From Volutella citrinella (Eukaryota > Ascomycota > Sordariomycetes > Hypocreales > Nectriaceae), in NCBI GenBank assembly GCA_034401135.1, contig JAWZSP010000003.1, positions 2,790,001 through 2,854,000 on the forward strand: a stretch of DNA of 64,000 bases. The letters run 5' to 3'. The notes below the pieces were generated by a model, which had not been told where the DNA came from, ran no database searches, and saw nothing but the letters and a program-made list of their open reading frames with translations. The position numbers were made by a program, and so were the translations under genes. This document shows positions 1-64,000 of this stretch, piece after piece. How positions within the stretch are numbered: the first letter of the stretch is position 1; every line of letters starts with the position of its first letter.

Positions 1-3000
1 TTGGACGGTCTGTTCTTTATGACGCTGACCGTAATGCTGATATGTCGGTATCAAAACGTGCCGTCTTCTATACTAAGGCATCCGTCCCCCTTGAGTACAC
101 GCAACAGGAGTCCGTGGCATCAAGCACGCCCAAGGAGCCCACCATAGCTGAAGAGCCTAGTTCCTTGCGGCTTCCAGAGCCAGGTCACTCTCGAGCACGG
201 CCCCAACGGCTTCCGAGATGACCGTCTCAATGCCCTCAAACAGGGCCCCAATGCCTTCAAAGTCGATGCTGTGTGCTTGTGGTGGACAGGCACCCGGTAG
301 AGTCGCGACACTTTCAAACATGGCCCCCATGGCCGCGAACTCGATAGGACGTCGGAGTGGAGGGGCAAGAGGTACCCAGGTTGCCATCCCCTGCAGCGGC
401 TGCGCGTCGGCTGTGTGCCAACAGAGCTGAGCATTCACAGGGTCGTCCCGGAAGTTGTAGAGGTATTGCAAGAGGATCGAGAAGCTGACAATGCAAGAGA
501 CGATCGGGGGCTGGCAGGGCGACAGAGTGGTGTGGGTACTCATCATGGAGGTACTACTACACAGTCAGAAGATGGTCTCAGCAGAATCAAGACCTGGTTC
601 GAACCTCAGCATGTGTCCTTTCAGAATGACTCCTCGGTAGGATGTCTGCGGCTAGGGGGGGCGGAACGACACGCTGCCAAAGGCAAGTCCCAGGGGCGGA
701 GGGTATGTGGTCTCTGGAGAGAGGAGAAGCTTGATTTGACGCGTCGATCGGATAACGTGCTAGCAAGTTCGGGTTCTCTGGCGTAGTTGATGGGTTTGGC
801 TCTTCCGGAGTCTGGTCGCCATGAGCTGTCGGGACGGGTGGTATTTAAGGGCCAAGTCAAGCCGTCGAGGACTTTGACGCCTCGGTCGACCTAGAGCAAG
901 AAGGGATTCTATCATTTCTGGGCGTTCGCTACGGTCAGTTGAGAAGCGATTTCTCCTGTACTCTTTTTGAGTTTCCGACCAGTCAGGGGGCGGCACTACT
1001 GCAGACCCAGGCCGAGACAAGAGGAGAGGAGAGGGAGGAGGTGAGAAGCAAGGTGTGTGCTCGAAAAGGGAGAGCTGCAGGTGGTGGATGGATCGTCGTG
1101 CCCTGTGCGGTGTCTGGAGAAGTACCAGATGACTAGGAAGAAGAAAGAAGAAAGAAAATTATGACACTGCGTGTAATGGCTGTAGCCCCTGCATGTAGGA
1201 GCACAGAAATGGAGTACTAGGCCGCTGTGGTTGCCACCACTGGGATGACTGCATCCTCCCACAGTGGCATCGATCACCGCACTCAGAGCCGCATCTCTGT
1301 AGGAGGGAAGAACGGATTCAAGTCCCAAGATGTGAGTCGAGGGAATTTAAGAGATTCATCGGTGCGAAAACATGTCAGCAGCAACGGTTGGCTGTGACGC
1401 GTTGGCCCAGTGGAAGGTGGGCGAGGCAGAGTGGGGGGAGGGCAACGCAAAACCGGGTTGCAGCGAGGCAAATGCCTTCGAGGGAAGAGGATGCGTGTCT
1501 TCTGAGGCCTCGGCAGTTGATAATGTAATTCTAGGGGAGAGTGGGAGCGGGGGGGGTAGGCGGTGGGAGGTGGCTGGCGTAGCCTGGCTGATGGCGAGAC
1601 AACAGCGCGGGAAATGTGACAAGCAGCTACCACAGCAAGCCCCAGGGCATCAGGTGGACTGGCTCAACCAGCACCCAGTTGAAAGACCTCTTGTGTGCTC
1701 CATCGGGTACTATTCTTTGCTTTTCGAGACCATGTCGAGTTGTGATAGATGGTGGCTTCGGTTGGAGCGAGGCGAGGCTGGCTGGCTAAGGACGGCGGGA
1801 CGGTAGGGAGGTTCGGGCCGGGCCAGGCGACGGCACCGAGCATGTCGATGGCAAAATCAACACGCTCATCGAGCGGGAGAGCGGTGCGCCAGTGACGTAT
1901 TCATAGGTTGCTCATGCTGTCAAGCAACGGGCGACGAGATTGATGGGAGAAGAGACGGAAACCAGGAAGAACAAGACAGAGTGGGAGAAAAGGGGAGAAA
2001 AGGGGAGGAAAGAGCAGGTAAATGGCCGGCCTCAGGGTTTTCCCTCGGTCCAGGATTTGCCGCAGTGTGCCTTCTTCATTCACGAGGCCTTCCATCGGTG
2101 GGTAGGGCATGTGCACGGCACCTGGGTGGGCTGACAGCTGCTGTCGCAAGGCAGCTCCGAATAAGGCTGCGGAAATTCAAGGGATCTCAGCTGCATCCGT
2201 GGGCTCATCCAGAGATGCAATTTTTCCGTTGGCCTTCGTGGTTGTGGCCATTGGTGGCCTCTGATGCTGGGCCGTTGTTGAAGGTGTGGAGAGAGGGAAT
2301 GAGGTTGCGTGAATCCTCAGAGCCTTGTGCGAAGGCCCACCTCAGGGCCGGCCTCTGCCACGATCATCCTCCATCTCTAGATCTGCTGGAAACCCTTACA
2401 AGTCGCCGCGCTCATGATCTGTTTGCTGCGTTCCGTCTTGAGCAGCCCTCAGCCAACCGAGCTAGGCCTTGCGGATGGACAGCAGGGTTCTGAGACACTT
2501 GATTAAAGGAAGAGCTTGACGAGAGTCTCGTCGGGGCTCCGGCTGTTGGTTTGATTCCCCGGCGCACGAGGCAGCCTTGTCTGTGCAAGCCAGAGTCGGG
2601 TGTGGGATGGTGTCATGGTTTCCGAATCCCAAGTTTGGTTGCAGGGTTCCTCCCGGGCCAACAAAGGAGTGGCCGCCACATGGTTCGTATTGGTTTGCCA
2701 AAACCTACTGTTTGCCTAATCTTGGCCGCGGCCAGGAGAGAGTTCGGCGCTTAGGGTGTTGGCCGGATTTGCATATGGTCTGAGAGTCCTAGCCGGAACA
2801 GGGCATGATGCATCCACTTGACGCCGTTATCACGCACCGCCTACCGTGAATTGAAATGCGCCTTAAATGTGGCAACGAGCACGACAGCCATTCAGGAAAA
2901 CACCCCTCCCTTGTGAGGAATAAAACGCTCCTCAGTGAGCCCATTCCGCCTGCTCAGCCTCCGAGGAGGGGAGGACATTCCGTGAGGACAGGCTCCAGCC

Positions 3001-6000
3001 CTGAGGCCAAGGCCATCTTTCCTCCCCAGCAGCCGCGCCCGAAACGGCCACCCGCATTGAGCGCATTGAATCCTTGGCCATCAGGTACTGTCGGTACCCT
3101 GCGAGCTGTGGCTGTCGGACGTGCAGATTCATTTCACTTCTGCAGGCACTGGCGAGGCAGCCATGAATCCACGCCGTGGTCCGTGGGCAACTGGGCAGCC
3201 AACAATCCGCCCGACCACCCTCCTTCACCGCACAAGGCAAACAAAATTGCGTGGCCAATCTTCAATAGGGGGTGGTGGAAACTCCGTGCCGCGAGCCTGC
3301 GATTCTGTTCGCATGCGATGCCCTGATGCCCCGAGAGCCAAACCGCCGTCCTGCCCCCAGCAAGAACAGGCGTCTATGCAACGAATGGCGCCGCTATTTC
3401 ATGAGTCTTTCGTGTAGCTTTGCACCTCAAAGTGCATCAAAGTGCAGCCCAGTCCATACAAGAACACTTGCGTAGAGTTATGGGGTCAACTGCCTCGCTC
3501 ATGTCCAAGGCGATTGACCTCACCGAGACAGATCTCAACCTTGACGCAGCCGACGTGCATAGTACTTCTTTGTCCCTGGCGCCTGGTTCTCAGCGCGTCA
3601 ACACCCGCCTTTGTATGCCGTAGCTCGCAGAGTGGGTGCAGCTGAGTATCTTAACGCCCCCTGGCGCCAACTCGGCAGCCCCGAGCAGCACTATCGACTT
3701 CAAGTCTCGGCACCAACTCGTCGCAAGGCCCAGGCAGATGGTCTGCAGAAGCGGCCAAGGACAGGGTCCGAAACGCGAGCCTTTGGGTCGGATGGGCCGC
3801 ATGGTTGTTTCGAGTTGCCTGTGTGTGCTGCCATATGCCACACTGAGCGGGAGCCTAGTTCCACGTGTTCGAAGGGAGAGATGCGCCATTCGAGTCAACC
3901 GGTGCCATGTCTGTGCCACTACGGCCTGAGTGGTCCCTCATGACGCCCAACAAAGCCGCCCGCCCCCCCAAGTTGTGACAACAGTTGCCAGATGCAGCAG
4001 AGGTTCCTGTTGGCCGAAGCGCCAAGGGAACGATGAGGTTGTTTTCTCTCGGGGCCAAGAGCCTGCAACTGCATGAGACTTGTTGTAGTGGTGTGTGCAA
4101 GGGCTGCCTGCAATGGCGCAGCATGCTTCTTGCAGGAGTGTCATCCGGGAGCCCATCGTTCAACGCCTAGTTTCCTCTTCAATAGCCTCATGGTGGGAAA
4201 AGATGTGTCTCGACTATGTTGCCTCTTTCCATGTGCTCTTGTCTCCCGATTCGTGGGCTGCGCAGCTAGTACCACACACGCTGGCTAGACCCTGGTGTGG
4301 GAACAGCCTCGCCGCCACAGCGTCTCGGATATTGCGTTGCCTGTGGCGTGCTCTGCTGGAGTGAGAGAAGAGGAAACAGGCAAGAGACCAATCAATCAGT
4401 CCACGCTCACAGAAACTAAGCAGAAAAAAAAAAGCATGGTGATGAATGATGAGGGGTGGGTGAGCATGCGTCCTTCGGGGGTTCTAGGCTGACCCCTCTG
4501 ACGCGCAGGTCAAGAAAAGCAAAAAGTGGCTGCAGACAACATGACGCTAAAAAAAAATCTTCAACAACGACGGGACGACGGGGTACCGATCCAGTGCCTT
4601 CCACATTGTCCTTGATCAAAGTTACGGCAGGAGCAGCAGACGGGAGGCAATTACCATCCCGGGCTCCAGGCGCTCACCGGGCTGTTGCGTGCCTGGCCAC
4701 TCCCCCAAGCCCACACACCAAGTCACTGCAAGCCGAGCCCAGGGCCTAGAACCCTAGCCCCCCCTGTAGGCTGTACTACTGTAGGGCTACAAGCCTCAAA
4801 GACAGGCCCGTGGAGTACCTAGGGCCTAGTCGCCACGAGTCGGAATGGAACCTGCCCTGGCTACAACTTTCCGGGGCGCTACATGTTGCCTCCCCAGCTG
4901 ACTAGCGCTGATCTGCATCTTCTGATCGACTGTCAATGCTCTGCCTGAGAAAACAGTTCGCGACAATGCGCTTAACCCCCCCACAACGCATCGCCAAGAG
5001 AGACGAGATGATGTCCATCATCTCTCTGCTCCACCCACCTGGGCAAACCGGGGAAACGACAAATCGTTGCCGCATCACAGTGAGACAACAGCCAGCGGGC
5101 GCGAATTTGGACAATCTCTCTGTCACTCGCCCCAGGTGCCGGGGTTGTCCAACTGAAAGCTCGCGACATGCAGGATCGTACGGATAGCGAACGACATGTC
5201 ATTTATCACCCCAACCGAGCAGAACTGTATCTCCATCCACGTCGACACAATACTCTCACAGGTTTTGCTGCGCTGAATGCAGACAGCTACGGGTGATCAA
5301 TCCTTGCGGCTGGGAGGCGATATGTATCACGCAAAATATCCTACAGCGACAACTCCCTCCCTCCTGGGTGCTTCCCTGTCGGGACCTGAAACCCTTCCGG
5401 CGGCTGCACCACTGCCCACGCTGTGGCGTCACTGGCGTGTCCCATCTACATCCCATGTGGACATGCCACTGGTCCCAGTGTTGCCTTTGCGCTACTCAAT
5501 TCCAACCTCGCTTCCCACCTCAACGTTTGCTGCACCCGCCCAGGAGATGCAGGCGACAGAAGGATAAGGAGTGTCAACGCATTGCGGGTCATCAATTGCA
5601 TGCCAAACAGCTTTAATCCAGCTTGCACAGTGGGGACATGGGCAGAACCTTGGTTGTAGCGCATCCACTTGGAAGTCAATCCTACATACAGGCTGGCCCA
5701 AGGCCTCCACTTTGGCCTTCGACTGGCACACCGCAGAACTACCCGCCCCCCAATCACCGCAGTGTAGATGAAACTCAATCATTGGCTAAAAAAACCAAGT
5801 ATGAAGGCTTCTGGGCGGCATTTCGAAGAGATGAGATGACCTCTGAGAGCTCAAACGTTGCCTACCAAAAGATGTTAGTGCCAATGCCCTACACGTTGCG
5901 CAAGCTGTGCGGCTGTGTGACCATACCAGCCCGCACAAACCAGTTGACTCGATAAACTTAATAGATGCGGTATTTATATACGAACTTGCCATTTAATTGC

Positions 6001-6584
6001 AGTTCATTTATGCTCCCTCGCCCTAGCTGGGTAGCTTTGACATCAAGCTCAAGCTCAAGTCCGGATGAATGACGCAAGTCTAGGGTAAGTGACTGATACA
6101 ACCACATCACGTGGCACTTCCAGGAACTACTAAGGGAGATTATATATTACGATTTGGGATAGACAGTTATCGAGTATAAAAAGATTATTGACCCTTTGTC
6201 CCAAGGCCTTCGCCCTGGTGGCTGTGCTCAAGTGGCAGACGAGCCTTCTGAACTGCTAATGACACTACATATAGGTTGCTCCACGGTTTATGACCACAGT
6301 TCGAGCCCTTGAAGCAGGGCATAAACAGATTTAAAAGAGAATGACACGTCTCATTGGAAAACAGCCATGGCTTCTTTACATTTCCGGATGTCAATTGTCA
6401 GTTCGACTGTTGATGGTGCACCACGATAGCCCGCCCGGCTGGTGAAGGAAAAAACGTGTAGATACCGACGACATACAATGAGGGGAGTACTGGGAACTTG
6501 AGAAGTATTGGAGTTTGATGCTTGGGTACAGCTCTGCGGAATCTTCCTGCTGTCTGATACTGGTTCTGAAAGTGACTCAACATT
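1..6584. other. Long region without a recognisable gene
   Basis: Open frames here are short, overlap on both strands and show no known motif or convincing exon chain. One minus-strand frame (546 to 157) has a loosely repeated acidic/hydrophobic segment, but nothing supports it as a gene. AT content rises near 5.9-6.4 kb. Box-B-like strings near 596 and 2551 lack a matching box A and cloverleaf, so no tRNA is called. The stretch ends at the target site of the LTR retrotransposon. Confidence 0.6.
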
Positions 6585-6589
6585 CAATG
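6585..6589. repeat. Target-site duplication, left copy (CAATG)
   Basis: CAATG directly precedes the TG that opens the 5' LTR, and the same five bases follow the CA that closes the 3' LTR. A 5-bp duplication is usual for Ty3/Gypsy integrases. Confidence 0.95.
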
Positions 6590-6845
6590 TGTTGCGGGCA
6601 CGAGGCTACGCAGGCAGGCACGAGGCTGCGTCACGTGACGGCGACGCCTGTAGCCGCGCCTCTCGCCCGCCTCACAACGCAGCTCTTTAGACTTCTTGCA
6701 CCAACCTTCTGCTTCACAAGCTTTGCCCTCAAAAGCTAGCACAAGGTTGGAACGAGTCCCTCTCACTCAATACACTCATTTGATCACTCAATCTTTGCTT
6801 CCCGCACTCTCTTTTCTACGTGGCACAACACCTAGTTCCACCACA
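6590..6845 (+). repeat. 5' long terminal repeat (256 bp)
   Basis: Begins TGTTGCGGGC and ends TTCCACCACA, the TG...CA form of retroelement LTRs. Read base by base it shows no difference from 19006-19261. It contains a near-duplicate of about 13 bp (GGCACGAGGCTACG and GGCACGAGGCTGCG, from about 6597 and 6618) and a 12-bp palindrome CGTCACGTGACG. The pyrimidine-rich 3' half is typical of a fungal transcription start region. It should hold the promoter and 5' part of the genomic RNA. Confidence 0.97.
6629..6640. promoter_or_regulatory. 12-bp perfect palindrome with CACGTG core in the LTR
   Basis: CGTCACGTGACG is its own reverse complement and contains the E-box CACGTG bound by bHLH regulators such as Cbf1-type proteins. 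The second copy lies at 19045-19056 in the 3' LTR. Its position upstream of the pyrimidine-rich segment fits an upstream activating site; use by a specific regulator is inference. Confidence 0.45.
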
Positions 6846-6860
6846 TGGTAGCAATTGCAC
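6846..6860 (+). other. Probable tRNA primer-binding site
   Basis: TGGTAGC starts at the first base after the 5' LTR. TGG pairs with the CCA end of any tRNA, and TGGTAGC pairs with a 3' end reading GCTACCA, as in yeast initiator tRNA-Met, the primer of Ty1 and Ty3. The match beyond seven bases to this organism's tRNAs cannot be judged without its tRNA set. Confidence 0.6.
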
Positions 6861-7206
6861 GTTTTCCTTGCTCTGACGCGGAAGACACGATCGGACTCAC
6901 CTCACCCAACCTTTGCTCACGCTTTTCGCGAACCTACGCTCGACAGGGTCGCAGTCAGACGCTATCGAACAGAAATCCCATCTATTCGTCCGTCCTTATC
7001 AAAATCGGTGGCGCCACCACCGTTGTGAACGAACCCGTTCGCAGCTGGTCGACTTCCTCGTGAAGTCGGGGACCTTACGGCAGGTCCAGTGTCTTCGGAT
7101 TCTATAATAGCCATTAATTTGGCGAGCTCTGGAGTATCCAGCTATCAAGCTCCAAGCGAAGTCTCACCTTTCTCTGAACCCCCAAACAACCTTTTCCACT
7201 GGACGC
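6846..7206 (+). other. Untranslated leader of the retrotransposon
   Basis: 361 bp between the 5' LTR and the gag ATG. No long ORF is in frame with gag. After the primer-binding site this stretch is where a packaging signal would be expected; no distinctive element is recognised by eye. Confidence 0.5.
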
Positions 7207-9513
7207 ATGCCGCCCAAAAAGAAAGAAAAAAAACCCAACCCTGCAGATCGACCACGAGGACCAGACGGACGCTTTCTGCCTCGGAACACTGCTGGAGAGC
7301 GCGCACAAATACCACCATCAGTCCCCTCTGAGGACCTCCCTCCTCGCGGATCGACTACATCAGCTTCACAAAAACAATCTCATTCTCCGACCCGGTCAAC
7401 CCACTCAACAGCCGCGTCCTCTTCTCAGCAGACTGCCCGCCGCGTCGACGCGTCACCAGCTTCAGCGCGCGCAGGTGCTACTTCTGTCAGCCCGAACCCC
7501 TCCATTATCTCCTTCCCGCCACGAGTGGCGTCTTCCTCAGCTTTCTCCACTCCTTCCCCGTTCAGAGCTGATCCTCCTGGATACGTGCGGCCTGAGCCCA
7601 CTGTACCTGCCAGGACATTGGAACCAATCCAACCAGCAGGCCCAACCAGACCACCCTGGGAATCTCGACACCTCCCCGCTCAGCTGGAAATCAGAACACC
7701 ATCATCTCGACAACCTCTCTTCAGAGCCGCTCTGGAAGAACCAGTGACTGATCAACCTTCCTTGCCCAGCCCGACACCTGGCTACATTCCTGGAGCCTTC
7801 TCCTGGAGGAGCCCAGCTTACGCCCTGCCTAGCTCGTCTCAACCTTCTCTACCCTCACTGAGCCTCACTCCCCTACCCTTCCGCGTGCCCCACAGAGCCC
7901 GCTCTGACCACACTATGGGAGACGTTCACGGATCGCCGCCACTGGCTCCTGAAGTCCCTGCTGGGCTCGGAGAGAACACCCCTATCGCCCAATCCAGCGC
8001 TCAGAACGACGCGGTCATGCTGAACTTTGCCGCTTCTGACCTGGAATTTCGCCATCGGACTGACTTGCTGACACCTACGGTGATGGCTAAGGTCGAAGGC
8101 GTCCTTCAGTGCATGGGCCCTGTGCAAGCTCGACGACTGCAAGCCGACCTTCTCAATAGCATGTCGTCCGGTGACTGCCTCCTTCTCACCCCAGGTGGCC
8201 TGGAAACTGTGTGTGCTCGTTTTGTACCAGCTCGCTCACGCCAGGTGAGCACGCGGCCTGCCTCTCGTCCTCCTTCTCGAGCCCCTTCCCAAGCCGGAGA
8301 CGTGCCCACATACCCTGCCCGTCGTGAACGGTATGAAGCCAACTATCGGGACCAACACGTATCTACCAGCCACACAGCTCGGGAAGAGAGACCTTTCCGC
8401 CAGCCGGCCGCCGCGTACTTGACGTCTCGCCGGTCGGTGCGGCCCTCTGATACAGCCCATGCCACTTCGGCTAAGCGGACCTTCAAGGCAGACGTTCTGG
8501 CCCTGGACACCACTAAAACGGACGTGACTTCATACATCAACCAGCTCACTTATCTCGTCCGACATTATGGTGAGGATCAGGTCCTGGCCAACATAGTCCC
8601 AGGACTACTCAGCCGTCCTGAATCCGATGGGTGCCAGTGGTTCAACTCACTGGATTTTGAAACACAGGACCGTCTCAGTCATGACATCGACCTATGGCGA
8701 CGACTGCTGGAGCAACGCTTCAAACGCGACCGCGGTGCCATCATGATTGAAGCCGATGGCCTGCAGCACCGTTTCAGTACCGAGAGCACTCTATCCTTGC
8801 AAGCCTACCTAGACCGCAAGACGCGCCTATACAACGAGGCCGGCGACATGGACGAAGACGCCAAGGCCCGCCGGATCCTGATGGGAGTCGACCCCTCGTT
8901 GGCAAAGCTGGTGTCTACCGATCAATATCCGCTTTCCTTGGAATTCGTCAAGAGCCAACTCACTGCTCGCCAATTTGCCGCTCGGCGAGACTGGGAATCT
9001 CTGCAGGACGCCATCAAAGCCACTACAGCGTCCCTGTCTTCCCAATACCGAGCTCGCAACGACAATGCGGAACGTCGCTTCGGCGGCTCACGCTATGACA
9101 AGACCGACTTTCAGAACGCAAGGTCTGACACCAGATACGGAAGGTCCGATCGGCAACCCTTCAGGGACCGTGATCCCGCCCGACTGGACAACCCGCGGCA
9201 AGAAAACCCACGGCAGGACGGGAATCAAGGCAGCAGACAGGGTCCTGATGACGCCAACACAAAGAACGCCAATCAGGACACCCGACGCTTCCGAAACGAT
9301 GGTAGACGGACCGTCACGCTGAACCCACAGGAAGCACGAAACTTCTTCGGGTCCAATACACAAAAACCTGTACAAGCGTACGTGGTGGAAGGTGTGGACG
9401 GTTCAGCTCAACTATTCCCGATGAACGTGGAAGACCTTGACTCTGATGAAGACGCGGTGGACGCGGGGGACACTGACCCAGTCCGGTCGGACTCGGAGAA
9501 GGAAAACTTTTAA
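7207..9513 (+). CDS. gag: Gag capsid protein of the LTR retrotransposon, without zinc knuckle
   Basis: 768-residue structural protein expected to build the cytoplasmic virus-like particle. Residues 1-430 are low-complexity and rich in Pro, Ser and Arg. Residues about 439-570 (YINQLTYLVRHYG to MGVDPSLAKLV) form the alpha-helical region typical of retrotransposon Gag. Residues about 620-690 are Arg/Asp/Asn-rich and probably bind RNA. The C-terminus is acidic. The usual CCHC zinc knuckle near the Gag C-terminus is absent; no CxxC occurs anywhere in the protein. The frame is stop-free and ends TAA at 9511. The pol frame (-1 relative to gag) is already open from 9477, overlapping the last 37 nt of gag. 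Confidence 0.9.
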   Translation: MPPKKKEKKPNPADRPRGPDGRFLPRNTAGERAQIPPSVPSEDLPPRGSTTSASQKQSHSPTRSTHSTAASSSQQTARRVDASPASARAGATSVSPNPSIISFPPRVASSSAFSTPSPFRADPPGYVRPEPTVPARTLEPIQPAGPTRPPWESRHLPAQLEIRTPSSRQPLFRAALEEPVTDQPSLPSPTPGYIPGAFSWRSPAYALPSSSQPSLPSLSLTPLPFRVPHRARSDHTMGDVHGSPPLAPEVPAGLGENTPIAQSSAQNDAVMLNFAASDLEFRHRTDLLTPTVMAKVEGVLQCMGPVQARRLQADLLNSMSSGDCLLLTPGGLETVCARFVPARSRQVSTRPASRPPSRAPSQAGDVPTYPARRERYEANYRDQHVSTSHTAREERPFRQPAAAYLTSRRSVRPSDTAHATSAKRTFKADVLALDTTKTDVTSYINQLTYLVRHYGEDQVLANIVPGLLSRPESDGCQWFNSLDFETQDRLSHDIDLWRRLLEQRFKRDRGAIMIEADGLQHRFSTESTLSLQAYLDRKTRLYNEAGDMDEDAKARRILMGVDPSLAKLVSTDQYPLSLEFVKSQLTARQFAARRDWESLQDAIKATTASLSSQYRARNDNAERRFGGSRYDKTDFQNARSDTRYGRSDRQPFRDRDPARLDNPRQENPRQDGNQGSRQGPDDANTKNANQDTRRFRNDGRRTVTLNPQEARNFFGSNTQKPVQAYVVEGVDGSAQLFPMNVEDLDSDEDAVDAGDTDPVRSDSEKENF
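9477..9513 (+). other. gag/pol frame overlap, candidate recoding zone
   Basis: The pol frame has its last upstream stop (TGA) at 9474-9476 and stays open through the gag stop at 9511-9513, a 37-nt overlap in the -1 direction. Slippery-looking bases (GGAAAACTTTTAAG) lie just before the gag stop, but no perfect X-XXY-YYZ heptamer is aligned to the gag frame. Either a non-canonical -1 shift or termination/re-initiation could express pol. Confidence 0.4.
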
Positions 9514-9578
9514 GTCGGTCGCTTGAGGGGCCAGAGCTTCCGACACCTCTGTGTGACCCCTCGCCAACACCAGGAAGC

Positions 9579-12500
9579 ATGAGCCAGCATTCAACGAACA
9601 GCATCCCTAAATACGCTCGCAACCCTGTGATTCTGTCCTATACAATTAACGACGTCGACTATCAGCTGCATACATACTCTCAGCTCAAAGGCGTGGTCCA
9701 CACTGGCACTGGATCATCCCTCGTTATTCTAGACTCGGGAGCGCCTCTTAATCTCATTGACCGATCTTTCTTGGAGCTACACTACCCTAGCGTTAAGGAA
9801 GAAACTCTCCTCAAATCCTTCCGAGTTGGCGGCATCGGCAAAGGCGGCCCTATTGTTCGCACGACAGCACGCGTTCCCCTCCAATTCCAGACAACGCAAG
9901 GCGAGATCCTCACTTACTCGGCGTCCCTGTCAGTGGTGGACCGCTTCGAGCACGGCATGCTTCTGGGCACCCACTTCCTCAAGGAAGAGCGTCTGAACAT
10001 TCTGTGGGGAAGTCGAGAACAGAACGATCACCTGGACGCAGGACAAGGCCGTCTCATCCCAGTCAGCTGTGTGTCGAAACGGCGCCCCGGCAAGCACGAC
10101 CCCGACAAAACATACGCCGTCTACGCATCTGAGTCCTTCTCGCTGAAGCCGGGACAGGGCTACAATGTCAAGGTGCGGCACGCTGCGACCCCGCTGTCAG
10201 CAGCTGGATACATTTTGGAGGCTAAACCTATCTTCCACCATGGCGCTGTCGGTATGACTTTCGCCTCTCTCATGAACGCTGTTGTACACGGGCAGGAGAT
10301 GGCTTACCCCATGGCGAACATGGGTGACCTACCGGTGCAAGTGAACAAGGGTGACCAACTGGGCCTGCTGCGCCCGACCCGCATTACCTCCGAACCCCAA
10401 GTTTTCATATCCAGCCCTGATGCTGCTATCTCGCTCTCTGATTTACTGGGAGACGACTGTCCTGAGACTGAGCCGGAAAATGCGAACTATCCCGACGGAT
10501 ACCCATTCCACCTCCCAGAATCAGACGCCGGCCCACCTGATCTCAGGGCTGTGGACATTTCTGACCATTGGGGAACGGAGTACAAAGCCAAGATGTCAGA
10601 TATTATTGGGAAGTACAGTCACCTCTTCCGGAAGGAATTAGGCCGTTTCAATGATGGAATCGAAATGCCGATCAATTTCAAGGACGGTGTGGACATCAAC
10701 GACTTGGGCCAACGGCCTTTCTCATCCAGTCAGCGGGACAAACGGGCAATGGACGACATTGTGGGTCCCCTACGACGCATGGGTGTGGTGGAACGCGTCC
10801 CCCTAGGTCAGCCAGTCCCAGCAGCTTCGCCAGCATTTATTGTGTGGCGAAACGCAAAGCCTCGCATGGTGGTCGACCTCCGCCGAGTCAACACCAAGCT
10901 CCAGCTGGACGCATACCCCTTGCCAACCCAGGACGACGTTCTTTCTTCACTACAAGGCAAGGTCATCTTCTCCGCACTTGATCTGACCAAAGGCTTCTTC
11001 CAGCAGCCCATCAAGAAGGAAGACCGATGGAAAACGGCATTCGTTACCCCTCATAGAGGCCATGAGCAGCTTACCGTGAGCACTATGGGTTTGGCCACTA
11101 GTCCAGCTTTCTTCCAACACCGCATGGAACACCTCTTCCGCAAATACCTGTGGGATTTCGTTATGATCTATATTGACGATATCATCATTGCTTCAAAATC
11201 GCCGGAGGAGCATCTGACGCATGTCGAGCTTTGCCTGGACATCCTGCTGAAGTCTGGGTGCACGATGTCGCTGGAGAAGTGCCATTTCGCCCAGCCCGAT
11301 CTACAAGCACTAGGCCATTGCGTGTCCCGCCTAGGCCTTAGCACAACAGAGGAAAAGACCCGCGCGATACGCGACCTAGACCTCCCCAGAACCTTGAAAG
11401 ACCTGGAGACCGGCCTGGGACTGATGGGCTACTATCGCAATTTTATCGACCACTACTCCCATATAGCTGAGCCGTTGGTCAAGATCAAGACCCTAGGCTT
11501 TCGCAGGAGTCCCACCAAGGGTCAGGCACGCCGGAACTGGGCCGATCGCACGACACTGCCTCCCTTGGAAGCCATTCCCCCAGGTGCCAATGAGCAAGAG
11601 CAAGCCCGCGCTCGCAAGGAAAATGATACGCGCCGCAAGTTGTGGAAGGATGCTGAAGCCGCTTGGGAGGAACTGAAGTCGAAACTCGTCGATGCCGTGG
11701 CGCTGGCCTTTCCTGACTGGACCAAGCCATTCGAACTGCATGTTGACGGTAGCAAGGAACGAGGCTTCGGCGGGGCGCTACACCAAATGCAACCCGATGG
11801 AACCATGCGACCGATTCTGTTCATTTCTAAAGCGCTGTCCCCTGCGGAAAAGAACTACGGCTCAACTGAACTGGAGACAGCCGCGATGGTCTGGGCCCTC
11901 CAGAAATTGTCTCATTACCTGGACGGTGCTGTCATCGATGTGGTCACGGACCATACAGCAATCCGGGACACCTTCCAGAGCGCTGGTTCCGGCAAGCCCA
12001 AGGGAAAATACCGACTGGTCAACTGGCGCCTGTACCTGGACGGCCTTAAGAACAATATTACGATCAAATACCGTTCTGGACCAACCCACAAGAACGCGGA
12101 TGCCTTGTCACGAATGTCGACTCGCCCTACACCTTCACCTATGCCTGACCCATCTGCACCGGAACCCACCATCGTGACCCCAACCGTCAAGGTGTATGCA
12201 GTAACACGAAGGGGAGCCCGCTTGGCCACAGCAGCGGAAGTCGACGTCAGCAAAGAGGCGCCCGACAAGGAAGCGCTGGGGAGCTCCCTGGACCTGCAAG
12301 TCGCGGACGAGCAGACACCGATCGCACAGGAAATCGGCAGTGAGGCGGACGGCCTCCTAGCTCAATCTTTGCACCTGTCGCCCGAGTTTGTCGCCGAACT
12401 GACAGGGCTTCTCCCCACGGACAAAACCTTCCGCCGTATATATGCTCAACTGACGAAGCTGCTCGATGACGGTTTGGAACCAGTTTTGCACCTATTCCGG

Positions 12501-13871
12501 CTGGACCCGAAAACCAGGCTGTTATACTACGACAACGACGGGACAAGTCGTCTCTGCATCCCCTCGAAGCTCATCCCCAAATTCTGCGGCCTGGGCCACG
12601 ACAGCCGCGCGCACTCAGGCTCGAACCGTACATACCAATTCCTGCGTCAATCCCTCTTCTTCCACGACATGAAACGGAAGCTTGACGGTTGGATTCGGGC
12701 TTGCCCTGAGTGTCAAAAAGCGAAGCCCCGGCGCGGCCAGGCCTACGGCGACATGCAACCTGTGCTGTGCCCCCGAGTGCCCTTGTCCACGCTCTGCCTT
12801 GACTTCATAGTCGGCCTCCCAGAGGACGAGTACGGGCATGAATCGATTCTTGTCATTACCGATAAGCTCACGAAATTTATCAAGTGTATTATCGGCAAGG
12901 CAACATGGGACTCCGCACAGTGGGCAGAACGATATGTCACAGACGTATACCCAGACTGGGGCATGCCCGATACCTTTGTGCACGACGTCGACCCAAAGCT
13001 GGTGTCGCAACTCTGGACGTCACTCTGTCGGGCATCAGGTACTTTGGTGCGGACCAGTGCAGCCTACCACCACCAGGCGAATGGGCAATCGGAGCGCAGT
13101 GTCCAGACATTGATGCACGCTCTACAATCTCAGATAGGCGGCAAATACATTCAATCCGACTGGCCACGAACACTAGCGCACACTCTGCACTGCTTGAACA
13201 CAACTTGCAGCACAGTGACCGGTTCGTCGCCCTATGAGCTGCTCTTCAACAGACTGCCGCGAAGTCTGTTGTCACCATCACACCTGATGAGGGACGATGT
13301 GGGATCCTTCGGCCAGGACCATAGCCAGCGACACGAGTCTGCCCGCGACGCGATTGAACTGGCGGCAGCCCGGGTCAAGACATACTACGACAACCGACAC
13401 ACGCAGCCTCCGAAGATGAACGTGGGCGACCTGGTGTACGTCAAGCTAGCCAAACCTGGGAGGGACGGTTACCACCTCCAGAATCAGACCAAGCTGTCCC
13501 ACCGTCGTACCGGACCCTTCCCAATAAAGGCCCGCGTCAGCGACCTCCGCTACGTGATCGACCTGCCTCCGCACCTCCACTGGAAGCCGGAGATATCTGT
13601 TGAACACCTGGAGCCTGTCTTCCCTGGCACTCGCGCAGCTCTACCACCTGGCCCCTTGCGAGTCTATGGCAGCGACAAGTACATTATCGACAAAATCATC
13701 AACCATCGGCGCCGAGGTGGCCGTGTCGAATATCAGGTGTCTTGGTTGGGCTACGACGAAGTTACATGGGAGCCAGAGCACACCTTGCGGGAGGATGTGC
13801 CGAAGCTGCTGGAGTTGTACAAGTCGGTAAACCGCGAGGAGAGAAAGAAAGCCAACAGGAGAGACAGCTAA
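9579..13871 (+). CDS. pol: Pol polyprotein: protease, reverse transcriptase, RNase H, integrase, chromodomain
   Basis: 1,430 residues. In order: aspartic protease with active site DSGAP (about 52-56); RT with catalytic D468 (SALDLTKGF) and the YIDD box at 531-534; RNase H with HVDGS around D723 and TDHTA later; integrase zinc-binding head (H-x4-H, then CPEC near 1042) and D,D-35-E core D1075, D1136, E1172; a GPY/F-like module near 1309 (RRTGPF); and a C-terminal chromodomain at about 1368-1417 with WLGYDEVTWEPE. This order defines Ty3/Gypsy chromoviruses. All catalytic residues named are present. The frame is open upstream to 9477, so pol could be made as a Gag-Pol fusion by -1 frameshifting or by re-initiation at the ATG at 9579, 66 nt after the gag stop. 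Confidence 0.96.
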   Translation: MSQHSTNSIPKYARNPVILSYTINDVDYQLHTYSQLKGVVHTGTGSSLVILDSGAPLNLIDRSFLELHYPSVKEETLLKSFRVGGIGKGGPIVRTTARVPLQFQTTQGEILTYSASLSVVDRFEHGMLLGTHFLKEERLNILWGSREQNDHLDAGQGRLIPVSCVSKRRPGKHDPDKTYAVYASESFSLKPGQGYNVKVRHAATPLSAAGYILEAKPIFHHGAVGMTFASLMNAVVHGQEMAYPMANMGDLPVQVNKGDQLGLLRPTRITSEPQVFISSPDAAISLSDLLGDDCPETEPENANYPDGYPFHLPESDAGPPDLRAVDISDHWGTEYKAKMSDIIGKYSHLFRKELGRFNDGIEMPINFKDGVDINDLGQRPFSSSQRDKRAMDDIVGPLRRMGVVERVPLGQPVPAASPAFIVWRNAKPRMVVDLRRVNTKLQLDAYPLPTQDDVLSSLQGKVIFSALDLTKGFFQQPIKKEDRWKTAFVTPHRGHEQLTVSTMGLATSPAFFQHRMEHLFRKYLWDFVMIYIDDIIIASKSPEEHLTHVELCLDILLKSGCTMSLEKCHFAQPDLQALGHCVSRLGLSTTEEKTRAIRDLDLPRTLKDLETGLGLMGYYRNFIDHYSHIAEPLVKIKTLGFRRSPTKGQARRNWADRTTLPPLEAIPPGANEQEQARARKENDTRRKLWKDAEAAWEELKSKLVDAVALAFPDWTKPFELHVDGSKERGFGGALHQMQPDGTMRPILFISKALSPAEKNYGSTELETAAMVWALQKLSHYLDGAVIDVVTDHTAIRDTFQSAGSGKPKGKYRLVNWRLYLDGLKNNITIKYRSGPTHKNADALSRMSTRPTPSPMPDPSAPEPTIVTPTVKVYAVTRRGARLATAAEVDVSKEAPDKEALGSSLDLQVADEQTPIAQEIGSEADGLLAQSLHLSPEFVAELTGLLPTDKTFRRIYAQLTKLLDDGLEPVLHLFRLDPKTRLLYYDNDGTSRLCIPSKLIPKFCGLGHDSRAHSGSNRTYQFLRQSLFFHDMKRKLDGWIRACPECQKAKPRRGQAYGDMQPVLCPRVPLSTLCLDFIVGLPEDEYGHESILVITDKLTKFIKCIIGKATWDSAQWAERYVTDVYPDWGMPDTFVHDVDPKLVSQLWTSLCRASGTLVRTSAAYHHQANGQSERSVQTLMHALQSQIGGKYIQSDWPRTLAHTLHCLNTTCSTVTGSSPYELLFNRLPRSLLSPSHLMRDDVGSFGQDHSQRHESARDAIELAAARVKTYYDNRHTQPPKMNVGDLVYVKLAKPGRDGYHLQNQTKLSHRRTGPFPIKARVSDLRYVIDLPPHLHWKPEISVEHLEPVFPGTRAALPPGPLRVYGSDKYIIDKIINHRRRGGRVEYQVSWLGYDEVTWEPEHTLREDVPKLLELYKSVNREERKKANRRDS

Positions 13872-14333
13872 AATTCGACCTACCTTAAATCCCTCTAATA
13901 TTTTTATCTAGAGGTCCGGCCAAGATGCAGCACCCATCGATATCTTGGTTCGAGGCAAAACTCGCAGTGGGCGGTGCTCATGCCCCCAGCCACCGGATCC
14001 CCGGCAGTTACTTATTTTTTCTTCTTCTACCTATTTTATTACGCCAGCTGCCACCAGCTGCACATACAGCTGCCAACAGCCGTCACAATCCATCACCACA
14101 TCAACAAACACTCAGACGCCGACAAACATGCCAGAAATTTTTTCACCTTCCCTTATTTATCTCTCATCTCCCTCTTCTTTTTCCTTCCTCACAACCTCAC
14201 ACCTTCACCATTCTCTTCACTCACCATTCTCTTCACTCGCCATTCTCTTCACATTCCCCATATCAATCTCACACCCGTCAGCAAACCTCAATACCCAATT
14301 AGCCCAATTCCCCCTATCACTTGCGCGGTCACT
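13872..14333 (+). promoter_or_regulatory. Pyrimidine-rich leader between pol and the helicase ORF
   Basis: 462 nt with stops after pol and several upstream ATGs (13925, 13974 and others), so simple scanning from pol is unlikely. The second half is strongly C/T-rich, like the segment just upstream of many fungal start codons, and holds three 16-bp repeats at 14206-14253. The helicase frame is open from 13974, but residues from that ATG would be translated CT-tract (Phe/Leu/Ser/His runs), which argues for the start at 14334. An internal promoter or a spliced subgenomic RNA are the likely options. Confidence 0.5.
14206..14253 (+). repeat. Three tandem 16-bp repeats (CACCATTCTCTTCACT)
   Basis: Copies at 14206-14221, 14222-14237 and 14238-14253; the third differs by an A to G change at its second base and T to A at its last. 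They lie 80 bp upstream of the helicase ATG, in the CT-rich leader. Confidence 0.85.
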
Positions 14334-17300
14334 ATGTCTAGACGCCGCGGCAAGGACAAAAAAACCAAGGCCCAGGGACCTGAACAGCATGATGAGCCTG
14401 AGTCTGCCAAGCTTCTGCCTCAACAGCCCGATGAGTCCAAGCCTCCCAAGCCTGAACCTCTCGAGCCTGGACATTCGAGCAACGAGGATCCAGGCGAGGA
14501 AATCGGTCCTGGTGTGCAAGAGACTCGCGACAGCTACTCTAGCGAGGATCGTGGGACCCGCTCGAACAATTACAGTGTCATCCCTGTCTATAACGGCACT
14601 GTCCCACCCGGTCTGAACAGCGAGACCCTGAAGCGCGCCGGTTCTGGAGCCTTCGGCGGTACTCGATGCCAGATGCAAGTCCGCGTGGGCGAGTTCACTT
14701 CCTCGGAGCTGATTATCTCGTTTTCCGTCAACCACTCCCATTCCCGACACCACGTCGTGTCCCACCACATTCCTCTTGACCAATGTCAGATCAAGATGCA
14801 AGACGTCCCTTCTAATGTCGCCGCGGGTCCGGTAGGCATCCTGCTGGGCGTCCGACGGGAACCTACGGCACTGGCCAACGCTTCCCGTTCGGGCAAGGAC
14901 GCTTGGCTGCAATTCTTGGACTACGACGTGGAGCCGGAGCCTGTCCCAGAGGACGACGTGCCTTTTGAGGATGTTCAGGGACAGTCGATCAGCGCTGACG
15001 ACCAGCTCCCATTCTCTTTGGTGCAGAAACGTTTCCAACGCGTTCGTGTCATTTCAATCACGATCCCGGAGAACGCAATCCTCTTCGTTCTGTCCAACAG
15101 TATGGATCAACCGGCGCGTACAATCTCCGAAGCATGCAAGATGGCTCGCGACCAATTGCACAATTATTTCGAAAACTTGCGGAAAGGAGAACTGTCCCTG
15201 AGCGTTGTCTGCGCCCCAGACGAGAAGTTCGCCGATCGATGGGTTCCACGCCTGACGAACCTGCCTGGTTTCGCGTCCCCATTTGGAGCCTTTTGCAACT
15301 TCAGTCAAGGTGGCCGCCTGGAAGGTGTAACCTTAGTCAACTGGGATGCCGCAGAAGTCCCCCGTCCAGAGTTCCGAGTCCCTGCGACAAACGTCTTTCT
15401 CAATAAGGGTCACCGACATATCTCTCTCATCGGCGGCTCAGCGCAAGAACGGGATTTCCTTCGTGAACGAACGGAACTCTTGGGGAACACCCCGTTGGCA
15501 GTTCTCGCATGCGCTCACCCTGGCAGCGAATGGGTTCGCTCGCCAGCAAATTCCGCTTCTGACTTTGGCATCGAACCGGATGGCACATACCGTCGCTACT
15601 ACTTCATGCTGCAGTGCGACGAGGGCATTCGCGGTCTGTTGCCAGAGGTCGGCCAAGCTTGCATCTTCTACACTCCTCGAGCTGCGTACGATCGAGCATT
15701 GCCCAGCCAGCCCTTGACCGACCGAGAGCGCCAAGACCGTACCACTGCATTCCGAGAAGCCATTCAGGTGCGAATCGAACACGTGGACGCCCTGGTGGAA
15801 GAGCAGGAGGCCGCAGCGCAGGCGAACAAAGCGGCGGCTACCCTTGCATCAGACAACAGTCCAGCTGCGTCGTCTTCGAGCGAGAAGGAAGCTACGTCGT
15901 CAGAGACTGGAGAAGAAGCCGGGTCGTCCGAGGATGGGTCACCCACAGGCGAAGAGGAAACCAGCTCGACAGCTGCGAACCTCTCTCGTTTGGAACTCTA
16001 CACTACTGCGTTCTTGGACATCATCTTTCAGTATATGCCCAATCCAGCAGACGAGATCCGTTCGAAATACCCAGACGCTTCAGACGCTACTCTTCGGGCT
16101 CGATCCACAGAAGCTTTGGCGACGGAACTCGCTACAGCACTCGACCAACAGGGCATCAATCAAGTTTCAGTCATCACCGACTGGGCCCAGAGTCGCGTGG
16201 CACGTGAAGTGGGACATGTCGACGTGGATGACCAGGGCGACGCATGGCATGGTCACCGCTTGCACCTGCCAGCAGACGCCGCAGTGGACATGGCTCTGTT
16301 TGAAGTGACCACTCCAACCCAGCGGGACTGGCCTGATGGCTTGTCCAAACCCCCCATCCGGCCGAGCTTCCGCGTCCTGACGCCCCAGGGCAACCTGGCG
16401 AGCGAGGTACGAGCCATCAACCACAACTGGGCGGAGCACTTGGAACAAGGCCTCGGACTTGACGTTACTCTTTGGATGCCGATCAACTTGGAAACGATCG
16501 AAACTGAGTGTCGAACGGTTGCCGCCCTGGACACTATCTCGAGGGGTTCGAGAGCCGAGAGCTGGTGGAGATACTCGCTTAACTTCATCGCCACCGAGGA
16601 ACCGGTCGCCATGTCAAGCGTCATCCCCAACCTGTTGGGTGCTACTGAGGGGTTGACTGAGCACCAGACAAACATCCTTGGCAACCTTTCTTTCGTGCAC
16701 GGTAGCTGCTTCATCAATGGCGGGCCTGGCTCTGGGAAAACCGCGCTGGCCATTGCCATTGTCAAGGCAGCGATTGCGGCGAATCGGAACGTCGTGTGGT
16801 TGGCCCCAGCAAACTCGGTGGTTCATGACGCATTGCAACGCCTGAACCGACTGGAAGGCGCCCGCGTCGCTCGACTCTACCCATGGGATGCTGAAATGAG
16901 CGCCATGTACCCTGACGAGGAGAAGCCACCGTACGACACTTCGCGGGGAACGGCATTCCAGCAGCAACTCTGCCAATTCGGTGATGGGGCACGCGCGAAC
17001 CGACGTTTGTATCGTGAGCCTGCCAAAGATCCGCTGTCCTTGAGTTCCTGGTCGCACACAGAACCGTCCAATTCGGCCAGCTACAACACCTGGCAGGAGT
17101 GCCTGGCCCAGCGTGCAACCACACCTGAGACTTGGAACCCTGATGCCGCTACTCGAGGCTGTGCAAGCGCCGTGCTACGCGAGAAGGCAAGTGGCATGAA
17201 TGTTATCGTGTCGACGCCTGCCGCATACGACCAATATATGCGCCGCGCCCTGCCCCGCGACGAGCACCACCCAGACCTCCGAGCATTCGACCATGCCCTG

Positions 17301-18773
17301 ACGGTCGTGGACGAAACTGGCCGGATGCATGAGGCTCAGAGCCTGGTCGCCCTCGTACACAAACCCAACGCGTATCGCATCTGCCTTGGCGACGTTCACC
17401 AATCGGGCCCCATTAGCATCCTTGCGGACGTACGGCCCCAGTATCATTTCGCCGCTCAACGCGCTACATCCGAGATGATGCGGGTTGAAGCAGCTGGGAA
17501 GATGAACGCTACGCTGTACGAGAATAACCGAGCTCACGGATACGTCGCATCCTGGGCGGGATCGTACTTCTACGGCGGCGAGATGACCTTCCGACATGAG
17601 CGATCTCAACTCAAGCAGCCCATGCGTAACTTCCTCTGCACCTTGGTCGGCCAAAACGAACTGAAGAGCGAGGTCATCCGACTCAGCTGTCAGAAAGCCA
17701 AGGAGGAGCTGGTCGGCACAAGCTACAAGAACCCGATCAATGCCCGCATGGCCGTTTCCATTGCCTGCGCATTCTACCAAGAAGCAGCCGTCAAACACGC
17801 ATCGGATGTGCTACGTGGCGTTGAGGAACCACGAATTGGTACAGTAATGATCATCACCCCGTACCTGGCACAGTGCAATGAGATACAAGGACAGCTGTCG
17901 AAGGTATCTCGATTCGAACTTCCGCTAGACCATGTCGAAGTTCGGACGGTGCAGAACGCGATCGGCTCGGAAGCGGATCTGATCATTGCCGACCTGACCC
18001 GCTCGGAAAAGGCTGGTTTCATTGATGACCCAAAAATGATGGCCGTGATGACAACCCGAGCTACGCAAGGCATGATCATTCTTGGCGGACCGAAGCCTGG
18101 CAGGAACTCGCCCTTGGAATCCTTGTACCGCAACCTGCAAGCACGACAAGCCGACATTTCGGTGGACACAGACTGGTCAAAGATTTGCAGGAAGTGTTTG
18201 GGCCCGGGCCATGACACGGACGCGTGTACAGACGATATCCAGTGCAGGCACTGCTCGACTGAGGCTGCGAAGGGCAAGGGAATCCCACATATTTCCCGTA
18301 ACTGCCAAGCATCAGACCGTCCAGCGTTTCCCGTCGTCTACACCGAACCGGAGTCTCGAATGGTCGACAACATGCGACGCCAGCTGGTTAACTCCACTAC
18401 GTTCACCTTCCGCCCACGCGTGAACCGTGAAGGCCCGAAGCCCCCGCGTCGAGATAGACAGCCTCGTCGCGCAAACATGCCTCAACCTGAAAACCCACTG
18501 GGTGAAGCAGAGGGAGAGGTGGCCACAGTCAGCACCCAAAAACGTGTGCTCACTTACCAGGACATACTGGGACGTGAGAATACGGAGGAAGCGAGTGCTG
18601 CTCTACGCCGCTTGGAACAATCCGGATTCCGACAGGAGGAACCGGTTATGGAGAAAACTGTCACCGCGGTCGAGGATCCTTTGGGCTGGGAACAACTCGA
18701 TGACCAAGGTCTTGAGCAGGATGTCGATGATGAGGAATCGCATCAATTTGGCGATGAGGACGGGCAGTGGTGA
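14334..18773 (+). CDS. UPF1-like superfamily 1 helicase with tandem zinc knuckles, third ORF of the retrotransposon
   Basis: 1,479 residues from the ATG in CACTATGTC (frame open from 13974, but the extra 120 codons are translated leader). Residues 1-70 are basic then acidic and disordered. About 90-760 is an unrecognised region with an acidic Ser/Glu linker near 510-548. The helicase core follows: Q-motif LTEHQTNIL (Q778), Walker A GGPGSGKT (796-803), Walker B DETG (993-996), motif III GDVHQSGP (1019), motif IV IITPYLAQCNEIQ, motif V NAIGSEADLIIADL, and motif VI MTTRATQGMIIL near 1240. This series matches UPF1/SEN1-type SF1 helicases (AAA_11/AAA_12). A canonical CX2CX4HX4C knuckle occupies 1285-1298 and a stretched CX2CX11HX4C copy 1304-1324. 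The C-terminus is acidic. It lies fully between the LTRs and its frame is intact. Role in the element is unknown; RNA remodelling, packaging or escape from RNA decay are possible. Confidence 0.9.
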   Translation: MSRRRGKDKKTKAQGPEQHDEPESAKLLPQQPDESKPPKPEPLEPGHSSNEDPGEEIGPGVQETRDSYSSEDRGTRSNNYSVIPVYNGTVPPGLNSETLKRAGSGAFGGTRCQMQVRVGEFTSSELIISFSVNHSHSRHHVVSHHIPLDQCQIKMQDVPSNVAAGPVGILLGVRREPTALANASRSGKDAWLQFLDYDVEPEPVPEDDVPFEDVQGQSISADDQLPFSLVQKRFQRVRVISITIPENAILFVLSNSMDQPARTISEACKMARDQLHNYFENLRKGELSLSVVCAPDEKFADRWVPRLTNLPGFASPFGAFCNFSQGGRLEGVTLVNWDAAEVPRPEFRVPATNVFLNKGHRHISLIGGSAQERDFLRERTELLGNTPLAVLACAHPGSEWVRSPANSASDFGIEPDGTYRRYYFMLQCDEGIRGLLPEVGQACIFYTPRAAYDRALPSQPLTDRERQDRTTAFREAIQVRIEHVDALVEEQEAAAQANKAAATLASDNSPAASSSSEKEATSSETGEEAGSSEDGSPTGEEETSSTAANLSRLELYTTAFLDIIFQYMPNPADEIRSKYPDASDATLRARSTEALATELATALDQQGINQVSVITDWAQSRVAREVGHVDVDDQGDAWHGHRLHLPADAAVDMALFEVTTPTQRDWPDGLSKPPIRPSFRVLTPQGNLASEVRAINHNWAEHLEQGLGLDVTLWMPINLETIETECRTVAALDTISRGSRAESWWRYSLNFIATEEPVAMSSVIPNLLGATEGLTEHQTNILGNLSFVHGSCFINGGPGSGKTALAIAIVKAAIAANRNVVWLAPANSVVHDALQRLNRLEGARVARLYPWDAEMSAMYPDEEKPPYDTSRGTAFQQQLCQFGDGARANRRLYREPAKDPLSLSSWSHTEPSNSASYNTWQECLAQRATTPETWNPDAATRGCASAVLREKASGMNVIVSTPAAYDQYMRRALPRDEHHPDLRAFDHALTVVDETGRMHEAQSLVALVHKPNAYRICLGDVHQSGPISILADVRPQYHFAAQRATSEMMRVEAAGKMNATLYENNRAHGYVASWAGSYFYGGEMTFRHERSQLKQPMRNFLCTLVGQNELKSEVIRLSCQKAKEELVGTSYKNPINARMAVSIACAFYQEAAVKHASDVLRGVEEPRIGTVMIITPYLAQCNEIQGQLSKVSRFELPLDHVEVRTVQNAIGSEADLIIADLTRSEKAGFIDDPKMMAVMTTRATQGMIILGGPKPGRNSPLESLYRNLQARQADISVDTDWSKICRKCLGPGHDTDACTDDIQCRHCSTEAAKGKGIPHISRNCQASDRPAFPVVYTEPESRMVDNMRRQLVNSTTFTFRPRVNREGPKPPRRDRQPRRANMPQPENPLGEAEGEVATVSTQKRVLTYQDILGRENTEEASAALRRLEQSGFRQEEPVMEKTVTAVEDPLGWEQLDDQGLEQDVDDEESHQFGDEDGQW

Positions 18774-19005
18774 TGGAATGTGATGAGGAATCGGATGTGA
18801 ACTGGAGTTGGTGGACGTTTGCGCGCAACTGTTTTCACTTGGTTTTGTTTTTTGTTTTCCACACATCAAAAGGGGCGACCGGTTTGGCTGAGAAAAGGGC
18901 ATTCAGAGGAGGCGCCCGTAATGGCTTGAGAGCGTTTGATACAGGGAACAGGACAGGAATTGGAACGACATCGGCGAGGACGCCTCTTTTTGCAGGGCCG
19001 GGGGT
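18774..19005 (+). other. 3' untranslated part of the retrotransposon
   Basis: 232 bp after the helicase stop, without an ORF of note. It ends in the purine-rich tract that abuts the 3' LTR. Confidence 0.6.
18994..19004 (+). other. Candidate polypurine tract
   Basis: AGGGCCGGGGG lies one base before the 3' LTR, where the plus-strand primer is expected. It is interrupted by two C residues, so the exact primer is uncertain. Confidence 0.35.
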
Positions 19006-19261
19006 TGTTGCGGGCACGAGGCTACGCAGGCAGGCACGAGGCTGCGTCACGTGACGGCGACGCCTGTAGCCGCGCCTCTCGCCCGCCTCACAACGCAGCT
19101 CTTTAGACTTCTTGCACCAACCTTCTGCTTCACAAGCTTTGCCCTCAAAAGCTAGCACAAGGTTGGAACGAGTCCCTCTCACTCAATACACTCATTTGAT
19201 CACTCAATCTTTGCTTCCCGCACTCTCTTTTCTACGTGGCACAACACCTAGTTCCACCACA
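19006..19261 (+). repeat. 3' long terminal repeat (256 bp)
   Basis: Identical by eye to the 5' LTR along its full length. Since both LTRs are copied from one template at insertion, identity means very little time has passed. It presumably supplies the 3' end signal of the element's RNA. Confidence 0.97.
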
Positions 19262-19266
19262 CAATG
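19262..19266. repeat. Target-site duplication, right copy (CAATG)
   Basis: Exact copy of the five bases at 6585-6589, directly after the 3' LTR. It shows that both ends of the insertion are complete. Confidence 0.95.
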
Positions 19267-20806
19267 ATAAGGCGGATTCCCACCAATTATTCCATGGTCT
19301 TGGATGGTGAATCTTTGATACTCCAAAAGGAATCCAGGATGTCAATCATTGGCTCAGAAAGTATTTTGAAATGTGACAGGCTTGTAAATATCAGCTTCTG
19401 CCTCGGGCCCCCTTACTGTCTCACAGTTGTTACCTTGAAAGTGGGCAATTCTCCGGGCTCGAGTCTACAAGACTGCAGATTATTAAGAACTGGCGGCAAT
19501 GGCGGCGAGTTGACAAATTGCCTGTAGACTCAGACCGACACTCGATGTGGCCATTTGATCCGCAAGTGGACTGCCAACGCCAAGTACCAAGTAGTACTAA
19601 CTAGTGTTGAGCAACTGCATGCACTCACATGTATATATCGTGGATTCCGTCCACGTTGTTGACCTTTCCCCCGTCTAGTAGCATACCGCCATAGCCCGTC
19701 CGAAAAGGTATGCTCGGTTGCGAAACCATGTGTCGTTAGAGACCTTTCGAGTGCCTGTGTGCCATGTTGCTGCCTCTTTGGTCACCGGGAGGCTTTGCTA
19801 TGTAGGTATGCTATAGTGTGGTAGTGACACTATCGTCGCCGACATGGACAAGGACTCAACGCAACTACCCGAGATGCGTCCACGCGTATATCGATAGGCC
19901 ATGGTGCGATATCGGCTAATCTTGCCGGAGAAGCACCGCGACCGTCGTGAGATATGCGCCCGTGGGTTGGACCCTTGGCTCACCTGAACTAGGCCTTGGC
20001 GGGCGCCGTGTGCGGTGGGCGGACGGTCCCATCACGTCACCCCACGACATATAATGGGTACCGTTATAAGAGCGGCCTCGACTCGGACCCCCGAGACGGG
20101 TTATGCGCTGCTGCTCACGCAGCCTGGGGGCTGGCGGCCTAATTTAATTAACAACATGCCCGGAGGCTCGGCCGAGGCATTTGCGGGATGATGTGCCGAA
20201 TCGAGCATGCAAGTGCGCTCTCCGGTGGGTTTTTGCATCTGATGCGAGAGCCTATGAGAGGGCCCACTGGCCATTTCGGGCAGGGATGGCCGTGGTGAGA
20301 GGCCCCAAAGGGCTGAGGACGAGGCCGACGAGACCCCTGGCCGAGATACCTAATTGGGTGGCATTACCGGACCCTGCTATATCCCGTCACGCCAATCAGG
20401 CAGCTGGGCCCCGGAGAGCATCTCGCTCACGTCAAATAGGGGTTCAATGCTACCTCCACGTGAAACCGTTTATGCTTTCGTCCGTCTGGATAAGTGCCAT
20501 TAAGTGGTAGAGGACATCGCCGGTGGTGGATTGTCGGATGCATATCCCCCACCGTAATGGCACTTGGACGGGTAGATCCCGCCATCATTCGGTCAGGCTT
20601 TGTGGTAGGTGACATCCCTGCCGGCATCCTGGGACTCCCTGGCTCGACCCTGAGTGAGTCCCTGGTCCCTTGCGTCCCTGAGTGCTTGATCTCGCCGTGT
20701 ACGCCACAATAAATATCTCGCTTGTTGCCGTCTCTTCACAGGCGTCAACCTCTCGGCACCAGCCAGGCATCTCTGGATACACACTCGTTTTTGTTTGTTT
20801 TGAATC
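19267..20806. other. Intergenic flank after the retrotransposon
   Basis: About 1.5 kb with no convincing gene. AATAAATAT near 20707 could be the TATA-like element of the secreted-protein gene starting at 20807. Confidence 0.5.
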
Positions 20807-22307
20807 ATGCTGTTTCTGTTCCACCTCGTCGGTCTGGCCGCCGCCGCCGGCCTGGCCTCTGGCCACCATCTCCCCAGGGAGTACCCCCAACTCCATGCCA
20901 GGGGGACCAACTATACCGCCGGCACTGGGGGACATGGACGGAGTCGTGCCCGGGTGAACCGCCAGACCAACCTCAAGCCCGTCCTCAGCCCGGACTGCGA
21001 CAAGAAGAGCTTCAAGAACTTTGTTCCGCACAAGAAGGTTGAGATGGACTGGGGAATGAAGGGGAACCCCATGGTCAAGGTCAACCTTGACATGAACCGC
21101 CCAACCGTCCTCCTCGAGCAGATTGGGGATGTTGCGGCCGTCGACTGCGAGGCTTCTTCTGTTTCCGTCACCTTTGCCAACAAGAACGCCTATGCGGCTG
21201 CGGTTGCTGACTGGTCTGACGATGCCGAGTTTGTGCTGGTGACGAACCACATGGGCGACTGTGACTTGGAGAACGAGCGAGGCTTCTACATTGTGAAGAA
21301 GCTCGACCTGAACGAGGACAAGCTCACCGTCCTCGCAACCGGCGGGCGATCCGATCTGCAGCACACTGCTAGTACGACACCTTTGCCCCGGGCTGACCAT
21401 GTGTGATGGCTAACTTTCTCCAGACTATACCGAGATCATCTTCACTTCCGTCCCTACTGTGGCCAAGCGCGCCATCACCATCAACGACGGAGCGCTGACG
21501 TTCACAAACTCGCTGGGTCTGCCGCCATCCACATCGCTCTACTCCCAACCCCCCTACCTGGACATCATCGCGGACCAGGCCGAGCTCAGCTCGACCGTCA
21601 CGCTGTCCGGCAAGCTCCGGTTCTCCATCTGGAAGGCCAAGCTCGAGGAGTTCTCCTTCGACATCGACGCCGCCGCCTCTGCCGACCTGGGCATCACCGT
21701 CGACGTCACGGCGCCCTTCGCCAAGGACGCCGTCTTCGACCCGCCCCCGCTGACGTATAGCTTCGTCAACGTGCCCGGCATCGTCACCATCGGCCCCGCC
21801 CTGGACTTCAACATTGGCGTCAACGTCGAGGCCCAGGCCAAGGTGTCGCTGACGACGGACCTCTCCGTCAAGATCCAGGACGCAAACTTCCACCTCGACT
21901 TCCTCGACAACCAGAAGACCACATCGACCAACTGGCAGCCCGTCTTCAGCGCAAAGGCAAACATCAGCGAGCGCGCCGCCGTGTCCATCGACCCCTACGT
22001 CGACCTGACCGTCATGCTCGAGTGCAAGGTCCTGGGCGGCCTCGTCGACCTCAGCGGCGGTGTTACTGCCAAGCCTAGGTTCAACAACGACTTCATCCTG
22101 ACTGCCAAGCAGACGCTTGAGGGCAACGCCACTCACACGGGGGCCGGTGGTGCTGTTACTCAGCCCAACGACGGCACCTGCGCCCAGGGTCTCTCCGTCG
22201 TCTCCGAGTTCCAGTTCAGCCTGATTGCCTTTGTGACTCAGTGGTGGAGGGATACCGTCTACTCGGTGACCGTCCCGGTGGCCAAGGAGTGCTACACCTG
22301 GCTCTAG
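20807..22307 (+). CDS. Secreted protein of unknown function
   Basis: Two exons, 20807-21371 and 21424-22307, give 482 residues. The 52-nt intron has GTACGA, a CTAAC branch and CTCCAG. The N-terminus is a clear signal peptide (MLFLFHLVGLAAAAGLASG), so the product enters the secretory pathway. The rest is polar and beta-rich in appearance, with Asn-X-Ser/Thr sites and few cysteines. No catalytic motif is seen. It resembles the large fungal families of secreted proteins annotated only as DUFs (DUF7029/DUF7223 style), but that assignment is from memory of general character. The gene lies 1.5 kb downstream of the retrotransposon. Confidence 0.8.
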
Positions 22308-22805
22308 ATGATTCTGGCCACAGCCATATTCCATGCTTGTAGCAGCACAATGCTTCCCATGATAATCTACTCTTCAGATGCCTATTCTATTAATGTCAAG
22401 CCCCGCGTGAGCCTCGGCGAAATTCAAAGCGACCCATTATGAAACTAGCTTTAATGTGCAACCCAGATGCCCTTGTAGAATTTTGGAGTGACAAGTGCAA
22501 CCAAGTAAGCGGGTTTATGATCCCTTGGGTATGCTTGCAGCAACATTCGATAGCTGTACTCGGATAATGTATTATGAGGCTTGGAAGTGGTTGTTTCCTC
22601 CGAGGCTTCAATCCTCGCTAATTAGTTAATCTATTGACAACATGGTATTCTGAGTGGAAATCAAAGGCGCGTGTGGCTGATGTTCACTGCCTGGTGTTGA
22701 GTGGTGTCTGGTATATACAACACATATTCCAAAGAACGAAGCCCCCCTCTTATAAAAAAGCATCGAATAGTAAAGAAGGGCGCGGTCGCTTTTGAGTTGA
22801 GATGA
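22308..22805. other. Convergent 3' intergenic region
   Basis: 498 bp between the 3' ends of the secreted-protein gene and the minus-strand hydrolase. AT-rich, no ORF; expected to hold both polyadenylation regions. Confidence 0.5.
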
Positions 22806-23840
22806 TCAGTCCTTCTTCCCGCCTTGAGCCTCCTGATCGTGCGCCAACTGAGACAGGGCTTTCTCGAGATGCTTTACGAGGGTGTAATGAGTTGCGTCTG
22901 GTATCTCGTCGTAGACGCAGTCGGGGAGCCGCTCAGCTATATACCGTATGCCAACTGCGGGTGCATTCTTATCTTGGGCTCCATGCCAAATGCGCACTGG
23001 ACCATATTCGACGTCTTCGAGTCGGAATCCCCAGTCCTTGGCGGTCAGGAGCTTTGCTTCATGGACAGCTGCTTGAGCCCCGTTTGAAAATGGCTCATAA
23101 AGAAGCATCTGTATGAGCTCATTCCTTTGCTGGGCAACTGTGCGACTCGCTGCCCAGCTGTCCGGGGCCTGGTCTTCTTTGGAACCTTTCTGGCCCTGCT
23201 GTTCTAGCCAGCGATCGATCCTGGTGGTGACAGCACGCGTGGACACGATCCACCTCAACAGCCTCAGACACTGGTTCGCAACGACAGCGAGCCCCGTTGG
23301 CGTGTAAGTCGCCAGAACGCTCAAGATTCGCCGAGACTGAGACATGTGGTGTGCACCAACCGCCCAATGTGGTGCGCTCGAGAACAAGCCGACTCCGGCA
23401 AGCATGCTCCGTGGTAATACGTGGGCACATGCGAGTGCGTACGGCCCGCCGCCTGAGAGCCCGATGACAGAGAAGCGGGGGATATCCATGCCTTTTGCAA
23501 ACGCCCTCACGTCCTCGGGCCAGTCCAGGAAGCTCCGGTTTGGCTGTGTGGTCGAGAGGCCAAACCCGGGCCTGTCGAGGCCGATCAACCGGTAGCCTGC
23601 CCGGCGGGCCATGGCGTCGACTGCCGCGCCCTCGAGCCGAGAAGAAGGGTAGCCGTGGAAGTAGATGATGGGCTTTCCGCTGGGTGAGCCATATTCGGCG
23701 AATCCCAAGACGCGTCCGTCGGGTAGCTTGAAGGTCTGGCTGTCGCGGGCTGAAGTCGTGAGCATGCGCCATTGTGACTTTATGGCGCGCTGCAAAGCAG
23801 CGTGTGGTCGGATAGACATGTTGAGGCCAAATGCGACCAT
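22806..23840 (-). CDS. Alpha/beta hydrolase, possibly mitochondrial
   Basis: 344 residues, single exon. An oxyanion-hole HGYPSS (about 62), the nucleophile elbow GLSGGG with Ser129, a late acidic segment (HGAQDKNAPAVG) and DATHYTLVKH with the likely catalytic His near 323 define an alpha/beta-hydrolase fold enzyme. It should hydrolyse an ester, lactone or epoxide-type bond; the substrate cannot be read from sequence. The first 30 residues are basic, Ser/Ala-rich and without acidic residues, fitting a mitochondrial targeting peptide. A second in-frame Met lies at residue 8. Confidence 0.88.
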   Translation of the reverse strand: MVAFGLNMSIRPHAALQRAIKSQWRMLTTSARDSQTFKLPDGRVLGFAEYGSPSGKPIIYFHGYPSSRLEGAAVDAMARRAGYRLIGLDRPGFGLSTTQPNRSFLDWPEDVRAFAKGMDIPRFSVIGLSGGGPYALACAHVLPRSMLAGVGLFSSAPHWAVGAHHMSQSRRILSVLATYTPTGLAVVANQCLRLLRWIVSTRAVTTRIDRWLEQQGQKGSKEDQAPDSWAASRTVAQQRNELIQMLLYEPFSNGAQAAVHEAKLLTAKDWGFRLEDVEYGPVRIWHGAQDKNAPAVGIRYIAERLPDCVYDEIPDATHYTLVKHLEKALSQLAHDQEAQGGKKD

Positions 23841-24875
23841 GGGTTAGAGAGAGGAGTCTGTATGGTTTAGATATTGGGCATGCAGAGTGAAAAAAAAAAG
23901 ACGAGTGTTGACAATCGTCGTACTTCGTTTCCAGATCTCGGCCCCACTGGTGAGCTTGATTGCCAAATCTGGGTGTTTACGAGCCTAAGCTTGAGCGGAG
24001 CCGGGGAGATCAGCGCTAGCCCCGTGTGTGACACTCTAATTATTTAGTGTGGAATGTGACGCAGGCGGCGGGAACAGCCATGACCTTGCAGGGCTGTGAC
24101 CCGGGTGGCCCCGGCCTGTGTTATTCAGCACTGATAGTCGTTCTGGACAGTACAATGTAACAAAGCATTCAACTGTCTGCAATTGGGGCTCCCCGTAAAA
24201 CTTTGTATTTGTCTCAGACCAGCTCTGCGTATGAGAACTGGGAGTCTAAAATATGCTGACTTTGTCATGACATGATGATGTTGATGATGGGAGGAGTTGG
24301 TAAGACTCAAGGTCAAAAGTACATGAAATAGATGAAGTACATGAAAGAGCAATGTGAAGAAAAGAAATTCAAGCCATAATTTTGAGTCTCCCATGAGCCT
24401 CATGATGAGCTAAAGAGCCCTCTCTGTTTCACTGTAGTTTGGGGCATGATGGCACCGGTTTCATCTGCCCAGCTCTTCTGTGCTGTTGTCGTTGTCGTTG
24501 TGGTCGTTAAGATCTGCGTCGTTCTGCTGTCCAAGGGAGCAGGGGGGGACGGACGCTCATAAAAAGGACAAAAAATGAAAAGAAGTAGAAAGAAAATGAA
24601 ACTGAAGTCGTCGCCTCTGAAAGTCTCTGGTGGCAAAAATGGCAACAGGTTTCTAAATGTAGACATAAAAAAGAAGCATGCACACGTAGCCCAGAGACGA
24701 AGACTTCGTCTAAAACCCTCAAAGGGGATGTGGTGTGTGATAACACCCGTGGGACACTCTCGGCCGCGGGGAGGGACATTGATGTCACCGTCGCCGGGGC
24801 GGAAACTACTCTCTAGTCTTAGAGGATGAGACTAGAGAGCATCGGGGTGGGACTGTGGACCGGTGGCCCGATGAT
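23841..24875. other. Intergenic region
   Basis: About 1 kb between the hydrolase 5' end and the 3' end of the C2H2 gene, both on the minus strand. Short frames on both strands are low-complexity. Nothing gene-like is seen. Confidence 0.5.
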
Positions 24876-25742
24876 TCAAACATCAGGATGTGCCGTTCTC
24901 ATGTGCCGGTCAAAGTTGTCTTTCCGGCTGTACACATGGCCCATGGCTGCCTTCCGGCATCCTTCCACCATGCACTGCCAGCCCTCGCCCTTGCAGTGCG
25001 TGCGGATATGCCTGGTCAGGTCCTTTTGGGTTGCAAAGGCCCGATCGCAGCCCGAGTACAAGCACGAGAAGTACTTGATGTGATACTTTTGGTGTTTTCT
25101 GCGAAACAAGCGTGTAAGTCACGATACACGGTACACGTGGGAGCTTCTAGGGTCATTGGGGTCTTACGCTAGGTCCGAGGGCCGGCGGAATGCCTTGCCG
25201 CAGTGGCAGATCTTCTTGTCACCGCCGTTCTCGGCAGAACTGAACCACCTCATATACTCCTCCTGGGCGGCGGCATCCATGGCCGAGGATGAGGACGAGT
25301 AAGACATGTTGGGCTGGTTGCTGTGCTGATCTGCAAAATGCTGCCAGTTGTCCCGACTGCTGGTGTTGCTGTAGTTGTCCGTGTAAGGGTACTGTGTGTC
25401 GTCTGGGGATCCCGAGTCTGTGGAGCCGTCTAGCTCGGAGTAAAAGCCCGAGTTGTACGAATTGTTCCACACTGCGTCCGGGTGCGGCTCGGAATAGGCA
25501 AGACCGTCGTTAAATGAAGAATTGGGCAAGCTGGATGCAGTATAGCCTTGGGCAGGAACGCGAATGTGTCTTGGCTTTGTAATACTTTGGCCAAATGGGG
25601 TAGAGTCGGGGAAGAAGTTCATGCTGCGGTGGCTGCTAGTTTGCCTCTTGGTGTGGTAGATCACCTCGGGGGGCCACATGCAAGAGGGCCGACGACAATC
25701 ATTATCTATGTATGTGCAGCTCCATGTCCGTGAGGCTATCAT
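24876..25742 (-). CDS. C2H2 zinc-finger protein, probable transcription factor
   Basis: Exons 25742-25168 and 25098-24876 give 265 residues. The intron (69 nt) reads GTAAGA...CGCAG on the minus strand and joins the first finger exactly (SDLA/KHQKYH). Residues 1-170 are Ser/Asn/Tyr-rich and disordered. Three fingers fill the C-terminus: CHCGKAFRRPSDLAKHQKYH (unusual C-x1-C spacing), CLYSGCDRAF...HIRTH (C-x4-C, H-x3-H), and CMVEGCRKA...HMRTAH with a long loop. This arrangement is common in fungal C2H2 regulators. DNA target and pathway are unknown. A further Met at residue 41 could be the true start. Confidence 0.85.
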
Positions 25743-27753
25743 TTGATGCCTGTGCTGTTATGCATCCCTTGAAGCCTCATCCTTACAACTCCTCAAGTCT
25801 GGTCCACTGGTTTGTCCATGTCACCCGGAGCCCAAGCAACCCCTTGGGCCCCTTGGAGCCATACAATTTTGGGTAGGGCGGCCTTTTTGGGGCTTTCGGC
25901 CCAAACCGTGGCCATGCGTGGTCGTGTCCAGGGTCTGCAGTGCGGCGGGTACGGTACGTACGGCCGGGGCTATGGCTGCTGGGGGTTCGCTGCCCAACGC
26001 CCGTCCCAACTGTGCCGTGGGGACGGCAGCCCGATGTCGACCGAGCGGGCCAATGGCTGGGGTCCTCGGCCTCGCCCACCGGCGCGGAAAGCCAATGGAT
26101 GGCCAAGCTCGCCTGACGATGCAGCTCTCTGCCTGCAGCTGCTCAGCTGCTGCTGTTGGGCGGTATGTGTCTGTTCGCGCCATTGGCGTACGCATGCCCG
26201 CCCCGATGACGGCTTCTGGAGAATCGAGGCCTAACCGTCGACCTACGGTGACCTACCTCGTGTGCTGACGTCAGGAGAAAATGATAGATGAGGAAAGGCT
26301 TCCAATAATGCCCGCATTGTCGCAGCCCTTATATTCTGCCAACGTCCATGTGTCTACACGTGTCGGCTCCGCCTTGGACTCTGACCGTGTCCCCCCGTAT
26401 GCATCCGGCCACGTAGGGAGCGTAAGTTGAAATAACTTGAGCCGGAACCGCCCTGGAAAGAGAGAGGGATGGAATGAAACCTTAAACGAGCCAGCTGACC
26501 TCGTCCATGATTTCTCCCGTCCTGCCCGCAGCCACATCTGGCCGGGCAGTTGGTGCCGTCCGTGTCAGCTGTGCTGTTTCGACCCGAGGCGGCCCGCAGA
26601 TTGGGTACCTAATCATGCATATCCAATCACCAATCTTCCCATGAAAAATTGCCCATCATACGTTTGCCAAGGTTGGGATATGTTTCGTGCTGACCTCTGG
26701 CTCTTTACTGGAGTCTACTGGCTGTGAGAGTCCTAGGCTACAGACATTGATGCCACGCCCTCAACGTCATCTATGCGACTCATCCACCCGCCCCAATCGC
26801 GCACAGCACGCACAGATAGTAGTGAAAGTCACTAGGTAGGCCAAGGCTGCCATTGATAGAATTCAAAATCAAAATAGGAAGTGATTCATTGAGCTGATGC
26901 ACACAATGTGATCATGCATGTCTTTGTTAAACTAGAGACCATGACTTAGTTTATACATAACCTTGGCCATCTAACTTCCTGTGTAACTGATGGGAAGATT
27001 AAAAGATTAAAAGGAGTAGAGAATGAGAAATATTGGGGTTTAGTGATATGAAAAACGCAGCATGTTGTCATTGCTCTCAACTACACAGCATTGCCATCGC
27101 GGGAGGAGAATGACGTTGGAGTACTGGAAAGGATTGACAGGCAAGGCTGGCAGCTGTGGCTTCCAAGAATTATAGAAACCCAACGATCAAGCCTAAAAAA
27201 TGCAACATTCCTTCTTTTCCCTTTCCTCCTCCTCCTAGGCCCGCGTACCTTACATTATGCATGTATGCCTGTCATTCACTTTGATGCAAGACAGCTCAAG
27301 CGAGCGCGCGACAGGTGGCCTGTGGGGGGTCGGCTGCTCGGGAGGGAGGGGTCGCATTGATGGTGCTGCTGAACAATCCGAGCCCAAGAGTGAGCTATCA
27401 GATTCCGTTCGACTTGGCAAGCACCGGTGAGCTGGAAATGTAGGGCGAAGCGGGATCTGGGTCACAAGAGCTCATCCACGGACCATCGTTTTGTCCTGGT
27501 TCGGTTGGCTGACGATTTGTGAGAGAGTGCAGTGTCCCGTGATACAGTGCGTAATACCGTGCTGACTACCAAGAACGCACTGTCTCTGGCTGATGACGTT
27601 GCTTGGCCCTTTGGACCTGCCAAGCCGTCCCTCGTGCTAAGACGGAAGCTCCTCCCTTGCCAAGGCTGGCAGGACTCCACTAGAAACATCAGCCAGGTCG
27701 GCGCCTCTGGATGAGCTCGAACTTTCACCTTCAATCTCTCCCGTCGCGCAAAG
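25743..27753. other. Divergent intergenic region
   Basis: 2 kb between the 5' ends of the C2H2 gene (minus) and the Sro7-like gene (plus), so it holds both promoters. Frames seen here are short and compositionally biased; no gene or RNA is recognised. Confidence 0.5.
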
Positions 27754-30700
27754 ATGGCAGCGTTTCTGCGAGGCAAGCAGACAGGCATGCAGAATGACCT
27801 GTCTGCAAGCATCCGACCGGAGCTTTTCATGCCCGACGACCAGGCGCGCTATGGCATCAACTCCCAGATCAGGTTTGACCGATGTGCCCCTCCTCGCCCC
27901 ACCACCCGCACGCCGAATGGACGCCTTCACGGGATCCTTACTGACCGTTGGAACGATGCAGCTCTCTGGCCTATGACCCGGTTCAGTCCCTTCTGGCCAT
28001 CGGTACCCGCGAGAGCAAGTTTGGTCCCGGGAAGATCTACGTCTTCGGCCAACGACGTGTCCAGAAGTTCTTCCAGTCGCCCAAAGCGACCTCGTTCCAA
28101 TTTCTCCGTTTTAGCGGCAACCGCCTCATCAGTGTCGACGCAAAGAATGAGATCGTCGTCTGGGACCTCGACAAGGGCGATCGCGTCGCCTCATTCGTTG
28201 TGGCCGGCCATGTTGTCTCAATCGTGACGGATCCCATGCTTGATTGGGCTTTTATCGGCCTGCAGAACGGTGAGGTTATCGCCTACGATTTGGACCGCTG
28301 CAACCTGTCCCGGTCGTTCCGCCTGCCCAACTATTGGAAGGAGAAGGACCCCAACGCAAGAAGCGTCGCGCTGGTGTCTTTGTCGCTTCATCCTAGAGAT
28401 ATTGGAAAGCTGCTGATCGCGTACACTCATGGCGCCGTCTCTTACTCATTCAAGCAGAATATCGCCCAGAACTTCTATGAGTACGCCATCCCCCGTGGCG
28501 CCCGAGGGGGCAATGGCGCCGCCGTGGAAACGGTCCGAAAGCCGAAGCTCATTGATGCTTTGTGGCATCCCTCTGGTACCTTCATTCTTACAGTTCACGA
28601 CGATGGAAGCCTGGTGTTTTGGGATCCAAAGGAAGAAAAGATAGTCATGGCGCGGACTCTGACTGAGATGCACATCGACCAACCTGGTGGGGGACCAGCC
28701 AACCCCCACTATACCGAACCGATAACCAAGGTGTCCTGGTGTTGCAAGGAGAACTGCGATGACAGCGGCCTGTTGATAGCTGGTGGCCACCGCCTCGATG
28801 AGGCGTCCAAGGGACTGACCTTTATTGATCTTGGACTTACACCCATGTATGCGACATCATCATGGCAAGCGCTGGGTGACTATTTTCGCGGAAAGAACCA
28901 GATGACTTTGCCGCTGCCTGTTGGTGCTGAAGCGGTCGATTATCTCTTGATTCCCCGCCGATCGCCGCACTTTGCAGGAGCCCAAGATCCCATCGCAGCT
29001 ATGGTGCTTCTGACTTCTGGAGAGCTAATCACCATCAGCTTTCCATCTGGCTACCCCATTAGTCCGGCTAACCAGCTTCACCCCTCGACTTTCTTCGTCC
29101 ACCCATTCATCACAAAGCTCAATGTGACTTCCTTGGAACGGCCTCGCTGGCTCTCCATGATGGAAAAACGCAACCAAGGCGAGCCAATCTTGAAGGGAGG
29201 TGCGGAGGGAGCTCGTCCGCGAAAGAGATTCGAGGAACGCACAATCATTCAGGCCGCGCAAGCGGACAGCACCATCCGGATTTGGGACTCGGGCCACGCA
29301 GATGAGATTGAGAACGGCTCAGTGCTCCAGGTGGATGTTGCCCGGGCGCTGGGCCGCCACGATGACATTGAGATCACTGGTATGAGCATGGGCAGCAGCA
29401 CTGGCGAATTTGTTGTTGGAACACGGACTGGCGAGGTCATTGTCTTCAGGTGGGGCTCGAATCGATTCTTTGGCAAAGAGGCGGCCCAGCACATAGACCC
29501 AAACCCGATGGGATTGACCGATATCAGCTCGCGGGCCGAGCCCAATCTCAAGGAAGGGCTCCAGCCTGCTGTCCTATACGAGATGATGCAAGGACCAATT
29601 ACCGCCGTCCAGGTTGCCAATGTTGGCTTCGTGGCTGTGGGCTCCGAACTTGGCTTCCTGAGTATTCTCGACCTTCGCGGGCCCTCAATCATCTATCAAG
29701 CGCCGATGACGGACTTCGCTCGACAGGACAAGCGTTCTTCTTTCTTGAGAGGGGGTAACCGTGGCACCTCCGAGCCCCAAAAGGAATGGTCTGTTGTCAT
29801 CGAGTTTGGTGTCATGACGTTGGACGAGGACAAGTATTCTAGCATCTGCTGCTTTGTCGGGACCAATCTTGGAAAAGTCATCACCTTCAAGCTTCTCCCC
29901 GGACAGAACGGGGCGTATACCGCAAAGCTTGCTGGAGTGGTCAACTTGAACGACAAGATTGTCGCGCTCAACGCCATTGAAGCGGACACTGGAAGACCAG
30001 CACAGGCCACAGGGCAAGTTGTTGCTGGTCTTAGGGAAGGGCGCCAAGTGAATGGCGTGCTTGTTGCAGGTGGGAGATCTCCGGTCGCAATTTGAGTGCA
30101 GTACTAACCGATAATTAGTGACCCAGACTGAAGTTCGCATTTTCCGTCCCGCAGAATCGAAGGGGGCGTCGAGGGACTTTGACGATGTCTTTTGTGACTC
30201 GGCGTGCGTGGCTGAGCTTGAATTGCACGGTTGGGCAATCGTGGGTCTGTTTGGGGACCGAACCGCCCGAGCCTTCTCAATTCCCGGTTTGAGAGACATC
30301 GGCAAGGCGAGCCTCCCGATGGTGGACCCGACCCGAACCACGTTGGCCGTTGCTACCCAAACGGGTGACATTTTCGCGTGGACGGGCCCGAGCGAGATTT
30401 CCGTCATCCATGTTTGGGGAGCCGGCAATGGACCCCAACAGACCCCCGACATTCTCGTCAACCCAGAGCTTCAGTGCCCTCCCAGGCCGACAATCTCCAA
30501 TGTGCAATGGATATCGGGGACGCAATACATGGCCCCTCCGGACTTTGATCTCCTCGTAGGAGGGCCAGACCGACCTCCCAGCAAGCGCATGATGGAGGCG
30601 GCTGCGGCGGAACAGCGCGCTGCCAGGAGCGGCGGAGGCCCCTCGGATCCATCACAGGAAGGATGGGGTGACTACCTGACGAGGCAGTTGAATGAAAGGA

Positions 30701-30840
30701 CTGAAAAGCTGAATATCATGGGGGACAGCATGGATAACCTACAACAACAGAGTGCTGGCTGGGCGGATGATGTGAACAAGTTCATCGGTCAGCAGAAGAG
30801 GAACATGGTTTTGGGTTCGTTCAAGAGCAAATTCTTTTAG
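27754..30840 (+). CDS. Sro7/Lgl/tomosyn family exocytosis regulator
   Basis: Three exons, 27754-27872, 27962-30069 and 30119-30840, give 982 residues. Introns are 89 nt (CTGAC branch) and 49 nt (TACTAAC branch). The joined N-terminus reads RYGINSQISSLAYDPVQSLLAIGT, the start of the first WD40 propeller in lethal-giant-larvae proteins. Further WD-type blades run to about 900, and the last 60 residues (NERTEKLNIMGDSMDNLQ...) form a degenerate R-SNARE-like helix as in tomosyn. Family members bind the plasma-membrane t-SNARE Sec9/SNAP-25 and the Rab Sec4 and support polarised secretion. Length fits the family (yeast Sro7 is about 1,030). It is probably the single fungal orthologue. Confidence 0.93.
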
Positions 30841-31418
30841 ATGAGATATCTACTGGCTGGGAAGACCGTTGGGTCAATTGGCTACCAATACAAAACAGCC
30901 GAATTTGAAGGCGATACGAGGTAATCGCGGTAGAAATGCCAGTGGAGTATTATGAACGTGGGCTGGCAAGGAGTCCGTCTGTGCAGGGCCGCCCGACTGT
31001 ATTTGCATGGAAATGGAAGACACGGTTGGTGAGCACACGTCAAGTCAGAAACAATCTCTCCGTCAAATCTATATTCACAAATGAAAGCACACCTTGGTAT
31101 CAATAACACCCCTTTATTATTTCCCATAAACCCAACTCGCACCCAAAGAACTTGTTACTCCGTCCGGAAAGCTTCAGCATCGTGACCAATGATCCTAGTG
31201 TGGCGCATACCAGCCCTCATGCGCCACATCACCACCCAAGATGCTGGTGGATGATCAACGTAGCTCCTGCTTCTTTCATTTTACAACTCCACGTGCAACG
31301 CAAGGCACCTCTGAGTCCAGCCCGACGACATGAGCGGAAGATGCTAACCCCCTCGCCCTCCGGCTCGGGATCTCTTTGATCCTGATGTCCGCGTCAGTCT
31401 GGTGTTCCCTTGTTCGCA
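30841..31418. other. Convergent 3' intergenic region
   Basis: 578 bp between the 3' ends of the Sro7-like gene and the minus-strand membrane-protein gene. AT-rich, no ORF of note. Confidence 0.5.
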
Positions 31419-32075
31419 TCATGGCTGTCGCCCTCGCGGGACAACATCGAGATTGTTTCCAGGCTCGGTATGCGAGTTGACATTGCGGCGGTCCTCAGGC
31501 CCGGCCTCCGAGCCAACATTGACAGAGTCCTCAGAACTGATCTCCGAGACAGAATCGCCATTGTTGTCAGGCCCGGCCCGTGGGTTAGCATCGGGTCGGG
31601 CGCTAGACTCGGCGTGCCAGCCGTGCTGCGCCTCATGAAGCAGGTCCGAACCATACTCCTGGAGCCTGATCGCTTTCTGCCGGAGGTCGTAGTTCTCCTG
31701 ACGCAGCTCGATATTCTCCGACTGCGCGTTGCGCAGCGACACGGTCAATTCGCGGTGCGTGGTCCCCAGCTCCCGTAGCTCGAGGAAGAAAGAGTCCGAG
31801 TCGCCCTCGGTGGCGTTGGGCCCCGTCGTCCGTCCGGTCAGCCGCGCCCAGGCCGATGCGCGAAAGTTGCGCTCCACGGCCTGGATTTCGTCCTGGTGGG
31901 TTTGCTCTCGGTTTTGCGTCTGCTTCCGGAGCTCGCGGTACAGGAGGATGAAGGGGGATGCCGCAAGGAATAGAAACGCGAAGACCCCAACGAGAATGCT
32001 CAAGATGATGACGTTGGGTAGGTCTGCCGTCTCCTCGGCCGACGAGTCGCCTCGAATCTCGGGTACAGCTGGCAT
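31419..32075 (-). CDS. Small single-span membrane protein with coiled coil, function unknown
   Basis: 218 residues from the ATG at 32075; an upstream in-frame ATG at 32264 is possible but adds an unlikely extension. One membrane helix lies at about 21-46 (NVIILSILVGVFAFLFLAAS), preceded by a short acidic segment. Residues about 85-150 have heptad-like Leu/Glu/Arg spacing (ELRELGTTHRELTV..., ENIELRQENYDLRQ) suggesting a coiled coil. The Ser/Asp/Glu-rich tail is disordered. I do not recognise a family. A role in membrane-anchored tethering would fit the layout but is a guess. Confidence 0.6.
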   Translation of the reverse strand: MPAVPEIRGDSSAEETADLPNVIILSILVGVFAFLFLAASPFILLYRELRKQTQNREQTHQDEIQAVERNFRASAWARLTGRTTGPNATEGDSDSFFLELRELGTTHRELTVSLRNAQSENIELRQENYDLRQKAIRLQEYGSDLLHEAQHGWHAESSARPDANPRAGPDNNGDSVSEISSEDSVNVGSEAGPEDRRNVNSHTEPGNNLDVVPRGRQP

Positions 32076-32902
32076 TGTTGCAGACTTTAGGTGAAGGTTG
32101 TCGTGAGAGAATCCAGGCTGAACGAAAAAGATGTCGATGGTCTCGAAGGCTGGATGCGTCCTTGGCTCGGTCACGAAGATGCCTGCTTCAGTCCAGTGCA
32201 AGTCTGCAAAGAAAGCATCCATGACTTTATAGAGAAGGGTCATTATGCAACCGCAATCGTTCACATCGTGTCCAATATGCCGCTCCGCATTTCGCCTCGC
32301 TGGGAACTATGGTTGTGTTCCTAGGTTGTTCGCGATCATCTATACTCATTGGGCTGACACAAACACCTCGACCACTCTGTCCCCTCCCAACAGCGCAAAT
32401 AGGGTGGACCAAATTCTCGGGACAGTGCCTGCTTGACAGCATGTGTTGGTTTCGAGCTTGTTCTGGGTAGTGCGTGGGGCATGCTGCCTGCAAAATGACA
32501 TAGGCGCGGCGGACGAAGAGGCGTCCCAGCTCTCTGTTCAGGGGCTACTCATGAGAATGCGCGGCATGTCAAGGTTTCTGCAGCTCAAAGCTATTCTAAC
32601 TGCTTCACAGGTTGTGGCAATGCCGTTTACGCTTGTGAACATGCCTGACTGGACAGAAACAGCCACAGGTCCGGGAGACTCGCCCAGAAGCACAAACTGG
32701 AACTGATGAACATGCATTATTTCCTCCCCCGGGTTTGACAATTCAATCTAGTGTATTGGTATCTCCACCTTCGCTATCCCAAGAACACGTCAATCATCCA
32801 AAAATACACCCTCGCGATGCTGATGTTCATGCCGCCAACCGAGTTTGTATGAAACAGTCGCTGCGTAAAGTCACACCCAAAACACGGTTTCATGCGATCT
32901 AG
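32076..32902. other. Intergenic region
   Basis: 827 bp between two minus-strand genes. Nothing gene-like is seen. Confidence 0.5.
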
Positions 32903-34380
32903 CTATACGATTTCTTTCTTGATGGCTTCTCCGAGCCTCTCGACAGCTACGGCGAGCGAGTCCTCGGGCGCCGCGGCAAAAGTGATGCGGAGGCACCTCG
33001 CCCATGTTCTCGACATCCGAATTGAACCAGCTCCCCCGGCTAGGGAGCACGCCTAGCTGAACGGCCTGGGAGAAGATGCGCCGTCCGAGGTCGAGGAGCG
33101 CCTGCATGCCTGTCTCAGGGTCCGCGCGGACGCGGATCCAGACAAACATGCCGTCCGTGGGGGCGTTCCAGCTGCAAAGCTCCCGAGGGAGGTGGCGGCG
33201 GCAGGCGTCCAGCAGGGCATCCCGGCGCCGGCGGTACTGCGACGACAGGGAGTTGAGCCACGACAGGAAGCCCTCGTGGCCCCAGGCCTCGTCCAGCAGC
33301 TTGTACACCATGACCTGGGAGGGCCCGCTGGGCGAGAGCACGCCGACCTCGGAGTAGGCCAGGAACTTGCGGATGACCTGGGAGCTGGCCGTGATCCAGC
33401 CACACCGCAGACCGGGGGCCAGAATCTTGGATGTCGAGTCCATCCGGAGGACCCGCCCGGACGTGTCCATGGAGAGGTAGGATGGCTGCAGCCGGCTCAG
33501 ATACTGCTCCAGGTTGCGCGGGTCTCTTGGCGCCGTCTTGGGCTCGTGTTCCCCCAGCTGCAGAAAGAAGTAGGGGTCGTCCTCTATGATGTACAGGTCA
33601 TGCTTCTCGGCGATCTGGTAAATCCTCCGCCGGCGGTCCGTCGGCGTGGTGCCGGTTGGGTTCTGCCCCGTGGGGATGGTGTAGAGCAGGAACGGCTTCC
33701 GCCCCTTGGCGGGGTCCCAGTTCTGGAGCTTGCGTTCGAGGTCCTCGGGCACGATCCCGTCCTTGTCCATGCGGATGCTGAGTACCTTGAGCTCTTGCCG
33801 CCGCCATCGTGCCGGGGTATGTGTGGTCCTCCATCATGACCGTGTCGCCGGCGTTGCAGAAGATGCGGAACGCTATCTCAATTGCGGACGTTGTGCCGCA
33901 GGTGACTGAGCTCTCCCAGTCGTCAAAGGGCGGGTTGTGGATCATCTCAATGTGCTCGGTGATGAAGCGGAGGACCTGCGGAGACCCGGCAGAGTACCCG
34001 TAGTTGAGCGCGACGGCGAGGTCGAACGCGGCGTCTCCCTTGGAGCACGGCATGGATAACAAGGGCGCCGCGTCCTTGAAGCTCGCGCCGAAGCCCCTCG
34101 TGTCCATCGACGTCCAGGGAAAGTACTCTGGCGCGGGCCGTGCTGTGCCGAGGGTGATGAGGTCCACGGGGTTCGAGCTTCGGGCCGCCTCCTTGAGCGG
34201 GGAGTCGGACTGGAACCGGCTGTTTGCGCTGAACCGGTGGTCCCAACATCTCGCCTTTGGCTTCGACCCGAGAGGCTGGACCTTGAAGAAGTTGGACCTT
34301 GTAAACGGGGCGGACGCGGTCGGCAGCGGGCCGGACTGCGCCCGGGTCTGGGTTATGTCGACCAGCTTCTGCTGAAGCAT
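32903..34380 (-). pseudogene. Aromatic-type aminotransferase broken by two frameshifts (pseudogene or assembly indels)
   Basis: PLP-dependent fold-type I aminotransferase of the Aro8/kynurenine class. Frame one (from 34380) runs through NYGYSAGSP, CGTTSAIEIAF and EDHTYPGTMAAA. Near 33796-33806, in a GCCGCCGCC tract, homology moves to another frame (VLSIRMDKDG, TIPTGQNPTG, then STSKILAPGLRCGW holding the PLP lysine). Near 32986-33000 it moves again to LRITFAAAPEDSLAVAVERL and ends at TAG 32905-32903. No intron with GT/AG of plausible size bridges either shift. The reading from 34464 is rejected as start because a TATATAAG box lies only 4 nt upstream of that ATG. It should transaminate aromatic amino acids to 2-oxo acids. 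As read, no full-length enzyme is encoded. Confidence 0.8.
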
Positions 34381-34798
34381 GTTGCTGCAGCCGTGGACAA
34401 GATCCAAGAAGCTGATGAGGCTGCATTGAACTCCCGAGCGTCTGATATCGTTGTTTCTATTCATTGCTTATATAGAGGGACTCGATACTCCAGTTCGGAG
34501 TGACGCCCTCGGGGTATCGGAGTGGGTGCGGGGCCGGGACGGAGTGTGGACCCACCCCGCCGGAGAGCCGGTCAAGACCGCCGGGGTGGGTCCCTGGGAT
34601 GCACAGGTAGTCCCGCAAATAGTAATGAGCCTGTTCCCCCCGGGTTGGTTGCACTAGCACATGGTCAAATGACGACTTGCCTACATGCACTTCGCCAACA
34701 TCGGGAGTTTTTGAGTCCGACCAATCGGACTGTTTTGGTTCGGCACGAGCTGCACGCAGCTATAATTCCAAGCATTATCGTATTTTCTGTCCTGCCGT
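34381..34798. other. Promoter region between regulator and aminotransferase
   Basis: 418 bp upstream of the aminotransferase and downstream of the Zn2Cys6 regulator; contains the TATA box above. No ORF. Confidence 0.5.
34468..34475 (-). promoter_or_regulatory. TATA box of the aminotransferase gene
   Basis: Minus-strand TATATAAG, 88 nt upstream of the chosen ATG at 34380 and only 4 nt upstream of an in-frame ATG at 34464. Transcription normally starts downstream of a TATA box, so the 34464 codon should not be in the mRNA. Confidence 0.5.
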
Positions 34799-37101
34799 CT
34801 ATTGCAAGTCTATTCCCATGCCGTGGTCGTCCAGCAATGACGTGTAGTCGGCGAGATTCTGCCAGAAGCCAATCTCAAACTCATAGCTGTCCAGTCCGAG
34901 CTGCAGCAGCGGATCCCCCGACGACTGTGTGAGCCTGGACGTCACCTCCTGCGCCTCCTGCCTCCGCAGGTAGCTCAGAGACTTGAGAAACACCTTGATC
35001 GTCTGCATGGCCTGCGAGAGCAGCGCATAGTCGGGCTCGTCTGGCCTCACGATTGTGCCCATTTCCACCTCTGCCACGAGGACGCTCAGGTTCTGCAGGA
35101 CTGTGGCGTGGGCGGTCGTGCCGCCGTCCAGGCGGTGCGGGTTCAGCAGCCCCAGGAGAACGATGCCAACTGCGGGGAGGCCGTAATGCGCGACCTGAAA
35201 AAAAAAAAGGGATTTTAGCTTATATGGTCTTTCTATTTCACCGGGCGCTTATCTTACCTTCCACACGAGGCCAGTCCCAGAGTTGGCGAGGTGGTCTCGC
35301 AAGATGACGGCTTCCACAACCAATGCCAATATCTCCCGCGAGACGTCCAAGATGGCCTCGTCTGGGTTTGTAGTGTGGTCAAGTAGAAGCAATCGAAGGA
35401 GAAATAGAACATGAAGATGGTCTAGTCGGACCGCGAGCAAAAAGTCGCGTCCAAAGGGGGTTTCGTGACACAGCTTCAGGCTGGTGTCGAGCTTGAAACG
35501 GACCGGGAGTGCCTGCCACTGCTCCAGTGTTCGGACCTGGATTTCTCTACGTAAAGTCAGCTCGCGTTGACGCGGCGGTTTCCACGGCGGGGGCATCATC
35601 TTACTCTACTCTGGTGCTCAGGTCGGGGCGGTGCCTGTTGGCGATGAGCTCCATGATGTCTTCCTTTTGGAGGGAGCACAGGGCAGCCCAGCGCATGGCG
35701 GCGCTGTAGCCGACCTTGACGTCTGGTCCCCAGTCGTGCAGGTCCCTCGGCGTCGGTGGATTCGCAGGATAGCTGTCTGTAAAGTCCTGGCAGTGGGGCA
35801 GCTCGAACACGCAGAATCTCTTGCTCATGCGAGGGGGGCGGCCCAGGAACAGCGCAACGTTCTTGTCGGCGGCGTAGATGGCGACAAAGACGCGGTTCCT
35901 CAACTCGACGATGAAGTGGGAGTTTCCCGTGCACTGATCGAGCTTCTGGTGATAACCGAGCGTGTAGAGAGAGGATATGACATCTCCAAGCCGACGCCAT
36001 GAATGATAGCCTGATACGTTGTGAGCATGGGGAGTCGGCCAGTCGCGCGCGCGCCTGTGGCCAATGACTTACTCTGATCACCATCGACGTGGGAGTGCAT
36101 GATGAAGTTTTCGAATTGGAGCAGCAGCTGCAAGTCGTTGAGGCAATCCAGGGCGAGGCAAAAGTCGAGAAAGGTGTCGCTCATCTTGGCCGCAAACTTG
36201 CGCAGTCGCACTTGGTGAGTGGGCTCCTTGTAGAGCGGAGGGTACAGGGAGTAGTCGATAGTGGCTCTGGCCACGGCCGTGAAGAAGAAGGCCAACGTCT
36301 CCCACCGGATGCGCTCTCCCGTGAACTGGGCGCAAAACTCGGCGGCCGTGTCTGCGCGGTTAAAGTCCAAGGCCGAGGCCGAGTTGCGGAAGAGGCGCCG
36401 CGACTGCTCAATGAACCAGCCGTCGTCGGCGTGCTGCGGGTTGAAGTGCCGCATCGTCGCGATGCACGGCTCCAACACGGGTTCGGCGACGGCAAGGCTG
36501 ATCTCCTTTGCTCGCCAAAAGTCCAAGAGGCCCTTGAGATCGCGCAGGTCGTACGTCTCAAGGGCCGTCCTGAGCGCATCGGCGCCCTGCTGGATGAGGG
36601 ACTCATCGTCGACCAAGGAGTGTTGCGTGACGCCGTAGCGCACATGGGGCCGCAGGAGCGAGGGGTCAGTTCCATTGTCCTCAGGCGAGATGTGCCCGAA
36701 GATGGCGGCGTGGCTCGAGTATCCCAGGTACCCGGGGTTGGGGTAGACACCGCGGGACGGGTCGGATGAGGTGGACAAGGCTCGGCGTGAGCGGTGGCCG
36801 GAGGCTCTATCAGTAGCACTCAAGGCGGTGTTAGTAGGTAGAGGACCAATTGTAGGATCTCAAAAGGGAGGAATTACTGCGACGTCGGCGTGTGCGCGGG
36901 GGAGCTTCGCCGCTTTCTCTTGAAAGGACTCTCCCTGTAAGTGCACGCATCGGCCTTGTTGCTGTTGCGGCAGCGCGTGCACGCGGGGAGCCTGTGGTCG
37001 CATGCCAGCTTGGACCTGCGACAGGCCTCACAAGCTGCCTGCCGGGCCCTCATGATGGGTTTCTGTGCGTATGGTATGTCAATGCTCTGTGCCACCACCA
37101 A
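34799..37101 (-). CDS. Zn2Cys6 binuclear cluster transcription factor
   Basis: Five exons (37101-36878, 36818-36073, 36010-35605, 35546-35258, 35194-34799) give 686 residues. All four introns are 58-63 nt with good donors. The zinc cluster has Cys at 24, 27, 34, 41, 44 and 53 (CEACRRSKLACD start), spacing C-x2-C-x6-C-x6-C-x2-C-x8-C, followed by a basic linker KRKRR. The middle region carries the fungal regulator homology domain, with the recognisable block GDVISSLYTLGYHQ and ELRNRVFVAIYAADKNVALFLGRPPRMS. It acts in the nucleus. It sits between an aromatic-type aminotransferase and a divergent 2-oxoacid decarboxylase, the same partners that yeast Aro80 controls; a role as their regulator is inference from context. 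Confidence 0.92.
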
Positions 37102-37476
37102 CGGCGCGGCTTGCGTTGCTTTCTCGGGGGATTCGAGGTCGGAGTGAGGGGAAGGTTGCCAGCAGTCGGATCGGCCAAGACAGCTCGGAGTAAAATGGCA
37201 CAGGCGCCGGACAATTCGACAACAGGCGCTGTGGGGTTGCGGGGAGCGCTAATGGGTCGCTGGCGGGGTCGGTTCAACACCAACGGCCGATAACAGGCAA
37301 AGCTCCCGATGCGCCACGCAGGTATATAAGGGAAGAGGGAGGCCAGAAAGCAATGGCGTTGGTTTCCGCATACTCTTATGTAGATTCTGGCCTGTCTCCT
37401 CCTTTTCCATGGTCGCAGAAGTCAGCCAACTGTGTAACTGTCTGTTGTTGTCTCATCGCCCGCTCTTCGCCTCACA
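37102..37476. promoter_or_regulatory. Divergent promoter between Zn2Cys6 regulator and decarboxylase
   Basis: 375 bp separate the two start codons. A plus-strand TATATAA at 37323-37329 lies about 150 nt before the decarboxylase ATG. Several CGG triplets (37208, 37240, 37264, 37270, 37284) are present, the half-site favoured by Zn2Cys6 proteins, but without clear regular spacing. Confidence 0.5.
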
Positions 37477-39231
37477 ATGTCACCAACGGCCTGCGCCAAG
37501 CCGAGCATGAAGCTTGCCGAATACCTCTTCGCGCGGCTTCGGCAGCTGGGAGTGCAGTCCATCTTTGGCGTGCCCGGGGACTTCAACCTGAGGCTTCTGG
37601 ACTATGTCGAGCCCTCAGGCCTTCACTGGGTCGGCAACTGCAACGAGCTCAACGCCGCCTACGCCGCCGACGGCTACGCTCGCATCCACGGATTGAGCGC
37701 GGTCGTCACGACCTTTGGTGTTGGCGAGCTGTCGGCTATCAACGCCACCGCCGGGTCCTATGCCGAGAGGGCGCCCGTGCTTCACATTGTCGGCACGCCC
37801 TCGCGGGCCACCCAGCACGCCCGCGTCAAGGTGCACCACACTTTTGCCGATGGCGAATTCCGCCGCTTCGCCGCCATGCACGCCCAGGTGACGGTTGCCC
37901 AGGCGAACCTGACCGACCCTCAGCTTGCGCCGGAGCAGGTCGACGCCGTCTTGGAGCAGGCCATGTTCCACCACAGGCCCGTCTACCTCGAGATCCCCGA
38001 CGACATGGTCGACGTCGCTGTGTCCGCCTCGGGGTTGAGCGTCCCGCTGAACAGGGAGCCTCCCTCGCCCCCAGAGACGGAGCTGGAGTCGGCAACCTTG
38101 AATGCCGTCCTCGAGCGCATGTACGCGGCCAAGAAGCCCGTCATCGTCGTCGACGGCGAGAGCAGGTGCCTCAGGATCCTAGACGAGATCGACCAGCTGG
38201 TCAAGACGACAAACTGGCCGACATGGACGACAGTGTTCGGCAAGGGCCTGGTAAACGAAGAGCTGCCAAACGTACGAGGCGTCTACGCCGAGCGGTACAC
38301 CGGCGAGGCGAACATGGAGTACTACAAGTCCGCCGATCTTGTGTTACACCTGGGCTCGCATCTCAGCGACACCAACACTTCTATTTTCAAAACCTTGCCC
38401 AGCCCTGCCGCCACCGTCTTCTTCTCTGACGGAACCGTCGAGGTTGGGGGCGAGGTTCGACGAGACATCCCCACTCGCCGATTCCTTCAAAAGCTGCTCG
38501 AGAGTCTAGAGGTGTCGCGGCTTGTCTGCACCGACGGTCCTGCCAGGGCCACCGTCTCGGGACAATCAGCCCTCGATGACGCCAGCGCCCTGACGCAAAA
38601 GGAATTCTACCCTTTTGTCAACCCCATCTTTGGGCCGGGAGATATTGTGCTGACAGAGACGGGAACGGCCGCGCACGGAGGAATTGTCTTCAAGCTGCCT
38701 CCAAAGTCACGCTTCTTCACCTCGGTGACGTGGCTGTCCATCGGATACATGCTTCCCGCTGCTCTGGGAGCTGCCTTGGCGCAGCGAGACGCGAAGCACC
38801 AGCAGAGTGCGAATGGATGCGGTAACCAGGCAGGGCGGGTGGTCTTGTTCATCGGTGACGGGAGTTTCCAGATGACGGCACAAGAGCTCAGCACCATTGT
38901 CAAGGAGAGGCTAGATGTCACCATCTTCCTCATCAACAACAACGGATACACAATCGAGAGGGTCATCCACGGCAGGAAGATGATGTACAACGGCATCGAC
39001 AGCTGGAACCACGAGCATGCCCTGGGGCTGTTCGGCATGAACGACGAGGAGGCTGCAAAGAACTTTCACCGGGCGAGGACCTGGGGGCAGCTGAAGCAGG
39101 TGCTCGACTCGGAGCAGTTCCAGGGCAGCCAAGACCCTAGGATTGTGGAGGTGTTTATGGAGCAGGAGGACTGCACGGGGGCTTTGAAGGAAATCCTCCA
39201 CCAGCAGATTGCCCGGGAGGCTAAGATATGA
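37477..39231 (+). CDS. Thiamine-diphosphate 2-oxoacid decarboxylase (pyruvate/phenylpyruvate decarboxylase type)
   Basis: 584 residues, single exon. Hallmarks of the pyruvate decarboxylase family are present: FGVPGDFNLRLLDY near the start, catalytic Glu in NELNAAYAADGYAR, the double His (H120-H121, VHHTFADG), and the ThDP/Mg motif GDGSFQ (460-465) with NNNGY about 30 residues later. It decarboxylates a 2-oxo acid to an aldehyde in the cytosol. Next to an aromatic-type aminotransferase and a Zn2Cys6 regulator it may act as an Aro10-like phenylpyruvate/indolepyruvate decarboxylase of the Ehrlich pathway. Plain pyruvate decarboxylase cannot be excluded; substrate-pocket residues were not modelled. 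Confidence 0.92.
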   Translation: MSPTACAKPSMKLAEYLFARLRQLGVQSIFGVPGDFNLRLLDYVEPSGLHWVGNCNELNAAYAADGYARIHGLSAVVTTFGVGELSAINATAGSYAERAPVLHIVGTPSRATQHARVKVHHTFADGEFRRFAAMHAQVTVAQANLTDPQLAPEQVDAVLEQAMFHHRPVYLEIPDDMVDVAVSASGLSVPLNREPPSPPETELESATLNAVLERMYAAKKPVIVVDGESRCLRILDEIDQLVKTTNWPTWTTVFGKGLVNEELPNVRGVYAERYTGEANMEYYKSADLVLHLGSHLSDTNTSIFKTLPSPAATVFFSDGTVEVGGEVRRDIPTRRFLQKLLESLEVSRLVCTDGPARATVSGQSALDDASALTQKEFYPFVNPIFGPGDIVLTETGTAAHGGIVFKLPPKSRFFTSVTWLSIGYMLPAALGAALAQRDAKHQQSANGCGNQAGRVVLFIGDGSFQMTAQELSTIVKERLDVTIFLINNNGYTIERVIHGRKMMYNGIDSWNHEHALGLFGMNDEEAAKNFHRARTWGQLKQVLDSEQFQGSQDPRIVEVFMEQEDCTGALKEILHQQIAREAKI

Positions 39232-40980
39232 ATAAGTGTGGTAGCAAACTGGGAGGACGGGTGGCGTTGATCCGGAAACCATCATGATAGAGCAGCAGTT
39301 GCAATGGAATACTCAAGACTAGAGACTCGAGACCCGGAAGCTGGGAGACCTACCGTCTCGTGAATCGCCTGGTGAAATTCGACACAGAGTGGTCTGATGA
39401 TGCAAATCATCCGCCTAGCTGAGCTGTCCGGGGCTGCGAATCAACCAGTGGTGGCCGGTCGCCCCCAAGACTGAGAAGTGTACGCTCGCCGAACTAGGAA
39501 ATCGACGTTGCATCGGCCCATTGTGAAAGCCGCGTCTCTTGTCGAAACGGGATGCGCCCGTCGGAGGGGGTCGGGCAGGGGGGTGGGTGGAACGCATCGC
39601 TCGCAAGTCCTACACGCGAGTCACCACGGTCGGCTGGTATAGGTAGGTAGTTTGAAGAGAGCTTGCGCTGCCCCGCTGAATTGCGCTCACAGAGGGGAAA
39701 GGGGAAAGGGCGGAAGGCTGTGGCGCCGCTAAGGGAGGGAAGGGTGGAGACGGATGCAACGCTGAGGGAGGCAGGAGGGATGGGCGATGGGGGGGGGTTG
39801 ACGCCTTGGCCGACGGCGCCGCTGTCGGTTTGCGCCCAGGCATGAACAGAGGACACAGAATTGGGAGTTCACCCATGTCATGGTTGTCATCCATGTCTTC
39901 TCTATTCCAAGCCATCTCAACCACATCCCTGCTGAACTCAAAGCGCAGATGGCTCATCCTTGCTGAACACATGGCAGCAGGGGTCGTAGCCGACGGACGA
40001 CCCACTTTGGCCCAAGCTCAACAGGCCCTAGCGCCAACAGCTCATGGGTGAGCATGATTCCTGGCTGACGGGAAGTCATCAGGAGGAGTCGCCACTGGAG
40101 GAGCCTATGACAACCTGCAGGCGTCAAGAGGCCAAGCCAACCACGACCACCGGAGCTCCCTCCGCCTGGGGTATTTTGGCTCCGTCCATTTTGAAACAAC
40201 AGCCCGGCTTTGCCGCACCCCAGTATGATTGATTCTACAAGGCCCTTGATTCGAGAGCTCCAAACCCGTGCATGCACACGAGATGGTAGCCGCGAGACTT
40301 GGCGGTCAAGTGCCACGGAAGGGGGGGCCGCCGGTGGGTCGCGTCCAGTTTCCTCATGCGCCGCGCACCACCACAAGGCAACAAGACCTCCTGCGGTAGT
40401 GGTCGTAGTAAACGTTAAAGAAAAAGAACCGACACTCGCCATTGGCAGGCGGAGCTGCCGTCTCAGCCCGGATTAGTGGTCCGGAACAACACCCTCGGCG
40501 TGTTTGTCGAGATCACACCCCCAAGACTCATGGCTCGTAATGGCCGCGACGGCTTCCAGAGCTCAGAGCTCTCCCAGACGAGCACCCGCGCCACCAATCG
40601 CGTTGGAGGCGCTCGTGCCCGGGCCTGCTGCAGATCGACATGGCCCCAGGGTTGCATAGACTGCCTCCATACACTTGGTCCTTCCTCCGTCGCGGTCCCT
40701 TTGACTCCTCGACTCGGCTCTCGTGATATAAATACAACGAGAGCCACCCAGCTCATTCTCCCGCCATGCCACTCTCCATAAGCGCCCTGGTCTCATCATA
40801 TTCCGTTTCTGTATGTGCTTGCGGCTCTGCGTACATCCTATTCTCTCTCAACCCCATTCCTTTGGCACAAGGAAGCCACGGCTCTCCTCGAGAACCTCTT
40901 CTACTTCAGCCAAGGAGACAGCCTGTCCTCGACTCATCGCCCGCTCCTGCTTGCCTCTAATCTTCCATCTTGTCACAGTC
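39232..40980. other. Intergenic region
   Basis: 1.75 kb with only overlapping short frames, several low-complexity. The last 260 bp is a promoter with TATAAATA at 40727-40734 and a pyrimidine-rich leader to the ATG at 40981. Confidence 0.5.
40727..40734 (+). promoter_or_regulatory. TATA box of the small gene at 40981
   Basis: TATAAATA followed by a C/T-rich leader up to CACAGTCATGGC. Spacing of about 250 nt to the start implies a long 5' UTR. Confidence 0.45.
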
Positions 40981-41344
40981 ATGGCATCTATTACTGCCAA
41001 CCAAGGCTCGGCTGCCAAGTAAGTTGTCCAAACCGATGGGCTGGCATCACTTCCCTATTGTTGTCGGGCTAGATGCTGATACGATATACCACAGCACCAC
41101 TACACCACAACGGGACGAACCGCCGAGCCTGCGACACGCTCGCATTGATCAATACATCAACAACCAAGAACTTCCTCCGCTTCTCGAGGCTGACAGGCCA
41201 TGTGTCAGCAATCCTGGGCTGACCCTCCAGCGCCTCGAAGACTTCATGGCACTGACCTCTGGCACTGGTAACCTCGATCCCGTGATTCCAGATCAAACCG
41301 CTTCCGATATCTTGGCCCAGGTAGGCTCGCAATTCAAGCCTTAG
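40981..41344 (+). CDS. Small two-exon protein of unknown function
   Basis: Exons 40981-41018 and 41095-41344 give 95 residues. The 76-nt intron has a perfect GTAAGT donor, a GCTGATA-like branch and CACAG acceptor, and splicing keeps the frame. The product is polar, without signal peptide or membrane helix (MASITANQGSAA start; HARIDQYINNQELPPLLEAD in the middle). No family recognised. TATA box, leader and splice signals support a real gene; conservation would decide. Confidence 0.5.
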
Positions 41345-42038
41345 GCCGGCCTGCTTTGCAGCATTTCTACCATTTCACCCGTGCCAGTCGCGCCTCGGCA
41401 GGGAAGCAGACAAGCAGACGGGGTCCTGAAGCATCCAACTCCAGCTTGCAAGCGGAATTCCATTGAAACGACGCAAGCCAAATACCAAAGAGTATGGTCT
41501 CATAGCTCAAGTCAGCCGCCAGTGGAGAATCTATCCAGCTGTTGGGGGGGCAAATATGGCTGGGCCCTTCTGGCTGGATGACTTCCTCATTTTTTTTGCC
41601 AAGAGTTGACCTTGACTGGAAGAAATTCTGCCACGCCTTTTGATGAGTCTTATCATATAGAATTCCGTGCTGGATTCTCTCTGTCACCTAACAGATGTTG
41701 TTTGGGGGGGGTCGCCGCTGGTGGTGGTGGTGCAAACATTCTTACTTGTGTCCTGCTTAGGGTGAGGGTAGGCCAGGGATCAAAGAGCGGCCGGCGGTTC
41801 TCCACTGACGAGAGGCATGTAATGCAATTCGACAGAGTCGAAACACCTTACGCATTCATATTTCAGCCTCTCCTCGATCAACAGGCGGGGTTTTGGAATC
41901 ACGGCGTGTGGGCCGCGCCATCTCAACATCAAAACATGATTTAATTAATATGGAACAAAAAGACACTACTTAATAGTGCCCTGAGATACAACCTGATCAC
42001 CTCGCTTCACACCCCGTGAAATTATTCCTCTTCCAATA
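41345..42038. other. Convergent 3' intergenic region
   Basis: 694 bp, AT-rich toward 41.95 kb, no supported gene. Confidence 0.5.
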
Positions 42039-44703
42039 TCACATCCTTTGCGGAGCTGTATCCGTGATAAATTCAAAGTCCAAATACTCAAAGTGCCACA
42101 TGGTTGCTAGATCCCCGATTTCATCGCTGGTAATGTTTGCAAGCACTGGCGCATTTCCAGCATCCTCAGCGAGAGGTTGCTCCAATGGTCCACTGGGGTC
42201 AAAGTAGTTGGTATCATATACACCAGGCTGCGTTGCAACACCCTCTGCGGGGTTGGCACCAAAACTGGCTTGACCAAAGCCCATCGGGTCATACACGGAG
42301 GGATCGAGATTGGCCGGGGCTAGAGGAGCTGGTGCAAGTGCTGCCGCGCTCATGTCCCAATGCCCGTTAGAAACGCCAATTGGTACCGGCTCATACGCAG
42401 GTAGAGGCTGGCGTTGGGTAGCAACCGCGGATCCGCCCTGGACATAGTGAGGGTTGGCACTCGGCACCGTTGTATGTGCAGGCGCAGGTATTACGGCTGA
42501 CACTTGGGCGAGTTCTGAAGTATGGCCAACAGTATTGTCCAAAGATCCACGGGTATCCGGGACTTTGGGCGGCGTACAGTTCGCTGAGCGCCCCTTGTTG
42601 GAAGCTATCGCAGGTACCTCAGGTGTGATGGATGTTGGCGGGGTAGTGTCGTTGCTGCCGCTTCCAATCGTTGTGCGTTCTGTGGTTTGCCTACGGACTC
42701 GTTTGCTTTCAGGGGCGTCTGTGGGCAACTCCGGGCTCGCATCACCTTCGGGGAGGCGCGCGACGATGCGGCCAAGGATGCCGCAAGAGATCTTGGCCGA
42801 CTTTGTTACTCTCCGGAGGTTGAGCAACATGGCGTACGCGTCACGGACCGCACCGTACACATCGTCTTTCCGTGGCAAGGTGCCATGCTTATCATGCATG
42901 ATTGCGGTGCACAAGACCGTCGCTGTGTCGAAAATGCAGAAGAGGACGAAGTGAAACTTGGAATCTCGTGGGTACACGTGGTCAAAGAAGCCGTGGAGAG
43001 ATACCATGAGCTCTAGGCAATAGTCTATGCCGTCCTTCCGAATCTGGAGTTCGTCCTCTGTGGACCCATCATCGAAAGATTTGGCCAAGACTGGTCGAAT
43101 AGGGATCAAAAGCATGGAGAATGCCATGGTACGTAGGTAGTGCCTGTGAAGTACAATCCAAGGACAGGACTTGTCCAACGATCTGTCTGGGTCGTGGACA
43201 TCAAAAGGCGGGGGGAACTTGGCAATCCATCCCTCCATCATGTCTTGGTACGCATGGATATCCTGGTAGCTTGTCACATTTTTCGTGAGACCAAATCGGC
43301 CAAACAGTTGGCCGATCAACTGTGACTGCATCTTCATGTGCGTCAACGGCGAATGCTGGGTGCCTTCCAAAACGAGGCTCGGAAGGCCAACGTTACAGTC
43401 GGCACGGTCAATGACCATCGGTCTTCCTAGGAGAGCAGATATTTGCCTAGCTTGAGTTAGCAGCGGACTCTAGGCGTTGTTGAGCAGGACATGTACCAAT
43501 CCCAAGTATCTAGGACACACCAGACTCGCCGGCGGATCTCGAGCTCAAACTCGGGCATGTCGTCGGTCTCTGCCTCTTGATGCATTGCTACGTGCAGCAT
43601 TAGCACCAGTCCCCTACGTTTTCGATACCAGAGACAGGGTCCTGAAGCTTACACAGTTCCTGCGCCTCTCTGATCGCCGAGTTCAGTACATGCCAGCATT
43701 CGACAAAGCGAGCTTCTGACTTGAACCAGTAGCAGGAATGCAGAAGTTGCTGGACATTGACGAGATGGCTATAGCCAAAGGGGATCGTGCAGCTCAGATC
43801 CCTCGCCGTTTCGTGGAAATTTTCTGTTAGGTGCTGTATGGTGTCTCCGAGATCCAGCTCCAGCTTTCTCTGCAACTCAACATCGGTGTACTGCGTCGAG
43901 CAGGCACAAACCATGAGCAAGAGGCAGGTCCACTGAACACCCAAGGGTTTATTCTCGGAACGGTCGGTCCACCATTTCTGGTATTGCTCTAGAAATGATG
44001 GCGGGTAGATGATGTAGTAGTGGAAGTTGACATTGTTGAGAAAGTTTTGGACGAGAGTATCTATTGCAGATTATTAGCATTGCCCAGGCATGTTCCCGGT
44101 TCCATCGGCCATATCACCACTCACCGGCGTAGGGCCTTGGCGGGATCACTTTCAAAGCACGCTCAAGTTGCGGAAGGTGCTTGGGGTCTCTAATGAACTC
44201 TCGTGACGCTGATCTTACAACCTTCAACACGTCGAATCAGTATCCAGCCCGTGCCTCCCACCAGAATGCAACGTACCCGCTCTTCGTCGGCTGTAAGTGG
44301 AAAGAATACATGCGAGGGCATGTATCCTAATGCGTCCACGCCGTCTTGGTCATCATCGTCTGAGCCAGAGTTGTCAGGCGAGGTGTGGAAGGCGAGGTTC
44401 AGACGGCGCTTCCTGTAATTTTCCCGTGCGATTTTTTCAGCAGCCGGCTGGCTTGCGTCTTTGAACCGGCATTTGTCTGCAACTTTGCGCTTTTGGCAAT
44501 GGTTGCAAGGCCATTCTCTGTTGCACTGATCAAGTCGTCAGCGTGGGCGATAATTGAGCTTCTCTCTATCGCTGAGGAAGTGGTTTGGCCGGCGTAGTGG
44601 GTGAAAGCCGAGATGAAGACTCCATGCCTACCTTTTGCTTCCTTCTGGAGCATTCCGTGCACGCGGAACGGACAGGCCCGCCGTCTTTTTGACCCTCTTG
44701 CAT
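42039..44703 (-). CDS. Zn2Cys6 transcription factor with fungal regulator domain
   Basis: Six exons (44703-44632, 44525-44277, 44221-44125, 44060-43653, 43587-43497, 43446-42039) give 774 residues. Introns are 50-106 nt; the first splits the zinc cluster between its second and third cysteine. Joined, it reads CTECSRRKQKC then PCNHCQKRKVADKC (C-x2-C-x6-C-x5-C-x2-C-x8-C). The middle carries the fungal-specific regulator domain: FHYYIIYPPSFLEQY, then RRRVWCVLDTWDW joined to QISALLGRPM across an intron, then VIDRADC. The tail from about 540 is Pro/Ser/Thr/Asn-rich and may activate transcription. An upstream in-frame ATG at 44832 would add 43 residues. Pathway unknown; no enzyme neighbour suggests a target. 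Confidence 0.9.
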
Positions 44704-47700
44704 CTTCAAAATGACCGTGGCCGATTCTTGTGGGAGGTCTCCCGATGAGGAAGGGTCAAGACAGGAAGAGGGCGGGGGAGGCAAATTAATAAAGAGGGAA
44801 CAACAGGAGCCAGCTTCGGCTAGCAAGGACAAGGAGCCGCGGGGTCAGATGGCGAAGCAAGGTACGATGCGGGAGACAAGGGGTCATTGACAAGGACAGG
44901 GCACTCTTGAGATATCGAATCTTGTAGCGCCGTGCCCAAACAGGGGGAATCAGCAAAGTGACTGGGTAGATGCAAGAAGGGAACAAAAACGCCCCAGGTG
45001 CTGATGGGGCCAGGTGGAGAAGAGACGGTTGGCCGTTGTGAAGACGCATTCGCTCGGCTGCAGATCAGCCAGGTGGGTGGCACTGGGAAATCAGATGCGT
45101 CGCATTTTGCGGTCAATGGCGTCTGGTCCCTTATGATCTATCCATCGAAAAGTGGGAGAGTGGTAGCCGACGTGTAGATTCAGGTGTGAGCAAAATTTGA
45201 GACAAGGCCAACACGCCTTTGAGCGTGTCTTTTGCCAAGCAGCATCGACTCGCAGTGCTACTAATGTAGAACCGTTGGGCGGGTGTGGTTGCACCCGAAT
45301 GCGTGCTAGTACTGTGTCGTCGTAGATTCATCAACAGAGTTTGGGCGGGTTACCTGACAAAGACCGTCCCTCGGGTCCGGTCCAGCCATGGACCTTTTTT
45401 CCCCGAAGATCAAAGCCCGGTGCCCGAGACCGCCCAGATGGGAGCCTGGAGGGTCCTTTCGTGAAGGCTCCATAGCACCATTTCCCGTCGGGGCCTCAAG
45501 CGGCAAGCCTTTGTTGGCTGGCGTCCCCAACGCCTCGCGCCTATCCTCCCCTTCCCGGCCTCGATTCGCTAGCCCCGTCTAGGCGGGCGATGGTCAGCGC
45601 TGGCGTCGACCGACACTTCTGTGCAGGGACGAAGCAAACATACTGGCTCCAATGCAATGCCATTCGGGCGTCAGCCCCGGAGCCCGACTGGGTGGCGACT
45701 TGCCCGGCGGCCTAGCCCTGGCCCCGGCCCTGGCCCTGCTGAGGCGGGATGCTTTCATGGTGATCCCAACCGCCACACCAATTGAAAAGGCTTCGTCCGA
45801 CGTTAGTCTTGCGCGGCACCCGTCCTTCCCGTCCAGCCATCCTCCACCGGCCTCTCGGTGTACCCAGGCCGTCCTCTCTTGAACTGTTTTGACTCGCACG
45901 GGTCCACCGTCTAGATCCCTCGTCCATCTGGACCCCCGCACTGTTGGCTGGCGGCTGGATCCTTGTCTACCAATCATGGATCCAACGCGAAATGATGGCT
46001 GTTGCAGGTCGGGAACTTACTGCAGGGTACATGTCGTATGTATCAGCTGCTGAGATATTTGGCTCTGTTGATCACTCGCTTCACCATTGGGCACTTCGCC
46101 ATTGGCTGTCGAGATAGGTTGGTGCGACCAGGAGCCTCAGGAGTCTGGCTTCCTCGAGAGTGCACCTCGGCGGCACCTGGGTTCCGGCCAGAGAGACGAT
46201 TTTTCGGTCATTCGGGTAACAGTTGAGCCTCACTTTTTTCCCCGACCGCCGCGACTGTCGCTAGTCCGATGGTAGCGGAGAACAACGGCTCGACCAGTCG
46301 CCGCATCACGGTCCTCCGTTCATTCATCCCATATTCATAACCGACGAGACCGTTTCTGCTGCCCCGCCAACGCTAGGCGGGAACTTGGATCGAATGGGCA
46401 CGTGGCTGCGCAAGTTGTGGGACTGACTTGTGGGACAGCCGATCTTCCAAAGGGAAGCCTGAGACATTCTCCCGTTCCCCATTTTCTCGACGGTGCGAGA
46501 CAACCATATCGCCAGACCCCCAAGCCCGTGTTGCAGATTGTAAGCCGTGAGCCGTGGGGCCACGGTCCGAGTCGTTCTGGTGATGGCGCCGATGCGAGGT
46601 GGTGCAAGTTGGTGCTGAAAGTGGTGCTTCGCCGTCATCTAGATGGCAAGAGCACACTTTGCCAGCCGGTAACTCGTAGGCCTAAGCAGCCGTGGACCAG
46701 CCAAGTTGACCGGAAAATTCTGCTCTCGAGGGTGGTGCGCAGTGACTAAAACGAGCCTCTCTCCGTAGTCGCTGATCGCTAGCAACCCAAGTCATCCAAA
46801 CTCTGAATGTCCAGTACCTTAGGTGCCTTATTAGGCCGCTATCTCCTGCCCACCTTCCTCACAGTTACTGCCAGCATTAGAAAAGACCCTAGTTGCAGGA
46901 GCAGCGCCACGGCAAGAGCCGTCAACTTGCCGCGGCGGCTGCACCTGCTCGCACACCGTCACTTTCCCTCGTTCTTCGAGTTGAATACGAACGCGACGTG
47001 AGTGGGCGACCGAGCCTTGGCAGTGGCCCGAACGAGGCAATGTGCAGTGCCGCGGCATGAGCTTCGTTTGCGGGCGGGACTCGGGACTGGTAGTGGACGG
47101 CGGATGTGGCTGTTGCGGGGACCAGGGCACTCTTGGTATGTTTCCTGTGCGTCCTCCCTGTGCCCGTCGTCGTCGTCGCTCGTGATTTAATTAATGGTCG
47201 AATGTGACAGCATACTGTAGAGGATGGTGGTGTGCCGTGGTGAGAGCCATCCAATCACGTCATGGCTAGTGGAAGAGAGAGGCGCTCGAGCGAAGAATCG
47301 TCGTAGGTGGCGGGGAGGAGAAGAGAGATGCAAGTATCAGCTCGCACTTGAAATGGAGGCCGGAGCAGCACTGCCTTTTAGATACCCAATCCCAATGACA
47401 TGGCAAGGCGACGGCTTCCCGATGGGATCGGTTGGCACCGTTAAATTCCCTCCCAGCTTGCTCCAAATCCCGACGAATATCGGGTCAGGCCATCTGCGGG
47501 GCCGAAAAATGGCAGCGAGCGACAACCATTCGATTTCAACAGTCAAGTGTGTGGGCGTTCAACGTGGGCGTCCACACCCATGCTCGTGTCATCCCAGCTG
47601 CATATTGATGCAGGCTCACTACTACCGTAAGCCATGCCTTTGTATTGACAAATGAGCCTCACCGAGTCTGCTTGCTTCACATCGCTTATATCCGCATTGC

Positions 47701-48192
47701 TTTTGTCGATGGAACAGGGGGCAAGTCCCTGTTAGTACTGTAACGTGGAAATTGTACGACGATGGTGTAGCCAATGATGGGGGACCTTGGGATTCTGCTG
47801 ATGGATTCAGATTGATTCATCACATTGGTCTACGCCCAACCGAACCAACTACAGAAATGGGTGTCACCACAAAACAATATTTGTGCTTCGAGCTGGCTGG
47901 GTGCCACAACCTTTGACCAGTCAATCATCATCCCGTCCAGTCGGAAGGGGCCCAATTTTTACTTCACTCAAATACCTGGTTAGGTACGAGTGTAGGTATC
48001 CAATCCGGAAATGTCGCATAATGCAACAGAAACGGGGCATAATGCAGCACTTGCCAAGACATCCACATGCACCAGGTCCAACGACGTCGATGCAACGGCA
48101 AAGGTCGGGTCTAAGAGACACGTAAACCGGGTATCTTCCACGCAATCGTCAAGAAGGGCCCTTCTAGGTAGAGCGCAATCCCAGCCGAGGAA
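44704..48192. other. Long intergenic region
   Basis: 3.5 kb between the regulator promoter and the GRC3 3' end. Frames are short and conflicting. No tRNA, 5S RNA or repeat is recognised. Probably an extended promoter and spacer. Confidence 0.5.
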
Positions 48193-50605
48193 TCAATCCG
48201 CCGTGTTCCGCCCAAGATCTCTCCGGACTCTCCAGACCTTGGACCCGATGGGTCGTTTCTCATTGCCTCTCAAGACTTCAACCCAGGGCATCGACGCCAC
48301 GTCGCTCACCAAATCTCCCGCCTCCTGCCTTTCAGTATCCTCATCCTCACTTGTTTCCTCGTCCAGCACTTCGATCCCTGCGTCATTGCCGTTCTCGTTC
48401 CCATCTTGCTCGTAGAGGTCCTCGGTGTAAGCCCAGGTTGGCGCGTCAAATTTGCCATTGACCAGTACAATATGCCTGCCTCTAGCTCTCACGCGAGAAA
48501 AGGCCGCAGCCGGCAGCGGAGATAGGAGCTGGAGAGTTCCAGTCTTGGTGTCGATGCCACGGAGCAAGACTGGCCCGACCATGGAGGAGTGTTGCGGGTC
48601 CAAGCTGAAGTCATCAAAGTTTGGGATAAAAGGGAGCCCGTCTGGTGTCTTGCGCACGAGACCTTTGATCTCCTCGACGCTGGGCCCTCCACTGACAGCA
48701 CTTGGCTGAAGAAACTCTTGGAAAGCCTTTGGGTCCTCAATCTCGACTGCCGCCATTATTGTTCCGTTTATCGTGTCTGCCAGCAATTCGGGCGGCGACT
48801 GCTGACCATAAGAGAGGAAGCCAAGAATCCCAGATTCCTCGGGGGCATATCGCACCACCAATGGCGGCTTCCCAGTGATTGGGCTGGGATCCCAGGCAGC
48901 CCTCTGAGGGTTTGCGAGTTGGGGTTCTGGGACGCGCTGATGAAAGTGGGACATTGTTTGCATTGCGCGCAGGTGCGCAGCAGTCCTTGACGTGAATTCA
49001 GATGGCTGAGATGGTAATTCGGTTAGCTTAATATCGGTAGCAGCTTGGAGAGCCTCGACGGTGTCACGAGGTCCCTCTTCCGACATGTAGAGAACTTCGT
49101 CTGGTTCCACTTTGGAGATGATCTCGGTCAATAGATCCAAACCCGTTCCAAGAATCCATCCGGGAGTGTTGACAACAAGCGGCACTCCGTTTAGAGAACT
49201 GCGGTATGTTTTGATCAGGTCCGCACCTATTGCCAGGTACAGATCCGGGTCTGAGGCTGGCGTGACTGCGGCCAAAGCATGGCATCTCACAACGGTCTTG
49301 TTCGCGTCGTCAAATGCGGATTGCGCAAAGGCCGGTGACAGATTGGGCTGCTTCACGAGCACGAGCGAAAGCGTGCCAGGCAAGGCATACTCAGGCTGGC
49401 CCGGATCGAGATCGAGTATCGCGACACTCTGGACTCCCCCGCTTGCAGTCTGGTACGTCAACAGGCGGTTCGATAGCAATCGAGAGAATGTCGACTTTCC
49501 AGCCGACTTCGGTCCGCAGACCAGGGTGGCCAAGGACTGCTTCTTCCGCACACCGGCAACCAGGGATGCGAGCTTCTGGTTCCACTCCGGAGGAGAGGTC
49601 AGCTCCTGAATGATGCATTTCTTAGGCGCATCATCTGAGGTTGAAAGCTGTCATCACTGTTAGTATACAAACTGCTGGTTTTGGGAATTTCACTCTCACA
49701 ATTCGGAAAGTAGTCCTCTCGCTGTCTCCCCCGTGCCCGGCAGCGACCAGCCTGTCCTGCGGGTTGTTCCACATCCGTCTGAACATGGGCGAGCTACGGC
49801 CCAGGCGACGGATCCCCCAGGAATTCGGGTCTATGTGCAGCTCAAGCCCGGTATGTTCTGCAGTTCTCAGGACTGGAATCGCATGGCAATGGGGGGCATG
49901 CACCCATTGCAGCGCATCTGAGGGACGCAGTGTCGCGCCAGCAATGGTCACCTCGCCACGCAGGACGCGGATACCAAAGCTACCGAGCACCAGGAATCGC
50001 TAAGGAGAAGAAAAGCTTAGCATGATATGCTCGTATCGGGACAGTCTAGCTCACCTCACTCCCCTCAAGCCGAAGCTCGACTACGCCTCCCAGCTTGACA
50101 CGATGATTGCGCTTGTGAAGCTGAAAGGAAGAATACTGTATAATTTTCGGGCCCACGGAAACTGTATCAGCATCCACGGTGCCTTGGGCTACACTACAGG
50201 AGTTGTCAATTGGGGGGAAGTAAGAGAATGCGCTGGACATGGATATCTCTACCTCGCGGCGTCGGCGCCTCTGGACTTCACCGCGCGCTTTGCAGCAGCC
50301 TTCGTTGGCGTCTTTGTGCCACCGGGGCTTGAAGACTTCTGCAGCGGACTGAAAAAGTTGGCGGTATTCAGTTTCGGCTTTTCATCAGCTTCAGCAGGGT
50401 CTTGCTGGGCTGGGCTGGCAGTGGCCGCTCGTCGCCGAGCTGCTAAAGCACTTATCGCGCTCACACCTGGCGCTTCTGAAGATATCGGATGTCAGAGATG
50501 GTGAGCAGACATGACGAGGCTCCTCCTCCCTGCTATTATCCGTCGCTCAAACTCACCATTGGATGTGTCGACGCCCACAAGCCTACGCTTCTTGCTGGAT
50601 GCCAT
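48193..50605 (-). CDS. GRC3: Grc3 polynucleotide 5'-hydroxyl kinase
   Basis: Five exons (50605-50557, 50475-50253, 50193-50055, 49999-49700, 49647-48193) give 721 residues. Introns are 52-81 nt; the last has TACTAAC. The second intron (59 nt, GTAGAG...TGTAG) resolves what first looks like a frameshift near 50250. The Walker A motif GPKSAGKST lies near 282-290, inside VCGPKSAGKSTFSRLL, followed by AILDLDPGQPEY, the signature of the Grc3/NOL9/Clp1 kinase family. Before it lies the beta-rich module ERFLVLGSFGIRVLRGEVTIAG. Grc3 works with the Las1 nuclease on ITS2 of pre-rRNA in the nucleolus and takes part in RNA polymerase I termination. The start fits MASSKKRR, a basic, probably nuclear-targeting N-terminus. 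Confidence 0.94.
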
Positions 50606-51005
50606 TGTATCAGAGAGCCGCGCCAGCCGTATAAGGGAGGAATCTTTTGAGGTCTTTTCCGTATCATCCGGCGAATAGAAGTGTTTGGGGAACCCAGGCG
50701 CAACTCAGATTATGTTCTATCGGGTTTGTTGTATCCCAACTGACAGGCTCGAGCAGCTTCACTTTCATCGCATCCACCAACGGGCAGTGGAGTCGCTCTT
50801 ATCGATAGCGCAGCAGCCAACCACCACTTTTTTTTTTCTGGCCGCCTCAGAAAATTTGGCTGCTGAGCGCGTCCTGGTGGGTCCCTCTCGCGAAGCCTCC
50901 AAAATTTCACCTGCGACCCTCAGAAGTCCGATCGCTCTGGCTTCAACCTCTGCTGAGCCATTGCATCCCGCTCAAGAGCGCACCACTCTGCAACCATTGC
51001 CCAAG
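50606..51005. promoter_or_regulatory. Shared divergent promoter of GRC3 and RPA34.5
   Basis: 400 bp between the two start codons. Includes a T-run and C/T-rich stretch on the plus side. A frame from 50685 runs into the RPA34.5 ORF but encodes no recognisable sequence, so translation there is thought unlikely. Confidence 0.55.
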
Positions 51006-53023
51006 ATGGCACCCAAGGAGCGTTTCCAAACGCACTCTCTCAAAAAGCACATTGAGAACGCAAACAACGGTATTTCTGCTGCGTCTCAGTCCAATCGCCG
51101 CCCTGCGAATCGAACCGCTGCGAGCAAGAAGGAAGTCAACAACAATGCCATAATCATGGGCAACGATGACGACGACGATGACGAGGTCAGCTCTGACAGC
51201 AGCGACGAGGAGGGGGGCAACAACTTTCTGCAAAATCTCACGGCCAACAGCTCGAAACCGACCCCGGCCGTTGCTCGTCGCCGCGCCAAGGACGACGAGA
51301 TTGCTGATAGCGACGTTGAGCGAAGCCAGCCCGCCAAGTCGAAGAAGATTGTGAAGCCAGAGCCTGAATCGAGCTCAGGCGATGCAACCAGCGATTCCGA
51401 GTCGGATGAGAGCGAGAGCGAGAGCGAGAGCGATGTCCCATCAAAGACCAACGGTGTCGCCAAGGCCGAATCTTCATCCGACAGCTCGTCAAGCGATTCT
51501 GAATCAGAGAGCGAGGATGAGGCAGATCCAACCCCATCCAAGCCTTCTAAGCCTTCCAAGCCTACGCCTGTTAAGGCTGAGCAGTCGGACTCGAGCGATG
51601 AGACCAGCGCGTCAGAGAGCGAGTCTGAAAGCGAGGAAGAGCAGGCGCCCGCTAAGGCCAAGCCTGCTACCAACGGCAAGGCGGCCAAGGCTGAGTCCAC
51701 CAGCTCTAGCGAAGAAAGCGACAGCAGTTCTGGGGAAGAGGAAGAGGACGACAGCGATGATGAAGACGCCACCAAGAAGCCCGTCGCGAAGGAGACGGCA
51801 GCGGCGGCGGCCAAGCCCGACTCATCCAGCGAGGACGAGGACTCTGATGAGGAAATGGCAGACGAGTCGATGCACATCTCCGATCGCCAGGTCGACAAGC
51901 GGGGCTCTGTTCCCAACTTCATTGCCCCTGACTTCGTTCTGCGAAAGGGCGACGAGGGATCCAGCGGCAGCGACGTTGCCAGGGTCTTCAATCAGGCCAG
52001 CCTCGAGGGCAAGCAGTTCTGGTACTTTACGGTTCCATCAAATGTGCCCGTCTCGGTGGTTCAGAACATGGAGATTCCCATGTCCAGAGCAAAGCAAGAC
52101 AGCCGCGTCTTCTCTCACGAGGGCGAGGACTATGGCGTCTCCTTTGAGAGTGTTGTGCCGAAGCGCAACATCCAAATCTTGATTCCTTCTTCCGATGGAT
52201 CGCAATATCGATCAGGTATGCTCTCAGACTCTAGAGTTGTTTCTCCCATCTGCTAACATCCCCTACCATAGTTCCCAAAGAAGTCGAGGAAGTGATGCAG
52301 GTTAAGCAGATCACCAAACTAGGCTCATCTCGCAGCTCCACCGCTACTGAACCCCGCGCTCCTCGCCAGCAGCCAAAGGGCCTCAAGGCTCGATTCCAGC
52401 CTCTTGGTGTCAACGAGCCTATGGGCAGCATTGGTTTCGATGCCACTGAGGAGGCGGACGCCGAAATGACTGAGGCTCCTGTTCTCCCCGCCCCGCCCAA
52501 GGCCTCCAGCAAGAAGCAGAAGAAGGCCGCAGCAGAGACTCCAGACGTTTCCCGGAAGGGCAAGCGGAAGCTTACCGCCTCTGAGGACGATGCCGCTGCC
52601 GCCGCCGAGCAATTGAAGGAAGAGAGCAAGTCGGCGGCATCCGCCAAGAAGCAGAAGACGAACCGGTCCGGTAGTCCCGACCTTGGGTCCGAGGCTCCGG
52701 CTTCCGCGAGGAAGCAGACTCCGATCATCCCTCCCACCATCCCGCAGGCTGTCCCCACGTCGTCACTCCCCGAGACGGCCTCTCCCTCAGCAGCCAAGGC
52801 TAAGAAGTCGAAGAAGGCCAAACAAGCCAAGATCGACGACATTGCGTCCAAGAAGGAGACGCCCGTCCCCGTGCCACGGCACGCAACCGCCGTACCTGTC
52901 CCCAGCATTCCCCACTCCTCGCCCGCCGCCAACAAGGAGGAGAAGCGCGCCAAGAAGCGCAAGGAGCGGGAAAGCCGAAAAGAGACGCCCGTCCCTGCCC
53001 CGAAAGTAGGTAGCCAGGGCTAG
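51006..53023 (+). CDS. RPA34: DNA-directed RNA polymerase I subunit A34.5
   Basis: Exons 51006-52215 and 52272-53023 give 653 residues. The 56-nt intron is GTATGC...GCTAAC...CATAG and joins in frame (YRS/VPKEVEE). The first 295 residues are extremely Ser/Asp/Glu-rich, with SESESE and SSDSSSSD runs, resembling nucleolar acidic proteins. The conserved part is about 300-450: SVPNFIAPDFVLRKGD, GKQFWYFTVPSNVPV, RNIQILIPSSDG and QVKQITKLG, the dimerisation module of A34.5 that pairs with A49. The C-terminal tail is Lys/Ala-rich with repeated KETPVPVP/KETPVPAP and basic KKXKK clusters, as in yeast A34.5. It is unusually long for the family (yeast 233 residues) because of the acidic head. Confidence 0.85.
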
Positions 53024-54251
53024 CAGTTTCTGAAGCCGACTTTCAAGGGCAGATACAGACGGTGAAGCCTTTCTTTGGCATGTTTGGCCCATTGCTACAT
53101 TTTGTCCCGCAACGAGGATGGAATGTAGGAGGGGAACTAGAAAAAAAAAAGCCGGCATTTGCAACAGAGGCGGGCCCGAGATGTGCTGAATTTGCTCCCG
53201 CTTTGCTCAAGCCAGCACGCAACTGTTCTTTAATACTGCGTCGGGACAACGGGTCCCTTGATTTTGGCGGCACGGCGTTTATGGGTAATTTCATACCCGG
53301 GAGCTTGGCTATGCTCGGTAGGATGTGAGTGTGTATGAGGAGGCATCGTCGTGCGGTTAGGATGGCTCAATGAGGTGACGCAGAACTGGGCCAGGGCCAT
53401 TGCTCCGCAGGATTTGTATTTGTCAAGGACGTAGATATGATGATGCAATCAAATCCAGTACAACATGTCACGACTAGCAATCTATATATATTAGCAGCTT
53501 TTCGTCCGCATGTGCCCAGACTGCCAACACCCTCCTCCCTGCCATCACGCGTTCCCGAGGCCAGATTAGAGCGAAGATCTTTCACACCAAGCTCCTTCGA
53601 AACGCACAAACAACATCCACTACAAAAGTAGTAAGGTAACTTCGGATAGCCTTCAACCCCGAGGCCACTGGTGTCTATATTACTCATAGGCAACGTGGCA
53701 ATCACGGTCACGGGAAAACAGCGAAACGCCAGGTTGGCTTGCAGCATCATAATTTTTTGGTTGCCTTTGAACTCCAATCTAACGAGTGGTATCTTTAAAA
53801 CAATCCGACACCTGCTATTCTTCGCTGAAGAATGCTTGTTACTCCGGTGCCTTGAACCTCTCCGGGCTCACTTTCTGTGAGGGCAACTCGATTATCCTCT
53901 TCTTTCTCCAAAACCATTCCCTCCGTCACCTCCAGCCGTACTCTTCCTCACTGCATCATACATATTAGAGTTAACGGATCCATTAATTCCGGCGTTGATT
54001 CCTCCCACTCCCCAGCGTCCCCGCGCAAGGGATGAGTACTTCGCCGGTGAAGCACCTCCTTGGCCTCGCTGTGCCGATGGATGCTTCAAGACTTTATCCA
54101 AGAATTATTGCTGAATGGAATATTAATTATTATCGGGTTTGGCCGTCATTTCGTCAAATTTCATACTTCCATTGGTACAGGATTCGTGTGAATCTGCCAA
54201 TGGAAGTGTTGCCGGCGGGAGGTTTTCGGTGTCCCGTGTTCGTTATCTCGT
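53024..54251. other. Convergent 3' intergenic region
   Basis: 1.2 kb, AT-rich at 53.4-54.2 kb. No supported gene. Confidence 0.5.
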
Positions 54252-55688
54252 TTACCGGACCACGACCAACTCGCTGAGGCCAACATCTCGGCTAGGTGCG
54301 CTGCCATCCCAACCACGACCGTTGCTTGCCATGCCCGTAAGCAATCCTGGGATGGCCTCATCGGACAGGGTAGGGCTCAACGTTCCACTGCTGGAGCTAG
54401 CAGCAGAACTGCTTCCCAGGGACCAACCATCGCTCGAGTCAGCACGGCATCGTTCCATAAGTCCAAGCCCAAGATATTCGCCGTGCTCCTCGTCTGATAT
54501 CTGATGGCGGTCTCCGCACTCCACATACTCGTAGTCCCACCTAGTGAGTTTGCCCTCCTGGCGCTGAGGCAGCCATCGAGCTCGTGCCACGTAGAAAAAA
54601 GCGGCAGCGAGCAGGCCGCCGCCAACTAGGTCAATCGCGTAGTGGTGGCTAAGGTACATGGTCGCCCACCACACCCAGGCGGTGTAAATAATGAAGTAGG
54701 TTCGAAATTGGGGGAAGCAGTGTGACATAACCAGGGCTTCGAGAACGGCGTTGGCGGCATGGAGCGATGGGAATGCGCCAAACGGCAGTGGCGCAGTGGA
54801 AAAGTTGGTCGTGTAAAGATCGATGCCGAAAATCTTGTCAATGGCAGCAAGGCCAGCGGGGGATCCGGGCATGCCATAGGCGGCGGGAACCAAGCCGTGC
54901 TCGCTTTCGTACCATGGCGGAGTGCAAGGGAAAACAAGCTGGATTGTGACGCCGAGAATGTTCAGCCAGCCAAAGGTGCGCGCGAAAACGGGAGTTGTGC
55001 CGGGGGCAGCAAATATAAACAGTATTAATGAGCAAATGGCGGGGGCACTGTAGTGGCCGATGCCGTAGGGGAGCCAAGCAAGGATGTCGAGAATAGAGTG
55101 CTTATGGGCGGAAAGGATGTTGGAAATGTTGGCGCCGTATAGGACGTTCTCCAAGGCGGGCAGCACACGGACCCAAATATGGGGACGATATTCGTAGGGG
55201 ATAAATCTGACAAAAAAGCCGAGTTAGCGAGGCACAGAACAGCAACGTAGTTGAGACGTGGTTTAGTCTTACCGACTGCAGAAAAAATAAAGCAGCCAGA
55301 GCCAAATAATGGAAGATGGGAGAAAAAACTGTCGAGTCGCAGGCATGAGGAGCAGCCAGATGCTGGCAATGATGCCGAGTAGCTTCACACCAGGAGCAGG
55401 GGGGGCGACGGAGAGCGAGAAAAGGGTGAGCGCGGCCATGAACACGTATTGAAGGTCCGAAACCTGCCACTTGTGTTTCAAGAGATCGCGGACACCATCC
55501 CAGGCGTTGAATGACCGTTTTAGAGTCGTGATGTCGTCGATGCCCTGACCCCGCGACTTAGACTTGCTGCGAAGGCGGCCTACACGATATCGCTGGGACC
55601 CAGTGTTGACGAAGGGCAGGCTGAGATGCTCAGGCCAGAGGAGCTGCAGCTTGGACTTGCCCGAGAGGGCACCGGAGGGGTCGCTCAT
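54252..55688 (-). CDS. AUR1: Inositol phosphorylceramide synthase
   Basis: Exons 55688-55273 and 55206-54252 give 456 residues; the 66-nt intron is GTAAGA...CTAAC...GTCAG and joins FCSRFIPYEYRP. The protein has several membrane helices and the lipid-phosphatase-like motifs of Aur1: FGAFPSLHAANAV and YLSHHYAIDLVGGG, carrying the His/His/Asp catalytic residues, plus VFPCTPPWYE. It transfers phosphoinositol from phosphatidylinositol to ceramide in the Golgi, an essential fungal step and the target of aureobasidin A. The C-terminus is a polar Ser-rich tail. Length fits other filamentous Aur1 proteins. Confidence 0.95.
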
Positions 55689-58600
55689 GGTGTCAAGTGT
55701 GCTTGGAAGTGGTGGGTGCGGGTTGTGATGAGTGCTCCGGGAGGACGGCTACACGGTCGGGTGTGTAGATGACGGGAGTCGCGGGCCAAGTATGATGTCC
55801 AACGCTACCTCATACCCAAACAATATGGCTGATGCGTTTGTTATCCCACGAGAGAAAGAGCGATGTTTCGGTCTTGGGTGGTGAAGTTGCCTGGTTGGTT
55901 TGTGCTGGCCGGTGCCAAGAGCTGCAAGAAGACGTCACCCAAAGCTAGGGATAAATGGTCGAATCCGAAAAAGCGATCCAGGCACCACGAGACCACGGGA
56001 AAGGCCGAAAGGGGATGGGGGATGGGGAAATTATTAGAGGTGAGCAGGAGTTAAGTAGGAGAAGGTAGTGAGGTTGAGGACGGAGTGAGTGGGAGCCGAT
56101 GTGTAAGAGAAATAGAAGGAGCGGCAGTGACGCATGGAGAAGGAACGGAGGACTACTACTACTGCTACCAACACTACGAGTAGTCAGAGGAAGCCGGAGG
56201 TCACGGAAGGCACGAGATGGAGTGCCGAGCGGTTGCTTTTCTGCATGAGGCCGGCAGTGTCTGCCTCTCATCTCCTCCTCGATAAAGTTAACTGAGCATC
56301 GTCCGCCCAGCCTGGTTGCCCAGCTCGCGCCTCCGACGAGCCCGATAGTGGGACACCCGAGATTGCTAAACCAGCACCCCACTTGCAAGGGTGCGACTAC
56401 AGAGTATCACTCGATGATGGGCAGGGTTTCGCTCCGCGGTTATTGGAGTATCGACGACTTGGCGGCCGAGAGTGATAGATGTCGAGGTCATGACGGAGGT
56501 CTCGGATGCCGCGGGTAGGGTACAAGGTACTGGCGGCCCAAGTACCATGTGGGACCATGCCCAGCGCCGAGAATTGGGTAGAGCACGCCCCCCGAACGCA
56601 GGACACTAGCCCCGCTTAGGCTATGGCATCGACGGGACAAGGGTAGGGCTGCTGGGGCCGAAGGTGATGCGAGCTGACCTCACCTCGCTCCTCGCTGCTG
56701 CTAGGCTAGAGTCTGGTGAGTCTCGGCGGACCAGTTGGCCAGGTGCTCAACACAGGGCCAACCACAGCTCGGGGTGGCTGCACCGGCGGTGTCGCTGCCC
56801 ACCTCGGGGCCGGTCGATGTCGCGTGTGCACCTGCTGACACCAGAACAGACACCCGCCCCGGATGGCCCGGAGGCACGGAGTCTACGGGAGCCCGACAGC
56901 GACATGCAATTTCCTGCCAGCGTCGCGCCAAGACCATGTCGCGTGAGGGTGCGCTGTTGGGAGATGCCACTATGAAACGCTTGCACCACCACACCTATGG
57001 CCGTTCAGGGCACTGTACTTGCACTGCGAAGCCTGTCATTGAGCTGGGGGTCGGTGGCGCAACAACACGGCTGGACGGCTCCCAGCACAATCCCACCTGT
57101 CGCCGTCCAATGCCCGCTTGCTGGCGTTGCCGTTGGAGACTTCGCGTGAGGGAGCACTGCATCTCGCGTCTTCTGCAGCTGTTTGGTGCGTGGTGGCATT
57201 AGTAGCAGGATGCCAATAGGAGAGAAGCAGGTGTTGGTGTACCATCACTACGACACTACCTTACCTGCGATGGCGCCAACACACATATACGACGTACGCG
57301 CGAAAGTGAGGAAACTTACTGGAGGTGGCAGTAATATGCTAGAGCCACCAGCACCGCCACCTTTCTCGCCGTTCCTATACGGATGAAACAGATAGCCATG
57401 CATCGATCTTCAAGTCCTTCTCTCCGAGTGGCATCGGATCAGTGGTTCAACGCCGAGATATGTTCCTCCGTACGGTTCATCCCACAACCCACAGAGGGGC
57501 AAGAATGGATGTAGTTACTGATATCGCCTTGGGTGCCCGGCATTTGGTCGGTGCTGCGTCGTTACTCGGGTTACTCACGGCTCATGAATGTGAGTATTCC
57601 CTACCCTGGCCGTTGGCGACCTTGTGACTTGATGCGCTGACCGCCACGCTGCATTTCACCTCGATACAACGAGGCCGGCCATCAGTGAGTGGCTTGTCAC
57701 TGCACCAACCAATCCATCTCCAGGAAGACTCGCCCTGAACCTGGTATGCAGCTCCTCTGCGTTGGTCTGTCAGCCAAGCAGGATCTGCCAGGGGACATCC
57801 AACCCAAGAGGAAGCAGCGAAATGCCGCGGGGTTCTAAGTGTCCCGAAGGTCCCGATGAGGTCATGGCAATCTAGCGAACAATGCTACCATTCGAAACCT
57901 CCGCCAAGTCTCCCGCGACCTCCGCTCCGCCTGGGCGGAGAGGGGCTATTAGAGGGCTGCGGATTCAGAGCGGAACACCCGCCCCTTTTGCCCAGCCATA
58001 ATCAAGCTCGAGAAATTGGAACAGCACGGTCAGTTAAACCAGGTCCTCCCTCGATGCCTAAGACTCGAAAGGTTGCTGTTAGTAATAAGGCTGTGGCTCC
58101 ACTGGCAAAGTTTCATGACCGCAACAGCTGTCTTTATTTAGGGCTACATATCATCACCGACTCAGAGTCGGGTCAGCGCTACACAGGGCGCAAGTACTCT
58201 TGCGCTAGTTGGAGCCAAGCAGCATTAGCAGACGCGGGCCACGAGCTAGGGTGGGGGGTGTGGCAGAAGCTTGGCCTGGTCACACACCCCATTGGTCCGT
58301 CACACGCTCACCACAAACTTCGAGATGCTCTTCACGTTGCCCCTCCTGACGACACCCTCTTCGGCAGCAGATTTGTACAACCCTGGACCTCTGGGGCCAG
58401 TGGAAAGTAACTCGCCTGCGCTCCATGTATGACAACAGTACGTTCACAGGGCTTGATTATCATCTCTGCGGCCGCCCTGAGAGACATCCTTGCCGCATCT
58501 CTTGAGTTAGTAGCTAGCGGTAGGGCGGTCGACGATGCAAAGCATGATGCCCGGAGTTAGCAAGCATCACGCAGGCCAGGCAGATGGATATTCTCGCACA

Positions 58601-61600
58601 CACAGTAACCTACGACCAATACGTGCTAACCGAGCAGCCAGATGCATCTGTTGGCGAAGATGGTTCGAGCCATGTGCTCATGGTAAGGTCCTCTCATCGA
58701 ATCTCTATTTGACTGCAAGTTAGACTATCATTCGGCCATGGGCTGCCTCCAGGAACGGCTGATGCCTGTACGGCGCCTGCGAATAATTATACGTGTATAG
58801 CGAATCTCGCGAGTTGATGATCTGCTACGTCGGGATACACCCTTGTCAGTTGTGCCTCCCCCCTACTAATTCCTGGACTACCCTGCCTTTCTACCTTAAG
58901 GCGGATAAGTGGGCCAGATCGATGGCGCATCGATTCAGGGTTAGGGTTATACTGCGCTCTCCAGAGCGTGTCGTTGGGATTTGGACTCGAATTCACGACC
59001 AAGAAATAATCGAGACGGGCACATTCAGTTCCAGAAACCCCCTGCGATCGGCGAGTATTTCCACCGTTCATCCACGCATCTGACCGTGAGGCGAGGCGCG
59101 ACGACTGAGGTCACACAAACCGGTCCAGGCCTCCAGAGCCAGCGCCGAGTGCTTGGACGCCGGGCCATCCGGATGTGGGCAACAGCACATAGAGTAGCGG
59201 CAGCAGCCACACCCCCCTTGCCCAACGCTCCCAAGCGGCCAGCCAGTCAACGGCTACCCCCACGAGAGAACGGACCCCACTTCAGCCACGCCCCACCAGT
59301 CAACTAACAGCCCACTGGCCAATCTATTAAGCATACGTTGTAGCAGCCAAGCGGCTCCATAGTCCGTACGTTGCCGGGAGCCCTAGCCAAGGCGTCACAC
59401 TCACACTCTGCCTGGCCGTCACCCTTCACAGCACCCAGCTCAAAGGCAAAACCCAGTCATTTGCTCCCTAGCCCGGCTTCCAGCCCCGTCGCCAATGCCA
59501 GCCGGTGACGTCGGGCGCCTGGGCCAGTCTTGGTTTGATGCCGAGGCTGCTTGGCGAAGCCTGGGCCTCCGCTGAACGAATCGATTATCGCCCAGCCTTT
59601 CCTTGTTGGCCTGGGGAAAGGGGCCGTTGCGAAAACGACTGCGGAGTCCCGATTTCCATGGCCGGGTTACTCGACCCATGCTTGTCACGCACTTTGTAAG
59701 CGAGTCGGTGCGAGACCGATTGCGACCCCGACAGCGACGAACCCGAGCAGAGCGACCAAACCGACGACTCTTTGCCAGCTCGCAGATGCAGCCTGGTCCG
59801 CCCAATCCCACCTCCCGAAACAGCAGACGATGTCCTCCGCAAGCTCCGCAGGGATGGGGAGTTGCAGGAGTCCTCGGCGAGTCGCTGCCCCAGAGTCCGG
59901 GTTGACAATCCTGTTGCGTGTATCCTCGCACAACAGACTGCTCGCGCGCTCTCTCAGCATTCCGCCGCACCTCGCGTTGGGAAACAGGGGCAATCCCGGC
60001 GGGACCCCTTTGCTTTTCCTTTGAGCTGCAAACTCCAGCTATCCACACAGACCACACACACATCGCAGAGTGAGAGAAGACCGAAGCTCCGGGTGCCGGC
60101 GCTAGACTCCAACGCCGGCCCCCAGTCCGGGCCCGTCGATGATTTTCCTGCCCACTAAGATTCTCCCATGTTGGTGGCGGGCGATCTGATGAGGCTAGCA
60201 AAGTCAAGGTGGGCTGGCGGCCTTTGGATCCCTAATCGCATCGTGTGACCCTGCACCGGACGAGAGGCGAAGAAAGAATGGGCCTCTCGCGAGCCGAAAA
60301 AAGAATTCACAGAAAAATCAATCGCAATGCTGCCTCGGCCCGCCCCATGCTCAAAATTCTTTCTCGACAAGACTAACGAAAAATTCTTGGGCTCGTGGGA
60401 CCTGTGGCCCATGAGTCGATGACACACGGAACATGCCACTGGTGGAGAGATTGCCATCGGGCATGTCGGGCTCGGTATTTGGACCACACCGGCACTCCCC
60501 AGAGACCCGAGATAGTCTTATGCATAACTCGCTCGAATCCCGCGGCCGCGGAAATGAGTCAGCGGCATGAGCGGCGATCCTCTGCTGAAACCCCGAGCGG
60601 TTTGTTGCAGCTTTATTGATTCCCGACTGACCAATCCACCGCTCCGGGCTTGACAGGACCCAGGTCGGCGCTTCTAATTGCTTCTCTCCTCCCCGTTGCT
60701 TCCGGGAGAGGACTCAGAGCAATCATGGGGACAACGGTATCCATGATCGTGCACAGTAGTGTGTCTTACATGCCAAGCCTGTACCTGGCAGATCAAGTCT
60801 TGGTTTTCTCTCCTGAGCACATCAGTTATCAGCTTCTGGTCGGTGCCCCCTGAAGTTCAAGCTCCTCAAATCTAAGTCGGCCACCCGTTTGGCCTTCCAA
60901 TGAAATGTTCAGCAAGGGGCAAGCTCTCTCGTAAATCTCCGGCGCCAAGCCCTCCTGATGGTTGCCCATCGTGCGGCTGGGCTGATAGAACCCGAGCCCG
61001 ACTGCGGAGCAATCCTTGGCTTACGGAGGCATTCTTACAGCATTCAATGTCACCGGAGCCTTGAGCTCATGTCCGTTGTTGTGAATCGCTCATCCAGATC
61101 TGGCAAGCTATGTATGTGAAGAAATAGGGGCCCATCTAGCACCAGTGACTGTCATCTCCGGATCATCCTGAGGGTGGCTTCTCGCCTGGTATTTGGGCTG
61201 CGAGGTCTGGCGTATCACAGCAAGATACGGAATCCATGTACCATGCGATGCCCTACAGCTGTGCCACCGCTAAGAAAGCCTGGGGAAGGGTTGCGTGAAA
61301 TTATCGTCACCTCCTGTCGAGCAAGTCACTGTTTCCCATTGGGTATTTCAGCCGGAGTAGAATTATCAGGCAACCATTTCAACTACTAAGCCATCTCAAC
61401 GTGCCAATGGCCCTTGAGTGACTGTCGAGGAGTGTGCTTACAGGGCAGGGAGTGAGGAAGCACCGGTTTGCTGCTGCAAGGGCGCCGTTCACTGTCATTT
61501 GGGCTGCCACATGCCTTTCTACTTTGGCGAGAGCACCACCCAAATCTGCCAGATAGGGACTCCGTTCCATTTTGAGAGGATCATCTTCCAGAGTGTACCT

Positions 61601-61969
61601 TCCATGGCCTTCCAAGTGCCCATCTATCTTCTCAGTCCGACTGTGAGATGAACTAGCATCAATGCACCTGGTAACTGTACATGACGACTCCCCTCCCTGA
61701 CGGGATGCTGCGAAATGCCATTCAAATGTTGGTTATTCTAAGCCTATCTGTTACTCGTTACCCATCTATAGGAGATGGAGGCGCAGATACTACCAAGATA
61801 GCTATATAAGCCATTGTCATCTATAAAAAAAAATAGAACAAAACAGGCAAAATAGCCAGCGATGCCGGCGACTCATTTGCAACCGCCCTGGTGTACCAAA
61901 CCAAGTATTTCCCCAAGTCTTTCGATTCCCCCTGGGCAAACCCCAGACCGGACGCCGCAACCGATGCCC
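55689..61969. other. 6.3-kb region without a recognisable gene
   Basis: Only short or compositionally biased frames occur (longest 255 codons, minus strand 60207-59440, Arg/Gly/Ser-rich with no motif). A 13-bp telomere-like string AGGGTTAGGGTTA lies at about 58937. The first 400 bp is the AUR1 promoter. No transposon ends, tRNA or splice-consistent exon chain were found by eye. AT content rises at 61.7-61.85 kb. Confidence 0.5.
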
Positions 61970-63827
61970 TTACCATCCGAAGCTCTCATTGTGCCACCAC
62001 ACATTACGGCCATCCATGACATACGGCGTGATGCTGCGGCGCAACTCCCTCCCCATGGCTTCAGGGCCGCAAACCAGCACGGCCACAGTCTCATCATGAC
62101 CGTACCGAAAAGTATCGGCCACAATCTTGTCAAAGTCGGGTCGCCTTCGAGCACGTGCTCGAAGTGGTCGATCGGCCTCGATTGCGTCCATTTCGATGCC
62201 GGCAGCATTATCTTGGTCATCGGAAAGGCCCATATCTCCCGTTATGAAGATCTGCACTTGATCATCCTCCAAGAGGCTCTTGCCGTTGGGGCCTGTAGGT
62301 GCCCACGTAGCGTCGCCGGGGGAGCGAATAGCCCACACGAACTGGACACGGGCAGTTGGGTTCTCTGAGAGGATGGCATTATACATGGGCACGATGAAGG
62401 TTGCACCGACACCGCCTGCAACGAGAAGAATACGGCTGACGCCAGACCCAACAAGCTCGGGGAAGACTTTGCCAGCGGCGCCATATGGACCTTCGAGAGC
62501 GAGTTGGACCTTGCTTTCAGTAGCCGAGGGCTCGGAGGAGGCAAGTTGAGACAGCCGCGAGGTCATGGGGCCGCCACGGACATGGGCGACCATAGTCAGT
62601 TGGTTGCCCTCTTCATTGACGTCGACGGCAGTGAATGGGTTGAAGAGGAACTCGAAAACTAGGTTGTGGGTCGCAAGCGGATCGGCGTCTGGGCGGGTGG
62701 GCGGGGGGACGCTCAGATATATGTGTGATGCTGGGCGGGCCTGGTATCTAGCGATCCGTTTTGAGGGCACCGTGGCCTTGATCTTCACGAGGCTGGTCCC
62801 CGGGATCAACTCGAGCGAGGTTGGGACTGCATCAGTCTTGACCTTTCTAGCTGCCAAGTCAAAGAGGATGATGATGAGCGCCTCAACAACATAGAACCTG
62901 GCAGAAGATGCGTGGTAGAAGATCAGAGGAGGGAGCAACAGGGCGACGCTTAGATGAACGATGAAGAAGAGGCGGTATGAGAGCTGCCGAAAGTGCTTCA
63001 TGGAGGTGTTGTTCAAGGAGAAGAGGCCGAAGTAGCCAATAACGCCCACGAAGACAACAGGGGCAAAGAAGCGCTTGAGGAAGATGCCAGACATGATGAA
63101 GAAGACCAGGTAGAGGGCGGCGTGTACGGAGAGGAGGCCATACACGATACGGCCGAGGACGCGATGAAAACGGTTGAGCTGCTCGTGGGAAGAGCGGAAG
63201 ATGAAGGCCAGTGGGCTGAGGTACTTCAGAGCCAGGAGGTACTGGAGAGGCAGTTGGGAGACTGCCACGATGCCAAACCGCTTCGTAAGATGGAGATAGT
63301 CTGCCGTTCTGTCAGTGGTTTGTTTATTTCGAGAACCGACGCAGTGCCAACGGGTAAGAGAGTGCAGAAGAAGCTCAAGGCGCGTTCAACCGAAGTCAAT
63401 CAAGGAAAGTTGGATACAAGTCAGAATCAAAGGCACAGTCCTACTCACCCTTGCCGGTTCCCTGGACACAACACACGAGCATCCAGGCGGTCCAGGCCAG
63501 GCCGAAGATCCATTCATCACGGTGACCCCAGTGCTCGCCGGCGAAGTAGACGTCCTCGCCTAGCCACCACATGCCCTTGCGCCACCGCCTCTCGATGATG
63601 GCAGTCCAGGAGCGGCGGTCGGCCTTGGCGGCAGGCGACCCGGGCACCTCCCGATAGGCGCCGCGGCGGCGGGCACGCACGTAGGAAAAGAGCCGGAGGA
63701 CGACGACGGCCATGATGGGGATGGCAGCCGACATGTGCGCGGCGGCGGCATGGTCGGCGAGGGAGGCCCGACGAAGGGCCTTTTCCTCATCATTGAGGGT
63801 GACGAATTCGTAGGGCCACCAGCCCAT
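61970..63827 (-). CDS. Ferric-chelate reductase (FRE family)
   Basis: Exons 63827-63449 and 63300-61970 give 569 residues; the 148-nt intron runs GTGAGT to CGGCAG and restores GKDYLHLTKRFG, a block typical of fungal ferric reductases. The start MGWWPYEFVTLNDEEK fits the family better than an ATG at 63860. Order: one N-terminal helix, a ferric-reductase transmembrane domain with haem-ligand-type His (RFHRVLGRIVYG, LLSVHAAL, HFRQLSYR, FIVHLSVA), an FAD-binding domain (NPFTAVDV), and an NAD(P)-binding domain (LLVAGGVGATFIVPM, VLVCGPEAMG, terminal ESFGW). It moves electrons from NADPH across the membrane to reduce ferric chelates before iron uptake, or acts on an internal membrane. Confidence 0.92.
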
Positions 63828-64000
63828 TGTATAAGAGGGCACTGCGCCGTGCTGCGACACTGATGATGGTCAAGATATTCGCGGCTGCTTCAGACAGGCT
63901 GTTCTGCTGCCGCCGGGTGGTGGTGTAGCAAGCGCAGCAGTCAACGCGCTGTTGACAGGGAGGAAGGGGCCTGCGCCTGCGACAGTGCTGCCGCCGACTC

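Follow-up and report, generated by a model that had tools for sequence, protein, structure and literature searches.

Positions 6590-19261 of the window (the whole stretch of 64,000 nt that was analysed) hold a complete Ty3/Gypsy chromovirus of Volutella citrinella, i.e., a template of 12.7 kb with identical LTRs, TG...CA ends and a short target duplication (Table 1). An earlier note on this DNA had described just such an element, with LTRs, target-site duplication, gag and a pol with chromodomain, together with an intact third ORF of about 1,479 codons inside the LTR-bounded unit, and all of these were confirmed. Besides the LTRs, no repeats of at least 40 nt were found in 5500-20500. The primer-binding site pairs with the last 19 nt (16 encoded plus CCA) of a CAT-anticodon tRNA, which we take, from its anticodon and T-loop, to be the initiator tRNA-Met. 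A 13-mer of this site occurs at seven places in the genome, five of them tRNA-like 3' halves (ARAGORN called no tRNA in these five loci), one the element's own site and one unrelated. Self-priming was considered and rejected, the sole reverse-complement match of at least 7 bases in the LTR and leader being an 8-mer palindrome within the primer site.

The pol product exceeds the Pfam cut-offs for RVT_1, two RNase H models, integrase H2C2, SH3_Tf2-1 and Chromo, while the integrase-core model PF00665 and any protease model are absent from its Pfam list. Motif inspection adds a DSG (protease), YIDD and D/D/E-type segments (integrase core), so that the order protease, RT, RNase H, integrase is recovered with protease and integrase core recognised by motif only, and the chromodomain sits at the integrase C-terminus, as in chromoviruses. 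No canonical slippery heptamer for a -1 gag-pol frameshift was seen in 9441-9520. The gag product shows no CCHC knuckle on motif inspection and no Pfam match at E 0.1. Given that two related gag-pol records (P0005 and P0014) likewise lack a strict CCHC, a knuckle-less gag needs no replacement by the knuckle of ORF3. The element is a fungal chromovirus that transposed recently and is apparently autonomous.

Table 1 Features of the chromovirus and its flanks (window positions)
Feature	Position	Strand	Basis or remark
Target-site duplication CAATG, left	6585..6589	.	same 5 bp at right flank
5' LTR, 256 nt, TG...CA	6590..6845	+	identical to 19006-19261
Primer-binding site, 19 nt, directly 3' of 5' LTR	6846..6864	+	complementary to tRNA 3' end
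gag ORF, 768 aa	7207..9513	+	open reading frame; without CCHC knuckle
pol ORF, 1430 aa	9579..13871	+	protease motif, RT, RNase H, integrase, chromodomain
Reverse transcriptase domain RVT_1 in pol, YIDD present	10854..11318	+	Pfam and motif
Chromodomain PF00385, pol residues 1368-1415	13680..13823	+	37.2 bits, cut-off 25.1
Spacer between pol and ORF3, 462 nt	13872..14333	+	CT-rich, nearly G-free at about 14136-14267
ORF3, 1479-aa SF1 (UPF1-like superfamily) helicase, C-terminal zinc knuckle(s)	14334..18773	+	ATG 14334, stop 18773
Helicase motif I (Walker A) GPGSGKT	16722..16742	+	motif inspection
Helicase motif II VVDETGRMHEA, DE kept	17304..17336	+	motif inspection
Helicase motif III GDVHQSGP	17388..17411	+	motif inspection
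Helicase motif IV NNRAH	17523..17537	+	motif inspection and alignment
Helicase motif V TVQNAIGSEAD, usual Q replaced	17946..17978	+	motif inspection and alignment
Helicase motif VI TTRATQGMIILG	18051..18086	+	motif inspection
CCHC zinc knuckle CRKCLGPGHDTDAC	18186..18227	+	motif inspection
Second, looser C/C/H/C cluster	18243..18305	+	motif inspection
3' LTR, 256 nt	19006..19261	+	100% identical to 5' LTR
Target-site duplication CAATG, right	19262..19266	.	5 bp, matches left flank

The longest open frame between pol and the 3' LTR (13872-19005) spans 1624 codons; the longest reached in any of 200 first-order random sequences was 330. The best Pfam match of ORF3 is the C-terminal motor domain AAA_12 (78.7 bits, cut-off 27, E 5.8e-22) and not the viral SF1 helicase model PF01443, which is barely exceeded (22.0 bits, cut-off 21) with no single stretch passing. 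AAA_30 and AAA_19 also lie above their cut-offs, and the N-terminal motor domain AAA_11 scores 17.6 bits, below its cut-off of 27, though Walker A and DE are present. Walker A, DE, GDxxQ, the arginine of motif IV and the TRA of motif VI are all retained. The earlier claim of every major SF1 helicase motif holds in that motifs I-VI are all recognisable but is slightly generous, because motif V lacks its usual Q (IGSE versus QGxE in the alignment with the host UPF1). The CCHC knuckle was absent from the first description of the locus. Two predicted structure models were unusable (mean pLDDT 34 and 37).

The top solved-structure matches of ORF3 are UPF1/NAM7 (E about 1e-7), and it has the SF1 motor motifs in common with UPF1/NAM7 and SMUBP2. 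However, neither the UPF2-binding CH domain (PF09416) nor the 1B domain (PF18141) of UPF1 was found in it (Pfam, E 0.1), whereas the true host UPF1, encoded elsewhere on contig C3, carries both and is about 24% identical to ORF3. The designation UPF1/SEN1-type was thus too precise, and on sequence comparison UPF1-like is correct only at the superfamily level.

Two in-frame TAA stops in the spacer separate the pol and helicase frames and speak against ORF3 expression by read-through from pol; ORF3 would be translated as a separate protein, and the spacer could possibly serve as its internal promoter or leader. No GTRNGT splice donor for a spliced subgenomic RNA was seen in 6590-7260, a search that weaker donors could escape.

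No near-identical source gene for ORF3 was found in the assembly. A DNA search, of a kind that misses heavily mutated copies such as the one on contig C9 described below, returned only ORF3 itself and a 93-bp fragment on contig C10, a relative of the Walker A region (29 residues, 76% identity) whose divergence (dN 0.15, dS 0.57 over 30 codons) hints weakly that the protein was once under constraint. This fragment aside, protein-level matches in the assembly are mostly 20-40% identical, the closest being decayed relatives (mostly 25-40%) and an open helicase frame of 784 codons (24%). Decayed relatives lie on contigs C1 and C2, and the one on C1 ends in a helicase followed by a CCHC, i.e., in the same order as ORF3. 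In the protein database ORF3 has weak matches only and no close helicase relative, while pol matches 147 proteins at E <= 0.001, many of them fungal, and owing to this disparity the helicase acquisition looks lineage-specific. Neither ORF3 nor the pol alignment found relatives among viral contigs, phage records yielded none either, and from genome contigs came a single distant relative of pol, in a record whose title names a Bacteroidetes bin. No other element was seen to carry a close relative of ORF3.

A second copy in the same assembly, on contig C9, bears directly on how the helicase came to lie here. It is RIP-like mutated and internally deleted, joining element positions 1-683 to 11625-12243, with LTRs and the target duplication TGACT at both ends, and 428 of its 435 differences from the full element (over two long stretches) are C>T or G>A. 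It lacks the pol-ORF3 junction and keeps the final ~185 codons of the helicase, which start within the first knuckle and run to the stop, followed by the 3' UTR. Used as a query, its stretch 1772427-1773045 returned itself and eight weak matches (about 94-243 bases, 68-77%), as an AT-rich query would probably give. Three further insertions are solo LTRs (99-100%), all of them flanked by a 5-bp target duplication, and having no internal sequence they are silent on the presence of the helicase. The family is thus represented in this assembly by at least one full-length copy, a mutated copy with a deletion, and three solo LTRs. These counts are lower bounds, because mutated copies escape DNA searches that use ORF3 or pol plus spacer as the query. 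As the C9 copy has the helicase 3' end between LTRs flanked by a target duplication, the helicase gene moved along with the element, in at least two integrations, as the earlier note had proposed. Copies without the helicase alongside a near-identical host gene, which that note had named as evidence to the contrary, were not what we found, the sole other copy with internal sequence keeping helicase sequence. On the other hand, a new lineage is not borne out by what this single genome shows, namely one full copy, a deletion derivative and three solo LTRs.

The pol places the element in the same group (RT, RNase H, integrase) as other ascomycete Ty3/Gypsy chromoviruses, the nearest named being from Ophiocordyceps unilateralis, Cordyceps javanica and Metarhizium majus. 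This comparison was of proteins only; those from Ophiocordyceps and Cordyceps have a listed chromodomain, as does the present element. A fungal chromodomain element of similar size with an extra ORF has been described (PMC2864245); "helicase" does not occur in the main text of that paper, and on the main text alone the element may overlap the present family. Insect retrotransposons encode SF1 RNA helicases, including fusions with LTR-element proteins, which the available text of PMC5563155 and PMC6338049 describes as of plus-strand RNA virus origin; in contrast, ORF3 matches AAA_12/UPF1-type helicases best, forms a separate ORF downstream of pol and has a CCHC knuckle at its end. LTR elements of bdelloid rotifers resemble the present one in carrying a captured enzymatic ORF3 downstream of pol, but there it is a GDSL esterase or a DEDDy exonuclease, according to the text available for PMC5408684. 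According to the earlier note, no family with a UPF1/SEN1-type helicase between pol and the 3' LTR was known to have been described. Among the matches listed, open-access titles and abstract starts showed no LTR element of a fungus that has an SF1 or UPF1-type helicase ORF (most subscription papers and Repbase lie outside this scope). Precedents for extra ORFs, and for SF1 helicases, in retrotransposons are given in the available text of PMC5563155, PMC6338049 and PMC2864245. The element adds a helicase-bearing variant to a known kind, LTR elements with captured ORFs.

We give about an even chance to the reading that a helicase gene entered a chromovirus between pol and the 3' LTR, has stayed with it over two or more integrations and serves it as a remodelling factor. 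ORF3 would be an ATP-driven nucleic-acid translocase whose CCHC knuckle may bind element RNA or nascent cDNA; while the long template is packaged and reverse-transcribed, its motor may remodel structured RNA or remove bound proteins. We infer an accessory nucleic-acid-remodelling function. The completeness of the element, the C9 copy, the solo LTRs, the retained helicase residues and knuckle of ORF3, the knuckle-less gag, the C10 fragment and the gene order of the C1 relative speak for this reading. The single full-length copy, the pol-ORF3 junction missing from the C9 copy, the atypical motif V, the AAA_11 score, the related gag-pol records without a strict CCHC and the lack of a close helicase relative with other elements count against it.

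It is possible, if doubtful, that ORF3 is instead a passenger, a host or foreign helicase mRNA gained via template switching or read-through and with no role in the element life cycle. The recovery of only one full copy favours this, as do the abundant pol relatives set beside the missing close helicase relative, since sister elements may then be without the helicase. However, the assembly holds no source gene, matches other than the C10 fragment being distant, so a capture was not recent from the present genome, and ORF3 is intact over its full length with most catalytic residues kept.

ORF3 might also counter host RNA surveillance, a divergent UPF1-like helicase competing in nonsense-mediated decay or RNA silencing and shielding the long multi-ORF RNA. 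A long stretch after a stop codon is a layout expected to attract decay, and about 5 kb lie between the pol stop and the 3' LTR. The UPF1/NAM7 structure matches point the same way, and insect retrotransposon SF1 helicases are discussed as silencing suppressors in the available text of PMC6338049 and PMC5563155. Nonetheless, with no CH or 1B domain found and such low identity to the host UPF1, we regard this as quite unlikely.

A late nested insertion of a gene or other element between pol and the 3' LTR of one copy could draw on the CT-rich spacer as its own promoter, and fungal "complex transposons" from multiple insertions are described in the available text of PMC3248453. We reject it as very improbable on the C9 copy and the target duplications: in a separate integration with a different duplication, the ORF3 3' end runs on into the 3' UTR and LTR just as it does here, which contradicts it for that end, and no repeats of at least 40 nt other than the LTRs lie in 5500-20500. 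An assembly chimaera, or a chance LTR pair around a host gene, has in its favour only that a single assembly is the source and is rejected as barely credible, given the matching target duplications, identical LTRs, primer site adjoining the 5' LTR, three ORFs on one strand and second copy within the same assembly.

A broader extension of the remodelling reading, rather unlikely as it stands, is a fungal chromovirus family with its own helicase-plus-knuckle RNP motor. This motor would protect or remodel the element's long RNA with its several ORFs, and it may also put host RNA surveillance out of action. On this view, what is left of older elements or source genes of this kind would be seen in the decayed helicase relatives on C1 and C2. 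The general view is that LTR elements depend on host helicases. An element with its own SF1 helicase and knuckle would offer a direct way to ask whether unwinding or the avoidance of decay limits retrotransposition. The present one also shows an LTR element that captured a gene and then transposed onward with it, in a genome where RIP-like mutation occurs.

The Ty3/Gypsy chromovirus of the window is bounded by two identical LTRs of 256 nt and flanked on both sides by CAATG, the target duplication; it is mobile, was recently inserted and carries three intact ORFs. Directly 3' of the 5' LTR are 19 nt complementary to a tRNA 3' end (16 encoded nucleotides plus CCA), and from our reading of anticodon and T-loop we take the primer to be initiator tRNA-Met. 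The 13-mer core of this site occurs seven times in the genome (once in the element, five times in tRNA-like 3' halves with a CAT anticodon and once at an unrelated place) and a backward control pattern zero times; ARAGORN called no tRNA at the five tRNA-like loci, for which an intron and its bacterial setting are possible causes. In gag neither a Pfam match nor a CCHC motif was found, and the integrase-core model PF00665 is absent from the Pfam matches of pol, in which a DSG protease motif, YIDD and D/D/E-type segments are seen by reading of residues.

ORF3, the third ORF, is in the same frame as pol, but two in-frame stops lie between them, as does a spacer of 462 nt with a CT-rich stretch nearly without G. 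The ORF3 region forms an open frame of 1624 codons, compared to a maximum of 330 among 200 random sequences. Above the Pfam cut-offs are AAA_12 (78.7 bits), AAA_30, AAA_19 and, only just, PF01443 (22.0, cut-off 21), while AAA_11 stays below; the best-matching solved structures are UPF1/NAM7, and the top NCBIfam model, the IGHMBP2 helicase, scores far below its cut-off (44.6 vs 348.9). The earlier note had credited ORF3 with every major SF1 helicase motif, which holds for motifs I, Ia, II, III, IV and VI, all of them clear, but less so for motif V, which reads IGSE instead of the QGRE of the host UPF1. C-terminal of the motor come a CCHC knuckle and then a second, looser Cys/His cluster. Two predicted structures (mean pLDDT 34 and 37) were left unused.

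Searching the assembly with the LTR gave seven places, i.e., the two LTRs of the element, three solo LTRs (99-100% identity, 5-bp duplications CCGCG, TGTGA and CCACA) and, on contig C9, two pieces of LTR, which we read as one integration since they are complementary parts of the 3' LTR with TGACT at both outer ends. In this C9 copy, on the minus strand, element positions 1-683 are joined to 11625-12243 (ORF3 from within the first knuckle through the stop, into the 3' UTR), followed by a ~460-bp insertion, the remaining 3' UTR and a 3' LTR that is broken off after ~121 nt and continues ~45 kb away, the interruption being AT-rich in the part read. Letter by letter, 171 of the 174 differences in the 683-nt stretch and 257 of 261 in the 619-nt stretch are C>T or G>A, as are all 58 in the 121-nt LTR piece; C>T changes are most frequent before A and G, a context as expected of repeat-induced point mutation (RIP). 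A 179-nt 3' UTR piece (54 C>T or G>A differences and 19 others), where overlapping offset matches suggest that a small indel shifts the register, was kept out of this count. In purine/pyrimidine code both long stretches are near-identical to the element (scores 677 and 613, shuffled controls ≤37), so the 3' end of the helicase already belonged to the mobile unit at the time of the C9 integration, a copy without the pol-ORF3 junction. Within this one genome, the proposal that ORF3 moved with the element is thereby borne out. The two interruptions of the C9 copy (C9:1726276-1773649; parts read: L040, L041, L046, L015) start with nearly equal letters, as if they were insertions of one mobile family. 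Elsewhere, a 2208-codon open gypsy frame of another element has identical scores at seven places, apparently intact, near-identical copies in a genome with RIP-like mutation.

A near-identical source gene, which the earlier note had named, together with a lack of the helicase in all other copies, as the sign of a one-off capture, was not found in the assembly: a DNA search with 16000-18900 returned the query itself and one fragment on C10 (protein 76% over 29 residues; dN 0.15 and dS 0.57 over 30 codons), around which no further ORF3 match was found. At the protein level, ORF3 matches 12 places, including itself and the C9 piece. In the C2 relatives the protein blocks of one strand run in reverse, from C- to N-terminal, and one segment is repeated, suggesting a decayed tandem array; the C1 relative has helicase then CCHC, an order in common with ORF3, and adjoins a tandem repeat with a period of ~64 bp (L038 8758-9007). 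The best intact relative found in the assembly is the C6 frame (24% over 492 aa), which is not UPF1 and has in common with ORF3 a W-x-x-E-M stretch after motif Ia; the true UPF1, on C3, has CH and 1B domains and is 24% identical to ORF3. As sole query, the N-terminal region of ORF3 matches itself and the C2 relative (29%), nothing else. Around the C1 and C2 relatives, neither gag nor pol had a match that passed E 1e-3, and in the 10 of the 23 longer open frames there that were run against Pfam no retroelement domain was found. With composition correction off, gag has matches on C1 down to E 2.5e-7; we took these for low-complexity matches, since they overlap a Pex2/Pex12 gene.

Features of the element and of related loci (window coordinates, or stretches L0xx and contigs C of the same assembly, G000)
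Feature	Position	Description
Complete LTR retrotransposon	6590-19261	
gag	7207-9513	
pol	9579-13871	RT, RNase H, integrase H2C2, chromodomain by Pfam
ORF3	ATG 14334 to 18773	1479 aa
C10 fragment	L044 4592-4684 (G000 C10:694591-694683)	93 bp, 81% to Walker A part of ORF3; isolated
Decayed C2 helicase relatives	L036 ~5700-9040 (G000 C2:3722700-3726040)	segments ~25-40%
Decayed C1 helicase relative	L038 ~7086-8572 (G000 C1:2787085-2788571)	~30-33%, weaker stretch 20%
C6 helicase frame	L042 5979-8330 (G000 C6:2635978-2638329)	open 784 codons, SF1, AAA_11 + AAA_12
Seven gypsy places	G000 C7:25527 (L035), C9:151178, C11:473330, C1:4038180, C2:4554645, C2:5654064, C3:5421683	

Two protein-database searches with ORF3, each scoring the ~8,000 candidates with most words in common, gave one match at E ≤ 0.001 and two at E ≤ 1, all weak, to other AAA helicases and probably prokaryotic; the pol control gave 147 (e.g., 51% over 98% of the query, 66% over 35%). 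In a pol tree of 23 rows (the element plus 22 chosen from 120 listed relatives), the element groups with Ophiocordyceps unilateralis (support 91/88), and a fully supported group of five comprises these two, Cordyceps javanica, Metarhizium majus and one further record. As far as a mobile gene can tell, this placement makes a hypocrealean ascomycete the probable host. The helicase seems specific to the branch of the element itself, a reading limited by the frequent absence of TE genes from annotated protein sets.

Captured enzymatic ORF3s are known in rotifer elements (PMC5408684) and RNA-virus-type SF1 helicases in insect LINE and LTR elements (PMC5563155, PMC6338049); a fungal screen of TE-derived domains names helicases of the DNA transposons Academ, Kolobok and Helitron (PMC10799480). 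Judged by titles and the starts of abstracts, the literature searched showed no fungal LTR element with a helicase of the UPF1 type.

The favoured reading gives ORF3 an accessory role in the element; its rivals, which one intact copy does not set apart from it, are that ORF3 counteracts RNA decay or silencing, or that it is a passenger without a role. ORF3 would be made as a separate protein, whether from an internal promoter, by re-initiation or through splicing, for which no strong donor turned up. From the motor residues one would expect ATP-driven movement along RNA or DNA, and from the knuckle nucleic-acid binding; given that the gags of P0005 and P0014, two related gag-pol records, are like that of the element without a knuckle, the one in ORF3 need not be a function transferred from gag. 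Motor and knuckle together may aid packaging or reverse transcription of the 12.7-kb template.
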